Both the position numbers and the translations under genes were made by a program. Positions 1-64,000 of a DNA stretch of 64,000 nt are shown here, in pieces (position 1 is the first letter of the stretch; each line of letters starts with the position of its first letter). This DNA is from Branchiostoma floridae (lineage: Eukaryota > Chordata > Leptocardii > Amphioxiformes > Branchiostomatidae). Where the stretch lies: contig NC_049984.1 in NCBI RefSeq assembly GCF_000003815.2, forward strand, positions 5,346,491 through 5,410,490, given 5' to 3'. Under the pieces are notes generated by a model that saw nothing but the letters and a program-made list of their open reading frames with translations, ran no database searches and had not been told where the DNA came from.

Positions 1-66
1 AGAAGTTACCGTTATTTTAGCCATGCTCCTCTGTATGCCGTCCTGAAGCACCACCCTGTTAGGTCA
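1..66 (-). repeat. Partial duplicate of STAT exon 2 end plus donor
   Basis: Bases 1-66 repeat 146-211 almost exactly, with substitutions at two positions. They contain the last ~55 bases of STAT exon 2 and its GGTAACTTCT donor. The copy lacks the exon's acceptor and first half. It is either a small tandem duplication, with about 80 bp between the copies, or an assembly join of two haplotypes. The left edge of the window cuts the copy. Confidence 0.75.
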
Positions 67-153
67 GTATCACTGACGAAAGATAGTGGAAACTACCTGA
101 AACATCTGGCCCTTTCCAAAATCATATCGAGTTGCTTGAGTAATAGAAGTTAC

Positions 154-986
154 CGTTATTTTGGCCATGCTCCTCTGTATGCCGTCCTGAAGCACCACCC
201 TGTCAGGTCCAGTCATCTGGTTGTGCTTGTTCTGTAGCAGCTGCTGGACGGTCTTGTACAGCTTGGTGGCTTGAGCAGGCTTGACATCATCCCTGATGGA
301 AGAGTTCAGAGTATTTTAACGTAACCTCATAGAGAATGACACAGCATCACTTTCCTTTATTATCTTTTGCTGCGCTAGAACTGTAATGATTTGTGGCAAA
401 TGTATGAAAAAGCTTTTTAGAAATTTGTAGGAGGCCATTACCAGGCAACCTTGACCCATTGCAAACATTACACTTCACTATCTCTAATGACCTGGGTGTT
501 GGGTCATTTGAACTGACCAAGAGCTTGTTACATTGATAAGTGTTTGCCTTGTGTACTGATATACACATTGTAGCTTATTAACTCTTTAGATCAATACTAG
601 TACAGGGCTGTCTCTTTTTTTCTGTCCAACTCATTGTTTGGGAGCTCATGTTATTTTTTGTTAAGTCTATAATTTCACGCTTATGATGACTCATTTTCAT
701 TTATTTCATGTAAGGAAGACAAGTTCAGGGTGGAACATTTTTTAGGGTGGGAACAGTAAAATGTTTATGCGTTGCAACAAGCAAATTTCCATCCCAGGAT
801 GGACAGGTCCTGGAAACAGCCCAGGATCAATACTAAAACTTGAAAGGTGTCTCACCATCGCTGCGTCTCGATCCATGCGGAGAGGTGGTGTCGTGCGGTG
901 ATGGGGAAGGACTTCTGGTCATACATGGCCTGTAGGTGCTGGAGGGCATCGGGAGGCAGGCGCTGGCACTGTGCCCACAGGGCCAT
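154..986 (-). CDS. STAT: STAT transcription factor, N-terminal coding exons (partial)
   Basis: Two exons are read on the minus strand. Exon 1 (986-856) starts at ATG in the context GAACCATGG and encodes MALWAQCQRLPPDALQHLQ, then a segment ending in SAWIETQRW. Exon 2 (292-154) begins after a CATCAG acceptor and ends at a GTAACT donor; it adds 46 codons starting DDVKPAQATKLYK. The join falls inside the W codon and keeps frame, and exon 2 ends in phase 0. The pattern is the STAT N-terminal interaction domain, closest by eye to the STAT5/6 branch (MAxW start, HxLSxWIExQxW). In the family this domain mediates dimer-dimer contacts of cytokine-activated transcription factors. Coiled-coil, DNA-binding and SH2 regions would lie beyond the left edge. 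A 66-bp copy of the end of exon 2 sits further left, and a minisatellite abuts the start codon. Confidence 0.85.
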
Positions 987-990
987 GGTT

Positions 991-1860
991 CAACTCCACA
1001 CGCTAGGGCTTCTTCACCTGATGGAGGACATGCACAAACATGTAACACACATGTAAACTCTACATGCTAGGGCTTCTTCACCTGACAAAAACATGTAACA
1101 CACATGTTACCTCTACATGCTAGGGCTTCTTCACCTGATGCAGAACATGCACAAAAAGGTAACACACAGTCATGTAAACTCTACACACTAGGGCTTCTTC
1201 AACTGACACAGAACATGCACAAACATGTAACACACATGTAAACTCTACATGCTAGGGCTTCTTCACCTGCAGTTGAAACATAAAATTAAAACATGCACAA
1301 ACATGTAACACACATGTAAACTCTACACGCTAGGGCTTCTTCACCTGCAGTTGAAACACAAAACATACACAGACATGTAACACACATGTAAAGTCTACAT
1401 GCTAGGGCTTCTTCACCTGACACAAAACATGCACAAACATTTAACACACATGTAAACTCTACACGCTAGGGCTTCTTCACCTGACAAAAACATGTAACAC
1501 GCATGTAAACTCTACACACTAGGGCTTCTTCACCTAAAACAGAACATGTAACACGCATGTAAACTCTACACACTAGGCCTAGGGCTTCTTCACTTTACAC
1601 AGAATATGTAACACACATGTAAACTGTACATGCTAGGGCTTCTTCACCTGATGCGAAATATGCACAGACATGTAACACACATGTAAACACACTAGGGCTT
1701 CTTCACCTGATGCAGAACATGCACAAACATGTAACACACATGTAAACTCTACACACTAGGGCTTCTTCACCTGACAAAAACATGTAACACACATGTAAAC
1801 TCTACATGCTAGGGCTTCTCCACCTGACACAGAATATGCACAATCACATACATGTTACAC
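991..1860 (-). repeat. Minisatellite of ~60-bp units carrying the STAT exon 1 acceptor edge
   Basis: About 14 units of 55-75 bp, each containing CTAGGGCTTCTTCACCTG (minor variants) followed by alternating ACATGTAACACACATGTAAA. On the STAT strand each unit reads CAG then GTGAAGAAGCCCTAG, a possible 3' splice site and exon start. The last unit runs directly into the STAT start codon (986), so the array appears to be amplified from the acceptor and 5' leader of that exon. Unit length and variants differ along the array. Confidence 0.85.
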
Positions 1861-2032
1861 GCAGGTAAACTGGTGCTCTAGCTAGCATAGCTTCAGCATA
1901 AGCTGGGATTTGACCCCATTTTGCTGTGATTTATGCCCGTCCATTGTTTTTCAACTGGCATGTGTGCAGAAGTGTTTCTTTCTTGGCCCAGGACAATGTT
2001 GTGACCCTTCATAAGTCTTCTTAAAATGTCTA

Positions 2033-2325
2033 CAGGGCTCGAAATTCATTTTTGGGATTAGGTGCACCAAAAAATTTGTGGGTGCACCACTTAAATTTAA
2101 GCAAGGCTCCTTGATTTTAGTAATAATCTAATTTCAAATTCTTAAGTACCATGACAGTCATTTTTATTATCTTTCTAATGCTTAGATGTCAAGAATATGA
2201 TGTATATCTAAGAAAGCCTAAGAAAATATTTGGGTGCACCCTGTGCATCCACAGAAAATAATTGGGTGCACAGATCCAATTTTGGGTGCACCTGGGTGCA
2301 CATGCACCCAGTATTTCGAGCCCTG
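2033..2325. mobile_element. Inverted-repeat element, CAGGGCTCGAAAT family, copy 1
   Basis: The ends are CAGGGCTCGAAATTC and a matching inverted ATTTCGAGCCCTG. The interior is AT-rich, with GGTGCACC palindromes near both ends. No coding capacity is visible. It is homologous in reverse orientation to 56730-57080 and more distantly to 42701-43054 and 43760-44130. It is probably a non-autonomous DNA transposon, but the superfamily is not recognised. Confidence 0.7.
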
Positions 2326-4156
2326 GTCTATATCCTTAACATTTGGCTTTAAAATGAGGTTGCGAGCTTACAGCAGACTCTGAGCAGAGGAAAATTTCAT
2401 CTTCACAAAATTTGTCCCTAAAATGCAGTTAATCTTGTCTTGGGGTTACCCATTCTAAAATTTTTCGGATAAGGATGCCAGACCCCATACTGCAATCATG
2501 CCATAGGCACTTCATGATGCGCAGCTTGTACCACAAAAAGTTAGAATCTGATTCTGAACCTCACTGCTAGTACCTGCCTCCTGCGCTATGAAAAATTATG
2601 CTGAGAACATTCAGTCTGCTTATTTACTCTCCACCAATGTGAAGAAAGGAAATTGTAAGAGATTTACCTGAAATCATTATGATTATTATCTATAGGGGGG
2701 TTATGATTTGAATCTTAAGGTGTATAGCAGGCAGGGAAGGCAGAAAGTGTTACAATCTTCAATGTGAATAAAGTATCCAAATAATCAGAGATCTTACAGT
2801 CTACCCAACATCTACTTGAAGATAAGCCACATGCTGACATACAATCTAAAGAGAGAGAAAACACAATCAGTTTTTCACAAACAACCGCAGTGGGAGGTAG
2901 CTGCAGTGTGGCATGTTTAGATAAAGTTGCGAGAGGAAAAATGCTGTGCATTTTCAGCTGGCAATTTACCAGCATCAGAGGCTTATTTTACACCAAGCTC
3001 TTATATAACATCCCAAAGCCAGTCCTGCTTCAAATGAAGCTGCACAATGGGAGGATTTTGAAGCATTTAGTAGTGCCTGCATGTGCATTACGGTAAAACT
3101 ATATAGCTACAAGTCAGGTCCTGAATGACAGGTGTACCTGTACCTGAGAAAACTAAAGTAAAACGGCTACATTGTAAGTTGACACCATTAATTTGGCTAG
3201 AAATAGGAAATCTTGTCTCAACAATGATCACAATTTTGCACTTAAAAATCATGAAAACTTTCATACCGAACATTGCTTTCAACTTGAAAATATGTAAATA
3301 CTCATACAAAGAAGACGATTTACCACTAATAAAATCATGTATACTTACACTACTGTAACAGGTAAAAACTGTATAGGTCCAGTGGGGTCCGGGCCCATTA
3401 CCTGAATTCTTGTTTAATGGCCCCAAGGTATTGTCATTCAGTTCTACTCGTGTCACTGACGAGCGTAGCAATGTTTATGTATTATTTTTTATACCTTGTC
3501 TGAGTCACTGTTTGCTTTGAATGTCATGGACACATGTCTCAAGCATGGTTTACACGTTTATCCTGTGGGTTTGCGAGTCCTTCTTTTCCATTTACAACAA
3601 ATCCTCCCCTGTACGTGTCAGGACTCAGACACTCAGACACAATGTGCCTGCTAGCTACCAGTTGTAAATTCCTGGTAAAATCTACTGAATAATACAAAGT
3701 GAAACTGAAATTGTAGAGGACATTCTTTGTTAAAGAGGAAACCAAAGTAGGGCGTGCCCAAGGCAAGCGAAGTCCAAATTTTTTTTCATCCTGCATTTTG
3801 AGAGGCAAACCCCAAATTGAAACTGGAAATACACAACAAAAATATCACCTGTTTAAGTCTAACGGTTTTATGCAACTAGGGCATTTTGAGGAAATGTACT
3901 GATTCAAAATTTGAATACTCAACAATGATTGAATTCATTCAAGTATCATTCTTTGCGATTCTTTAAATTCATGGTACATTTCTTATTCTACACCAAAGGA
4001 AAGAAATTATGTTTTGTTAAACATTGACTCACGCTAGGACACACATCACCAAAAGAATAGATAGATATTTCAAAATTCAAATTCAAAGTCATTGTATCCA
4101 ATAAAATCCTGAACAATATTGTTGTTGTCAGAAAGATGTCAAGTTCTTTTCCAGCC
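2326..4156. other. AT-rich non-coding stretch
   Basis: Upstream of the STAT start on its strand, so either intron 1 or intergenic. Open frames here (for example 3088-3471 minus and 3125-3358 plus) overlap one another, show no splice context and resemble no family I know. I see no supported gene. Confidence 0.5.
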
Positions 4157-4164
4157 AGCTCTGC

Positions 4165-4381
4165 TACTCTCCAAGCAGAGGTTAGGCTCCGGTTGTTTTT
4201 TAACGTTTTTTTTTAGTCGTTTTTATCAGGCTTTCTATTTTGTCATTTTTCTTGAAGTACGCCAGCCAAACTGTGTTAGGTTTTGACACAGAAAGATAAA
4301 ATACAAAATAGAAAGCCAGATAAAAATCACTAAAAAAGCATTTAAAAAAACAGCCGGAGCCTAACCTCTGCTTGGAGAGTA
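4165..4381. mobile_element. Palindromic MITE with 8-bp target duplication (hAT-like), copy 1
   Basis: A 217-bp element with ends TACTCTCCAAGCAGAGG and the inverted CCTCTGCTTGGAGAGTA, continuing inward as GTTAGGCTCCGG/CCGGAGCCTAAC. It is flanked by identical AGCTCTGC at 4157-4164 and 4382-4389. An 8-bp target duplication is the usual footprint of hAT-superfamily transposases. Much of the interior is also inverted-repetitive (TTTCTATTTTGT/ACAAAATAGAAA). A second copy lies at 30108-30300. Confidence 0.85.
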
Positions 4382-4389
4382 AGCTCTGC

Positions 4390-7300
4390 CTTGTCAATAA
4401 CGTCAGTGTGAACGGAACACTCTTCCATATTTGGCAAAAGTGTAATAAAGATACGTCATACAGGCTGCTGAAGGTTACCAGTTTGGAGTTGTGCTTGAAG
4501 CCTAATCTGCTGTGAATGCCATGTAAACTACAAGGATAAACATAAAATGAACATCTTACATACTGGTAATGTTTTGTTTTTCTGCTGCAGAGCTCAAAAG
4601 TCATAAAAAAGACCCAATCTTAGTTATATCTGAGGCTCCTGTTATATGATATCTATGTAACTTGTAAGTAAAGCAACAAACGTAGGGCTGACTTGTCCTA
4701 AAATTTGTCCTACGACGCTCGATGCACGGCGCGTGTCGCATGACGCTTTTTTGTCCATGTAAAAATGAAAATGGTGCACTGCGCCGCAGTGTGGCACCTC
4801 CGGAGGTGCAAACCTAGTGTAAACCAGGCCCTAAACAAACATTGTAACCTTAAACTACGATGAGATTTCTTCATTTTCGTGAATTGAAATATTTCATGTT
4901 CTATGTAAGGCAATGCAAACCACTATCAAAATACATACAAGATGTATTTACAACAGACCTCTGTTTGTGCCTGTGTGTTGTTGTTGTTGTTGTTGTTGTT
5001 GTTCTACCAAGGAGGCTAAAAAAGGATCTCCTTCAGTCCTTGGTTCTATTATATGGCCAGGGGCATAGGAGTTGTTTACAAACTAATTGCTAACCTACCT
5101 ACCTACCTGCCTAGTCCCTTGATTACTAATATCTAATGCTTATTTTGTCTCAGACTGTTAAACTTTTAACAAAATTTGATCCACAATCTGCACAAAAATG
5201 TATGAATTTCATAACTTTCCCTTGTTACCATGCCAACATACGATAGGAAAACCCGATACTTTATCACTAGGACTATATAGGAGATAAAAGTGGTTTTACT
5301 TCAGTATCATGTTGATCTAGTGTGACAATTTGTCTAACTGGAATGAAAGAAAACAAATCATTGTCTCTTTATCTCATCTAAAGTCACTCTATATGTTATG
5401 CAAATTAGCACCCTCCCATGTCAAGATGAGGGTTACTTGGAAGCCACAAACTTTATTGTCCATTCGATGGATGGACAGGCATGAACATTAACACCACAAA
5501 GGCAAGAAAACCAATAACATACAGTTTGTAAAGTGGCTATGAACATCTGTGAAATACAGGCCGACAGGAAGTCAGAGTTAAAGGGTCATTAACCTAGCTA
5601 CTGGAAGGGATGAGTTTCTCTGGTTTCTGTTTTCGATAATCGGGGACGACCTAAGGAAGTAAGTCATCCCTGAGTATGTGACAAAGAGCTTCCTGTTTGA
5701 ACCAACCGCCGGTGTGTTGGACAGACGTGGGTTTCAGTTGCTAACCTAGTTTCTACCATGCGAGAGATGTAAACACAGGATTCTACTTCCTTTTTCTAAC
5801 TCGTACTTCCTTCTTTACAAACAAGCAACCAAATCATAAATGTGATTTTTTTCTAGCAAAAATTTTAAGGACACAAGTTTTGATTTGGGCACGAAATGGC
5901 ACGTTTTGGTGCAAATATCATGGCGAAAATTTCTGCCATGCATAGAGGAGTATAAAATGTCTTAACAGTTGCGAAAGGGAATGGATTTACGGCGCTAGAT
6001 TTGGGCACTTCTATGTTGTTTTGCTGTTTTCAACACACAGGCAGTCTAGGGGGAGGGGGGCGACATGCTCTCTCCGACAAACAACAAAAATACGACGCAG
6101 TCAATCACCCCCTTCCACCCTCAATCTACTCTACGCAGTCCAGGGTTCCTCCCCACGTTACTAACCTGAAATTGGGCCCGTTTCTCGTCGCTAAAACCAC
6201 ACATGAAAACCAGACGACAGCCGTCTGCGGCGAAGTAAGCTTCCTTCTGATCTCCCCACACTCAAGGTTGGTGACCCCGGGGTTGTTTGCGCTGTTCCCA
6301 ACAGTGTTCGTTGCGACTTTTGACAGTCACTTTAGATCGCAAATTGTTTGTAATTTTCCACCGAATAAAACATAAATTTCCCTTCTAGAGAATTTAATAC
6401 AAATGTAAGTTACGTGTACTCTGTTATTTGCTATAAGATAATCAATATATATCATATAACAGAGTTTTTATAGATTTAAAAGGAACAAGCGACAGTAAAT
6501 AGCACAGCCAACATCCGGGCATTTGATCTTTAAAACTGGCGCTCCTAGCGGTTTGTTTTAGCACTGCAGAAAAGTAGCAAGAGACCAGAGCCAAGCAAGT
6601 CGTCAGGTATAATTTACGATTTTTAGCCAAGTTCTGTAACATTTGTTGAGCTGGTATTTTTCACCAGAGAACATATGTAAACCCAGGTCATCATCTGATG
6701 TGCTTTGGAGCAAAATATCGGTGGTAACCACTATTTTAAAGCAATTATGAATGTTGACTGTACAACGTGTGCTTGGATGAACAGCTGTTGCTTCACAGCA
6801 AACCGATAAATGGATAAACAGCTTGTACCACGTTTTCTAGTCTAACCAAGGAAGTTAACTTGATACAATGACATACCAAAAATGATGCATAACATGTACA
6901 ATATGTTTCTTGCCTGCGAGGACCTGCCAATGCAATGTCAACGATAAGCTCTTCGCAGATTTCACTACGCAAGTGCAGGCAACAGGAATTGTAGGTAATA
7001 TTGTACTCAAAGGTGAAGGTCCCAGACATGTTATCTCTTTTTGCAGGCCCCATTACGTTCCAGACATTGTTACGCAATTGATAGGCAATTGGTCGAGACG
7101 AGACTGTTTATGTCTCACAGGCCTTTACCTTTGACATATTACGAGTACATTCATGATGCTTGCACATGCATATACTGAGATTTGCAAAAAGTGCTTATTC
7201 CAATCCAATATATGGAGGATAACCTGAAATGCTGAATTAACCCTTTGAAATTTCGATTTTGTAATCAGAGGAAAACAGGAAAGTAATGTGCACCAATAGT

Positions 7301-7442
7301 ACAGAGACATAGTTTACTGAATTTCTCTCAGCAGTTACAGATACCAATTAAAGTTACAGACAGCCCACAGGACAGAAGTATGAGAATTTGTAACCTAAGA
7401 TTCATCCAATCTTCTCCAGATCTGTCGCAGCCCATCCTGGCA
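4390..7442. other. Non-coding stretch between STAT and the BTB-zinc-finger gene
   Basis: Contains a (GTT)n run near 4977-5001 and otherwise unremarkable sequence. The 124-aa open frame at 6001-6375 lies in more GC-rich DNA but has no recognisable domain and no splice context, so I leave it unannotated. Since STAT (minus) and the BTB gene (plus) diverge, promoters or 5' leaders for either could lie here, but I see no clear core promoter. Confidence 0.4.
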
Positions 7443-8768
7443 ATGGCTGCAAACGTGGACCACACCCAAGAGTACCCCAACCACACCCACTCCATCCTCA
7501 GCCTCTTAAACCAACAGAGGAGAGCAGGGCATCCTCTCTGTGATGTCACTCTGGATGTCGGCGGGAAAATCTTCTCCGCCCACAAGGCCGTGCTCGCCGC
7601 GAACTCCCCGTACTTCCGTTCCCACTTTGCGTCCGATGCCCGGACGGACGTGGTGTACCTGAACGGACTGACGGAGAGGGGAGTGGAGGTCATTCTGGAG
7701 TACATGTACCTGGGGAGGCTCAACCTCAGCATCGAGAACGGACTGGAGGTCAACACCGCGGCGAGCTTCCTCCACATCATGGAGGTGGTGGCGGACTGTA
7801 CCCACTATCTGGCAGCAGCGCTGCAAGGGAAGGGGAAGAGAGCTGTAGAAGCGACGTCGCAGGCGAGGCAAGCGAGTCTCGAACAGACCGTGACAAAAAT
7901 TTCGCAGATTCAGCAGCAAAATGTGAGCAAAGCAGACTCGATGATTCTGGCATCAATGCTGGGTAGCACCAGGAATGCACCACCCTCATTTAGGGGTCCA
8001 ATCTCTAGGGAGGAGACAATGCAGTCCATGACATTTCCAATGTTGTCACAGCCAAGTTCTGCTACAGGGCAGGCGTGTAGCAGCTCCTCCCAGCAGCTGT
8101 CGCCTGTACTGCATGCCACACCAGTTATGTGTCAGCGGAATCCACACACCACGGAAGACAGCAGACTGGGACATTTATCGCCTCCCTATGCAGACAATCC
8201 AAAGCAACGCTGTAGTACTACAGCTTCAACTACGGATGAAAGACGAGTCTCTGAGAGCCAGGAAGGCTTCAGTTCTCTCGTGTGCAAAACTGAAGAGGAA
8301 GAGGTGATCTCCCTCTCCAGTAACGAAGACTTTCCCTCCGACATGGACTACCACAGGGACTCCATGAGCGAGCTGGCTCAGCAGGAGGAGGGCGGGTTCC
8401 CCAGCGGGAGGGCGTACGTCCGGCCGGGAGAGACGGGAGACGAGGAACGGCCGTGGCTGTGCATGGAGTGCGGCGCCCGCTTCAAGACTAAAAGAGTCTT
8501 GCAACATCACTTCATCTTCCGGCACAGCGAAGAGCGGCCGTTCATGTGCACGTGCTGCCAGGCAAGGTTCAAGAGGAAGTGCGAACTGAAGCGGCACATG
8601 TACACGCACACGGGAGAGAAGCCCGTTCCCTGCAGGCTGTGTCCGGCGAGCTTCATCTGTAGAAGTCAGCTGTTGCAGCATCTGAAGTCTCGCCACAGTT
8701 ATGCTGTTACTGACCAAGATGTGAGCAGTCCAAACAAAAATGAAGAGGACTCCTGTGGAACATCTTAG
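7443..8768 (+). CDS. BTB/POZ domain, C2H2 zinc-finger protein (ZBTB family)
   Basis: A 441-aa single open frame. The ATG at 7443 (GGCAATGG) is preferred over the in-frame ATG at 7380 because it has the better context and starts just before the domain. Residues ~16-130 form a BTB/POZ domain (LCDVTLDVGGKIFSAHKAVLAANSPYF region), which mediates dimerisation and co-repressor binding in this family. A low-complexity Ser/Gln/acidic linker follows. Residues ~340-424 hold three C2H2 fingers: CMEC...H-x4-H, CTCC...H-x3-H and CRLC...H-x4-H, with the linker HTGEKP between the second and third. The protein is probably a nuclear sequence-specific regulator. The exact ZBTB orthologue is not clear; the fingers are few, as in small ZBTB members. 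Non-coding 5' exons may exist upstream. Confidence 0.9.
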   Translation: MAANVDHTQEYPNHTHSILSLLNQQRRAGHPLCDVTLDVGGKIFSAHKAVLAANSPYFRSHFASDARTDVVYLNGLTERGVEVILEYMYLGRLNLSIENGLEVNTAASFLHIMEVVADCTHYLAAALQGKGKRAVEATSQARQASLEQTVTKISQIQQQNVSKADSMILASMLGSTRNAPPSFRGPISREETMQSMTFPMLSQPSSATGQACSSSSQQLSPVLHATPVMCQRNPHTTEDSRLGHLSPPYADNPKQRCSTTASTTDERRVSESQEGFSSLVCKTEEEEVISLSSNEDFPSDMDYHRDSMSELAQQEEGGFPSGRAYVRPGETGDEERPWLCMECGARFKTKRVLQHHFIFRHSEERPFMCTCCQARFKRKCELKRHMYTHTGEKPVPCRLCPASFICRSQLLQHLKSRHSYAVTDQDVSSPNKNEEDSCGTS

Positions 8769-9670
8769 AATCCAAAACACTGTTCTTATAATTTTTATGC
8801 AGCATTATAATAGGTGATGTCTTTTAGGCATGAACATTCACTGGCTAGAAAAGTGCAGTATAGGTTGCCACGGCACAAACTAGAATGATAAGAGTGCTCA
8901 AAAACACAGAAACCACAATGGCATGGCATGGCTCTATAGGGCATGGGACCAATATTCAGAAAACATTAGGTAGTTTCATGTCATGACCACTCCACCCTGT
9001 TCCCAATGTTCAGTACTACCTAGATATGCTGAACACCACTGGGCACTCTAGGAGCATACTAGCAAAGAAGGACTTCATAGCAATTTGCTTTGTTGTGTCC
9101 AGCAAGCATATCTGTATTCTTTTACATGTGTCTACTCTGATGTGTAACTGTTAGCCACAAGATATCCTGTACTACAGCTTTTTCTGATGTGGAAATATGA
9201 AAGCTCTGTATCTTGCTTTAGTAGTCCTTCTTTTTATACTGTAAATGTTATACTCAGTTTATAGTATCAGCTGTGTACATTGTTTTCTTTTTAAAGAATG
9301 GCAAAGGAGGCATTTATTTAACTTGAATATTTATGCTAATTCATGCCTTCTCATTCTACATTTTGTATTAAGATAAAAAATTAACTTTTTTTATTCTAAT
9401 ACATTGTACATCTTATTAGACATACAAATCATACTTGTTGATGATGATCACAAGCTTTTCATGTGGATTAAAAAACACTGTGTGTATTTCCACCTAGTTC
9501 TTAAAGATATTTTGGTCAAGATGCAATCAACTCAGTTTAACATGATTTTATTCTGCATTCCTGCACCAATTGCAAGCCAATACCCAATTTCTAAGCTCAT
9601 ATTGTACAGATAGCATTTAATCTAGTTATGCATACATGAATAACTTTTGAGTTTATAACCACTCAATTAC

Positions 9671-9676
9671 AATAAA
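9671..9676 (+). terminator. Poly(A) signal of the BTB-zinc-finger gene
   Basis: AATAAA about 900 bp after the stop codon, the last good signal before the opposing CNBD1 signal. The 3' UTR would be 8769 to ~9695. Confidence 0.5.
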
Positions 9677-9711
9677 TAGGCAAGACAACTCAGCTCAATA
9701 CTTTTTACATA

Positions 9712-9717
9712 TTTATT
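9712..9717 (-). terminator. Poly(A) signal of CNBD1
   Basis: TTTATT on the plus strand, AATAAA on the minus strand. This gives CNBD1 a 3' UTR of ~960 bp (10678 to ~9695) with no other gene in it. The two convergent transcripts would end within or across each other. Confidence 0.45.
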
Positions 9718-10678
9718 GCAGCCCAGCTTTTTAAGTAAACTATTTACATGGGAACTGATACATACACTGTACATGCATATGTGTTGTCATGTGTTACAAG
9801 CAAGCAATCATACCCTGTAGAACATTGGGCATTCATCATTTTTTGTTGTAGGTTTTGAGACAATGTTTCAGAACCAGAAGACTACTCGGAACTAACTTTA
9901 TACATGTTTCTGTTCAGAAAGATGACAAATATAGTTGGGGCAAGGCAAGAAAAAGGGCATATTGTAATTCACTTTGTCCTAACTTTCACAGTCTGAGAAA
10001 ATTTAACTTGTTCTCAAAACTAAATGTTCACGGTGGCAGCAGGTGCATGTAAAAAAAATAAATCAGTGATTTATTTGTTATCGGTAATGATAATTTCACG
10101 TAACAGTCATCATTGTGAAAACTGTAAACATAAAAGTACATTAAAAAAAGTCAGGAATTACAGTATTTGATACGTATGTGAATATTTTCTTAAAATCAAT
10201 GACTAACAAAGGTTCTTGTACACAACCAAAGAGTTTATACTTGGCCAACGTTTCGGTGACCATCTCTCACATTTGGGACTGCATTCTTCACACTTTTCTG
10301 TAGTGCAAAAATGTTCCCTATTATCATGCAGGTAGTGTTTCATCTATACAAGTTCACAAAGTTCAGTTATGTTCCATCTGGGCTTGCCTTACATCAGTAC
10401 AATTTCTATATACAGAAGCTTTTCTGCTTATGCACAGTTTTTAAACATCATGATTAGGAAAATATAGAACATTCTTGTTAAATCAAGGACGTTATATCAT
10501 GTCCTTGGTTAAATGCAGCAATGGCAACAATCTATACAATAAGTTTTGGCCACTTGTTCTTACTATAGTACAATCTCTCCTTGCATACTCAGTACGCATC
10601 AGTTTTGTCCTTTCAGTATTTTCATACTGTTATCTTATAAAATTATATACAACAGTAAGGAGAAGATGCAGCATAAGT

Positions 10679-13600
10679 CTATGACTTCTTCCACTTCCCA
10701 TAGCCTGGACGGATACCAAGAGCATTGATGGACTCAATCACAATCCCATGCTGTAGAGGAAAAAAAAATAGCTATAAGTGCATCATATACAGTAAACAAG
10801 GAACAATTGTTCAATTTATTCAAGCTTACCCTTTTTAGAGCTCAGCTGAAAATTCAAGTATTTTTGAACAGCAGTAGATAATATACATTTGGAGAGATGG
10901 TCAAGAAAGTATCTTGCATCTCTTATCAGCTTATCTAGTGTCAAGATACTGGTGGCTATATTCTATGCATGGCACCGAGCATATAGGAAGGAGTATGGAA
11001 GTTGAAGAAACTACTACTACTTGATTCACCCACTGCTGTAGTGCTTGCAAACCAGTTTTGCAAAAGGGTTAAGGAAATGGGAGAGATGGGTGCTGCCATA
11101 CACAACATAAGGTATAGGAAGGTGTAACTTTTAATAGTCATGGTCTCACCTTATATTCGTTCCACTCTCTCTTCATCTCTTGGGACATGTATTCATTGTG
11201 GATGTCATCCTTCAAGAACACCAACATAAAAAAGATATTAATGCCAAAAAAAACTAGTAGCACATGTAGTAAGTTTATCAATGTAGAGGATACTGGTTAC
11301 TCAAATTCTAAATTTCTCCTCTATATTGCTTAATCAATTGGTAGACTGTTCAAATAATACAGTAATAATTGTCTAGCATGCCCAATTTCTTTGGACAATT
11401 CAGAATGATGATGTAGAAATCAAATACCTGAGAAAGATGGGCAAAGTTTGGTGCAGAGGACTGGAGCAGCAGTTGTCGTGTGGTGTCATCAAGTTCTGTA
11501 TGAAAAAACAAACATTGGGGCTTAATAGAATGAAAGCAACTGTCACAGTACAACTGTTTAACTGTACGTAATGAACTACACTGAATCTACCAAGTTTAAT
11601 ATGTCCATATCAATATCAGTGAGTATCAATGTCAGACAACTATCAATGCTGTTACCTTGTTGGCAACATCCTCTAAAGTAGGAAGATTTTAACCTTGTCA
11701 AGTGCATGTATTGATATAGATTGCTGTCAAGAACAATGGCATTGAGGACCAAACACAAAAAGTTGAATAATTCCTTCTGTTGACATCACACAAGTATAAA
11801 GATACTAAGGTCAAGTTTAACTTTACAAGTTTGACTTCACACTTAATAAAACAAGGCGTTACCTGATAATTTCTCCTCCGTGATGACTCCCATAGAAACG
11901 GGGGTTGCCGTGACAACAGAACAGGTAAATGGCATGTTCTCCAGGATGCTGACCTCCCCGAACGATTCAAACTCCTTCAACCTGCCGACCACCACCTGTT
12001 TTCTCTTTTTCACCTGAGGCATCAACATACAACACGTCATGAGCTTCAGTTTATGTGGAATTAGGAATCAATCAACAGAATGATACTGTTGACTGTTAAG
12101 TCATTTCTTTATACTAGTAACCAAAATTGAATCAATAGTGCTCATTGAGATAGCAATATTTTTCTGGAAGCGCTTTTTAAATCTGGTACATTTCATGGAT
12201 GGTGCTGCTGTCAACCATTCGAGTACTCACAAGATCAATCAATCAATCAATCAATCAATCTTTATTGCACAAGAATTTTATGGGTACAATGTATGGCAAG
12301 TTTGAGAGTAATACATGTAAAGAACATCAAGACTAATATCTAGGCAGTTGCTTATATATAACAATGATAATGAATTCTATGTAACAAATGACTAATCGGT
12401 ATGTCACTTTAGGTGAATGTCACGAATTCAGCATTAAGTAAAGATATGCTATGAAGTTGTAGAGCTATAACTATTGAAAGACTCACCCTTTGGCCGTTTG
12501 GTAGTTTGTGGAGAGCCTCAACCTCCCGCAGGACATGGCACTCCCCTGACTTGATAAAGGCTATGAAGGGGGCCTTACTTCCCTCTGTCACCACCACTGG
12601 AACACAAAACAACACACTCTAACTCTTGTATACTACAGTCAACTGTTTGTAGTTGACAATAACCCAAACAAAATACAATAGTCAATGTCCAACCCCTGGA
12701 AGACAGGGAACAACGGACGCTAAACCAGATAGTGAGTAAGTGAGTGTAAGAATATAGTTAGCAGTGAAGCTATACATGTAGCACAACATGATAGAACAGT
12801 AAAAAGTGCCAACTGTGCTAGCCTAGCACATTGTATATCTTACTGTCGTAGTAAGAGTATTGTATTACTTTATCTACTCATAATTCACAATTCTAACCAA
12901 CCCAGTCCAAATTAAATCAAACAGTTTAGGTGACCATATAACAAGAAAATTGTACAATTCAAAATTGTACATAGCTTCTAAAAATACAAGAGTTAAGGTC
13001 CAAAAGAATAACATATAAATATAGTTCATGTCATAAAAAGTAATCATTTTGCATCATATCCATAAGAAGAGCACATACCAAATAAGTTTGGGCCCAAAGG
13101 AATACAATCATATAGCTTGATATTGCGCACTGTTCAACATACCCCAGTTTGGGTCAAACTGCTCCCAACTGATAATCCTGGCCAGTTGTCCCACGGCAAG
13201 GCGTGGCCAGAGCTGATAGACAGGACATGCCTGGACTAGTTGGGTCTTCTCAGACTTGTCTCTGTGTTCAAGTTGCTGAAAAAAACAGTCAAGTTAGTCT
13301 TCAGTCCTATCATTGATGTACACTAGATTACAGCTAGTAAATGCTACAGAAGACTTGACATCAAATGCAAGAGTATGGAAAGCAAGACAAAAAAACAATG
13401 GACTTTCAAAATAGGAACAATAAACATAGTAGCAAGAATTGTAGTGACAAAACATGCAGCATATCACAACCAAAAAGTATTTCATTACTGTGATAAACAT
13501 TGACTCTCATTCTCATATCTATATGTAGATACAACATGGTGTCAGAAGTGGGATTCGAACTCACACCCCAAAGTAATGATTTCTTACCTCGACCACTTTC

Positions 13601-16600
13601 TTGTAGTCATTGCTGTAGATGATGAGAAACTCACAGGGCTCTTGGGTCAACACAGTCAGAATTCTACAAAGAAACAAAGAAAATCATTTGTCAATGTTTA
13701 AGAGTTTGAGCAAATTTTGTAGTAGGTAATCATGCAGGTCCATATTTGAAGTCATTTTTGAAGTTAAGACTTATTGCTGAGTTAAAAGTCTATTTTGTAT
13801 GGAGGATATGGAAATTTCATATGTAACATCAAAGGAGTTGCATTGTTTTCTTGACCATCCTTACCAAAAATAAATTGCTTGTCAGTACATTTAATGTAAT
13901 GACAAGCAATTTATTCTTTCTCTGAAACTAAAGGCTGCCGAAATAACTAGCTCAGAATTTCTGTAGGTCATAAGCTGCCCATACAATTATTGTGGAATAA
14001 ACAGAGCAAGATCTTACCTGCTGTTGGACTCTCTACCTTCTACTCTTTCCAGAGTTCCGAAACAGTCTCCAACTCCAAGCTGTACAAAAACAGAAGACAT
14101 TTTTCATATCATGTTCACATAGCAATAATAGAGTGATCAAGAGGTAACAGTCTAGCTTGGCAACTGTACAAACCATCTAATGAAATGTTTGTTGCATTCC
14201 TAGTATATGTTAGCCTGAATATTCCTTTCATTGTGTGCAGTACATTTTGATGTTGCTGGGAAAGTCTTTCCATTTCACCCCTATATCCTGACACCCCTAT
14301 GCTCAAATAGCCCTATGTTTCAATACCAATATGTCCAACACCCCTATGTTCTGACACCCCTATGTCCTGACACCCATATATTCCAAAACCCCTATGTCCA
14401 ACACCCGTATGTTCCAAAACCCCTATGTCTAACGCCCCTATGTTCTGATATACCTATGTTCTGATATCCCTATGTCCAACACCCCTATGTTCCAATACTC
14501 TGTCCAAAAAACCCATAACCCTAATCTCAACCCTAACACAGGACTGTCTCACCAAAAAATCTCTCACCATGTATATGAGTATTCTTCACATGATAACAAT
14601 CTTACCTCAGGTGTGATGTCCTCCAGGATGGGAGTGGGGCAGTCAAACTCTGCCACCTGGCTCAGCAGCTTGATGTAGGGCAGGGTCTGGGGTCTGACAC
14701 TGCCTTTCAGGATCAGGTGCAACCCCTGGTTACCAAACACTGGAGGAGAGATGGAAGACAGCAACCTTTTTAACTAGGAATTTCTTTGCAGGAAACAATA
14801 ACCTAGCATTCTCCAGTCCAAAGAAACAACTGTTCAAGGTCCCCAAACACCACACAGTCTACACCTATTGAAAGGAGTAGACTGCCCATGCTGTGAGTGG
14901 ATCAAACCTTAGAGTCAGAGTAATCTTGCCCAGTTTGCATGTACTGTACAAAACTGCTTTGTTAAGCCTAAAGGCAGTTTACTGGTAATGCAAAACAAAG
15001 TTTACCAAACACTGGAGGAGATAGGCAAGACATGTGATATCTAGCTACTACCAGTCTGGTCTTACATAGTTTGTACCTACTGCACAAAACTGCTGTGTTA
15101 CACCTAAAGGCTTTTACCATTTATACAAAACAAACAAACAAACACAATGTGACTGACCAGGCACACCCGTCTCCCTCCAGACGTCCAGTTTGGCCACGGT
15201 GGCCATCTCCTTCAGGACCTCATCACTGACCTGGTCAGCCATCGTGGAGAACAGCTGCAGACCCTTGAACACCGTGTGGTGCTCTCGGGCGGAACGCTCA
15301 AAGGGCCTGGAACAAAGTAATAAATTTATTCAGTTGAAGAAAATAATTTTTTTTTACTTTGTCAGACTTGTAGGGCTCAATCATACCTTTTACTTTGCAT
15401 TTAATCTATGGCAGACAAAGATTATAACACAGGTAGATTTAGATGAGACTTGACATTTTGGCCTTTCAAAAATATTTCCCTGGTGCTGACTGTGTTTCCC
15501 TGTCCCTGGTGCTGATTGTGTTTCCCTGTCCCTGGTGCTGAATGTGTTCACCTGTCCCTGGTGCTGATTGTGTTTCCCTGTCCTTGGTGCTGACTGTGTT
15601 TCCCTGTCCCTGGTGCTGACTGTGTTTCCCTGTCCATAGTTCTGTCTGCATTTCCCTGTCCCTGGTGCTGACTGTGTTTCCCTGTCCCTGGTGCTGACTG
15701 TGTTTCCCTGTCCCTGATTGTGTTTCCCTGTCCCTGGTGCTGACTGTGTTTCCTTGTCCCTGGTGCTGATTGTGTTTCCCTGTCCCTGGTGCTGACTGTG
15801 TTTCCCTGTCCCTGGTGCTGACTGTGTTTCCCTGTCCCTGGTACTGTCTGTATTTCCCTGTCCCTGGTGCTGACTGTGTTTCCCTGGCCTTGGTGTATTT
15901 TTCCATTGTATATTTGGACGATATCAGTAACTACAGTGTACAAAATCATCCTAAAATTACATTCATTCAGCTGTACATCTATCAGTATTCAAGTGAGTTT
16001 CTTTGCTCACATTTTCCTGAGAATCTTGCGCAGTGTTCTGATGCAGGCCTGCCTCTGCTGCTGTGGATTTTCCCTCCTTTGTTCCCGGTGAAGTTTGGAC
16101 AGGTGAATCCGGATGTCATGACTCGTCTCCTGCAGGGGTGCTAGCTGATTAACCTTGTGTGACGACAGCGACCCTATAAAGGCAAAAATTATGTTCGTTG
16201 ATGTTTTCTTTGGGTTGGCAAGTGAAACAAACTTCTTTGCACACAGCCAAAGTCTTTAAAACCGCACTGATGTTTTGGCTAGCTGCAGTGCAAACCATTC
16301 AGTAGTTTATGTACCACTAGGATGGTACTAGTGACCAAAATGTCAGCAAGGTACGAATTCTTTGGTTGAAAACAGAGAACTTTTCTATTGAGCAATCTTT
16401 ATAGAAATTTTCCATTTTTGAGATGAGCTTCATGTAGCATCTCATATTTCTTAATAATGCCTAACTAGCGTAGAATATATTGTCATACTTTTTATCTATC
16501 ACCTGAAAATTTGACATCTTGTCTTTAGCAAAGTAATGTTAAGTTAACTGTTTTTCATAAACTTTGTACTGTCATCCAATTGTAAAGTTATCATGGTAGT

Positions 16601-19313
16601 TTACAACCAAATGTAATGTACTATGATATGCATGTGCCTAGAGTTATTTGAACATACAAGTCAGTTAAATGGTAGTTTAAGAGTAAAAGTTTGTTCCATG
16701 CCCGTAGCCAGGGGGGGTTCGGGGGGTTCGGGGGCTTTTTCAGGATCGAAGGTCCACTTTTTCATGTCCAAGATTTTTTTTCAAAGGCATGACTGATTTG
16801 CATTTTTCCTTGATAAACATTTCAGCCAATCGTAGTAAGTCTATCAGCAAAATTTGCCCCAGAAAGTGCAGGAAATGGCTTTTCAGAGGGTCCAGATTTC
16901 AAAATTTCCCGGACCTCCATTGCGACGCCTCACGCCTTTGGTGTCGGACATGGTAAAAATATGTCGAGGGAGTTGGCCTCAAAGCCTTGTCCTTTAATAG
17001 AAATTCCATTAAACTTCGCAAGCAATTTTTGACGGTTAAAATGCAGGAAATGGCGTTTCAGAGGGTCAAAATTTCATAGGTACCTCACGCCTTCGGCGTG
17101 AGTCTCGCGCCTGCGGCGCTCGATGGTCCCACATTTACTAAAAAGAACCCCCCAACCGAAATCCTGGCTACGGGCATGAGTTCGTTTGTTTGTTTGTGCC
17201 TTGACTTCTTCATTAGGAAAGGCTGCAATATACAACATAGACCAAAGAAAGCAACCCAAAACATTGTAACTTACCGACAGACATTAAAGAAGTGTGCTTG
17301 GACTTTTCCGGTCCTCTGTAAAATAGGTACAAAGGAAAGAACAGTACTTAGTCAATGGAAGCACACTACAAGGACAAAATGATTCACTCTATGGTACATC
17401 AAAACATCATTTCTTACACTTTCTCCTGACAAGAACTTTGTTGTCACAGCTGACAGTTACCAAGCCTTAGACAGATAAAGTGTTGATAATTGACAACAAA
17501 GCAAGTAAACTGTGTCAACTCAGTTCTCAAAAGCAGTAACAATTGCTTGTAGAAAAGTTTGCAAAGAATACTCCTACGCAGTCCAGTACATGTACATTCT
17601 TTGATGGAAAATTTGCTGCCCATGAAAAATGTGTGTTACCATGACAACAATGAAGATTAATTTGAAAATTCTGAAGTGGTGGAGCCAGTTCTGAACAATG
17701 TTTGTATTATGTTACTATTGTCTGTGTTGTTGTTACGACAAAAACTAGCCACTTGAACCTTGCACCCAGCAAAAGGGACTTACTGCATGCCTTTCTGCAT
17801 AAAGCTCAACAAGCCATTTCCATTCTACAGAAGTCAAAACCTACCCCACATCATATCCAGTTGCTTGAGGAACTGCTTTTTGACGTATCTTATTACCTGG
17901 ATGTCTAACCTTCATCGACGCATAACCTACCCACAAATGTAGCAAAAAGCATAACTGGTGTTTGCCTAGCTTGGATGTGTAATGATCACTTGGATTAATC
18001 AATATTCACTAACCCTAACTCCCCCCTGCCACCTGAAATATGTCTGCCTGAGGAAAAAAAAATTAATTTCTACTGATGCACTTTTAACAATGCAACAAGG
18101 ATACCCACACAACTCTATCAACTTTTCCTGAGGTAAAATCGTAAGATAGTACTGACTTGCTATAACTACTCCTGGCTGACGCTGTCTTGCTGGGGAGGGC
18201 GGACAGCGGTGTTGGTTTCAAAAACATGCGGTGGTAGTTTTCCATGAAGGTTCTGTGGGCATCCGCGCTTGATTCAGGACTATATCTGTAACAAAAACAC
18301 AAATTGTTGCAATATCAACTTATGACTAAAACAAAAAGTTATAATGTCAACTCATCCCAAGACTGACCCACTAACGCAACTAAATAATAATGTTACCAGG
18401 ACCTCCTCGAGAATTGTTTTGAATACATGCTGATATCTTAAGTGAATATATGAGGGATTAACTTACATTGATACATATACGTAAGTATTAAATAGAGCTA
18501 TTAATTAGATTCACCCCCTCGTAAACTTTTGTGGCCTTATGGTGCCCAATGTAATTATGAGACTTGAAAAGAAAAAAAAACTTTTAAAATGTTAAAAATG
18601 TAAGAATTTAACATGAGAATTGATGTTTAAAATTTAAGTTGGAAAAGGATAGATAAGTGATGTTAACTTAATAACTTTATATGATAATCGCAGATTTTGA
18701 ACTTTTATAGGCATATTTTGTTAAGTGGCCATATCAAATGACCAGCAAGTAACTCGATAAGGTGTCCAACGAACTCACTTGCTACTGAGCCCAGGGATGT
18801 TGGTCAGCCAGGACAGCTGGTCATAGTCTATCAGCTCCTTTGTGGTTTCTCTAGGCACTGTGGGCAAGGAAAGACATAGTAGGAAAGTAAGAATAAAACA
18901 CATATGCACAATTATTCTGTTGTAGTGTTGGATGTTTTGTAAACGTAGCATACCGAACAGTATTCACTATATTGTAACGCTAGTAGTTCGGTCATATAAC
19001 GTTACAGCAAGGTGGTTTTATCGACCTCCTTGGTTACACTTACAGTCACAATAATTTGTTTCGAAATCTGACAAGATTGTGCATTTACGCATCAATAAAT
19101 CAACATTTGAATGCTGTTTATGCTTGATTCGGCAAAGAAAAACCTATATACAACGTTAAATTGGTCGGAAACATAAATCTAGCGTAAAAGTTGCATACAA
19201 TTGTGACAAATACCTCTTTGTTGCGGTGTCCGTTTCAGTCTTGTTTCCCAGCTCGGTTTGCTCGACCAGTCCCCACTGGCATTCTTTCCTCCTCTTGACT
19301 TCAGAAGTGCCAT
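10679..19313 (-). CDS. CNBD1: Cyclic nucleotide-binding domain-containing protein 1-like, 15 exons, complete
   Basis: Exons, high to low: 19313-19214, 18857-18779, 18285-18157, 17315-17275, 16173-16011, 15306-15158, 14739-14606, 14079-14018, 13663-13588, 13275-13143, 12596-12487, 12013-11863, 11495-11428, 11209-11150, 10750-10679. All boundaries are GT-AG and phases agree; the product is 508 aa, starting MALLKSRGGKNASGD and ending GYGKWKKS. Signature stretches are DAHRTFMENYHRMF (residues ~70-85), LHLILKGSVRPQT (a first cyclic-nucleotide-binding-like fold) and KEFESFGEVSILENMPFTC (second fold, exon 12). The order and wording match vertebrate CNBD1 as I know it, which is somewhat shorter. Ligand binding is unproven: the usual phosphate-binding cassette arginine is not evident. 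Introns carry two minisatellites, an AATC run and an inverted-repeat element. Confidence 0.9.
12235..12260. repeat. (AATC)n microsatellite
   Basis: About six AATC units inside a CNBD1 intron. Confidence 0.9.
14275..14516. repeat. Minisatellite of 13-24 bp units in a CNBD1 intron
   Basis: Repeats built on CCCTATGTCCAACACC and CCCTATGTTCTGACACC alternate irregularly for about 240 bp, just 3' of exon 7 on the gene strand. Reading frames through it are by-products of the repeat. Confidence 0.9.
15476..15896. repeat. 26-bp minisatellite in the CNBD1 intron between exons 5 and 6
   Basis: About 16 units beginning CCCTGGTGCTGACTGTGTTT and closing CCCTGT, some shortened. The array stays open in several frames on both strands (for example a 146-residue minus-strand frame) only because the unit lacks stops. 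It has no splice context and is not coding. Confidence 0.95.
16697..17178. mobile_element. Terminal-inverted-repeat element with perfect 16-bp ends
   Basis: The ends are CATGCCCGTAGCCAGG and the exact inverse CCTGGCTACGGGCATG. G-runs follow the left end. The interior has two related blocks (CAGGAAATGGC then TTTCAGAGGGTC) and CpG-rich CTCACGCCT(T/C)GG motifs. There is no open frame of note. It lies in a CNBD1 intron (between exons 4 and 5) and is probably a non-autonomous DNA transposon. Confidence 0.75.
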
Positions 19314-19470
19314 TTCTATGCCCAAAAAGTGGCTGTATTGTGCCTATGGGTTATTAAAAAGCTACATGTCCCGTAGGTGTCTGTATAGACCTGTCAGTGC
19401 CTAGCTACCGCCTCTGTTGTAACCCTACCCGCGTGTTCGGCTATGCGTCCTGCGTTCCCAGGTAATTACG

Positions 19471-19478
19471 TGACGTCA
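19471..19478. promoter_or_regulatory. CRE-like site upstream of CNBD1
   Basis: A perfect TGACGTCA palindrome (CREB/ATF consensus) in a short GC-rich stretch about 160 bp upstream of the CNBD1 start codon. It is a plausible promoter element; function is inferred from motif and position only. Confidence 0.5.
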
Positions 19479-19781
19479 CGGGGCGAGGCTATTTGCACGG
19501 CGGGGGTGCCAGTATCGACTTTCACCACCTGTTTGTGTGTGCTTTACACACTTACTACAGCTGAATTAGGAAAATGATATACACAATTTTACGATCATTA
19601 CCCTAATGAAGAAGGTTTTATCGAATGATTGTACATTTGATAAGTAGTAACCAGCAAGGAATCAAGTAGTCCAAAAAAAGTCACGGGGCAAGACCATTTT
19701 AACCGGGGGGACGACAGCTTCCGTTTCATCACCTGTGTGTACAGGCCCCAAACCACAACACTCCCCCACTAAGGCTTAGGT

Positions 19782-20145
19782 CCCATTTCCAAACCGGGAC
19801 CCAGCCGGGAATTTGCGGAAACGAAAAATGAAAGCGTTAACCAAGAAATATACACATATCCTGCCTATGACTAATTTCCTTTACCTTCTGTGTGTTTTGT
19901 TGCCTTTTATATCATATTTTTCGTTTCTGAACGCTACCCGGTCGGGTCCCTGGTTGGACATTGGGACCTATGCCTAAATCTAACTTCACATTTCCAAACC
20001 GGGACCCGACCGGTTTGTGAAAACGAAAATGGAAATGTATACGTAGAAATATAACAAGTCCACGACTATTCCTTACGTTTTGTGTAGTTTGGTGTCTTTT
20101 ATAACATACTTGTAGCTTCCCGGCAGAGCCCGGTTTGGAAATATG
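19782..20145. repeat. Two tandem copies of a CCGGGACC-ended inverted-repeat unit
   Basis: Each ~160-190 bp copy starts TTTCCAAACCGGGACCC and closes with a degraded inverse (GGTCGGGTCCCTGGTTGGA in the first, GCCCGGTTTGGAAAT in the second). The copies share AAACGAAAA, GTGTGTTTTGTTGCC-like and TTTTATA(T/A)CATA blocks. This is probably an inserted foldback element present as a tandem pair. The rest of 19314-21390 shows no gene I can support. Confidence 0.6.
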
Positions 20146-21390
20146 AACGGCGGTTTGCCTAAATAACTTAAGAAGGAAATTGATATTCATTTGCCGTATC
20201 TAATTACAGCTGATGTATGATAATAAACAGTAATGATCGCCATGGGAACGATCAGGAATTGTCATAACTAACGTTAGATCTTTTTAGAAACACACATAGA
20301 AATAGGTGGAAACTCCTAGAAACAGGTACCAGACGAGATAGACGGTTGATATTTTATTACATTTTCCACAGTTAAAGTTAAAACAATTGACTACTTTGAG
20401 GCAGTATCGGTTTTCTTTTTGAAACAGCAATTATGATACATTGTTTGTAGTTGTAACTGGTAAGTATTCATTCAGTTTATTCATTAATGACGAAATACCT
20501 AGATACCTAGATTGTTCCAACAATGCAAACTTCGATCACGGCATACTCAGTGCCATTGGAATGATTTTCAACGGTCTAACTAATCAATTACGAATTAAAC
20601 AATTTAAACAATATTTGTACATTCATATTTTCCATAAAATATACCACCGGAACGTTTAACTTTGTTTCTGAATGGAGTGTACATAACCCTGAACACAAGA
20701 GCACATTTGTTCTTCTTGCTGCTGTGGCAATCTTGCTAATAGTATATTTCTAAGCATGAAAGTGATGACCTAAATAACGGTTTAGTGCTGCTAAGACTGT
20801 AATCAACAAATTTACAATTGATCTTCTTATTGGATGTCGAACGCGATGGATGATGATGACACCAAAAGCTGCCATACGGGTGCGGTTTGCCGATTAAGAT
20901 CCAAGTCCACGCAGCAACTTCCGGTTAATATTACTTTTGAATTAGCCTAAAATATTGTCCTTTCTTCATTATCATTTAATGTCATATTGGCATGTATGAT
21001 AGGTGATATTAAAAGGTTAGAAAGTTGTACGTCTTTAATTGATACACAGCAACAAAGCTAAAAAAAGTTAAGGTTGCGCTGTAACAAACCTACACACAAC
21101 TGAACACATTTTTGGAATGTTCTGTTTTCATGACAAGGGGTTAAAACTACACTTACTCTTTTCTGTACCTAAAACTCAGGAAGCCATCCGATTTTATGCC
21201 TAATACTTCCAAAACCCACTTTCATTATATTCCAAATATTTCAGAGCACCGTCATTCATACATTTGAAGCACCAAAAAATCACACCAAAAATAAAAGTTA
21301 TCAGCATGGCATTGCCAGAAAGCTCCTAGTTCCGGTGGCAATTGAAACTGTCGTCCAAGACAAATTTCTTCGGTCACGGACATGACGGAA

Positions 21391-21601
21391 TACTGTAAAT
21401 GCATTTAAGTTCGTGTGAATTTAATTTCGCGGTAATGGGAAAAATACTTTTCGCGGTCGTTTTAAGTTCGCGGTAGCAACATGCATTGTAGTCTCTTACT
21501 GCTAAAGAAAAATGTTCGTGGTGGTTTTAAGCTCGCGGTGAAGCGGGCACCGCGAAAACCGCGAACACTAAACCACCGCGAAAGTTTCTGCATTTACAGT
21601 A
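21391..21601. mobile_element. MITE with CTGTAAATGCA ends at a TA target, copy 1
   Basis: The ends are TACTGTAAATGCATTTAAG and the inverse TTTCTGCATTTACAGTA. The interior repeats TTCGCGGT on both arms. Flanking TA dinucleotides fit a Tc1/mariner-type target. Homologous copies are at 27414-27625 and 54015-54189. Confidence 0.85.
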
Positions 21602-21723
21602 TCTGCCTTTATATTCAAACTACGAAGATGTGCCTTCACCGTTTAACTACGTCCGTGGCCGTAGGACGTCTTGGCCGACAGTTTCGATTTTGCCCGAGGA
21701 AGATTTGTTTGGTAGCTGTGGGT

Positions 21724-24700
21724 TCATTGCATCGGTGAGAAACCGACCGGTAGAAGCGCCTTGATTTCCATCTTCTGTACGAAAGGAACCAGTTCCATGC
21801 CTGAAAAAGAAGAGAAAAAAAAACATTCCAAAGACAAATAAAAGAATTTTACATTATGTAAGTCCCAATTACTGACAAACTATTCTTTGGTGGTGGACGG
21901 CCACTCCTATGAATTATACATATCGTTAGGCACTGCATAGTGCAAGCATGCATGGTACGCCGTGGCGTCAGGTTTTAGTTCTACTCAGTATTTATACTTC
22001 ATCAAATGTATCTTCGGAATCCAAAATCCCCCTGCTGTTTTAACAGAGTCCACGAATCTCAATCTGAGCGCTGTCATTTTCGAATTTCCCAACGCTACGT
22101 CAACACACGCTTTGACTGCTTTCATGTCGCTACAGTTAATTCAGGTTTACGTACCTGCTGCTATGATCTCAGGATGCTCGAAGACTTTCTTTCTTGCCTC
22201 CTGTCTAGCATCAAAAGCCTGGAATCCATCGTTGAACCACAGCTGGTAAACTGTAAGAGTGAGATGACGGGTACTGTACACACTTTATTGCAATATTTTC
22301 TACACTATCAAAACACATGGTTCACGTAGCCTAGCTGGACATGGTTTATTCCAGCGTATGTGCGCAAGGAAAATCACTAATTAAACTCAACGTGATTCAA
22401 CCTTCTCTTCGTTCATTCGGTGGTTTATTCGTTAGTTCTGACATACTCAAAACCTTGGATCGGGTCATTGACCCCTTAATCACCTCTGTTGAACTCCCCG
22501 AACTCGCTCTGATAGACGCCGAGAAGCTCACACGGAATCACTTTGGCCTTCTCGGTGGCGATCGCGAGTATGGCGCGCCTGAGCGGGTCCTGCCATTGCT
22601 GGTCAGCCGTCATCAGGTACGAACGGAGTTCGTACACACCTTAGAACGATCGAGATGTAGGAACGGGTCATATAACATGTATTGATTTAAGATTACCTCT
22701 GTTGAACTCTCCAAACTCGCTCTGATAGGCGCCGAGAAGCTCACACGGAACCACTTTGGCTTTTTCAGTGGCGAGTACAGCACGCCTGAGCGGGCCCTGC
22801 CATTGCTGGTCAGCCGTCATCAGGTACGAACGGAGCTCATACACACCTTAGAACGGTACCTCAACAGAATGTATAGGAAAGTTCCACATAATACTTAGTG
22901 AATGTCGTCTGTAGAAGAACCTTATAACTACTATTTCCAAGATTTATGCTGAAATGCTCATTCTCACAATCATCATTGGTCGGCTGTAGTGCAGTAAGTT
23001 TCGTTTTGTTGCCAAAATAGTCGTATCCAATAGTTTCGCAGTGACTAACTAAGCATGCAAATTAACACAGAAATTCTTTAAGCTGACCTGAAGAATATGC
23101 CTACTTTGGCACAGTATCTACTGTGTTCCACTGTCTAGATTTCTAACAGAACAAGTTATTTTCAGGTGCACAAATGCAGCCATGAATATACGGAGAGTGA
23201 TAACAATCTCAGCACCAGACCTCCAGCCTTGGACGGTACTCCTTGTTCGGACCACGGCATCAGATGCATGACGACGTTGTCCTGTTTCACCATCATCGGT
23301 AGAATCTTGGAGAAATACTTGCCGACCCATTCTGGGTCTTTAGCCAGAGCCTGCCTTACGGCCGCGCGGTGGGAAAAGTTGTCTGAAAATGACCGGGCGA
23401 GAAAGGGAAGACATATATTCATGGTCTATTCATACGTATACATATACATATAACAGGTATCGACTTTCGGGAACCTTTGACACACTTTGCTGACGTCTTG
23501 CGGCCCCCGCGCGTCGGAATAGATGAGGACCGATGGAAACAGTCAAAATTTTAGGGAGTTATTCTATTGTGTAGTATGAAAGATGAAAACTATGAAATAT
23601 GTTTTTAATGAACAAAACAAGATTTCGTAGAATGATAGCATCAGAATTTTCATCAATTTTACCGTATTCCCAAATATGAACAACTTCGTTGATGCCGCCG
23701 AGCTCCGTCCTCCAGTAGCCAATCAGCTTGGAGTGCTCCATGCGCATGTGCATGTTCTCGTCAGAGAGCTTCAGGAACTCCCCGAAACAGTCCGGCCGGA
23801 TGGAGTAGGTGCGCAGCTCGTACAGCTTCCGGTCCCCATCATGCACGGCGGGGGTCGTAGAGAGTTGCACAAACGATGCAGCCAGCTGTCCTTTCTGAAA
23901 ACGTGGGTCCTCAGTATAAGACATGTTCGTTAGGTACAATGTACCAAAAGGAAACAGCAAGCTATTGTTTTTTTTTATTTCCTTTTGTTTTCCTCCCCTT
24001 TCTTTCTTCTTTTTCTTTCTTTCTTCTTTTTCTTACTTTCTTTCTTTCTTTCTTTTTCTTTCTTTCTTTCTTTCTTTTACTTTATTCTTTCTTGCTAGTA
24101 CTTTATTCCTCCATCTTGCGGAGAGCATAAAAATTTAAAACATGCAGCTTATACAAATTACTTATATGCAACACAGTTTTGATTGTTGCATATAAGTAAC
24201 TACGATTGATTACGATTAATAATAGTAATACAGTTTCTTTCTTTCCTTCCTTCCTTCTTTCTTTTTTCTTTCAGTCTTTTTTCTTTTTGGGCTTCGGTAA
24301 CGTGAGATATCATTCTACTTCTATAAAATACGGAATCATTTGTGACATATTGTTGCTCGTGTTTACAAATAGTTGACACACGAAGTGTGCTCATACGAAG
24401 ATGCTAATGAGTGGTCCTGCCTACAACTGTTACCCTTCCGCAAATGCCGCTAGCTTAAAAAACATGTGGGTCGGGTTGACCAGTGCGTCAAAACTACCGT
24501 CATTTGCGGTGATGAAAGATACATTTTTGTATACGTAAGCCATTTAGCCTACAATTAATGGTAATTTTGGTGTGATGTATGAATTGTGTCATCGGAGGGA
24601 TAGATCTTGAGAGGAATGGCCCCCAAGCTAGCTGGGGGCGGGTAATCTCCAAGGAGATGTTGGAAGAAAAATGTGTTCTTCCAGCTCCCCGTTTAGACGT

Positions 24701-25775
24701 TTGAAACAAAATCGCCCGGGTGGCTAGGAACAGAAACGCCACGAACATGCCTCCAAACATCTGCTCTGAGAAAAGGGGCGGGGCTGTTGTTTGTGTAAGG
24801 GTAGGTTATTTCCAATTCACCTCCGATTCGAATGCTTAACTCCAATTCCTTAAAGTTCAAATCAATAAAAGCAATAAACGAGGCACATATCTGGCCTGCA
24901 AAAGGATGAACTATTGATGATATTCGGTGGATATTCGACAATTCCAATGTTTGTCTGTCTTTGTCCTGGTAACGAGCGTCCTCCCGGGACCCAGGGTCCA
25001 AAGTTCAATTTGGCGACAACTACAAGCTGGTAAATAGGTCATGCATATCCCAGAGCAACGCAGGGCCAGTTGATAAAACGTGTCAGGTATCAAATATGGA
25101 ATGACATGGAATATAAAAATGCAAGAACGTTGCAACTTTTGTACATAAGCACACTATGTTATTTACATTTGATAGGATTAACGCTACAGAGTTGATTTTA
25201 ATAAACTGTCTCCGAATCAATAAAGGAAATACTTTGTCTATCCTTGACTTCTTAATAGGCATGAGGATTGGAGGAGAAACAAAAGGGAACTTAGTACCAA
25301 ACGTAATAATTTCCGTCTGATTATGACATTTATGAAGTTTTTTTCAACTGATAGTAGCTCACTACTTTGACACATAATCAGGTTTGAGGATGTTGGTCTT
25401 TCGGCTAACTAGTTTGGAACTTTTTCTGGACGTTGCGTTTCGTAGAAGAGGTCTAACGTTATATATGATACACAATATTGAGAGAAGTTATTTCTTTGGC
25501 CTTTGGCCATGGAACGTATTTTACAAGAAATTGGGTATGAAAGCTATCAGTGTGGATTCAATGTTGTAAGGTAAATGTAAACTATAAAACTAATAAGAAA
25601 GTCTACAGATACCGCCATTTGTATGTAGCGCAAAACGAGCAAATACTTCAACTTGAACTTAGCAAAATGCTGACATTGCGAATTGACCTATTTTGAAGGA
25701 AAAACACACCTTGAAGAATGAAGTCTTCTGCTGGGCAAGTAACGAAGTCGTCAGCCGAAGAAGGGAATGTTGCAT
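21724..25775 (-). CDS. NIPSNAP3: NIPSNAP family mitochondrial protein, NIPSNAP3-like, with duplicated exon 4
   Basis: Exons: 25775-25710, 23894-23663, 23382-23221, 22846-22697 (4a) or 22639-22484 (4b), 22250-22155, 21800-21724. Splice phases agree; the product is 260 aa with 4a or 262 aa with 4b. Exon 1 encodes MQHSLLRLTTSLLAQQKTSF, a basic Ser/Leu-rich mitochondrial targeting segment. The two NIPSNAP repeats follow: KLYELRTYSIRPDCFGEF with ENMHMRMEHSKLIGYW and VHIWEYG, then GVYELRSYLMTADQQW with CELLG and VYQLWFNDGF. It ends PVGFSPMQ. NIPSNAP proteins are mitochondrial and take part in mitophagy signalling; that role is known for vertebrate NIPSNAP1/2 and only inferred here. Exon 3 uses a weak GTCTGG donor. 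The promoter is shared head-to-head with PDRG1. Confidence 0.9.
22484..22639 (-). other. NIPSNAP3: Alternative copy (4b) of NIPSNAP3 exon 4
   Basis: Same acceptor (CTAAG|GTGTGTA), donor (AACAGAG|GTGATT) and phase 1-1 as exon 4a, and two codons longer. It encodes QDPLRRAILAIATEKAKVIP where 4a has QGPLRRAVLATEKAKVVP. Only 57 bases separate the copies. Similarity extends a few bases beyond the exon on each side. Confidence 0.85.
23968..24290. repeat. CTTT/CCTT polypyrimidine tracts in NIPSNAP3 intron 1
   Basis: Two T/C-rich runs (23968-24100 and ~24230-24290) of TTTC and TTCC repeats. The rest of intron 1 (23895-25709) shows no gene; the 86-residue frame near 24500-24760 (minus) lacks a signature or splice context. 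Confidence 0.85.
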
Positions 25776-26023
25776 TTTGTCCAATAATACCCAAAACTTG
25801 AGCTCCTAGACAAAAATTCAAGAGTTCTGTCTTAGCGTCTCTGGTCAGCTGGCCTTGGTTTACTTGTTGACCACTTCCGCAATCGGTAATTTATTGGGTC
25901 ATAGAGTTCAAAGGTCAGATTAAAATGGCGGCGGCTATGTGGCAAACGTGCGTGTTTTGACCAGTTTCCCTCTGTTTGACGCTACAGTTTCGCTAGTTCG
26001 TGGTTTTGAGACCTGTCGGTAGG
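25776..26023. promoter_or_regulatory. Compact bidirectional promoter, NIPSNAP3 / PDRG1
   Basis: The two start codons lie only ~250 bp apart, head to head. The interval holds CACTTCCGC (25872-25880, ETS/GABP type), an inverted CCAAT box (ATTGG at 25893-25897) and AAAATGGCGGC (25922 onward, YY1-type). These motifs are typical of CpG-type promoters of mitochondrial and housekeeping genes in animals. The YY1-like site contains an ATG that opens an 11-codon upstream frame (25925-25960) ahead of PDRG1. No TATA box is visible. Confidence 0.6.
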
Positions 26024-27816
26024 ATGGCCAGGGACCCTAACTTCGTGCTGGGTTACCTAACTCAGGTAGAGGAGTTGGCAGAGGACATACTCACCGACAA
26101 ACGACAGGTAAATAAGTTGGCCCCTCCCCATCTTCCATTTTCGGAAGGGACCACGCACAGACGCTGCTGCTTTAATATTATCAATTATCCGGCAACTTAG
26201 TCGTCGAGGGATTCAAACAACAATTATTACGACATCAATGAAAACATGTATTCGGTGGTACTATTTCGGGGCGTGGGTCTAGAGATAACGTTAATATTTA
26301 TAGGCGTGACAGACTTTTCCTTTATACCTTCAGCCAATTTCTACTGTTCCATTTCTGTAGATTGTGGATTTAGACAAGAAAAGGAATGCTGCCAGAGAGG
26401 CACTCAGATGTCTGAGGAAGGAAGAACAGGCTGTCACCAAAGGTAACATTGATCACTGGTTTGACTTCCTGTTGTTGTTGTCCAAGTTTAGTGTCTGTTT
26501 CATCGCTATACTAGTACGTGGTCATCTTGGTGCTTCCCAGGTGTAGTGTGTTCACAGGCACTTCCACTGAGCATCTCCACATATGTACACGGAAATGATT
26601 CCTGGCGCCAAATTCCTAACATTATGTTTTTATAATTCACAATACATGTAGTAATATCTATATTGATCAGGCTAAAAACAAAGTTGATATTCCAATGTTG
26701 GAGTGTATTGCAGAAAAGTATTGCCCTGATGACTTTGGAGTGTTTTTTATTTGTTCCTTTCTTTGTCCAGGTGGAAAGGCCTGGGTGTGTTTTGGAGACA
26801 TGTTCGTGAAGATACCAAAAGAAACAGCAACAAACATGTTGGAAACTGGTGAGCAAAAACTCTTTACAGTGTTAGCATTAGAGATAAATACTAACAGACT
26901 GTAAAAGCTACTGTATTTGTGGGTTGTATAGTCCCATTGTTATGTAGCATTATCCAGGTAGTGAACAGTAGTGTAGGAGAAACTTTCAACTCTCCTTTCC
27001 TTTGCTCTTGTTATTTTCTTGGACCAGGAAGCCCCAAAATGCATATATTCTTTTCATTTTCTAACCAGTCAACTGATTTTTTTCAGGTCCATTTTTTTCT
27101 GGACTGGTCCAACAAGAAAAAACGATTTTTTACCGGTCACGACTACTAGAAGATTAGCTCTTCTGTTAGCTAAACTGGTACAAGATCACATTTTTCTCTC
27201 AATTTCCATTGTTTACCTTTTCCAGATCAGAAGCAGCTAGACTCAGAAATTGACAGATTAAGAGACGGACTGCAGCCAAAGGTGTCAAAACTCAGGGACA
27301 TGGAAAGTAAGTATTTTAGACCATTGCTACATGGTAATATCATAAACTGTCATGCATGTCTTAATGGGTAAGTAGATAAGGGCCTTATATCCTGCTGTAG
27401 TACTCAAAGCAAATACTGTAAATGCATTTAAGTTCGCGGGGATTTAATTTCGCGGTAGTGGGAAAAATGACTTTTCGCGGTGGATTTAATTTCGCGGTAA
27501 CACCATCTACTGCAGTCTAATACCTTAATAGAAAAATGTTCGCGGTGGATTTAATTTCGCGGTAAAGTGGTCGCCGCGAAAACCGCGAACATTAATCCAC
27601 CGCGAACATTTCTGCATTTACAGTACTGTAACTAAAGTTACATGACTACCTTGCATTCTGAATGAAGAGATGACTCAGCAAATTTCACTTCTTTCTGTAC
27701 ATCTAACATCTAAAGTAAATTTTCTTTTGTATTGTGTGTTGATAGGTAAACCGGAGCTGAAGGGGTTTGGTCTACAGCCACTGTCAAAGGAAGAGGCAAA
27801 CATCTTCAAGCCTTGA
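26024..27816 (+). CDS. PDRG1: p53 and DNA-damage-regulated protein 1 (prefoldin-like)
   Basis: Five exons: 26024-26107, 26361-26442, 26771-26848, 27226-27306, 27746-27816. All are GT-AG with matching phases, giving 131 aa, close to the 133 aa of the human protein. It starts MARDPNFVLGYLTQVEEL. Family landmarks in order are EELAEDILTDKRQIVDLD, AWVCFGDMFVKIP, a heptad-like EIDRLRDGLQPKV coiled coil and KPELKGFGLQPLS. PDRG1 is a small beta-type prefoldin-like subunit of the R2TP/URI1-associated PAQosome chaperone in vertebrates. The start is the first ATG in frame with the family N-terminus; a short upstream frame precedes it. One intron holds a MITE (27414-27625). Confidence 0.95.
27414..27625. 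mobile_element. MITE with CTGTAAATGCA ends, copy 2
   Basis: Same ends and TTCGCGGT-rich arms as 21391-21601, flanked by TA, inside the last PDRG1 intron. The arms could form a long hairpin in the pre-mRNA. Confidence 0.85.
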
Positions 27817-27899
27817 CATGGAACTACATACTTTATATAGAAAGCAAACACACCAAAAAATGCTTTAAAAAATACCACTGATTGACAGAGAAAATCTAA

Positions 27900-28025
27900 C
27901 TGGTCTACATGTATGTGGACACATAGTTACTAATGTCAATGGGAAAAATTATCTAAAGGGCTGCCAAAAAGTGGTCACATTGGCCAGGTGGTCCTTACAT
28001 AGAAGTGATCACCTGTACAAGATCA
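27900..28025. repeat. Dispersed repeat in the PDRG1 3' UTR
   Basis: The segment around CTGCCAAAAAGTGGTCACAT and CAATGGGAAAAATTATC is homologous, inverted, to ~41845-41945 (GACCACTTTTTGGCAGTCCC, AATCTTTCCCATCAACATG) in a CEP192 intron. A weaker match lies near 37795-37890. Its class is unknown. Confidence 0.6.
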
Positions 28026-28889
28026 GCCGTGCAAATGCTGTTGTGTAATATTAAAACTAATGAGTGTTGATTAAGCCAAGAGGTTGCTTATATAACTTTC
28101 CCTCATTTAAGATGCAATTTAGTGCCAATGGATTCTACTTACATCTCCATGTCTAACATGTCAAATGATGTCAGGCTTATAATATGTGATGTACTGCTAC
28201 TATGTCAACAATGATACTGTATGAAAGATATGGCTGTCTACGTCTGCCAATCATCAAATGATTGGAGAGGCAGTAAAAACAGGAGACAGAAATCAAGGTA
28301 GCATGCTATTAATGCTGTAATATATAGCGGTAGTTTATTTGAATCGTACATGCATGCAAACAAAGTTGATGATATATGTACAGTAGACATCAATGTGTGA
28401 AGAGTCAATTGTTTAATATCAGTTTTAGTCATTAACCATTACCACTCTCACAATTAGTATTGTATGTATATAACAAGGCAAGAGCTTTTATTGTTTTGTG
28501 CAATGTAACATTAGTTCACCTCAAAAAGATATTGTCATACCCATCATTTTGCCTGAGTTTTTTTAACTTTGTCTCAGGCATTTTGTTATTGTATGAAAAT
28601 TACATTGTACTTTAATGTCTTATCCTTAGTGATAAAAAAAATAGTCTTGCTTAAGTATGCTATTTATGACAATGATCATACTGGTGCCAGGTGAGATCAT
28701 ACTATTCAACGTCATTCATTAACATTACATAGAAATATGTGAATTCAAGCCACCTATCTATTCTGTAAAGCACACACACGCCGTTACCTCAAAGAGTTTC
28801 TTCCAACTTTTGCCATATGGTTTGAGTATTGATCAGTCTCAGGCATCACAGTTCATGTAAGTTCACTTTGCACAGCTCACAAATCTTGC

Positions 28890-28895
28890 AATAAA
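28890..28895 (+). terminator. PDRG1: Poly(A) signal of PDRG1
   Basis: AATAAA about 1.07 kb after the stop, with no intervening gene on either strand that I can support. Confidence 0.5.
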
Positions 28896-29287
28896 GTTAA
28901 AGTTTAAACCAAACAAATGTGTTGTGCATTCCGAAGTGGTGAGTACGAAAACATAACATCCTGAATCCTGGAGTATATTCATTGATTTGGCAGGTCCTTG
29001 GAAAGTAAGGTTATTGTCACACAAACCTGTAAACTAAAAACTTTTCCCCATTGGTCTTTTGATAGCCTACCTTCCGTCTTCTTTCATGACTAGTACTACT
29101 TCTAGTTACAAGGTGATGCTTCACCCTACAGTCTCCTTGTGCCCCTGTAGGTCCATCTATTTCATTACTGTGTACTTGCTGTGTACATGAAACTCCTGAA
29201 CGCACCTCAGAGAGAGTCCCTCCAAACTACATTTTGTTGAGATTCTTTTGTCATTTGAAAGTCCCCCTTCCTTGGATTTCCTGTTTC

Positions 29288-29935
29288 TTAGTCCCTCTTG
29301 ATGCTTTTCTTCTTTTGTTTGCGTTTCTGACCCTCCTCGCAAATTTCTTCCGCACGCCTGTACACCTCCTCTGGCACCCCGTCTGCAAAGGCTACTTCTG
29401 CTTCCCTCACGTTGTTGGCTCTCTGTGCGTCTTGAATACTTTTTAGTATGTCATCCACAAGCTTTCTTGCCTTGACCCTTTTCTGCTTTTTCTTCGCTTC
29501 CTCTTGTTGTAGGTCAGCAAATGTCTTACGCGTCCGGGGACACCTTATCTGACTGTTGTACAGGCTCAAGAAGTCCCCGTGGTCTCGCAGACATGCCTTG
29601 CACGGGCCTACGATGCTGTGTCGTAGTTTTGTAGCTGCGTCCAGTTTCTCCCAGTTACTGAGGCTGAAGTGTTCCAAGAACCTTGCCTTCTCCCCGCGAC
29701 GATTCGGTTTCCAGTTGTTCATGACTTTCCCGATGTGGGTCACGCTTGCACCGAAGATTTTGAAGCTCAGCTCCTCCCCCTTTCCTTCTCCAAAGATGTT
29801 TTTGAAAGTCTCGTAACGCTCCACAAGGTTTCCTTGGCCGTACTTTTTGATTCGTCTTTCCTCGTCGGACAAGCCAAAAACCTTGGTCTCCCGGACCCCA
29901 ACACGGCCGAACCCGCAGGTGATCTTCAGAGCCAT
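29288..29935 (-). CDS. Unrecognised basic 215-aa protein, single coding exon
   Basis: The frame is open from 30049, but a good acceptor (TTTTTCCCGTATAG at 29988) suggests the exon starts at 29987. The first ATG after it (29935, CGACATGG) starts MALKITCGFGRVGVRET. A non-coding exon upstream (donor at 30714-30712) would then explain why no upstream frame joins in phase. Visible features: SNWEKLDAATKLRHSIVGPC, a Cys pair (CKAC), RCPRTRK, and two Lys/Arg clusters (KKKQKR near the middle of the C-terminal half, KRKQKKKSIKRD at the end) that could be nuclear signals; the C-terminal third is charged and helical-looking. I do not recognise the family and assign no function. Confidence 0.6.
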   Translation of the reverse strand: MALKITCGFGRVGVRETKVFGLSDEERRIKKYGQGNLVERYETFKNIFGEGKGEELSFKIFGASVTHIGKVMNNWKPNRRGEKARFLEHFSLSNWEKLDAATKLRHSIVGPCKACLRDHGDFLSLYNSQIRCPRTRKTFADLQQEEAKKKQKRVKARKLVDDILKSIQDAQRANNVREAEVAFADGVPEEVYRRAEEICEEGQKRKQKKKSIKRD

Positions 29936-30107
29936 GTCGTGTGTATTGATTGTTTGGCCAGCTGCTTCAATGACTTCTCCGTCAAATCTATACGGGAAAA
30001 ATTGGAAGAAACTGGTGTTTAGGCACAGAGAAAAGCATGCGCGTTTCAATGGCTGGTTTTCAAGACAATGCTGTATTCTTTGTTACCGTAGCCTATACAT
30101 TGTCTTG

Positions 30108-30300
30108 TACTCCCCAAGCAGAGGTTAGGCTCCGACTGTTTTACGTTTGTATGCGTTTTATTGGGCTTTCTATTTTGTACTGCTTTCTTGTGGTCGCGCG
30201 GCCGTTAGGCCGCGAAAACAGTACAAAATAGAGAGCCCGATAAAAACGTTGAGAAAACGTCAAGAAAAAATTGCCGGAGCCTAACCTCTGCTTGGAGAAG
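30108..30300. mobile_element. Palindromic MITE (hAT-like), copy 2
   Basis: Begins TACTCCCCAAGCAGAGGTTA and ends TAACCTCTGCTTGGAGA, like 4165-4381. The centre carries a CpG-rich GCGGCCGTTAGGCCGCG palindrome. Flanks TGTCTTG (30101-30107) and TGTTTTG (30301-30307) look like a decayed target duplication. It lies in the putative 5' intron of the 215-aa gene. Confidence 0.75.
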
Positions 30301-30713
30301 TGTTTTGACACGGCACTTAGAATGCATGCCCTCATCCCTGGTCATACATAGCAAAAAATGATAGCATCCTTTGCAGAGTTCTACCTGCGCAGGTTTTATT
30401 TGATGGAGGAGTGGGGAAACCGGAGTGGGCCACTGGTAGGGCGGAAACTACCTCAATTTATTACAGAACATTAGACCATTTGCATGATTTGAGCATTTTT
30501 CAACTACTCATATCCGAGGCCCGGGCGACTCTATTTTGGAGTCCAATTTTGCGTAATATTGCAATTCGATCTGTAATTCCGTCCATGTTCCCGTAGTCTT
30601 GAGAGCGTAGTAGACGAGTATCATTGTGCTATTTGCTTTCTACTGACATACATTTTGTAACATCATGTGCACCTGTTGAGCAATAAGTTCATTCATAAAA
30701 ACAAAACACCTAC

Positions 30714-30850
30714 CTTGTACCAGTCGCCTATGCTAAGTTTAGCCTCCGTTGTCTGACCAGGGTTGTAATACGTACAGTCGGTGGCTTGGGTTCCTCAACA
30801 AAGTGTGCTGACGAGAAACTGTGAGTAGTTTGGGCATCCACTGGCTTTTT
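30714..30850 (-). promoter_or_regulatory. Putative non-coding first exon and TATA-like promoter of the 215-aa gene
   Basis: On the minus strand a CAATAAAAAGCC stretch (plus-strand 30839-30850) could be a TATA-like box. About 130 bp downstream is a good donor, TACAAG|GTAGGT. The exon between has no ATG frame that survives to the donor, so it would be 5' UTR. Inferred from motifs only. Confidence 0.35.
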
Positions 30851-31984
30851 ATTGTTCTGATCTTCATAATTAGCCAATTAAGATCAACCAATCAGAAAGC
30901 GGGGTTATTCGGCTGTGGCTGAAAAGGGTATGAAGTGTCTAGACAAGACATCAAAACGGTGTCGGCTTTGTGTTTCACAGGTCTGTAGCAGTGTAGTATT
31001 AAGCTCCATACATGCTAGCATTATCATTTGCATTTCCTTAACCTTTTGTTCTACGGTAGAGCTCTATACTATTGTTCTGTACCTTTGTATTGTTGTTATG
31101 GAAATTTCTTTTTATCGTGGGGACATGCTTCACTTTTCCTGTCAACCGCCGAAAACTAAGGCCCTGCCTTGGTTCTCGCTTCATTCTTTAAAAATATGTA
31201 ATTTGCACTCCTTTGAACTTTTGTGTTCTTGAATCTTGATAGAGGGGGTCTTGATAGTCATGTCGAATTCTGTGGAAAATGAAGATGTAGAAGAAATTTG
31301 GGAGAGGTCGAGTCAGAATAGGAAAGCCCAAGGAAGTTGAATAGTCCTCATTGGAAAGCCTCAAGAGGCTAGGAAAAAATCAAAGACTTGAACTGTTGAA
31401 GGCTGGGCCTTATTTATGGTGTGAAGGTCAGACAGAAATGTGTAAAACAATCTTTTGTAGTTCAAGAATAACTTGAATAAGTTCTGGTACATGTATTCAA
31501 TGAGCTTTTCTCAACTTGATAAAAGCTGCTTGATATATACACTAACATTATCAATGTATACCATATATACCATGTACTTGCAATGTATACCATCTACTTG
31601 CAATTAGCCCTTGGGCACGAACTTGCAAATAAACTTCTATTGATCATCATTATCACAACCGTGTGCAGGGCTTCGCCAAGCCAATCACTGTTCTTCTACT
31701 TTCCAGCTTCGAGGGTGTAGTCCGGGAAATCAAGGAGGTTGAAACCAACCTCCCTGGGTAAAGCTAGCTAATCAGGCCAGCACCTTAGTCTTTTCACCAT
31801 TTTTAGTTCTTATATAACGTCCTTGATCTGTATTTTACTGATGGGAAAACCACTGCCTGTATTTCACTACCCGCGGAGTTCCCGTAACGACCCAACACCG
31901 AGCTCCGACGAGCAGGTAAGGATGTACCCTACGCATCCAGCTAAAGTTCGCACATCCGGGACATTCGCAGATTGCTGAACAAAA
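30851..31984. other. Intergenic stretch before COX7C
   Basis: No gene supported. The last ~100 bp before 31985 are more GC-rich and should hold the COX7C promoter and leader; no TATA box is seen. Confidence 0.4.
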
Positions 31985-34900
31985 ATGGCGGTCGGACAGA
32001 TTTTGGCGAGACGCTTCACAACTTCGGCTGTCAGGCGTTTCCATGTGGACGAAGGACCAGGAAATGTGGGTATATCTTGTCACGAGGGAGTAGAGAATCC
32101 TCGGAACATAAAGTTGTGTCTTTGTGCGTTCACTAAGCTGCAAAATAGGCGGTTGTGTGACGGAGGTCACGTAACCCGAAGGCAAGGTCACTACATATTT
32201 TGGGGAGATACTGAAAGACGGAATACCAAGTAATACCAAGTAATACCACGTAATACCAGGTTAAACATCACGGAACTCAAATATTTTGTGTGCATATGTG
32301 TTCCCCACACATATAAACCAAACATTTTGTGGTTTATAGGCTTTAGAATTATATTTTTGCCTAAGAATTCCGCTAACAAAACGCCGCGCACCGCTGCCCT
32401 GCGCGGCATGATAGCGCTGGTGGGCCGGGTCAATCAACAACACGGTTCTTCTTCGTCCAACTGCCGATGAGTCGGCATTGATTGACTAGTGTTTCAAACA
32501 CTTATGTTTTATTCTTGAAAAAAAAAAAAAACCTTATACACGTAGTTGGAACATTCAACAACATAATTGTACCAGCGTTGTCGTCGTGTTGCATGTTGTA
32601 ACTTGTAACGTTAAACCGCTGGAGATTTTGCGGCACAAGCGTGTCACTACCCTGAGACCGACCTGATAGAAATTAGAATCAAAAGCAACTAATGGGCCCG
32701 GACGTGACGAAATGACTAAAATACAACTGTTTGAAACACTGCAAAGATAAACCAGGGCACGATGTTGCAAATATGACAAACATTAACGTGTCGCGGCTCG
32801 CCGTGTTGTTGATGTGACCCGGCCTGCCAGCGCTATCAAATATCATGCCGCGCGGGGCAGCGGCAGTTTGCCACCGGAATTCTTTGGCAAAAATATTATT
32901 TTTAAGCCCATAAACTACAAAATATTTGGTTTACATATCTGGGGAACACATATGTACACATAATATTTGAGTTCCTTGATGTTTAACCCGGTATTACGTG
33001 GTATTACTTGGTATTACTTGGTATTCCGTCTTTCAGTACTACCGCATATTTTGCGAAGAGCAGGACCTGATAAATTACTCATGGTTATGTATGATATATT
33101 AATATTGTTAAAGTGTAACTGAAATGAAATCGTCTGTAGCATCTTCTACCAATAATGTAAAAATGTGATCTTTTCTGAAAAAGTCAATGCAAGTTTCAAA
33201 TCAATTGTCCGTCCGGAAGTCCCTCAAACAGCGACATAAGAATGTGTACTTTGAGCTCTTTGCTGGAACTAATTAGGAACACGCTGTGACGTCATTTTAG
33301 TTAGTCCCCACTAGCTGGTATGGTTGACTAGGGGAATAATGTACATTTGATAGACCCGTATCTTATAAAGGAAACATAATTCATTGACGAAACTCGGCAC
33401 GACTAAAGAACACATACTTCACTTCACTTGAAGGGAATTTCGTTCGTATTCACGCCACTAAAATATATCTTAGAGGCACTTGAAGTTGATGCACGTACCA
33501 AGCGTGCGTAACGCAAGCGGTGAGAAAGTTCATTATTGTAGCGTGTGGAATAAGCGGGGATAAACAGCCATCGCTTCTTCTATACACAAATGATAGCATG
33601 AGCTTACATTATCCTCAGTAAGGAGGCCATGCTGTACATTAATTTGAAGATGTTTTCTAGCGGAAGCGCAGAAGTTTGTGCCTCTTTGCGGTCTCCGCTT
33701 GTGCCTGCTAGCGAAGCCGGGACTAAAGCTTCGGTCGCGTACAAATATACAACAGCTGAGCAACTAACTACGTACAGTTCGCCAGGATTTAAAATGAGAA
33801 GCAACCTCATTGCCACAAGAAATGCGACTCAAAATACATTCCCACTCAAAGTATGTGTTTGTTTACAAACCTGTAAGCTTTTATCGGATAGATAGTACGT
33901 CGTAGACTGACTATTTCTAGTCGTGAGCACGGCCGATAGCTAAACGCCTCCAGATTGTGACGAGTCCGTGAAACATTTTGAGAGTGACTGTTCTTTCTGT
34001 CTCATATTTGTCTGCACAACAGACAGATTTCGTAAGCTCCTAGTGATTCGAGGAAAACACACAGACTGGTGTTTCCGTGATAGAAAATTCGAAAAGTGTG
34101 GTTAAATAATAGCGCATGGCACGGGGCCGCCATTTTTTTGTGAGGAATTTTTCTTTGTTGTTGACGACGAAAAATCCAAGATTCACTCGTAACTAGGTTT
34201 TACGGAGACCATATCAGTACTATATATCAATGCTACAATATTCATGACAAAATCTAGCGACAAAAGTGCCAAGTTTGTAGCTACACGAGCAAAAAAAACG
34301 AGTTATCGATGACATAGTAACGAGTACGTACATGCTTGCGGTCCCGCAACCCAGATATATTTTCCTTTGTTTACATGCTCAGGTTTAATACGCTAGAAGT
34401 TTTTATACAAAACCAAACTATTTTAACTCACCTATCAACAACATGTCCACCGCTATTAAAGACACTACACAACAGACAGATTTCGTAAGCTCCTAGTGAT
34501 TCGAGGAAAAACATACTGACTGGTGTTTCCGTGAAAGAAAATTCGAAAAGTCTCAGGATTTTAGCGCACGGCCGCCATCTTTTTTGGGGCCATTTTTCTT
34601 AGAGTTGTTGTTGTTGACAACGAAAAATCCCAGATTCGCTCGTAACTTGGTTTTACTGAGACCAAGAACTACAATATTCATGACAAAATCTAGTGACAAT
34701 TTTTCCAACGTATTTTGAATACGGTCAGCAAATTTTCGTGCTTGAAAATCTTGGGACAGCGTCGTTTGTTGTTACGAGTTCGGTATAAGCGGTTCACTTT
34801 GTTATGAAATCTATCCGGACGCCGACAAAGATGTAAAATCCAAGAATCATTTGTGCTGTTTTGTGTCGGAGTCTAAGCGTACAAGTACTTCACAATAATG

Positions 34901-36601
34901 GCACCGCAGTTATGACCAGAATAAGCGAAATACAAGGTAAATTTACAGGGCGAATTACTACTAGTATGTGACAGATAAACGTCCTGCAGCTGTGATAAAC
35001 TGTGGCGAATTCACCCTTCTCCGCGCGCGTTCCGTGACTGGGAGTCGGCAGACCAGCGGTGTCAATATAGTTGGAACTTTTCCTGCGATAATCCTTCTGG
35101 TCCTCCCACAGCTCTCCCCAATATAATCTCAAGGTTCATGTTGAAGCACGAGGGCTCGAAGTGTGCAGAGCTCGAAGTGTGGAGAGCCATAGATGTCGCG
35201 GAAGGAACCATGCCGATGCCTCTGAACAAACTTGATACATAATTTTGTACACTGTTTTCTAGCTCGCTGAGACTCTCAATTTGTCAGCCACAGTTCTGTC
35301 ATTTTTAACTTTGGGGAATCTGTGCATAGATATCCCCTCGGTAGACTGACTATTCTTACAGCTAACGCTATGTGGGCCTCCTGCGACACAATAACTTCTA
35401 CTGGACTTTGTACTAACACGACCTGTAGTACAAGACGCCATTACAGCGGACGGGGGTAGAGCTACTAGAAGAACGCGACTCTCTAAAATGACGTCATGCA
35501 TATCATTTGAATTCGCCCTCGGATGCCCCAAGTCGCACTTTTTGAAGACGTTTTAACATAACTTCCCGACAGAATTATCACATGAAAAATATTTCAATCT
35601 AATAGCGAGGAAATGACCCTCTAGATCGTTAAAAAATAAATTGTATTCAATTGTATTTCTGCAAGTCTTTAAGGAATTGCTAAGCTTAGATGACATCTTC
35701 TTAAAATGATTTGCTGAAACACAGATTTTGGACATAGTCAGAAATCAGCACCAAGTTGTACTGCTGGACCAGCGTACCAAACTTGTGGAACTGTTGCCAT
35801 CCCCGTAAATTACTTTGATCAGAGTAAATTATAAGAGAGGACCATCTAACTTGGGGAAAATTGTGTTTCGTACCAGCAAGCCTGCCAGCAAGGGCACAGA
35901 AATACAGACCACTAAGACCCGTCAGATGATGGCCTCATTTCGTTTTGGATGGCTTGGACCAAACACAAACGGAGGCTTTCCTCATGTAACATCCAATAAA
36001 TCGAGAAATTTGCGCTGAGAAATGACGAAAAAAATTTTTGTACATGTGCGGCATTGGCGGCCATTGGTGAATTCACAACACTTTCTGTGACACTCCGTTC
36101 CCAGTTGGACTACCTCTCAGCTGAGGACTGGCGGAAACGCTGCCTAACAGTGAACCCTAAACCTAAACAGTGAACCCTAAACCTAAACAGTGAACCCTAA
36201 ACCTAAACCTAACAATAAAAACATGTCCTAGGCTTGTCACCAAACTGTCCTGATTGGCTAGGGGCCAAATTGTTTACAGAAATTTCCTTACTGCCTTTTA
36301 GTTTTACACATGTATTTCTCATTTGCAGTGTGATGAAGTGAAATCTGCGAACTACAAGTTGTGTTGCATATTTGTAGAGAGATATGCCATCTATCAATAG
36401 GTCAGAGATGTATATGGATAAGTTATTCAGCTTAGAGTATTCTGCAGGCATTGACAGCATACTATTATGTTTATGTTCCTACAGAACCTGCCATTCTCTG
36501 TGGCAAACAAGTGGAAACTACTTGGTGTGATGACTCTGTTCTTTGGCAGTGGATTCGCAGCACCCTTCCTTGTAGTCAGACACCAGCTGCTAAAGAAGTA
36601 A
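31985..36601 (+). CDS. COX7C: Cytochrome c oxidase subunit 7C, mitochondrial precursor
   Basis: Exon 1 (31985-32065) encodes [20 protein letters not shown], the presequence, then VDEGPGN; its donor is GTGGGT. Exon 2 (36485-36601) encodes [13 protein letters not shown], the single membrane span [17 protein letters not shown], and VRHQLLKK. The total is 65 aa, against 63 for the human precursor, and RRFTTS, EGPG, NLPFSV, NKW and [11 protein letters not shown] are the family hallmarks. The mature protein is a small inner-membrane subunit of respiratory complex IV. The intron is 4.4 kb, large for such a small gene, and holds a foldback element and a duplicated segment. A 3' UTR intron follows the stop (donor GTAAGT at 36621). 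Confidence 0.95.
32209..33038. mobile_element. Foldback element with ~240-bp inverted arms
   Basis: Left arm 32209-~32450 and right arm ~32800-33038 are inverted copies at roughly 80 percent by eye. Both start TACTGAAAGACGGAATACC and carry three tandem AATACCAAGT-type decamers just inside the end. The arms share GGGGAACACATATG, AAACAT-type and GCGCTATCA-GCCGCGC blocks. The centre (32450-32800) includes an A13 run and no long frame. It sits in the COX7C intron and could fold into a very long hairpin in the pre-mRNA. Class unknown. Confidence 0.8.
34010..34700. repeat. Direct duplication of a ~250-bp segment in the COX7C intron
   Basis: 34013-34265 and 34468-34700 are direct copies. Both start CACAACAGACAGATTTCGTA and include GGTGTTTCCGTGA, GGCCGCCAT, GACAACGAAAAATCC-like and CTACAATATTCATGACAAAA. 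They differ by substitutions and small indels. No frame is conserved between them, so the copied unit does not look coding. The remainder of the intron (33039-36484) has only unsupported short frames and a CCTAAAC-rich patch at 36153-36212. Confidence 0.8.
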
Positions 36602-37221
36602 TGGTCCAGGTCCGGGATTGGTAAGTGGTGCCACATAAATATGTGCATATTGCACTCAAAATGATGGTTTGCAGGGCTCGAGTCCCTATGGTCATTGGCC
36701 AACAAAATTTGGTTTGCGACAACTCAAAGATCCCATGTCAGAGGCACATGTGGCCAATGCAAGCCCAAATATGTTAACCAAGTCTCTTCTAATTTGAAGG
36801 CAAAAGTTGGCAGAAAATCTATTCCTTTCATTTTTTCCCCATCAAAGAATGTTCTATTGCAAAGATTAACTTTTAAAAAATGAATTTTCTATGTACTAGT
36901 ACTCTGTACTAGTCCGGGACACTTTGGGACTGCTTTAATTTCTTTTTTGACATGCCCTTTGTCTCTGTCCGCTTGTGGGAGGGCCTGTTGTCATCGACAG
37001 AGTGCTCTAGAGCTCATTCCTTACTAATACTAACATTCCTTAATTCGCTCATTAAGTAACTGACATCACCACCAAAAGATTCGAATATGCACAGTTCCCC
37101 AGACGGGTAGCAGAAGTGAACATAGGAGCAAAAACTGGTGTGCTAGATATATTATTTACGTAAACCAGTATATAATAATGCTATGTAAAAAGTGACAAAT
37201 ATTGCACTTCCTATGTTTCAG

Positions 37222-37490
37222 GCCAGTACCCCTGGGGTGAAGTACCTCTTTGGTGTTAGAGAAAACCAGTGTGGAAGGAATCAACTGAACCATCCCACAA
37301 CCATCACCAGCAGCCGGATACCACCACCATGATCACACCATAGGCCTATCTCTGACGATGGCCATCAGCACTGATATCGTCTATGTTACCTACCCAGATA
37401 TTGTCCGACTAGCCCCAAACTGGTCCAGTCTGTGTGTATATGATGTAGCTTTATTTGATTGTACTCAATAAACGAATCTCATTGGTCAAG
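37222..37490 (+). other. COX7C: COX7C 3' UTR exon with poly(A) signal
   Basis: The acceptor TATGTTTCAG ends at 37221, matching the donor at 36621 after the stop codon. AATAAA lies at 37467-37472. The upstream exon would end at 36620. The stop codon is under 50 nt from the 3' UTR junction, a spacing usually compatible with escape from nonsense-mediated decay. Confidence 0.55.
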
Positions 37491-37650
37491 TGTTCAGTGT
37501 TGGTGTCATTCTGTATTTACTGAGTTGTACATTATTGAGTGAATGCTATATGACAAGAAATAATCACATGCCCATCTGTCTTATGCAGTAAAACTGTGTT
37601 TGCTGTTTGCATGTCACCAGGCATATGTACTTGTTCCAATTTATGTAATG

Positions 37651-37735
37651 CAGGGCTCCACTGGAAAGCAGTGTTAACCACTGAGTTGGATTACCCTGGA
37701 TAAATATGACAGAGATAAGATAAATAAATAAAATG
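37651..37735 (+). repeat. Dispersed retroposon-like tail, copy 1
   Basis: CAGGGCTCCACTGGAAAGCA, then CACTGAGTTGG and ACCCTGGATAAATA, ending in ATAAATAAAT repeats. Related copies are at 50136-50205 and 56045-56110. The A/T-repeat end suggests the 3' end of a LINE (CR1-like) or its SINE partner. Confidence 0.6.
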
Positions 37736-39736
37736 AATAAAAATTTGCTAATTTTTCTGTGCCACTATCAATTGCACGAGTAACCACCTCTACCTAAAGA
37801 CCACCTTGCCACCATGACCACTTTTGGTTGTCACTCAGACCACTTTCTCATTGATCCAAGCATAAAGAATCCTGTCTATAATGACCACGCTTGTTTCAAA
37901 GGCTTTGAATTCGATCATTTAGTTCCCCAGGCGGTTTTCGAACAGAAAAAAAACACTTGCAAAAAATTCCGAAATTATAGACATACTGTACAACATTCCT
38001 TCTAGCTGTTGCATTGCATTTGGACACCCAAAGAACTCTATAAAGTATAAAGTCTTCAAACGATCGAGATAAGTTACCTAGGTCGGGCATTCAATGATCG
38101 TGTTCTATGCCGCGTACAACGCACGTTCGAACTAAGTACCTACAGTGTAACAGGCGTGTGACCACCTGTCGGCTGGTCCTGCAAGTGATCTTTGGCAAGT
38201 TTAGTTGTACCTACCTTTGACTGTTCTTGGCATGAAAGCAGACATAATCAATCCTTTAAATTATCACTTTTTATGGCTCTACATGGTCACCAGTATATAA
38301 ATGCCTGGCAGTTCATTTTGGTCTTTATAATGGCACAATTTAGCTGTGAACACATTCACTAACTTAACAGCATGAAAAGTCCTGTTTGCTAACTGGAGTA
38401 ATGTTTGGCATTACATCAAGAGAAGATTTATATATCAGTTCAGAAGACCAGGAAGGATGGAGGAGACTGGTGTACCTTTCAATGATGTCGTGATGGTTGG
38501 GAAGAAGATTGAGGAATAGGTCAGATTAGGTCAAGTGATCAACAAACAAATAGTCTGGAAAGTACATACACGGCAGGGGCATAGAATTGGATTAGTCCTT
38601 TTCAAAGAAACTTTTACCACTACGTGAAGGAGAAGCCAGACTGATGTGTATGGCAGAAGAAAAGGGATCCTGAGCAAAGAACTGAGTCAGTTTACAGACG
38701 TGCTGTATGTGGCTTAGAGTTAGTTATACTTTCATTCTTGTGTAGGACCATTTTGCCATGGTCAATACTGACCACAGGAGGCCATGTATGTTTAATACAT
38801 GAATATGATGAATGTACACTTGCAAGGAAAACGTGTAGTTTTACTCTACACACAAACATTTTACTGGGATGACGGTTACCTTTAAATACAGAAGAGTTTC
38901 CTAGTCTCAACAAGTCAAACGTTACATAGGATGATGGACAAAAAGTAGAAATTGGCCAAATGGATGGATTAATATGCCGGGTTGCTGTGCTCCTATAGCT
39001 GGTTAACTCCTCTGGCATATTATTCAAATTTATTTGGCCCTTTTCTACCATATTTTCTGGTGACCTATGGAGTCCCACTTTATAGAGTAGAGTAGAGTAG
39101 AGTAGAGTTTTTCAGTCCGGTAGGAGTATCCACTCCAGTTTGGCCTGCTCTTCAATTCGGGGTACTCAGGATACTGACATTTTCGGACTTAGGGGATGGT
39201 CCAGTGCCCTGTAGTTGTATACGACAGGATGGTCTTTCATATGTTTGTCAAATCTTGCTTTAAAACTATGACATGAAGAGCAGGCTGTGACAACAGCTGG
39301 AAAGAAGAAGCGAAGTTTAGTTGCTATTAAAAATGATAATACTAGTTACTTCATGTATCATTCATCAGTGACAGATTTAATGTAAGGTTCTGATATTTCT
39401 TCCTTTGCGTTTCGTCGGTGATGACATTTCGTTCCATACCACATACCACATGTTATTCATTTGTTTGTGCCAGCCTGGGTACCACAACGTTATGGAATAT
39501 ACCACCATTGTATGATGGGGGCGGTGTGTATCGAGATAAGACTTTTCTGACCACTTATACTGATAACACCTTCAATATCAACATTTATGATTACATAGAT
39601 GATGTTTTTGTCCTGAGATTTTGGAAATACCATTTCTTTGGTTGAATATAGGTTTTTATTGGCACGTAACATTTTTCTCACCCGGCTGAATGGATTGGCC
39701 CATTCCATATCCGCCTTCATTTCGAAGTATTGGCGG
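37736..39736. other. Intergenic stretch between COX7C and CEP192
   Basis: Apart from a LINE remnant and a microsatellite near 39084-39320, I see only unsupported short open frames. Confidence 0.45.
39084..39320 (-). mobile_element. Non-LTR retrotransposon remnant, C-terminal end of reverse-transcriptase ORF
   Basis: On the minus strand, from about 39311 down to a stop near 39167, the frame reads RFFFPAVVTACSSCHSFKAR then FDKHMKDHP. This resembles the extreme C-terminus of many LINE ORF2 proteins (FFP...VV.A.S...FK.R.DKH). It is followed after ~60 bp by an (ACTCT)n run (39084-39108), like the simple-repeat tail of such elements. Heavily 5'-truncated. Confidence 0.5.
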
Positions 39737-39747
39737 CAAGATGGCGG
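39737..39747 (+). promoter_or_regulatory. YY1-type site at the probable CEP192 transcription start
   Basis: CAAGATGGCGG matches the YY1 core-promoter consensus, about 1.1 kb upstream of the CEP192 start codon. A non-coding first exon here (its ATG opens only an 8-codon frame) could splice to the acceptor at 40832, giving a leader exon 40833-40873 joined to the coding part. Inferred. Confidence 0.45.
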
Positions 39748-40873
39748 ATGCCGACAGAAAAGTCTGACAAGGTTTCTAGTTTCAAGTACGTGCTAGTCGG
39801 TTTATACGCCAATAACTTACGTTAATTTTCAAGACGTATATTCTAAGTTCATCTTGACACAGCTGATATGAAGGACATGTTGCATTTGTGACGATTTCTG
39901 GGGGAAAAGGTGATGCAAAATCCGCCGTTGCTCTGCGTCAAAATAATTTTCTCACGTAACTTACCGCTTGTGTACACAGTTTTGAGGTATAAACAGTAAG
40001 TCTTTGTGCTCGGTATTGTTTTGGTGTATGGTTGCCGGCGCAAGTTCTGGGACGACAAAGTCTTTGACAGTTGTGTCAGCCAGTCTCAGTGCAAGTTTTA
40101 GCGGCTCGTGTTAGCATTTAGAAGAAACTGCGCCATTTTCTTGACGTCTGTGTAAAGACCTCCTTGCTAAAAAAATACTAGTACAAACATGGTTATAGAA
40201 CTAGCGAGAGAGGTACCTTTGAATCCTTTGCAAGAAGTACAACGTGTATTTTTATAGATAGAAATATACAGGTAAAGTAATATGTATAGACCAACTATAG
40301 GGGACAAATCGAAATGGAGCAGCACAAGGATATTGTCAACACATTATTTTAATCATACAGTACAAGCTCAATTTTCCTTTTAACACCAGAAGTGAGGAAA
40401 ATGTTGGAAAGCTAAGGTTGGTAGGATTATGCTTGGCTTGATCAAGTATCTGGAAATATTTTTTGCTAGGCCTTACAGTTTTACACCATACTAGGTTGCA
40501 AACTTTAATACAAATTGAACATGTGACAGTCATACTAGTGTGCTTCTTGCTGGATAATGAAGTGACAAAACCAAGTGTTTGTACCTAGTGAATGTTTTAA
40601 GTGACTGTCTACCGACTGGCTTTTCTGTGCCCTGCAGGTAGCTATCGCTGCTGCAGTGTAAAGAGTGTGGTGTGATAGGTGTCCACATGTTTAACATGTT
40701 ACTAAAAAAAAATGTGTTGGAGAGTATTTTCTGTATTCAGTATTGTTCTGAGGAAGGTGACTGTCACTGATCACAGAAATAGCCACTAGCCACTTAGTTA
40801 CAAGTGTCAATATTCTTGTTTCTTCATTGCAGACTGTAAGTGTAAGACAAGATACTGAAGTGCCAGTGTAACA

Positions 40874-43800
40874 ATGTCGCGGGACCGTTCCCACTTGAGT
40901 CCGTTTGGAAACGAGCTGGAGGATTTCGCTCCGGTTGCGGGATGGAGGGACTCTACTGTAAACATGACCGCCTCGGACATACCAGGGGATCCGATAGCCG
41001 CATCGACGGTCATGAGACCAACAGGGGGTCAAAGGTGAGGATGCTCTTTGATTTTGGCATTCAACAGTTTTTTACTCGTATATGTTTGAGAGTTGTTACA
41101 TTTCAAGTCGTCTTGATGTGAACAATGTTCTCCTAACCCAGTTACGTGTATCTTGTTGCAAAACCAGTTAAATGTCAAGGTGTGGTACACCAGTTTAACT
41201 TTGTACAATTTGTTTGTAAGTTAAGTAAGCTATGATAGGATTGTTTGTCACAGAGACGTTATGCTGATTACAACACTGAAGATGATATTGCTAATTGTAC
41301 CAGGACTCCGGTCCAGGAGCACATTTAGCACATGAATGAATGTGGTCAATGTAAAGTATGAGGTGAAATCAAACACTCCTATAGCTACACTTTTTGTTAA
41401 ATATAGTAGAGGTAAACATAATAGATAAACATAAAAGTCTACATTGCTTTGGGATACATTGATTATGAACATTACATATCACTTGCCATGACTACTGCTA
41501 AATATAATTCCACTTTTTGTCCAGAGATAACAGTGACGTCAGAGGGTCATTCATGGAAACTGCCAGCTGGCAAGGTGGAAATGGACTTGGAAATGACAGG
41601 TAATGCCAGCCCAGTAAACAAACAAACAAATAAACGGTACATGTATGTTATATAAAACGATAAAATAATGTACAGATACGAGATATACAGGAAACTTTGT
41701 TAATGCTGCTGTGTTGTTATGAAGGACATTGTAATCATACGCCTAGAAAGTTTATGCAAAGGTATTGTATAGGATAAGTCATTGTTACATAAGGTACAAA
41801 CATTGATATACAGTCAAAGTTGTATAACTATAAGTCACACACTCTACATAAGGACTACCTGGCAAATGAGACCACTTTTTGGCAGTCCCTTTGATAATCT
41901 TTCCCATCAACATGAACACAAAGAATCTTGTCTATAGTCCAGATTTCCGTGCTGCCTTAAATAGACTTCTTGTGCAGTTTTGATTGTATTTACTTTTGAG
42001 AAACTTTTTTTTTAAATCATTCTTTTTATTGTTGATAAAAAACATAATTTTACAGAAAGAAACTCATATGGCAAACATACAAAAATAAAGACGCACATGA
42101 GTAACAACAAAACTGAAAGCTAAAATCCTACAACCAAAGACTATGATCACAACATGTCGTGAGAACCCCTATCATCTCAAACAGACAAATAACGGAAATT
42201 AACTTGATAGGACAATGTGTGGTCTACCCCACTTCCCAATGTGCTTCAGAATCTCATTTTGTCGTTGAGCTTTAATACAAATAGGTAGGAAACAATGAAA
42301 TGAAACCACGTATATATATAAGAAACTTGTCTAATATGAATTTTCTCCTATATCTTCCGGAGCAGTAGCAATGTGGATGACTTCATCCGTTCCCACCGGC
42401 TGTCTGGGATGCTGCAGCACATTGACATGTCCGGCCTGTCTATAGGGAGTGATCCCAACCCAGCTAACATCACGGGATCCAGTGATCACACCCTAGATGG
42501 GACCACCAGCTCGCTTGGAATCATACATCTGGACAGTGTTCATGGTGGGAATGTTATAATATCTTTCCATTTTTAGGACTAGGTGCCAGGGTTGGACAAG
42601 TCTACCTCACTAGCCCTATTGCCCAGGTGAAAGTGCTGATCGCTCAAGTGCGTGACCTACTCCATTTGCCCGATCGGGCAAGTAAGATTTTCACATTTAG
42701 CAGGGCTTGAAATACTTTTTTCTGCATGCATGCACTGGTGTAGGTAACATTGAAAATTGCCTGCATCAGACAAATTTTACCTGCACCACTATGAATTTAG
42801 GAAGTATGGATCATTTTTTAATTGTTTAGGAACCTTTGCTATTTCTTCTTTTAGACTTTATAGGTGGTAACATTCAATGCAGCTAATAAATATAACAATC
42901 CACATACACCCAGATCATAGGACATTTATGTATAAAACCCAGTACATGGACCAGTGCAGGTTAGGTGCAGGTAGACACCAGAAATACCTGCACAGCTCCA
43001 ATTTTTACCTGCACTAACCTGCATATGTAGGTGGTACATGTATTTCGAGCCCTGCCATTTAGTGAGATTTTGATATACTTGTTACTGTTCAGTCACATAT
43101 ATATATTTTTTATTTTATTTTATTTGTTTAACGCTATGTAACAACTGTATGCCAGTTGTTTATAGAACATCACAGTTAATCAGCTTGTATGTTCTTTTAG
43201 TGTTAATTTATATAAATACAAGACTTAAGAGGACTTTGGTAAATTTTGATTTTGTGTCTCCCTTAGACCTATCAGGAAGTCTGGTTCACGTTGAAGATCC
43301 TGCAAAAACACCTGTGAGAGAGGATCAACTGGACCGAACCTTGACCCCTGACCCCTCAGGTCACCCAGATGGTCCCCCTCCACCCTTCGATGCCATGAGA
43401 GGCAGAGGTGCAGGGGAGGATGTCCACATCCCTTCCCACCCCCAGTCAGCCTTCTGGCCTGTGCATGACACAGAGGACAGGAGGTAAAGTGGTTCAATTT
43501 TAGTAGGAAGAATGTTATGTATTCAACAGGATTTTTTGCTTGCTAACTTTACAATTGCGTAGAATAGCCAATATGTCATCCTCAATGACGTTGTTTGTAT
43601 AAGTCAATCTGAAGCAAAGTTGAACTGTAATCTCCCATGCAAAAATTGATCTTAACCCAATTTTTGACGGTCCAACTTAAGTCTTAAGTCACATGTTTTA
43701 TCTGTATAACTTAAAGTCTGCTTCTAGGACAATATGTTATGCAGATACATATGAGCAGTCAGGGATCGAAATACTTTTTTTTTGCTACATGCAAAATTGC

Positions 43801-46800
43801 AAGTTGGCAAAAATTTTACGTGCAATTTGAAAAATTTACATGCAAAATACAACACAGGCGGCGATGGTGACGAGTATCGCTAGCTTGAATCGGTGAATTT
43901 TGATTACATATAGTAAAGTTACCGGAGAAAGTTACTGGCAAAAACAAGAAAGGATAAAGACACACGTCCATTTGTCTTTTTGTCTAAGAGTAGGGGGTCT
44001 AATTCCTCAGTATTTTTCCAATAGGCCAGGTATTTTCAACATGCAAGATTGCAAGTTCAGAATAATTTTACATGCAAATCTCAAAAATTATGTGAAAAAT
44101 GCAAGTTAAGTATGTGTATTTTGAACCCTGGCAGTTTGTGGCCCCACCTCTGTTGAGGATGGTTGTAAGGCTCAGCTTTAAATGGTTCTTTTATTCCTGT
44201 TGGAAAATGAGGGCTGCTTTCTCCAGGGCTTTCTCCAGGACCTGTCCCTCTGTCCAGAGATAGAAATTTGCTTGTTGGGTTGGAGAAAAATTTCACCCCG
44301 TCCTTCCTAAAAATCTAGACTTCAGTACTTTTACTCATGCCATCATGGTCTTACAAAACCAATGAGTGCCTGCTACTACTAGACTAGTACATAAAATTGA
44401 TGAAGAAAAATCAACAACATTGGAAACAAGGAAAATCAACATTGGCTCCCAAACAATGACAGGGACAGAAAAGAATTTAAAGCTGAAAACAGCCCTGGTT
44501 TGACCACAAAGTCTGTTATTCAAGGGTGTAGTTTTGGTAGTAGTGTGGACTGTCATAAGCATTATCTGACTCCTCAGACTGGGCGTCAGTACCTTTGCAG
44601 TGTGCAGGAAGTGGGAGAGGCTCATCTTTCGCAAGTTTGCTTTGATTGGGAGGTCCAGGGGCTTTCTTATCAGCAGGTTGCCCCTGCCCTGCAGTTTTAG
44701 GTATTGGGTTCTTTGATGACATTGCCACACCTGCGTACAGAGGGTTGGGACGTAAGGCTTTTCGCAGTGTGTTGTAGGATGGACTTTGATTCAAGGTTTG
44801 AGTGGTTGCCCAATATTGGCCCTGATCTGTCTGATCATGACCACTGGTCACCATGGCAGTGGTGTATGCTTTATTATCAACATCTTTTGGATCTGGGTCG
44901 GAAGGGGGGTTCCCAGCGGCCTTCCTCTTGAACCAGATTGCACTGATTGTGATGCTGCCAATCAGAATAGTGGCTGCTACTGAAGCACAGATAGACCCAA
45001 TGAGAACAGGTATGGGGACACTGGGTGCAGATTCAAGGGAGGGTTGGCCTTCTGGTTTAGGTGAAGATAATGGTGCCATTTTGCCATTTATCAACACTTT
45101 CCATGGTGTATCATCACCATGGGAAGGACAGATAACTGGTTTGACTGCAAACATAATTCTTGGAGCTTTGGTAGATTTGAGAATGTACCTGACTGAATCT
45201 CGGTTATCTCGTTTGACCACAGTTTCAATTTTGTAAGCTGGGTTAGATTTGTAAATGCAGTAGGATGAATTTTGGTTATTTTGTTTTTAAACAGGTACAG
45301 AGTTTGAAGCTTCAGTAGATTTGAGAATATATCAGTCTGTATACTAGTTAATTGGTTCGAGCTCAGGTCCAAATGATTGAGCTCGGGTAGGTTAGAGAAT
45401 GTACCAGACTGAAAGTTAGTTATTTGGTTGCGAGCCAGTTTTAACCGCTGGAGCCTAGGTTGATTAGACAGTACACTAGATTGAATGTTAGATATCTTAT
45501 TGGAGGAGAGGTCCAAATACTCGAGTTGGGGTAGATTCGAAAATGCACCTTCCTCGATGTTAGTTATTTGGTTTGAGCGCAGATCTACACATTGGAGCCT
45601 TGGTAGGTTCGAGATTGTGTTAGACTGAATTTGAGTTATCTTGTTGGAGTACAGGGTCAACTTTTTGAGTTGAGGCAGATTTGAGAATGTACCAGCTTGG
45701 ATTTTACTTATCTCATTGAAGCGCAGATGTAAACATTGCAGCTGTGGTAGATTTGAAAAGGCACCTAATTGAACAAAAGATATCTTGTTGGATATCAGAT
45801 ACAATGTGTCAAGTTTGGGCAGATCAGAGAATATATGAAACTGAATTTTTGTTATCTGGTTTGTGTCCAGATACAGCGTTTCCAGCCTGGGTAGTTTAGA
45901 GAATGCACCTGCCTGAATGTTAGATATCTTGTTGCCGGACAGATACAACACTTTCAGTTTGGATAGATTTGAAAATGCAGCAAAGTGAATATTAGCTATC
46001 ATATTGAAGGACAGGTCCAGCTGTTGGAGCCTGGGTAAATGTGAGAATGTGCCAGGCTGAATGTGAGTTATCTTGTTGGATTTCAGGCCCAAACTTTCAA
46101 TATTTGGTAGATTTGAGAATATGCCAGAGTCAATATTAGTTATCTGGTTACTTCCCAAGTCTAACTCAGAAATCCGTGATGGGAGGTCCTGGGGGATTCT
46201 AGTAAAGCCCCTGCTTCTGCATTTCCAAACAGAAGTGGGTGAGTAACAGTTGCTACCAGCTCCTGGTATGGTAGGCTCCTTCAGGATGATGAGAAAGAAA
46301 ATCAGCATGCGCCGTAAATTTCGTCTCATGTTGTCCTGCCAAATCATATGAACAGCAAAAGAATCAGGTGTTGAAACAGAAACAAGAGTCATTATAACAG
46401 CTGGTAGCATTTATGTCATCAAGAGGTAGCATGACCAAGATTAAGCCAATATTGCTCCATTGGGTAAGCTTTCTGTATCACCAAATTAAAAATGAAGACA
46501 ATTAATGTTGGCACTGCAAATATACCAGGCAGAAATGTTATGGTTGGCAGACAAGGACTACCAAATAACGAACATTTTTTTCAGCCAAGTATGCATGCCA
46601 ATCAAAGTCCTTTGATGGTTCCAATGCTTTTTGGAGTTGCTTCTGAAAAGGGAGGATATTTTACTCCCAAAAAAGTGGCAGTAGATTGCAAACCAGTCTA
46701 GAAGACAGCAGCATTATAGCAGACATACGCAGCTTGGAACAGCACCAATGGATTTTGTTTGTCTTGTATCCAAAGAAATTTAATGTCATACTCCATTAAA

Positions 46801-49800
46801 GGAATATTGACTGAACCTACAATGGTCACAATTTATTGCTTGAAGAAAGTTTTTTTTTTCCTTTGAACCTACGCAGGCAATTTACCATTTCTAATCTGGC
46901 AGAGATCAAAGGTACTTGGTAGTCATAAGACATTCCTGCCACACATATATAACCTGTGTTACACAATCTCTTGGTGTCAGATGCTGATTGGTCCTCCTCC
47001 CCAAGAGGCCTGGCCAATGGATTTAGGGCTTCTAGTGTGATGTAGTTAGGCAGCCAAACCAATAAATACATTTTGTGAATAGATAAATGTTGTTAGGCTA
47101 TGGCCACACCCAAATTGGATGGGTTTACATGTACCTGAAGTAAATGGAAATGCCTATAGCCCTGTTGGCCAGTAGAAATATTTCATTAAAAATATATGTA
47201 TTTAAAAAAAAAAAAAAGTTGTGAATTTGTAAAGATGAGAATGGATTGTGTCATGCACTGTATTACATTGAAGTGTTTTGAAGGGACTAATATTTGCCCC
47301 CCTGTCTAGCTCCAACCCCATGACATTATATCTACCGGTGTATATTGTCTCATTCATGAATGAGGTTTAGCCATCAAGTTTACAAAAAAAGTGAACCTTT
47401 TAAGACTGCAATTTGACAATACCAGTCTGGAGATGTTCCCCTTGCTTTTTCAAAGGTAATCAATCCATGAGAAGATTGTCTACCCAAGTCCTCCCGATGA
47501 AACAATATTGTAGCATTATGCTGCTATTGCCTGACCATAGTGCTTAGGACAAGAAAGCATACCGGCACTATGATATTTCTCTGCTTAGCATGAAAGTTTA
47601 TCTGTATTGATAAGCAAGTTATCAACATTTTGAGGGCTTGGTATTTCAAGACTAGCACCAGAATGAATTGGGGCTTACCTTTCTCTGCTGTCTATAGAAG
47701 AGATTTACCTTTATGATCCAGACTTGCCTCAGACTCAAATCAATCTTCAGTTGGTCACTTTCTTGGCAGGATGTCCTGAAGCTATTCTTCCTTTCCCTTC
47801 GTTCCTGTTGACAGGTACGTCTTTCGTTGGCACTGGTCTGCAGTGAATTGTGACAAACAGAGTTGATTAGTCTTTGCTATATGGTGATGTTGATTGTCTG
47901 AAGCTGGATATTTGGATATTATAAACATTGATAAGCATGGTTTATTTCAAATCAACTCAACGTATAGCACAGCCTTCCAGGGTCGACCTCTTTTAGATTT
48001 TGAACTCTCCTGCAATTTTCAATAGTTGCCTCGTGGCAGAAAAAAAGGAATTTGCAAGCTCTGTAAGTTAAGATTTGTGCTTTAAATCTTTAACACTTGT
48101 TTTGTACGTGACACATTTTCCTTTTCATTTTTGTCGTTCTTTATTGTTGCGCTGATTGTCTAATCCTGGTGACTTGAATAGTAGGGAAGCAACACTCCTG
48201 TTGTCATTTTGATCTGAGACAATTTTTGCCGGTGCGTAGAGAAGCCGTTCGTTCAACCGTCAACGGTTTGGTTTGCATGGTTGCATGGATGGATGCATGG
48301 ATCGGTCAATTTAACCAAACTCTTCTTATAGCCCTTCTATACGCACGATTACGCATTGTAGTTAGCGTGGCCGAGCGTGGTCTAAGCGCTGGGTGGATAT
48401 AGCGATTTGCTTTTGCAGCCGTGGATCGTGGGTTTGAACCCCACTTGTAACAATTTTTTTTCTTAGACAAATCTCATGTAATGTTTTTTTAATAGAAGAC
48501 AGACCAATTCAGTAATTCGATGTTTAAAAACTCTTTTTTCATGTCATTTTGTTTAACATCCAGGCTTTTTCCAAAATACGCACCTGCCAGCTTTTTTTAG
48601 AAGCTTTCTTGTTTAAAAAGAATTTTGGTGGAAGTGAGCTGGGAAGCAATATTCAAGTTGCGATATTGAGCTGTGACAATTTTCTTGGTAGGATATCTGG
48701 CGGGAGTGAGCTGGGAAGCAAAATCCCTTTTGCCATTTTGAGCTGTGACAAATTGTTTTCTCTCTTTTTTTTTAAGGATTTCTGGCGGGATTTCTGGGTG
48801 AGCTGGGAAGCACCATTTCTGTTGCTGTTTTGAAACATTTTTGTCTTTGTTGCCACCTCTTTTTTGTAGGATTTCTGGTGGGAGAGAGCTGGGAAGCAAC
48901 ATTCAAGTTGCGGTATTGAGCTGTGACAATTTTTTTGGGTAGGATTTCTGGCGGGAGCGAGCTGGGAAGCAACATTCCTGTTGCCATTTTGAGTTGTGAA
49001 GAACTGTTCAAAGTTCAAAGTTTAAAGTTTTATTCTTTCTTGCCACCTTTTTTGTAGGATATCTGGCCATGGTGGGAGTGAGCTGGGAAGCAATATTCAA
49101 GTTGCGATATTGAGCTGTGACAATTTTTTTTGGTAGGATTTCTGGCGGGAGTGAGCTGGGAAGCAAAATCCCTGTTGCCATTTTGAACTGTGATGAATTG
49201 TTTTCTCTCTTTTTTTTTAAAGGATTTCTGGCAGGATTTCTGAGTGAGCTAGGAAGCACCATTTCTGTTGCTGTTTTGAAACATTTTTGTCTTTGTTGCC
49301 ACCTCTTTTTTTGTAGGATTTCTGGTGGGAGTAAGCTGGGAAGCAAAATTCCTGTTGCGATATTGAGCTGTGACAATTTTTTTTGTAGGATTTCTGGCGG
49401 GAGCGAGCTGGGAAGCAACATTCCTTTTTGAGTTGTGAAGAACTGTTCAAAGTTTTATTCTTTGTTGCTGCCTTTTTTGCAAAATTCCTGTTGCGATATT
49501 GAGCTGTGACAATGTTTTTTGTAGGGTTTGTGGTAGAAGTGAGCTGGGGAGCAACATTCCTGTTGCCATTTTAAGCCATCACAAATTGTTTTTTCTTTGT
49601 CGGCACCTCTTTTTTGTAGGATTTCTGCCGGTAGTGAGCTAGGAAGCAACACCACGGACATGTCCATCTTCAGCCACAGGGACAGCAGCATCCTGCCTCT
49701 GGACAACTTTGACCTGCTGGAGGAGGAGCTGGACCGCATGAACCAGACTCAGGATGAGGATGGGGAGGGGGAGCAGGACTTCACCAGGCAGAATGGTGGT

Positions 49801-52800
49801 AGGAACTTGTAATCTTTCTTTATTCATTTTTCAAAAATAAACAGACATCAAGCAATCTTTCTTTATTAATTTTTCAAAAAAAAGACATCAAGAAAAGGCA
49901 TGGCAGATGCAAAACTAGACGCATGTGTTAGGGTTACCCTAAAAACAAAACAAGGTGGTAAGAACCAATGGTTAGTTCAGACCAGAGTTGTCTCCAGGAC
50001 CCGTCCCTCTGTCCTAGGACGTAAATGTGCTTATTGTGATAAAAACTTAATCCGATCCAACATCATTCATTGTACGTAAATTCTCTGTTTCCATGTCACT
50101 GTATGTACATTACTTGTTTTATTTTATTTGTGTAGCAGGGCCCTACTGCAAAGCAGTGTCTATCACTGAGCTGGGCAACCCTGGATAAAAATGATAGAAA
50201 AATATAATAGGTACAATGCTTTATTTGTTATGTTACAGAAGCCAGAGACAGGGCTCCAGAGTCACCCCCACACATCGCCTCTACAGCTGAGCCATCTATG
50301 TTGAGAAGACTGTCCAGTGGAGATGGGGAGGAAAGACTATCTGCAGGTGGGTTGTTACTTATAGTCTTTCCTATTATGTTTCTCATAACAATGCTCAAAA
50401 TACCCACTTGCGCACTTGCAAACAAAATGACATTTTACTCAGCAGAACTTAATTTTAAACTGCAACCCGAAATTTTGCAGTAGGAACACCGCTTTTGCTC
50501 CAGCTACGTGCAGAAGCTTTTGTATTTATTTTGTGATAAGATGAAACATAAGTAGCTACATATAGACAGCCCTGATCATCATTGTTTAAAAATGTTCACC
50601 TGTGCAGGTGCAGGGCCTGTCCCGCAATCTTCAAGAGATGACCACCTGTCTGCTGATGACTACCAGACCAATCAGGTCATCCCTCAGGGAACCAGAGGCC
50701 CTGCCACTGGGAAAGACTCCGCAGAGGAGAGTGAGATTGACACTGAAGATGAGCTGGAAGCTGTCAGAAGGGTGAGTCACAGGGAAGTGTACCTAAATGT
50801 AATATCAGGCACAGCTACAGCTACAATAATCACTTACAGAGGCTTAGGTACAGGTCTGGACCTGTACTTGTACCCGAACAACTTGAGGTCTAAAGTAAAG
50901 TGTTCATTTCATTGAGAACAGAGACATGAATTAACAGTGAACAGAATGTTATTTATGGTTCAGATAACTAATGTAGGGAACCTGTGCTTTTGAGAGCTAC
51001 TACTATCTACTTGAAAAAGCATCATGCTTTCACTTGAGGATGGCTCACTGCTTTATTTTACAATATCCGAATTCACTCACTCACTATTCACTCTGTGGTC
51101 TGTTGTTCCCATGTGACTATGGCTGTCCCTGTAGGACTTAGTGCGCCAGTAGACGAGAGGATGGAGAAGGAAGTGCACACCCCTCCTTCACCTTAAAAAG
51201 TCATGTGCAGGCCAGGCAGACTGGTCGTCTAATCAACCTTGTCTGCCTACCATTGATCTTCGGATACAAAGAAACAGCCATCATGGTTGAATAGTGTATT
51301 TGAAACCACATTTTTTTACAAACTTCACACTGTTTCCTTCAGGAGATGGCAGCTCGAGGAGAGTACCTGACCAAAGGACTGGACAGAGTCGGTGTAGGGG
51401 AGAGTGGGGAGAGCAATGGGAATGGGAAACCCTCCTCCCGGCCTGAACTGCTGGGACAGAACTCTGAAGGTGTGTCACCGCTGGACAACATGAGGCAGTC
51501 AGCAGAGGGGGATGTGGTCACCTCACCTGTGCCTGGTGAGATACTTCATTCATTTATTTTTGCAAGGATTTAATATTGTGATAGGATGAGACCCAGGCAC
51601 AAGTTCACAGTTGAAACAATTGTACAATATAGTAGTTATACAATGGAAATGCATATTATAATATATGAATATAGTTTAACTGCAATTTCTAACACAAAAA
51701 ATTGGACTTCCCCAAATTTTCAGCTGATTGACTCCAGTCTTTGCCAGGGAATAAATGATCCACTGCTTCTGTCACGTCATGTTATATAGATAGCACACGT
51801 GACTCAGTGAGAATTCGATCATAAGTTGCAGAAAGGCTATGCCATCCTCCGTCTCTGTTTAGTAACGGTTGTAAAGCTTTCATGTAGATGGCGTCTTTTG
51901 ATTCATCTGGCCAAAAGTCTGGTTCTTTGTCCAGGATTCTCACTTTGTGCCCCAAAATGAATTTCAAGCCCTGATTGTTGTTAAATGATTACACTTTCAA
52001 ACAGAAATCCCCAAGTATCAAGAAACAATAGCATATATTAGTTAACTATGTTTTACTGTATCTTCAACCCTGTAGGTGACGGTGGTGGAGGGGGTGACGG
52101 CAGTAGTGGGAACAGCAGCGATGACAACAGACCAGTGCAGATCGCAGGCGGCCAGGTGACTTTAGACGTTCTGCGCAGCCTCGGCATGATGCCTGCGCCC
52201 CAGGCTAGGAGGCCCAGCCAGGGCAGTGTCAGGGATGCAGGGGAAAACGACGTGTCAGATCCTGTCAGGGAGTCTATTCCTGGCCATGAAGAGGCAAGTT
52301 ACATACATTTCCCCCCTCTTATTTGGATTTTTTTAAAGAACAAAACAACAAAAACAAGGAAAGTTGGTGAACCAGCCAACAGAAAGATGATAATAGTACA
52401 ATTTAAATAAGTTACGGACGCTTGCTAGAACCCTGGATCAGAATTAAAACAGTGTCTGCAGGGGGGGGGGGGGTCACACCACTGCCAGGAGTTTATTCCA
52501 GGGCACGAAGAGGCAAGTTACATACATCAATTTGTATGTTTGAGTCTTCAATAGTGATACCGGGAAAAAAATTGCAAGGGGGAACATTGTGATCGAGCAG
52601 AGTAACCCAATAGGGCGTGTTGAAAGGCACTTTCAAAGGGGGGGGGTCCCTCCTTTTCGAGGTTTGCCTTGAAGCTGTCGGAAGAATGACAATTGAAACA
52701 TTGAAAAGGGAGAAACCTTAAAGTCTGCTTTGTATAAAGAACTGTCTTAACTGATTGCATGTTTTCTTCTCTAGGTAGAGAGAATAGGTCCTGTAGGCAG

Positions 52801-55800
52801 TGGCGTTGGCGACCCCTCGACATGAGAGTAGTTCACTTTGCCAGCATTGGAAGAAGGACTACTGAAACATTGGAAAGGGAGAAACCTTTGTATTGTGTCA
52901 AGAGCTATCCTGATAAATAACTACATGTTTTTTTTTCTGTAAGGCCATGTTGATTTGATTATATGGATGACATCCTCTGGGAACTCCAAAACTGATGCGA
53001 GCGAGCGAATAAAAAAAAAGTTTGGCCGAAAAAAAAAGTTGCCTCCAGTATGAAATCAAAGTGGCCAGGATGGTTGAACATAGGACTTACAGTACACACA
53101 TAGTATGGTATACCAACTGTTAGGTGTAGGGACCAGTACATCATACGGGTGCAAGCTCTAGACATTTTTCTTCTTCTTGAATTTTCTGTACTGGTCTGGT
53201 ACCTCCCCGTACCAACAGTAGATTTTTTTTTTCTTTCTGTCCTTTCACATTTTATTCTTTGACTTTTGATTTATTTTGGCATTCTATGGCATTAGACTAT
53301 GATTAGTTATATACTTATCTGTTTTCTGATCCTTTTTTTTTCAATCTACGGAATATTTGTGCTCATTTTACAGCTGCCTTGCAAAATTTATTGTGTGGTC
53401 AAAAACTTTTTTTTTTTGAAACGGCCGAAAATTGGTGCGAGCGCGGATGTCATCCATATAATCAAATCAACATGGCCTAACAGGTAGAGAGAATGGGTCC
53501 TGTAGGCAGTGGGGGTGGAGACCCCCCTGATGTGAGAGGGGTTAGCATTGGAAGAAGACTACTGAAACATTGGAAAGGGAGAAACTTTTGTATTGTGTAC
53601 AGAACTATCCTAAACGATGGCATTTTCTGTTTGTATCAGGTAGAGAGAATGGGTCCTGTAGGCAGTGGGGGTGGGGACCCCCCTGACGTGAGAGGAGTTC
53701 ACTTTGCGAGTATGGACGAGTACAGACAGATCTCTCGCACATCTTCCCTCTCATCACAGAGTCAGGCACAGCAGGACTCCAGGGAGGGGTGGGAACAGGT
53801 AAGGGTATGGTTTACTACAGGTAAAAAAGGCAAAGGTTCAACAGTAGAGCCATATACCTTAACAGTACCAGTACAGAGGTTAAGGTACAGGTCTGTACCT
53901 GTATCTGTACCTGAAGTATTTGACAAAGTATATACCCACTTCCAGTAGTGCTTGCACTACGGTGTACCTCGATGGCTTTAGAAAACGGGAATAGGCACTG
54001 CCCTCTACACAAAATACTGTAAATGCATTTAAGTTCTTCGTGGGGATTTAATTTTGTGGTAGCGGGAAAAAGGACTTTTCGCAGTGGTTTTAAGTTCACA
54101 GTAGCACCATTACTACCTTGGAAAAATGTTCGTGGTGACTTAAAGTTCACAAACATTAAACCACCGCAAAAGTTTCTGCATTTACAGTAGTATTAAAAGG
54201 ACTTATACTGTGTTTTTTTTCAGGAGAACCAACAGGGCAACGGCCAGCCATCCAACAATGAAACAGGTGATCAGACATCCCTGCTGGCCTCCAAGTTTTT
54301 CCTGCCCACATCCAGACCTTCCACCGACTCTGTCGTCAGCGAGTCTACAGCTGGTCCATGGACGCATGACGCCTCCTCCTTCCACCTGTCGGAGCTGCAC
54401 ACTTCTGGGAGGGATCGAACGTCCGCTGAGCAGTTGGACAATGACGACACCCTGGTTGGTTTGGAGAAGGAGTTTGGTGATGGGGAGGAACAGGAGGAAG
54501 ACTTGGCGGGGCAGCAGGTTGAAAAAAGTTTTAAAATCGTCACAATGGATATGAAATTTTAGGCAGAAATTTTCTTAAGGATCTAACTTGTATTTTGGAT
54601 AATGATGACACCTTGGTTGGTCTGGAGACGGAGTTTGTTGATGAACAGAAAGAGAACTTGGCTGGGCTCCAGGTAGAAAAGAGTGTTAAATCTTCACAAT
54701 GGATATCAAATTATAGGTAGAAATTTTCTTAAGGATCTAACTTGTATTTTGGATAATGACGACACATTGGTCGGTTTGGAAAGGGAATTTGGTGATGGGG
54801 AGGAACAGAACAGTAAGTAAGAGGAACAGAAGGAAGACTTGGCTGGGAACCAGGTGGAAAAACAGTTTTAACATATTTACAGTGGATATCCGGTTGAGGG
54901 CAGAAATTTCCTCAAGGAACTTAAGTTGTATTTTATAGTATTTTATATGCAATTTGTATAAATATGTCAGGGTAGAGATTGCAATTCATCTGGTAATGAT
55001 GGGAGTTGATGTCAGGTTAAGGCAATCTCTATCCAAACATGTATTTTGAATCTTTCCATTTTTCTAAGTAAAATCATGGTTATTTGGAATGATTTTTAAA
55101 AGTAACCCTTCTGGGCATAAAAGAGATGTTCACACAAGTGCTGTTCATACTGTGCATTGTGTATGTGAAAATGTATACTGAGACATTCTTTTTAAATGTT
55201 GAACCTCCTAATTTGGCCTTTCGTTATTAAAAAGAGAAATATGACAAAGAAGAACTGAAAATGTCCCTCCCTAGACAAACGTATTGCCTGTATTACATTC
55301 AGTTGAACTGAGGAGTTTTTATCTGTTCATGTAGGATGTAGAAAATCCTTTTGACATCAATGAAGAGGACTTGAACTGGAGAACTGCTGGAGACTTTGGC
55401 ATGGAGAATGGTGCATTAAAGGTACATGTTGTAGCCTATTAAAAGGAAACTTTGTTCTTTTTAGTGAAATTTCTCTAATTTTACCCTTCCCTTAGTCTGG
55501 TTGGTCATTGAGTCACCATGGATACTCTGTCATCGTGTATAGTCCAATGGCCTCTTGATCAAGTAGCAACCCTACCTCTGGATGGTCAGGAGTTTGAATA
55601 CTGTCTGTTGTCTCCTGACATGCACGCTACCAGAATGAGTTGCTGTCCTGAGAATGGGACGTTAAAAAGTGGGCCGCTGTTCATTGCATTCAAGCAGATA
55701 GAATCATTGCTTCAGTGTGTGCGTCTGTTATTATCCCTGTCCTATTTCACAATTTTTCATGTTTCATTCCAGGGCCTTGACAATCCGTTCGGTGCTGTAA

Positions 55801-58800
55801 GATCGTCCCTGGGATCGTTTGGTCTTGCCCCAGGTGAGGAGGATGGGAATGGAGCTGCGGTCGGGGACGTGACGTTCAGCCAGAAGGTGTCGTTTGGAGA
55901 AGGAGAGTTCTCCCAGCTGATGCCGGGAAGTCCACGCAGCTCTGCAGGCGATAGGTACATGCTTGGAATCTATTTGGATAATGGTCTGTTTTGTGTAATA
56001 TATATTAGTATGTTATGTATGTGTTGATGTCACATGTATATGGTCTCCAGGGTGTGGTACACTGAGTTGGGCTACCCTGGCCAAAGTAAACAGAATGAAA
56101 AATGAATATAAAAACAAAAATTGTGATTTTGAGATGTGGTTGTATGACTTGACTGCAGAGTGTTGAACACAGAGGTCCTGGGTTCAAGTCCTGTCATGTT
56201 ACCGATCTGTGCCCTTGGGAAAGGCACGATTCCACTTCACCTAGATGTAAAAATTCAGTTGGGGATGTTAAAGGTGTCTACTATGTCCTAGACACAATGG
56301 ATAGCACCCCACTGCCCCTTTAGTCCCAAAAAGGCTATGGGACTACATGTACCATTACCTGTAGAACCTTTTTTGATATGTACGATAGAGCTTGACCTAT
56401 GATCATTATTTCTTGGGATTACTGTTCACAGGACACCAACTGAACACCGACTTTGTAGAGAGACATATTGGAAATAGTTACTGTAGCTTTGACTGATTTG
56501 TCTATAGATATTGTTTACCTGGATGTCTAACTTCATGAACATTGTGCATTTGTGTTCTGTAGGTCTAGCAACAGCCGTGCAGCAGAACAGACCAACACTA
56601 GTCAGCAGGCCGATGGTGCCGCTCCTTTTGATCATGTGATTGTGTCCAAGTGTAAACAACTCTCAGGTAGGAACATGGGCTACATTTGATTGTACACTTA
56701 GGTGGTAGGAGGGTAATAGATAAACCTTACAGGGCTCGAAATACTGGGTGCATGTGCACCCAGGTGCACCCAAAATTGGAGCTGTGCACCCAATTATTTT
56801 CTGTTGGTGCACAGGGTGCACCCAAATATTTTCTTACGTTTTTGTATGTAAAGATATCAAAGTATACTAGTATATATCATATTCTTGACACCTAAGTGTT
56901 AGAAAGATAATAAAAATGTCTGTCATGGTACTTGTTTAAGAATTTGATACCTTGTAACTAAGTTCTATTATTAGGTTATTACGTAAATTTAAGTGGTGCA
57001 CCCAAAATTTTTTGGTGTACCCAATTTTTTAAGCTGGGTGCACCAGTGCACCTAATCCCAAAAATGAATTTCGAGCCCTGACTTTGGTGGTAGGAGGGTA
57101 ATAGATAAACATTAGTTTCATCTTTTGGCTATTGTTGCCTAGAGTATATTTAGACCAACTTGTGATTTTTGTTTGGTTTCACTGATTTCCCATATTTTTC
57201 AAGTCGCTGTTGATGAGCCCAGCCCTGTGTACATAGATGAGACTGGCCATGGTGTCACAGACCTGGCCTTCCACCCAGATAACCCGTTTGACGATGTGGC
57301 ACAGGACGGACTGGAAGATGTGTTTGAGGAGCAAGATTTTGTAGCTGCAGGTGATTGGTTAATTTTACTTCTAAATACAAACTCAGGCATGTGATATACA
57401 CTAATGCTGGATACAGTAGAGGCCAGTTTATAGCACAACTGATTACTGCACGCTTATGTTGATTGCACGGAATCCCCAAATCAGTGCGTTCAATCTGGAT
57501 AACTTCGCATTGTTGCACCACATGGATAATTGCACGAAATGCGCTGGCAAATGGGGTGTGCAATTAAATGGCTTCTACTGTATATGTAGTGTTAGAAATT
57601 TGATCCATGCATTTTAAGGCAGTTTTAGTACTTCTTTACTTTTAATACAATGTCGTCCATGGACACATACATGTACAACAAAGCAATAACTTTGATTTTC
57701 ATCATGTTTATTCTCAGAAGAGGCAAAAGACATGCTTGCCGAGGATGAAGCAAAGTTTGAAAAGGACAACATTTTTGCACAGGTCAGGATTTCCTGTTTC
57801 CTCCATAAATGTTCAGATGCTTAAGTACTGGGTTTACCATGTTAATTTGGATAGATCTATCTGTCTGGACAAGGTTATTTATCAATTGATTTATCAACTG
57901 GTATTCTGATCTTACATAAAAAAAAATCTCTACCATGCATCCAAACATTCCTGATATATTGATTTTTGAAGTCTAGATAAGAGCAAAATTTTTACTAAAT
58001 AGTGGAGATTCGTGGCATATTGTGATATCAAAAGAAAGCATGCTGTGTACAGAAACAAATTTTATACAAAACCAACACTGGTTTGCATCTGGGATAGTGT
58101 GTCGTACACAATGACTTGTGAAGAATTGGTTAGGCGCAATCCCAGCCCTGAACGTCAAGTGTACCTATATCTAGTTGGCAACACATAATCTTTTAAATGG
58201 CCTTGCTCATTAGGTCCAGGTCCAGTTCCTATACTTGTACCTGAATCTTTTTGAACACACACACAGCAATCCCTCATCAACCTGTTTTATTGAACATCCT
58301 AGGGAGACAACATGGCCACCCCTGCTGCAGGTGCTGTGGGGCTGGGGGAGTGGTCCGTCCCCACGGGGTCACAGTTCGTGGTGGTTCAGGACAGCTTCTC
58401 AGGAGAGGAACCCTTCATGAGGATCTCCATTGGAACCTTCATCGGACAGAGGACTGAGGCACTGGGGGCCCTAGGAGAGGAGGGAGACACAGAAAGAGTG
58501 AGTTCCTGTTTATGTAGTGATCCTTCCCAGTGTGAGTGGTTCAAAACCTACAGTCCTTTGGCTGCACCTGGGGTATTTGTGTTGAGGTCACCCTAGTTAG
58601 TGCTGAATGGCCTTGATGGTGGAGTGATGCCCATGAGTCTCTCGAATAAGCTATTATGTAAAGTGTGTCCTTACTTTGATGAGGACACAAATTTTGGTGC
58701 ACCAATGCATGTGCTAAGGGAACTTCACATTTTCCACCAAGAACAGTAAATTTTCTTTTTTCTCTGCAATGAAGGAGGAAGATGCTGACAACCATGTTAG

Positions 58801-61800
58801 TGTCCTTGCATTTCGATGGATTGTAGCTAAAATCGCACACAGAATTGTTTTAATGTATGTTTTATTAGCAATTTTTCTATTTTTCCAGTATCCTCTTGTA
58901 CTATATACATGCCTATTAGGCTTTAGCTTTGATCTGTGATGAGTAAGAGGCAATGATGGCATTTGCATAATCTTCAGATGAGAAAAGACAAGACTCAATT
59001 TTATGCCTTATGTTTCCACAGCCACACTTTGGCAGGACGATAGTCACCCCACCGTCCAACCGCTTGCCTGTGGCGCTCATCCGGCTGAGCGAAGTGAGTC
59101 AGGACCAGGGGCCCAAACTGGTGGAGCTGCTGGAGGATGGAGCGGGGGATGCTGGGAAGGGAGCAGGGGATGCTGGGATAGGGCCGCATGAAGGGGAGGA
59201 CCTGGACTCTACCATCAGGTTTTCCGGCGTGGGGGACTATGCACCAGAACAAGGTACTAGACTCTACAATGCAGCAAGACTGAATTAATGGTAGATAAGA
59301 TTGAGGGACTTAAGTGAATCTTTTCAGTATCAATTCCTAGATTCTGTGTTTTGCATGCTTTTTTCCTGGTTTGAAGAAAAAAGATGTACAATCATCTAGA
59401 ATATGGTCAAATTTTGTATATAGAAAGTCCATCTTTTTCTAGTGGTTACAGTTTTTCCATTTATGAATTCATAGAAAGTTGAAAGTACAATAGATATTTC
59501 TCTAACTCCAAGAACCTCAATTTTTCTATTTTTTTCCCTTGTAGATGACTCCCTCTACCTTCACGATCAGACTCTCACACCAGGATACCACCCTGAAGAG
59601 GAGACTCCCTACCCAGAGCGTGCCCGGCCTAAGCCTCACATAAAACTGGTCAATGACGACACCATTGTCATAGAGACCACACAAGAAGCGTTGGGACGGA
59701 CACAGGACTTGTCATCAGATACGCCCAGGGCACGGCACGCTGCTGAGAAGACCACGTCAGTGCCCCATGTGCCAAAGACTAAAGATGGGGCAGAGAGGAA
59801 GCGGCATCAAGCTAAGTCTGACCATGCGGAGCCAGCTGTAGAGCAAAAAAGAACCCAACAGGGTAAGAAAGACGTCAGCAGCCAGCAAAAGTTACAAGGC
59901 ACCAAACCTGCTGATGACAAGGCTAAAGATGACAATCGTAGCACAAAAACAGAGCCAGACAGTTCAACACACAGCAGCGTTGCAGTCCCAAATAAAGACT
60001 TAACAGCTGATGACATAAGTATCAGTGATAAGACCATGGATGCAAGCTGTGCGGGCCCGAACATCAGCAGCATTGCTTCTGCCATCGTCAACGCCTCCGT
60101 CAGTGACGATCCCACCAAGCTAGCCGACATGATCTTGAAACTGTCTGAGAAGACTAGCAAAGGCAGGGATAGAAGAAAGGCACCTAAACAAGCTTCCGGA
60201 AAGCCAGCTGGCCTTGTTGAAAACAAAGTGCCGGGTAGTCAAGTGCCAAAGGAGCAAAAAGGTGTGTATGGTGAAAATAGACCAGTCAAAGGCTCTGTGG
60301 ACAGAGCTGGTAGTAGTGACCGTAGACCACCAGCGAAGCATCTTCCCATAAGCAATGTAAACAAAGCGATGGACAATAGAGAAAAGGACACAGCAAAGGT
60401 ACTCCCTACTAGGAAGCAGCCTGATGTTGCAGGACTGCCGGATGACAAGAGAAATGAGAGCGTTACTGCAGCGTCTGACACGTCAAAGCTTGGCTCTCCA
60501 ACCAAACACAGGAGCAGGATCCCTGTCAAGCAAGGTTCCAAAACCAAGTCTCCGACAAAGGTGTCTTTCCTTGACAGGTCAGAAAACGCTGACAATGGTG
60601 TTGGAAATAGAGTACCACAAAAGCTGGACATACCTTACTCTGTTGATAAGTCCTTTGGAACTGCTGGTAAGAAAGACAACCGCTCATACAACCTGGAAAG
60701 AGGACAGGAATTTGAAGGGTCTGGTCAACCAAGTGTACAGAAATCCTCAACTACAGATGTGCCTGATGTCTCAGATTCTGTTCAAGGCATTCCAAGGGAC
60801 GGCAAACATTCCAGGAAAGCAGATATTCCAGGAAGGGACAGTTCAACAAAGGAATTTTCCCAGACAAGGGACAGCAGGTTGAAGGTGGACCACAGTAGCA
60901 GACCAAAAATGCAAGACGACAGTGTGAATAGTGGAACAGTAAAAGACAAGTGGGAGACGATGGAGCCTCTATTGCGAACACGTGACCACAGCCCTTGTAG
61001 AAAAGCTGGCACTCAGTCTGCTGCAAAGGATAGACCTCCCAGAAGTGGACAGGAAAGTTTTTCGCAAAACAACTTGAGTTTTAGCATCAATTCCAACTAC
61101 GATGTTGACATCAAGTACAACTTTGACGTGGGGAAAGAGGATGTTACTGTAGAGGGTTGGCCGTCGAGAAGCAAGGACAAAACATCAGGTTCCAGAACCC
61201 TGTTCAGAGAGCGCTCACCCATCAGGGATAGGTCTCCTCGGAGGAGCGTCTCACCTGGCTTTGATACAACAAAGGAGCATGGGAAGAGAGATAGCCACCA
61301 TGGCAAAAGTGCAAGGAGAGCTCACAGTCCACAGAGGGACTTCCATGGTACACATTCCAGGCCTGATCGCGACTCAAATCTTCAACACGACCACAGAAAA
61401 TCGTCCAATGAAGCATCGCAGAAGCAGAAGATGCCATCAGACGTCAGGCAAAGTAGTAGCAGTAGCAGTAGGACAAAAACAAATGGACTTGATTTTGACA
61501 CTGCTGCTCAGACCAGTAAACCAAAGAAAGCGGTTAAGCTCCACAAGTGCATTCTGCCTGGAATAGAAATTGAGCCGGAACCAACCGTGCCCAGAAAAAT
61601 TGAAGCAAGTCAGCAGCAAATTCAAAAATCATCGCCAAAAGCTGGAGCTGACAAACCCAGAATGAAAGATACCAGTAAAGTGAAACCAAGTGCGCAGAAA
61701 ACACAGGCTGACGGTGTTCCTCAGAAAGAATCTCGAAGAACAATGAAGGATTTCGATGTTTCTATGAACCTCCCGCCCGGTGTAGCAACAAGCAATGAAG

Positions 61801-63735
61801 ATAATATCTTGTCCCCCAAAGCCGAGGACTTGGAGCTTCACCTGAAGATGGCAAATCTAAGAACCAGAGGGGACAAAACCTCTCCTGCACGATCCACCAG
61901 TTTTGGGGCTCCACTCTCTCCTACAAGACCTCCTGTCTCACCCCCTAGAGACTCCATAGCTTCCGTCCACTCCACCATCCAGCCATCCGCAAGCTCCACA
62001 CCCCAGTCTCCATCGTCTCCTGGTAAAACTCGTTCGAGAATCGAGATGAGTCAGACCTTCGGAGACTCCACAACCTTCAACTTCTCCCCAGACAACAGCG
62101 TGTCGTCCTTGTCTCCCACTCTCAGTCATGTGTCTCCTACACCCGGCAGAGCCGAGGCGTCGGTGTTAAGCGTGCAAGACACCCCAGGAGAGACGCTGCT
62201 TATGAGACTGTCCGGTGCAACATTGTCCGAGAACCCTTCCGTTACCGGCGCGCCCTCGCCAGGCCGGCCTATGATCACCCCTTTTCAAGCCTATCCTCAG
62301 ACCAGTGCCGTCGCCGCCACCACCACTCCCACCCTCCTCACAAGCAGGTCCCTCTTTACCAACCCAGTTGCTGTGCAGTACCTCCAGTCAAGACCAGTCA
62401 GTGGGATGGGTGGGCACACCACGACGGTAGCAGCCTCCGGCATGCAACAGCCATACACGTACCCTCCCCAGCCCGCTCCGCCCTACCCAGGAATGTACCC
62501 ACCAACCAGTTCCCTTCACCCAGCTTACCCACCAGGTTTGTTTTCACTCACTCTGACTCACTCACTTTCAGTTTGAGCTTCTGTTATTCCCCCCTTGCAA
62601 GATTAAAGGTCTGATTGCTGATCTCCAGCCTCCTCTGTCAATGAGGTTTTGCAGGTTCAGTTTGCAAAATAATATCTTTCATGGTCATATCCAGTAAAAT
62701 GCCTTAAGATATAACACAGATATTTTGTACAGAAAGTAGATGGTACAAGCTGTATATAGACCAGATTATTAGGTTTGATACACTCACACCGAGAAGGACC
62801 CTTATTATTGTGTGTTCTTAAAGTTTAACATTCAAACATTAAAACATTGAAGCCTTCTTGAGATTTAAACCTAGAACCTTTTGATTCTAAATCAACATGT
62901 TTAACCATTGAAATGTGCCACATTTCAGGTATCCAGCAGTACCAGCCTTATGCAGAAGGGATGGCAGCCTCTGCCTACCCTCCTACTACACACTACCAGG
63001 CCCACCCAGGTGTGCGCTTACCTTACGGTGTGGTTCCGCCTGTAGCAATGGGTATCCCTGGTCCCCCTCCCAGCAGTCTTCATGGTGGGATGCCTACAAC
63101 AGTTCCAGGTGGTAGTATGGCTTCCAATGTCAATGAGGATCCACAGCAAGGCATGATGACTCATCAGCTAGCTCCAAGCAGGACCTCTGGTTAGTTAAGA
63201 TGGCATCATTTTTTGTTACTAAAGCTGGAAAATAGTTGGAAAGCTGTTTAAGGTATATTTGTAATTTACATTATTACTTTTGGTTTTGGTAGGCCAGGCA
63301 AAGTTTGATGAACTGTTCCCAAATTAATCATAGTTGTATATCATAAACTCAAAGATGGGTTAATTGATGCTTATGGTCAACTGTCATAGTTCTGTCAGGT
63401 TCCTTAAAACTTCCATATAAGAAAGATAGTTGAGGCCTTCGAAAGAATGTCTGGAAAAGTTGGATACCTGAATCCGTGAATACTTTCATCAGGTTGGTAC
63501 GTCACTGAATAAAGAGACTCTTTTTTCACAACCAGTAGTTGTGAAAAAAGGTTAATACCATTGGTTGTGTCTTTATTCATTGGAAGTTGGATACCTGAAG
63601 TTTTTATACTTTGGTGAATACTGATGCTGCATTAGAACTGTAAATCTCTTCAAATTCCTCATAACTCTACTTACGGAAAACTCATTATGATTTTTCTGTA
63701 CAGGATCCAGAGCATCAACAACCCCAACAGAAGAT
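40874..63735 (+). CDS. CEP192: Centrosomal protein CEP192 (SPD-2 homologue), N-terminal 2081 codons; continues past the right edge
   Basis: Coding exons: 40874-41034, 41525-41599, 42366-42544, 43267-43483, 49620-49798, 50239-50346, 50608-50771, 51343-51535, 52076-52293, 53640-53798, 54224-54517, 55335-55421, 55773-55954, 56563-56666, 57204-57350, 57718-57782, 58303-58497, 59022-59253, 59545-62535, 62929-63189, 63704-63735. All phases agree; intron 9 has a GC donor (GAG|GCAAGT). CEP192 scaffolds pericentriolar material and recruits PLK4 and Aurora A. Diagnostic segments are YIDETGHGVTDLAFHP (exon 15), RISIGTFIGQRTEALGAL (exon 17) with VALIRLSEV (exon 18), matching the region of the human Aurora-A-binding segment, and ISSIASAIVNASVSDDP early in the 2991-nt exon 19. 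Exon 20 is Pro/Tyr/Met-rich. The C-terminal ASH/PapD-like repeats lie beyond the window. Confidence 0.93.
41840..41960. repeat. Dispersed repeat, inverted relative to 27900-28025
   Basis: Carries GACCACTTTTTGGCAGTCCC and AATCTTTCCCATCAACATG in CEP192 intron 2. The rest of introns 1 and 2 (41035-41524 and 41600-42365) shows no gene. Confidence 0.55.
42701..43054. mobile_element. Inverted-repeat element, CAGGGCTCGAAAT family, copy 2
   Basis: Ends are CAGGGCTTGAAATAC and GTATTTCGAGCCCTG. The interior has CTGCA(T/G) palindromic motifs (GCAGGTAAAAATTGGAGCTG on the minus strand) related to, but not the same as, the GGTGCACC motifs of 2033-2325. It lies in CEP192 intron 3. Confidence 0.7.
43760..44130. 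mobile_element. Inverted-repeat element, CAGGGCTCGAAAT family, copy 3 (diverged)
   Basis: Ends are CAGGGATCGAAATAC and GTATTTTGAACCCTG. The interior carries ACATGCAAAATTGCAAG on the left and its inverse on the right. Probably a diverged member of the same family. It lies in CEP192 intron 4. Confidence 0.6.
44516..45150 (-). pseudogene. Transmembrane and cytoplasmic part of the same LRR receptor, out of frame with the ectodomain
   Basis: The frame reads PKPEGQPSLESAPSVPIP, a membrane helix (VLIGSICASVAATILIGSIT), FKRK stop-transfer, then a 120-residue tail with VTSGHDQTDQGQ, SYNTLRKALRPNPLYAGV and a final NAYDSPHYYQNYTLE. The tail is Tyr-rich and of the type I know from amphioxus LRR proteins. 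It overlaps the ectodomain frame by ~130 nt but in another frame, so one uninterrupted protein cannot be made without a frameshift or an intron. I tried the obvious GT-AG pair (GTGATG to CCTAAACCAG) and it does not restore phase. Most likely a deletion of the LRR C-cap with frame loss, or a sequence error. Confidence 0.65.
45091..46329 (-). CDS. Leucine-rich-repeat ectodomain of an amphioxus-type receptor, nested antisense in CEP192 intron 4
   Basis: The start at 46329 (an internal ATG of a longer frame) gives a signal peptide MRRNLRRMLIFFLIILKEPT and a short Cys-containing N-cap (NCYS...WKC). Fifteen 24-residue repeats follow, of the pattern LPxLxxLxLxxNxIxxIxxG(T/A)FSN. The frame stops after LQELCLQSNQLSVLP and nine or so further codons, with no C-terminal cap: the expected NPWxCDC block and later cysteines are missing. 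The next frame down (44516-45150) supplies a membrane span and tail. Amphioxus has a large set of LRR receptors, and innate immune sensing is the usual inference; it is not shown here. A possible 5' leader exon with a good donor lies near 47720 (minus). Confidence 0.8.
   Translation of the reverse strand: MRRNLRRMLIFFLIILKEPTIPGAGSNCYSPTSVWKCRSRGFTRIPQDLPSRISELDLGSNQITNIDSGIFSNLPNIESLGLKSNKITHIQPGTFSHLPRLQQLDLSFNMIANIHFAAFSNLSKLKVLYLSGNKISNIQAGAFSKLPRLETLYLDTNQITKIQFHIFSDLPKLDTLYLISNKISFVQLGAFSNLPQLQCLHLRFNEISKIQAGTFSNLPQLKKLTLYSNKITQIQSNTISNLPRLQCVDLRSNQITNIEEGAFSNLPQLEYLDLSSNKISNIQSSVLSNQPRLQRLKLARNQITNFQSGTFSNLPELNHLDLSSNQLTSIQTDIFSNLLKLQTLYLFKNKITKIHPTAFTNLTQLTKLKLWSNEITEIQSGTFSNLPKLQELCLQSNQLSVLPMVMIHHGKC
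46411..48359. other. CEP192 intron 4, non-coding part
   Basis: I see no supported gene. The minus strand around 47690-47870 could be a non-coding leader exon of the LRR gene (CATAAAG|GTAAAT and AGAAAG|GTAAGC donors). A stretch at 48186-48235 resembles the exon-5 array unit (GGGAAGCAACACTCCTGTTG). Confidence 0.4.
48362..48452 (+). tRNA. Degenerate tRNA-Leu-like sequence (pseudo-tRNA or SINE head)
   Basis: An A-box-like TGGCCGAGCGTGG and a B-box-like GGGTTTGAACCCC lie ~60 bp apart, the spacing of a class II (Leu/Ser) tRNA. The T arm pairs well (GTGGG/CCCAC). The acceptor stem pairs only at its outer four positions (GTTA with TAAC), and no clean 7-base anticodon loop is found. Probably a pseudogene or the head of a tRNA-derived SINE. 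Confidence 0.4.
48620..49619 (+). repeat. Tandem array of the CEP192 exon 5 acceptor edge
   Basis: Eleven units of 70-120 bp precede the true exon. Each has a T-rich tract, TAG or a relic of it, then GATTTCTGGCGGGAGTGAGC and TGGGAAGCA, the first ~34 bases of exon 5 (true exon: GATTTCTGCCGGTAGTGAGC). GAGCTGGGAAGC cores occur near 48636, 48709, 48799, 48887, 48958, 49078, 49150, 49243, 49330, 49401 and 49540. A block of five units (48636-48990) is itself repeated as the next five (49078-49430). Between exon-like parts lies ATTCCTGTTGCCATTTTGAG or a close variant. Confidence 0.9.
50136..50205 (+). repeat. Dispersed retroposon-like tail, copy 2
   Basis: CAGGGCCCTACTGCAAAGCA, then CACTGAGCTGGGCAACCCTG and GATAAAAATGATA. 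Homologous to 37651-37735, in the intron after CEP192 exon 5. Confidence 0.65.
52475..52920 (+). repeat. Degenerate copies of CEP192 exon 9 end and exon 10 start
   Basis: 52487-52528 repeats the exon 9 end with its GC donor (GAGTTTATTCC, GAAGAGGCAAGTTACATACA). After TTCTCTAG, 52775-52850 repeats the exon 10 start (GTAGAGAGAATAGGTCCTGT) but hits an early TGA. 52838-52915 then matches 53545-53625 (GGAAGAAG, ACTACTGAAACATTGGAAAG). These are decayed products of a local exon 9-10 duplication inside intron 9. Confidence 0.85.
52943..53477. mobile_element. Foldback element with near-perfect ~35-bp terminal inverted repeats
   Basis: It starts GGCCATGTTGATTTGATTAT and continues to GATGACATCC; the right end is the exact inverse. 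Similarity extends outward to CTGT(A/T)A on both sides. Inside are matched CGGCCGAAAA / TTGGCCGAAAAA and GCGAGCG motifs near both ends. No coding frame. It lies between two copies of the CEP192 exon 10 start. Confidence 0.8.
53484..53639 (+). repeat. CEP192: In-frame extra copy of the CEP192 exon 10 start
   Basis: After CCTAACAG it repeats GTAGAGAGAATGGGTCCTGT for about 65 bases, then runs 156 bases (52 codons) without a stop into the true exon 10. Either acceptor (53483 or 53639) therefore keeps frame and phase 0. Use of the upstream one would add GVSIGRRLLKHWKG and more to the protein. Confidence 0.75.
54015..54189. mobile_element. MITE with CTGTAAATGCA ends, copy 3
   Basis: TACTGTAAATGCATTTAAG to TTTCTGCATTTACAGTA, shorter and more diverged than copies 1 and 2, ~35 bp upstream of CEP192 exon 11. 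Confidence 0.8.
54449..54895 (+). repeat. Three tandem copies of the CEP192 exon 11 end with donor
   Basis: Units of ~155 bp. Each has AATGA(C/T)GACAC(C/A)(C/T)TGGT, a Glu-rich end, CAG|GT and downstream TTTTCTTAAGGATCTAACTT. Donors: CAG|GTTGAA (54517), CAG|GTAGAA (~54673), CAG|GTGGAA (~54855). Only the first belongs to the continuous exon frame. The third copy has an insert and a stop (AGTAAGTAAG). Confidence 0.85.
56045..56110 (+). repeat. Dispersed retroposon-like tail, copy 3
   Basis: CTCCAGGGTGTGGTACACTG, then GGGCTACCCTGGCCAAAG and an A-rich end. More diverged than 37651-37735 and 50136-50205. Confidence 0.5.
56130..56420 (+). mobile_element. tRNA-derived SINE
   Basis: A B-box-like GGGTTCAAGTCCTG near 56180 lies in a tRNA-like stretch. 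It is followed by GTGCCCTTGGGAAAGGCAC, a conserved body motif I associate with tRNA SINEs of aquatic animals, then TTCACCTAGATGTAAAAA and a weaker 3' part. It lies in the intron after CEP192 exon 13. Family name uncertain. Confidence 0.6.
56730..57080. mobile_element. Inverted-repeat element, CAGGGCTCGAAAT family, copy 4
   Basis: Ends CAGGGCTCGAAATAC and AATTTCGAGCCCTG; the interior aligns in reverse with 2033-2325 (GGTGCACC motifs, TTATTTTCTG, GTCATGGTAC). It is flanked by a 25-bp direct repeat starting GGTGGTAGGAGGGTAATAGA (56701-56725 and 57086-57110), far longer than a normal DNA-transposon target duplication. Confidence 0.8.
57411..57582. mobile_element. Small MITE with TACAGTAGA(G/A)GCCA ends
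   Basis: Left end ATACAGTAGAGGCCA; right end TGGCTTCTACTGTAT, one mismatch. The interior holds several TGCAC motifs. TA termini suggest a Tc1/mariner/pogo-type element. It lies just 3' of CEP192 exon 15. Confidence 0.65.
63521..63549. repeat. Perfect 12-bp stem hairpin in CEP192 intron
   Basis: TTTTTTCACAAC and GTTGTGAAAAAA separated by 5 bases. Further out, TGAATAAAGA and TCTTTATTCA also pair, so the larger palindrome spans ~63505-63580. Possibly a decayed MITE. Confidence 0.6.
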
Positions 63736-63955
63736 GTGAGTAACAGGGTGATTTCTCCTACTGAAAAGCAGGGAGGAATAGCTCTGCTACCGTAACAGCT
63801 TAAACAATAGTTCCATAGTTTGAAACTCCAACATTTTGACTTTTCCCTACAGGGTCCAGAGCATCGACAACTTCTACAGAAGATGTGAGTTACATGGTGA
63901 TTTCTCCAGGTGAAGAACAGGGAGAAATAGCTCTGCTACACTCACTCGCACTCAC
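63690..63955 (+). repeat. CEP192: Tandem duplicate of CEP192 exon 21
   Basis: Exon 21 (63704-63735, GGATCCAGAGCATCAACAAC...) and a copy at 63852-63883 (GGTCCAGAGCATCGACAACT...) share acceptor CTACAG/TACAG, donor GATGTGAGT, and ~70 bp downstream (GTGATTTCTCC, AATAGCTCTGCTAC). Both enter in phase 1 and leave in phase 0 and encode GSRASTTPTED or GSRASTTSTED. Confidence 0.8.
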
Positions 63956-64000
63956 TATCCATTGTTAGATTATACTGCTGCTGGGGTCCCTAATGCAGGG

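Follow-up and report, generated by a model that had tools for sequence, protein, structure and literature searches.

What is a long row of splice acceptors doing within an intron, how did it arise, and does it need a function? These questions are raised by a stretch of the Branchiostoma floridae genome (the window; 64,000 nucleotides of contig NC_049984.1) in which an acceptor and the start of its exon are repeated in tandem directly before the exon itself. The initial annotation knew of no named feature of this type; however, tandem repeats over exon-intron junctions have been termed "mirages" in amphioxus Adh3, a name credited to Canestro 2002 in the available text of PMC3087553, which also describes them in globin genes. 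We assign a probability of roughly 0.85 to the array being a mirage, i.e., a neutral, unstable minisatellite with a unit that merely chances to lie across an intron-exon junction.

Acceptor copies in a CEP192 intron

Exons of the host gene were read by eye, giving a model of 17 exons (42366-62559) that starts at 42366 and has an arbitrary end within a long open exon. The joined reading frame stays open over 1912 codons, showing that the exon phases fit at each junction. A 166-residue stretch of the model matched human CEP192 (PDB entry 8pr7; E = 3.3e-5), and the following 10 kb of the contig contained the Pfam Cep192 domains D1, D2, D3 and D5 above their cut-offs and D4 below its cut-off. Judged by these similarities, the host gene of the array is CEP192. 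The features in and around the array-bearing intron, in window positions, are:

43267-43483, plus strand: upstream CEP192 exon Eb, ending in phase 2 (AG/GTAAAG)
43484-49619, plus strand: 6.1 kb intron with the array and a nested antisense leucine-rich-repeat (LRR) gene
48184-48227, plus strand: diverged relic of the repeat unit outside the main array, 84% to 49338-49381
48620-49064, plus strand: first block, with junctions 48621, 48692, 48777, 48870 and 48943 and the start of the 49058 copy
49065-49510, plus strand: second block, starting within the exonic part of the 49058 copy, with junctions 49137, 49223, 49317 and 49389
49511-49619, plus strand: decoy junction 49525, the last of the array, together with the intronic half of the true-acceptor unit
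49620-49798, plus strand: true exon Ec (179 nt); the exonic part of the repeat unit corresponds to its opening ~34 bases

Ec is the third exon of the model, and its start encodes the residues ISAGSELGSN. As Eb ends and Ec begins in phase 2, position 49620 is the coherent acceptor. The LRR gene nested antisense in the same intron (44516-46410, minus strand) gave an LRR_8 match of E = 6.7e-121 for 45091-46410; its downstream frame (44516-45286) contains a membrane-like segment by eye and had no match in Pfam.

Eleven extra copies of the Ec acceptor junction occupy 48620-49619 and abut the true acceptor. Each unit runs from a pyrimidine tract through an AG into the first ~34 bases of the following exon. 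The copies were found computationally and their coordinates then set by hand, which placed the first exonic bases of copies 1-6 at 48621, 48692, 48777, 48870, 48943 and 49058 and those of copies 7-11 at 49137, 49223, 49317, 49389 and 49525, ahead of the true exon at 49620 and with 71-136 bases from junction to junction. The eleven-unit array described initially is thus confirmed. The AG precedes all eleven copies (with a one-base shift for 48621) and the pyrimidine-rich tract, assessed by eye, is kept in ten and lost in 48621, but an ungapped match to the true exon at 24-29 of the first 34 bases is restricted to seven copies. The other four (48621, 48777, 49058 and 49223) reach 10-16 of 34 bases ungapped and carry small shifts or insertions.

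A 64-nt segment across the junction produced eight ungapped matches of at least 38/64 within its own intron and none in 40 dinucleotide shuffles of that intron. Chance origin of the copies is excluded, since the shuffles reach at most 33/64 and the real intron 54/64. All ten copies of the Ec acceptor region returned by BLAST span the junction. The array is therefore real, and its tandem, minisatellite-like repeats with a unit lying across an exon-intron junction are those of a mirage. Together with the exon phases and the Pfam and PDB matches, the BLAST copies bear out the earlier description of a minisatellite in CEP192 whose unit spans a splice acceptor. By itself, Tandem Repeats Finder reports just 49343-49600 of the array, and a search of Rfam around it gave a single weak match, to a snoRNA model on the minus strand at 49489-49560 (20.2 bits; cut-off 65).

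Growth of the array took place at two levels, as the initial annotation had proposed from a five-unit block repeated as a whole. When 48620-49064 is aligned with 49065-49510, 396 of 422 aligned bases are identical and 26 differ, with gaps in a further 47 columns, corresponding to duplication of a five-copy block of ~446 bp as one piece. The intronic unit types recur in the same order across the blocks, and a tree of the units pairs 48692 with 49137, 48777 with 49223 and 48870 with 49317. The relic lies ~440 bases upstream of the array, beyond the coordinates given for it earlier, and lacks most of the exonic part. Between relic and array, a stretch at 48365-48450 looks tRNA-like by eye; no tRNA or SINE match was obtained for it with ARAGORN (bacterial code) or Rfam.

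A mobile-element origin was considered and is not supported. When the genome was searched with 49300-49660, the four matches listed (one being the query itself) all fell inside the array; this search scores the best candidates only and omits very common words, which makes the match list a lower bound. As the listed matches stay inside the array, there is no sign of a mobile element.

Comparison with described amphioxus mirages

A close counterpart is the mirage of the globin gene BflGb6, whose unit, according to the available text of PMC3087553, joins an intron's 3' end to the 5' part of exon 2. Both loci carry tandem copies of an intron 3' end and exon 5' part upstream of the real exon, with splice signals intact in many, though not all, copies. 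They differ in dimensions, as BflGb6 has 150-160 bp units present six or three times per haplotype, while in CEP192 the junctions lie 71-136 bp apart, the extra copies number eleven and a block of five copies is duplicated. A second globin gene, BflGb9, is described in the same text with a mirage of 157 bp. In Adh3, tandem repeats also lie across exon-intron junctions, with units of 10-72 bp (PMC3087553 and PMC3902484, available text); length and somatic instability are reported there, whereas the CEP192 array was seen in one assembly. Junction-spanning repeats in amphioxus troponin C and PGBD5 are described in the accessible part of PMC3902484. Those of PGBD5 are likewise imperfect and tandem (60 and 108 bp) and sit at or over 5' and 3' splice sites, but they are smaller, the 108-bp one being called a triplication. 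For these four cases (Adh3, globin, troponin C and PGBD5), "mirage" is the term mostly used in print.

The available sections of PMC3087553 also put forward mirages as a route of intron gain. This relates them to the Rogers model of intron gain by tandem AG/GT duplication, in which duplicated splice signals could create new introns or exons; at CEP192, what is seen is the duplicated signals. Overall, the array is a large new example of an already described and named mirage, not a new kind of thing. No paper naming both CEP192 and amphioxus was found in the open-licence literature, and a genome-wide mirage census was absent among the matches listed there. Such a census in lancelets would allow a direct test of the older proposal that tandem duplication of splice sites gives rise to introns.

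Junction-spanning duplications in CEP192 and other genes

Local copies span four of the 33 junctions in the CEP192 model (17 acceptors, 16 donors). Besides the ten BLAST copies of the Ec acceptor, the Eg donor has one copy, the Eh acceptor one (by the strict rule) and the Ei donor two:

52269-52308, plus strand: Eg donor junction (GC donor), copied at 52488-52527 (90%)
52488-52527, plus strand: the one local copy of this Eg junction
52680-53713, plus strand: second acceptor mirage (Eh, true exon start 53640), with copies near 52776 and 53484
54434-54934, plus strand: donor mirage of the Ei exon end and donor (54518), with copies at 54640-54711 and 54821-54889

The Eh copy at 53484 was recognized by reading and by a repeat-pair signal and comes on top of the strict-rule count. 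The donor of Eg is apparently GC (GAG/GCAAGT, 52293-52294). A fifth case was read just downstream, in the exon starting the Cep192 D1 domain, where a donor junction is copied (locus L005, 206-309 and 362-465). Local copies were present at none of 103 control positions inside exons and at 79 of 297 inside introns; all but four of the latter (42724, 43824, 56783 and 56798) lie in the nested LRR gene, the mirage regions or the relic. With the LRR gene left out, the duplication families of CEP192 include a junction in 4/4 cases at E<=1e-8 and in 4/5 at E<=1e-5, compared with 20% expected under a simple null. In CEP192, the bias towards junctions thus looks strong.

Other genes were surveyed at 69 loci of the same assembly (9 globin, 30 kinase and 30 kinesin; 60 chaperonin exon matches were left out). 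Of the nine globin loci, five show local duplications, with a copy running across an edge of the matched exon in two. In L015, 150-bp repeats cover the beginning of that exon, with three extra junctions by reading, and in L011 a 157-bp repeat covers the exon end; in period and position, these repeats match both published globin mirages, which also supports the species being B. floridae. At E<=1e-5, 20 of the 60 kinase and kinesin loci contain local duplications, which as such are thus common. Copies crossing a matched exon edge, with junctions assigned by reading, occur in three of the 60 (L072, L045 and L066); at many kinase loci the whole-domain match falls in a single open frame, and these survey figures are consequently not per-junction rates. 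By inspection, about 4 of 27 duplication families (E<=1e-5) include a junction versus about 1.5 expected, i.e., the junction bias in this survey is weak and a general bias is not established.

In L072, a kinesin motor exon is preceded by two extra acceptor copies (1174-1588; 91-93% identical, ~151-bp period). The copied part includes a GQTGAGKT stretch, which we take to be the kinesin motor motif. In L045, both junctions of one protein-kinase exon, acceptor and donor, are present in two additional copies each (1182-1550 and 1819-2398), and L066 has donor-junction copies. Because the copied exonic part in other arrays is clearly coding (e.g., L072), duplication at those loci ran from the exon junction into the intron. 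The analysis adds one large, structured mirage, with about five in CEP192, and three more in kinase or kinesin loci.

Splice-site strength, origin and alternatives

Acceptors were scored with a matrix built on the 16 other acceptors of the gene, a small set taken from the by-eye exon model. The true acceptor scores 7.1 on this scale. Five of the eleven decoys exceed it (9.6-11.6), the remaining six fall below it (-2.7 to 6.6), and array copies take the top four places among the 414 AGs of the intron. Site score alone thus fails to explain why the true acceptor wins, as five decoys outscore it, and mirage arrays offer a natural test of how the spliceosome chooses one acceptor among many strong copies. 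When each decoy was joined to Eb in silico and read through, a stop was reached in all eleven cases, ten before Ec and one (49525) inside Ec in a shifted frame. Units open for over 100 codons, as initially reported, exist as plus-strand stop-to-stop frames (101 and 105 codons), but runs that begin at a copy's acceptor and keep the phase in which Eb ends extend to at most 98 codons. Two open, in-frame cassette exons can be predicted by pairing a decoy acceptor with a donor-like site:

48870-48938, plus strand: hypothetical cassette exon of 69 nt (prediction only)
49058-49132, plus strand: hypothetical cassette exon of 75 nt, from the same unit types (prediction only)

Their donor-like sites score 6.9 and 6.8 bits with a donor matrix built from 15 sites, on which modelled CEP192 donors span 1.6-11.1.

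As a neutral mirage, the array would have begun with head-to-tail duplication of a segment comprising the intron end and the first ~34 exon bases. Unequal exchange or slippage may then have generated several unit types, with the five-copy block copied later, an order suggested by the copies themselves. Since no extra copy lies beyond the start of the exon, the whole set would normally be removed with the intron. The true acceptor is probably chosen by exon definition, being the sole one that opens onto the full 179-nt exon with a donor at the usual distance. A transcript mis-spliced at a decoy and read through would meet its premature stop and be expected to be degraded. We see no need for a function of the array. 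Counting against neutrality are the strong decoy scores and the two possible cassette exons.

Both of these points enter into functional readings. Acting as decoy or poison acceptors, the copies could form a regulatory bank that diverts splicing into stop-containing products and thereby tunes or lowers CEP192 output, and the higher scores of five decoys, the stop in every read-through product and the retained AGs fit such a role. We regard it as very unlikely, because stops are expected of intron sequence anyway, AG retention is not independent in copies made by block duplication, and no disturbed splicing is reported at other mirages in the available text of PMC3087553 and PMC3902484; in the former, Adh3 data and globin RT-PCR suggest that regular splicing is undisturbed. 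Highly improbable, too, is an exon or intron in the making, with units supplying in-frame cassette exons in line with the intron-gain route proposed for globin mirages. Although the 69- and 75-nt exons are open and their donors within the gene's range, the cassettes are predictions from a matrix of few sites, and the donor-like GT directly precedes the AG of the next copy (GTAG), an awkward position.

The direction of duplication in CEP192, from exon to intron or the reverse, cannot be shown by the array's sequence alone. An intronic minisatellite may have existed first, its last copy being adopted as an exon start that lengthened the protein by about 11 residues, and the unremarkable look of the encoded residues at the Ec start would agree with this. 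The inclusion of a junction in every CEP192 duplication family at the stricter threshold (LRR gene excluded) and the conserved coding sequence of copied exon parts in other genes make this order of events quite unlikely, and an array formed in this way would still resemble a mirage today. That the array is an assembly artefact seems scarcely credible: a supplement legend of PMC3087553 does mention a globin mirage apparently aberrantly assembled in an earlier genome draft, but the copies here are diverged, 26 substitutions and several indels separate the blocks, and a second locus was absent among the genome matches listed. Beyond the neutral mirage, a bolder reading would hold that junction-spanning duplication is pervasive and biased in this genome, with junctions as hot spots, and that 48870-48938 and 49058-49132 are already used as in-frame cassettes. 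We consider this combination unlikely; if true, intron and exon birth would have been caught in progress in CEP192, a gene with at least five mirages.

Tandem repeats also occur elsewhere in the window. A 26-bp repeat is present in 16 copies at 15477-15895, and 992-1871 holds a complex array whose units measure 53-78 bp and which shows additional periods of 214 and 290.
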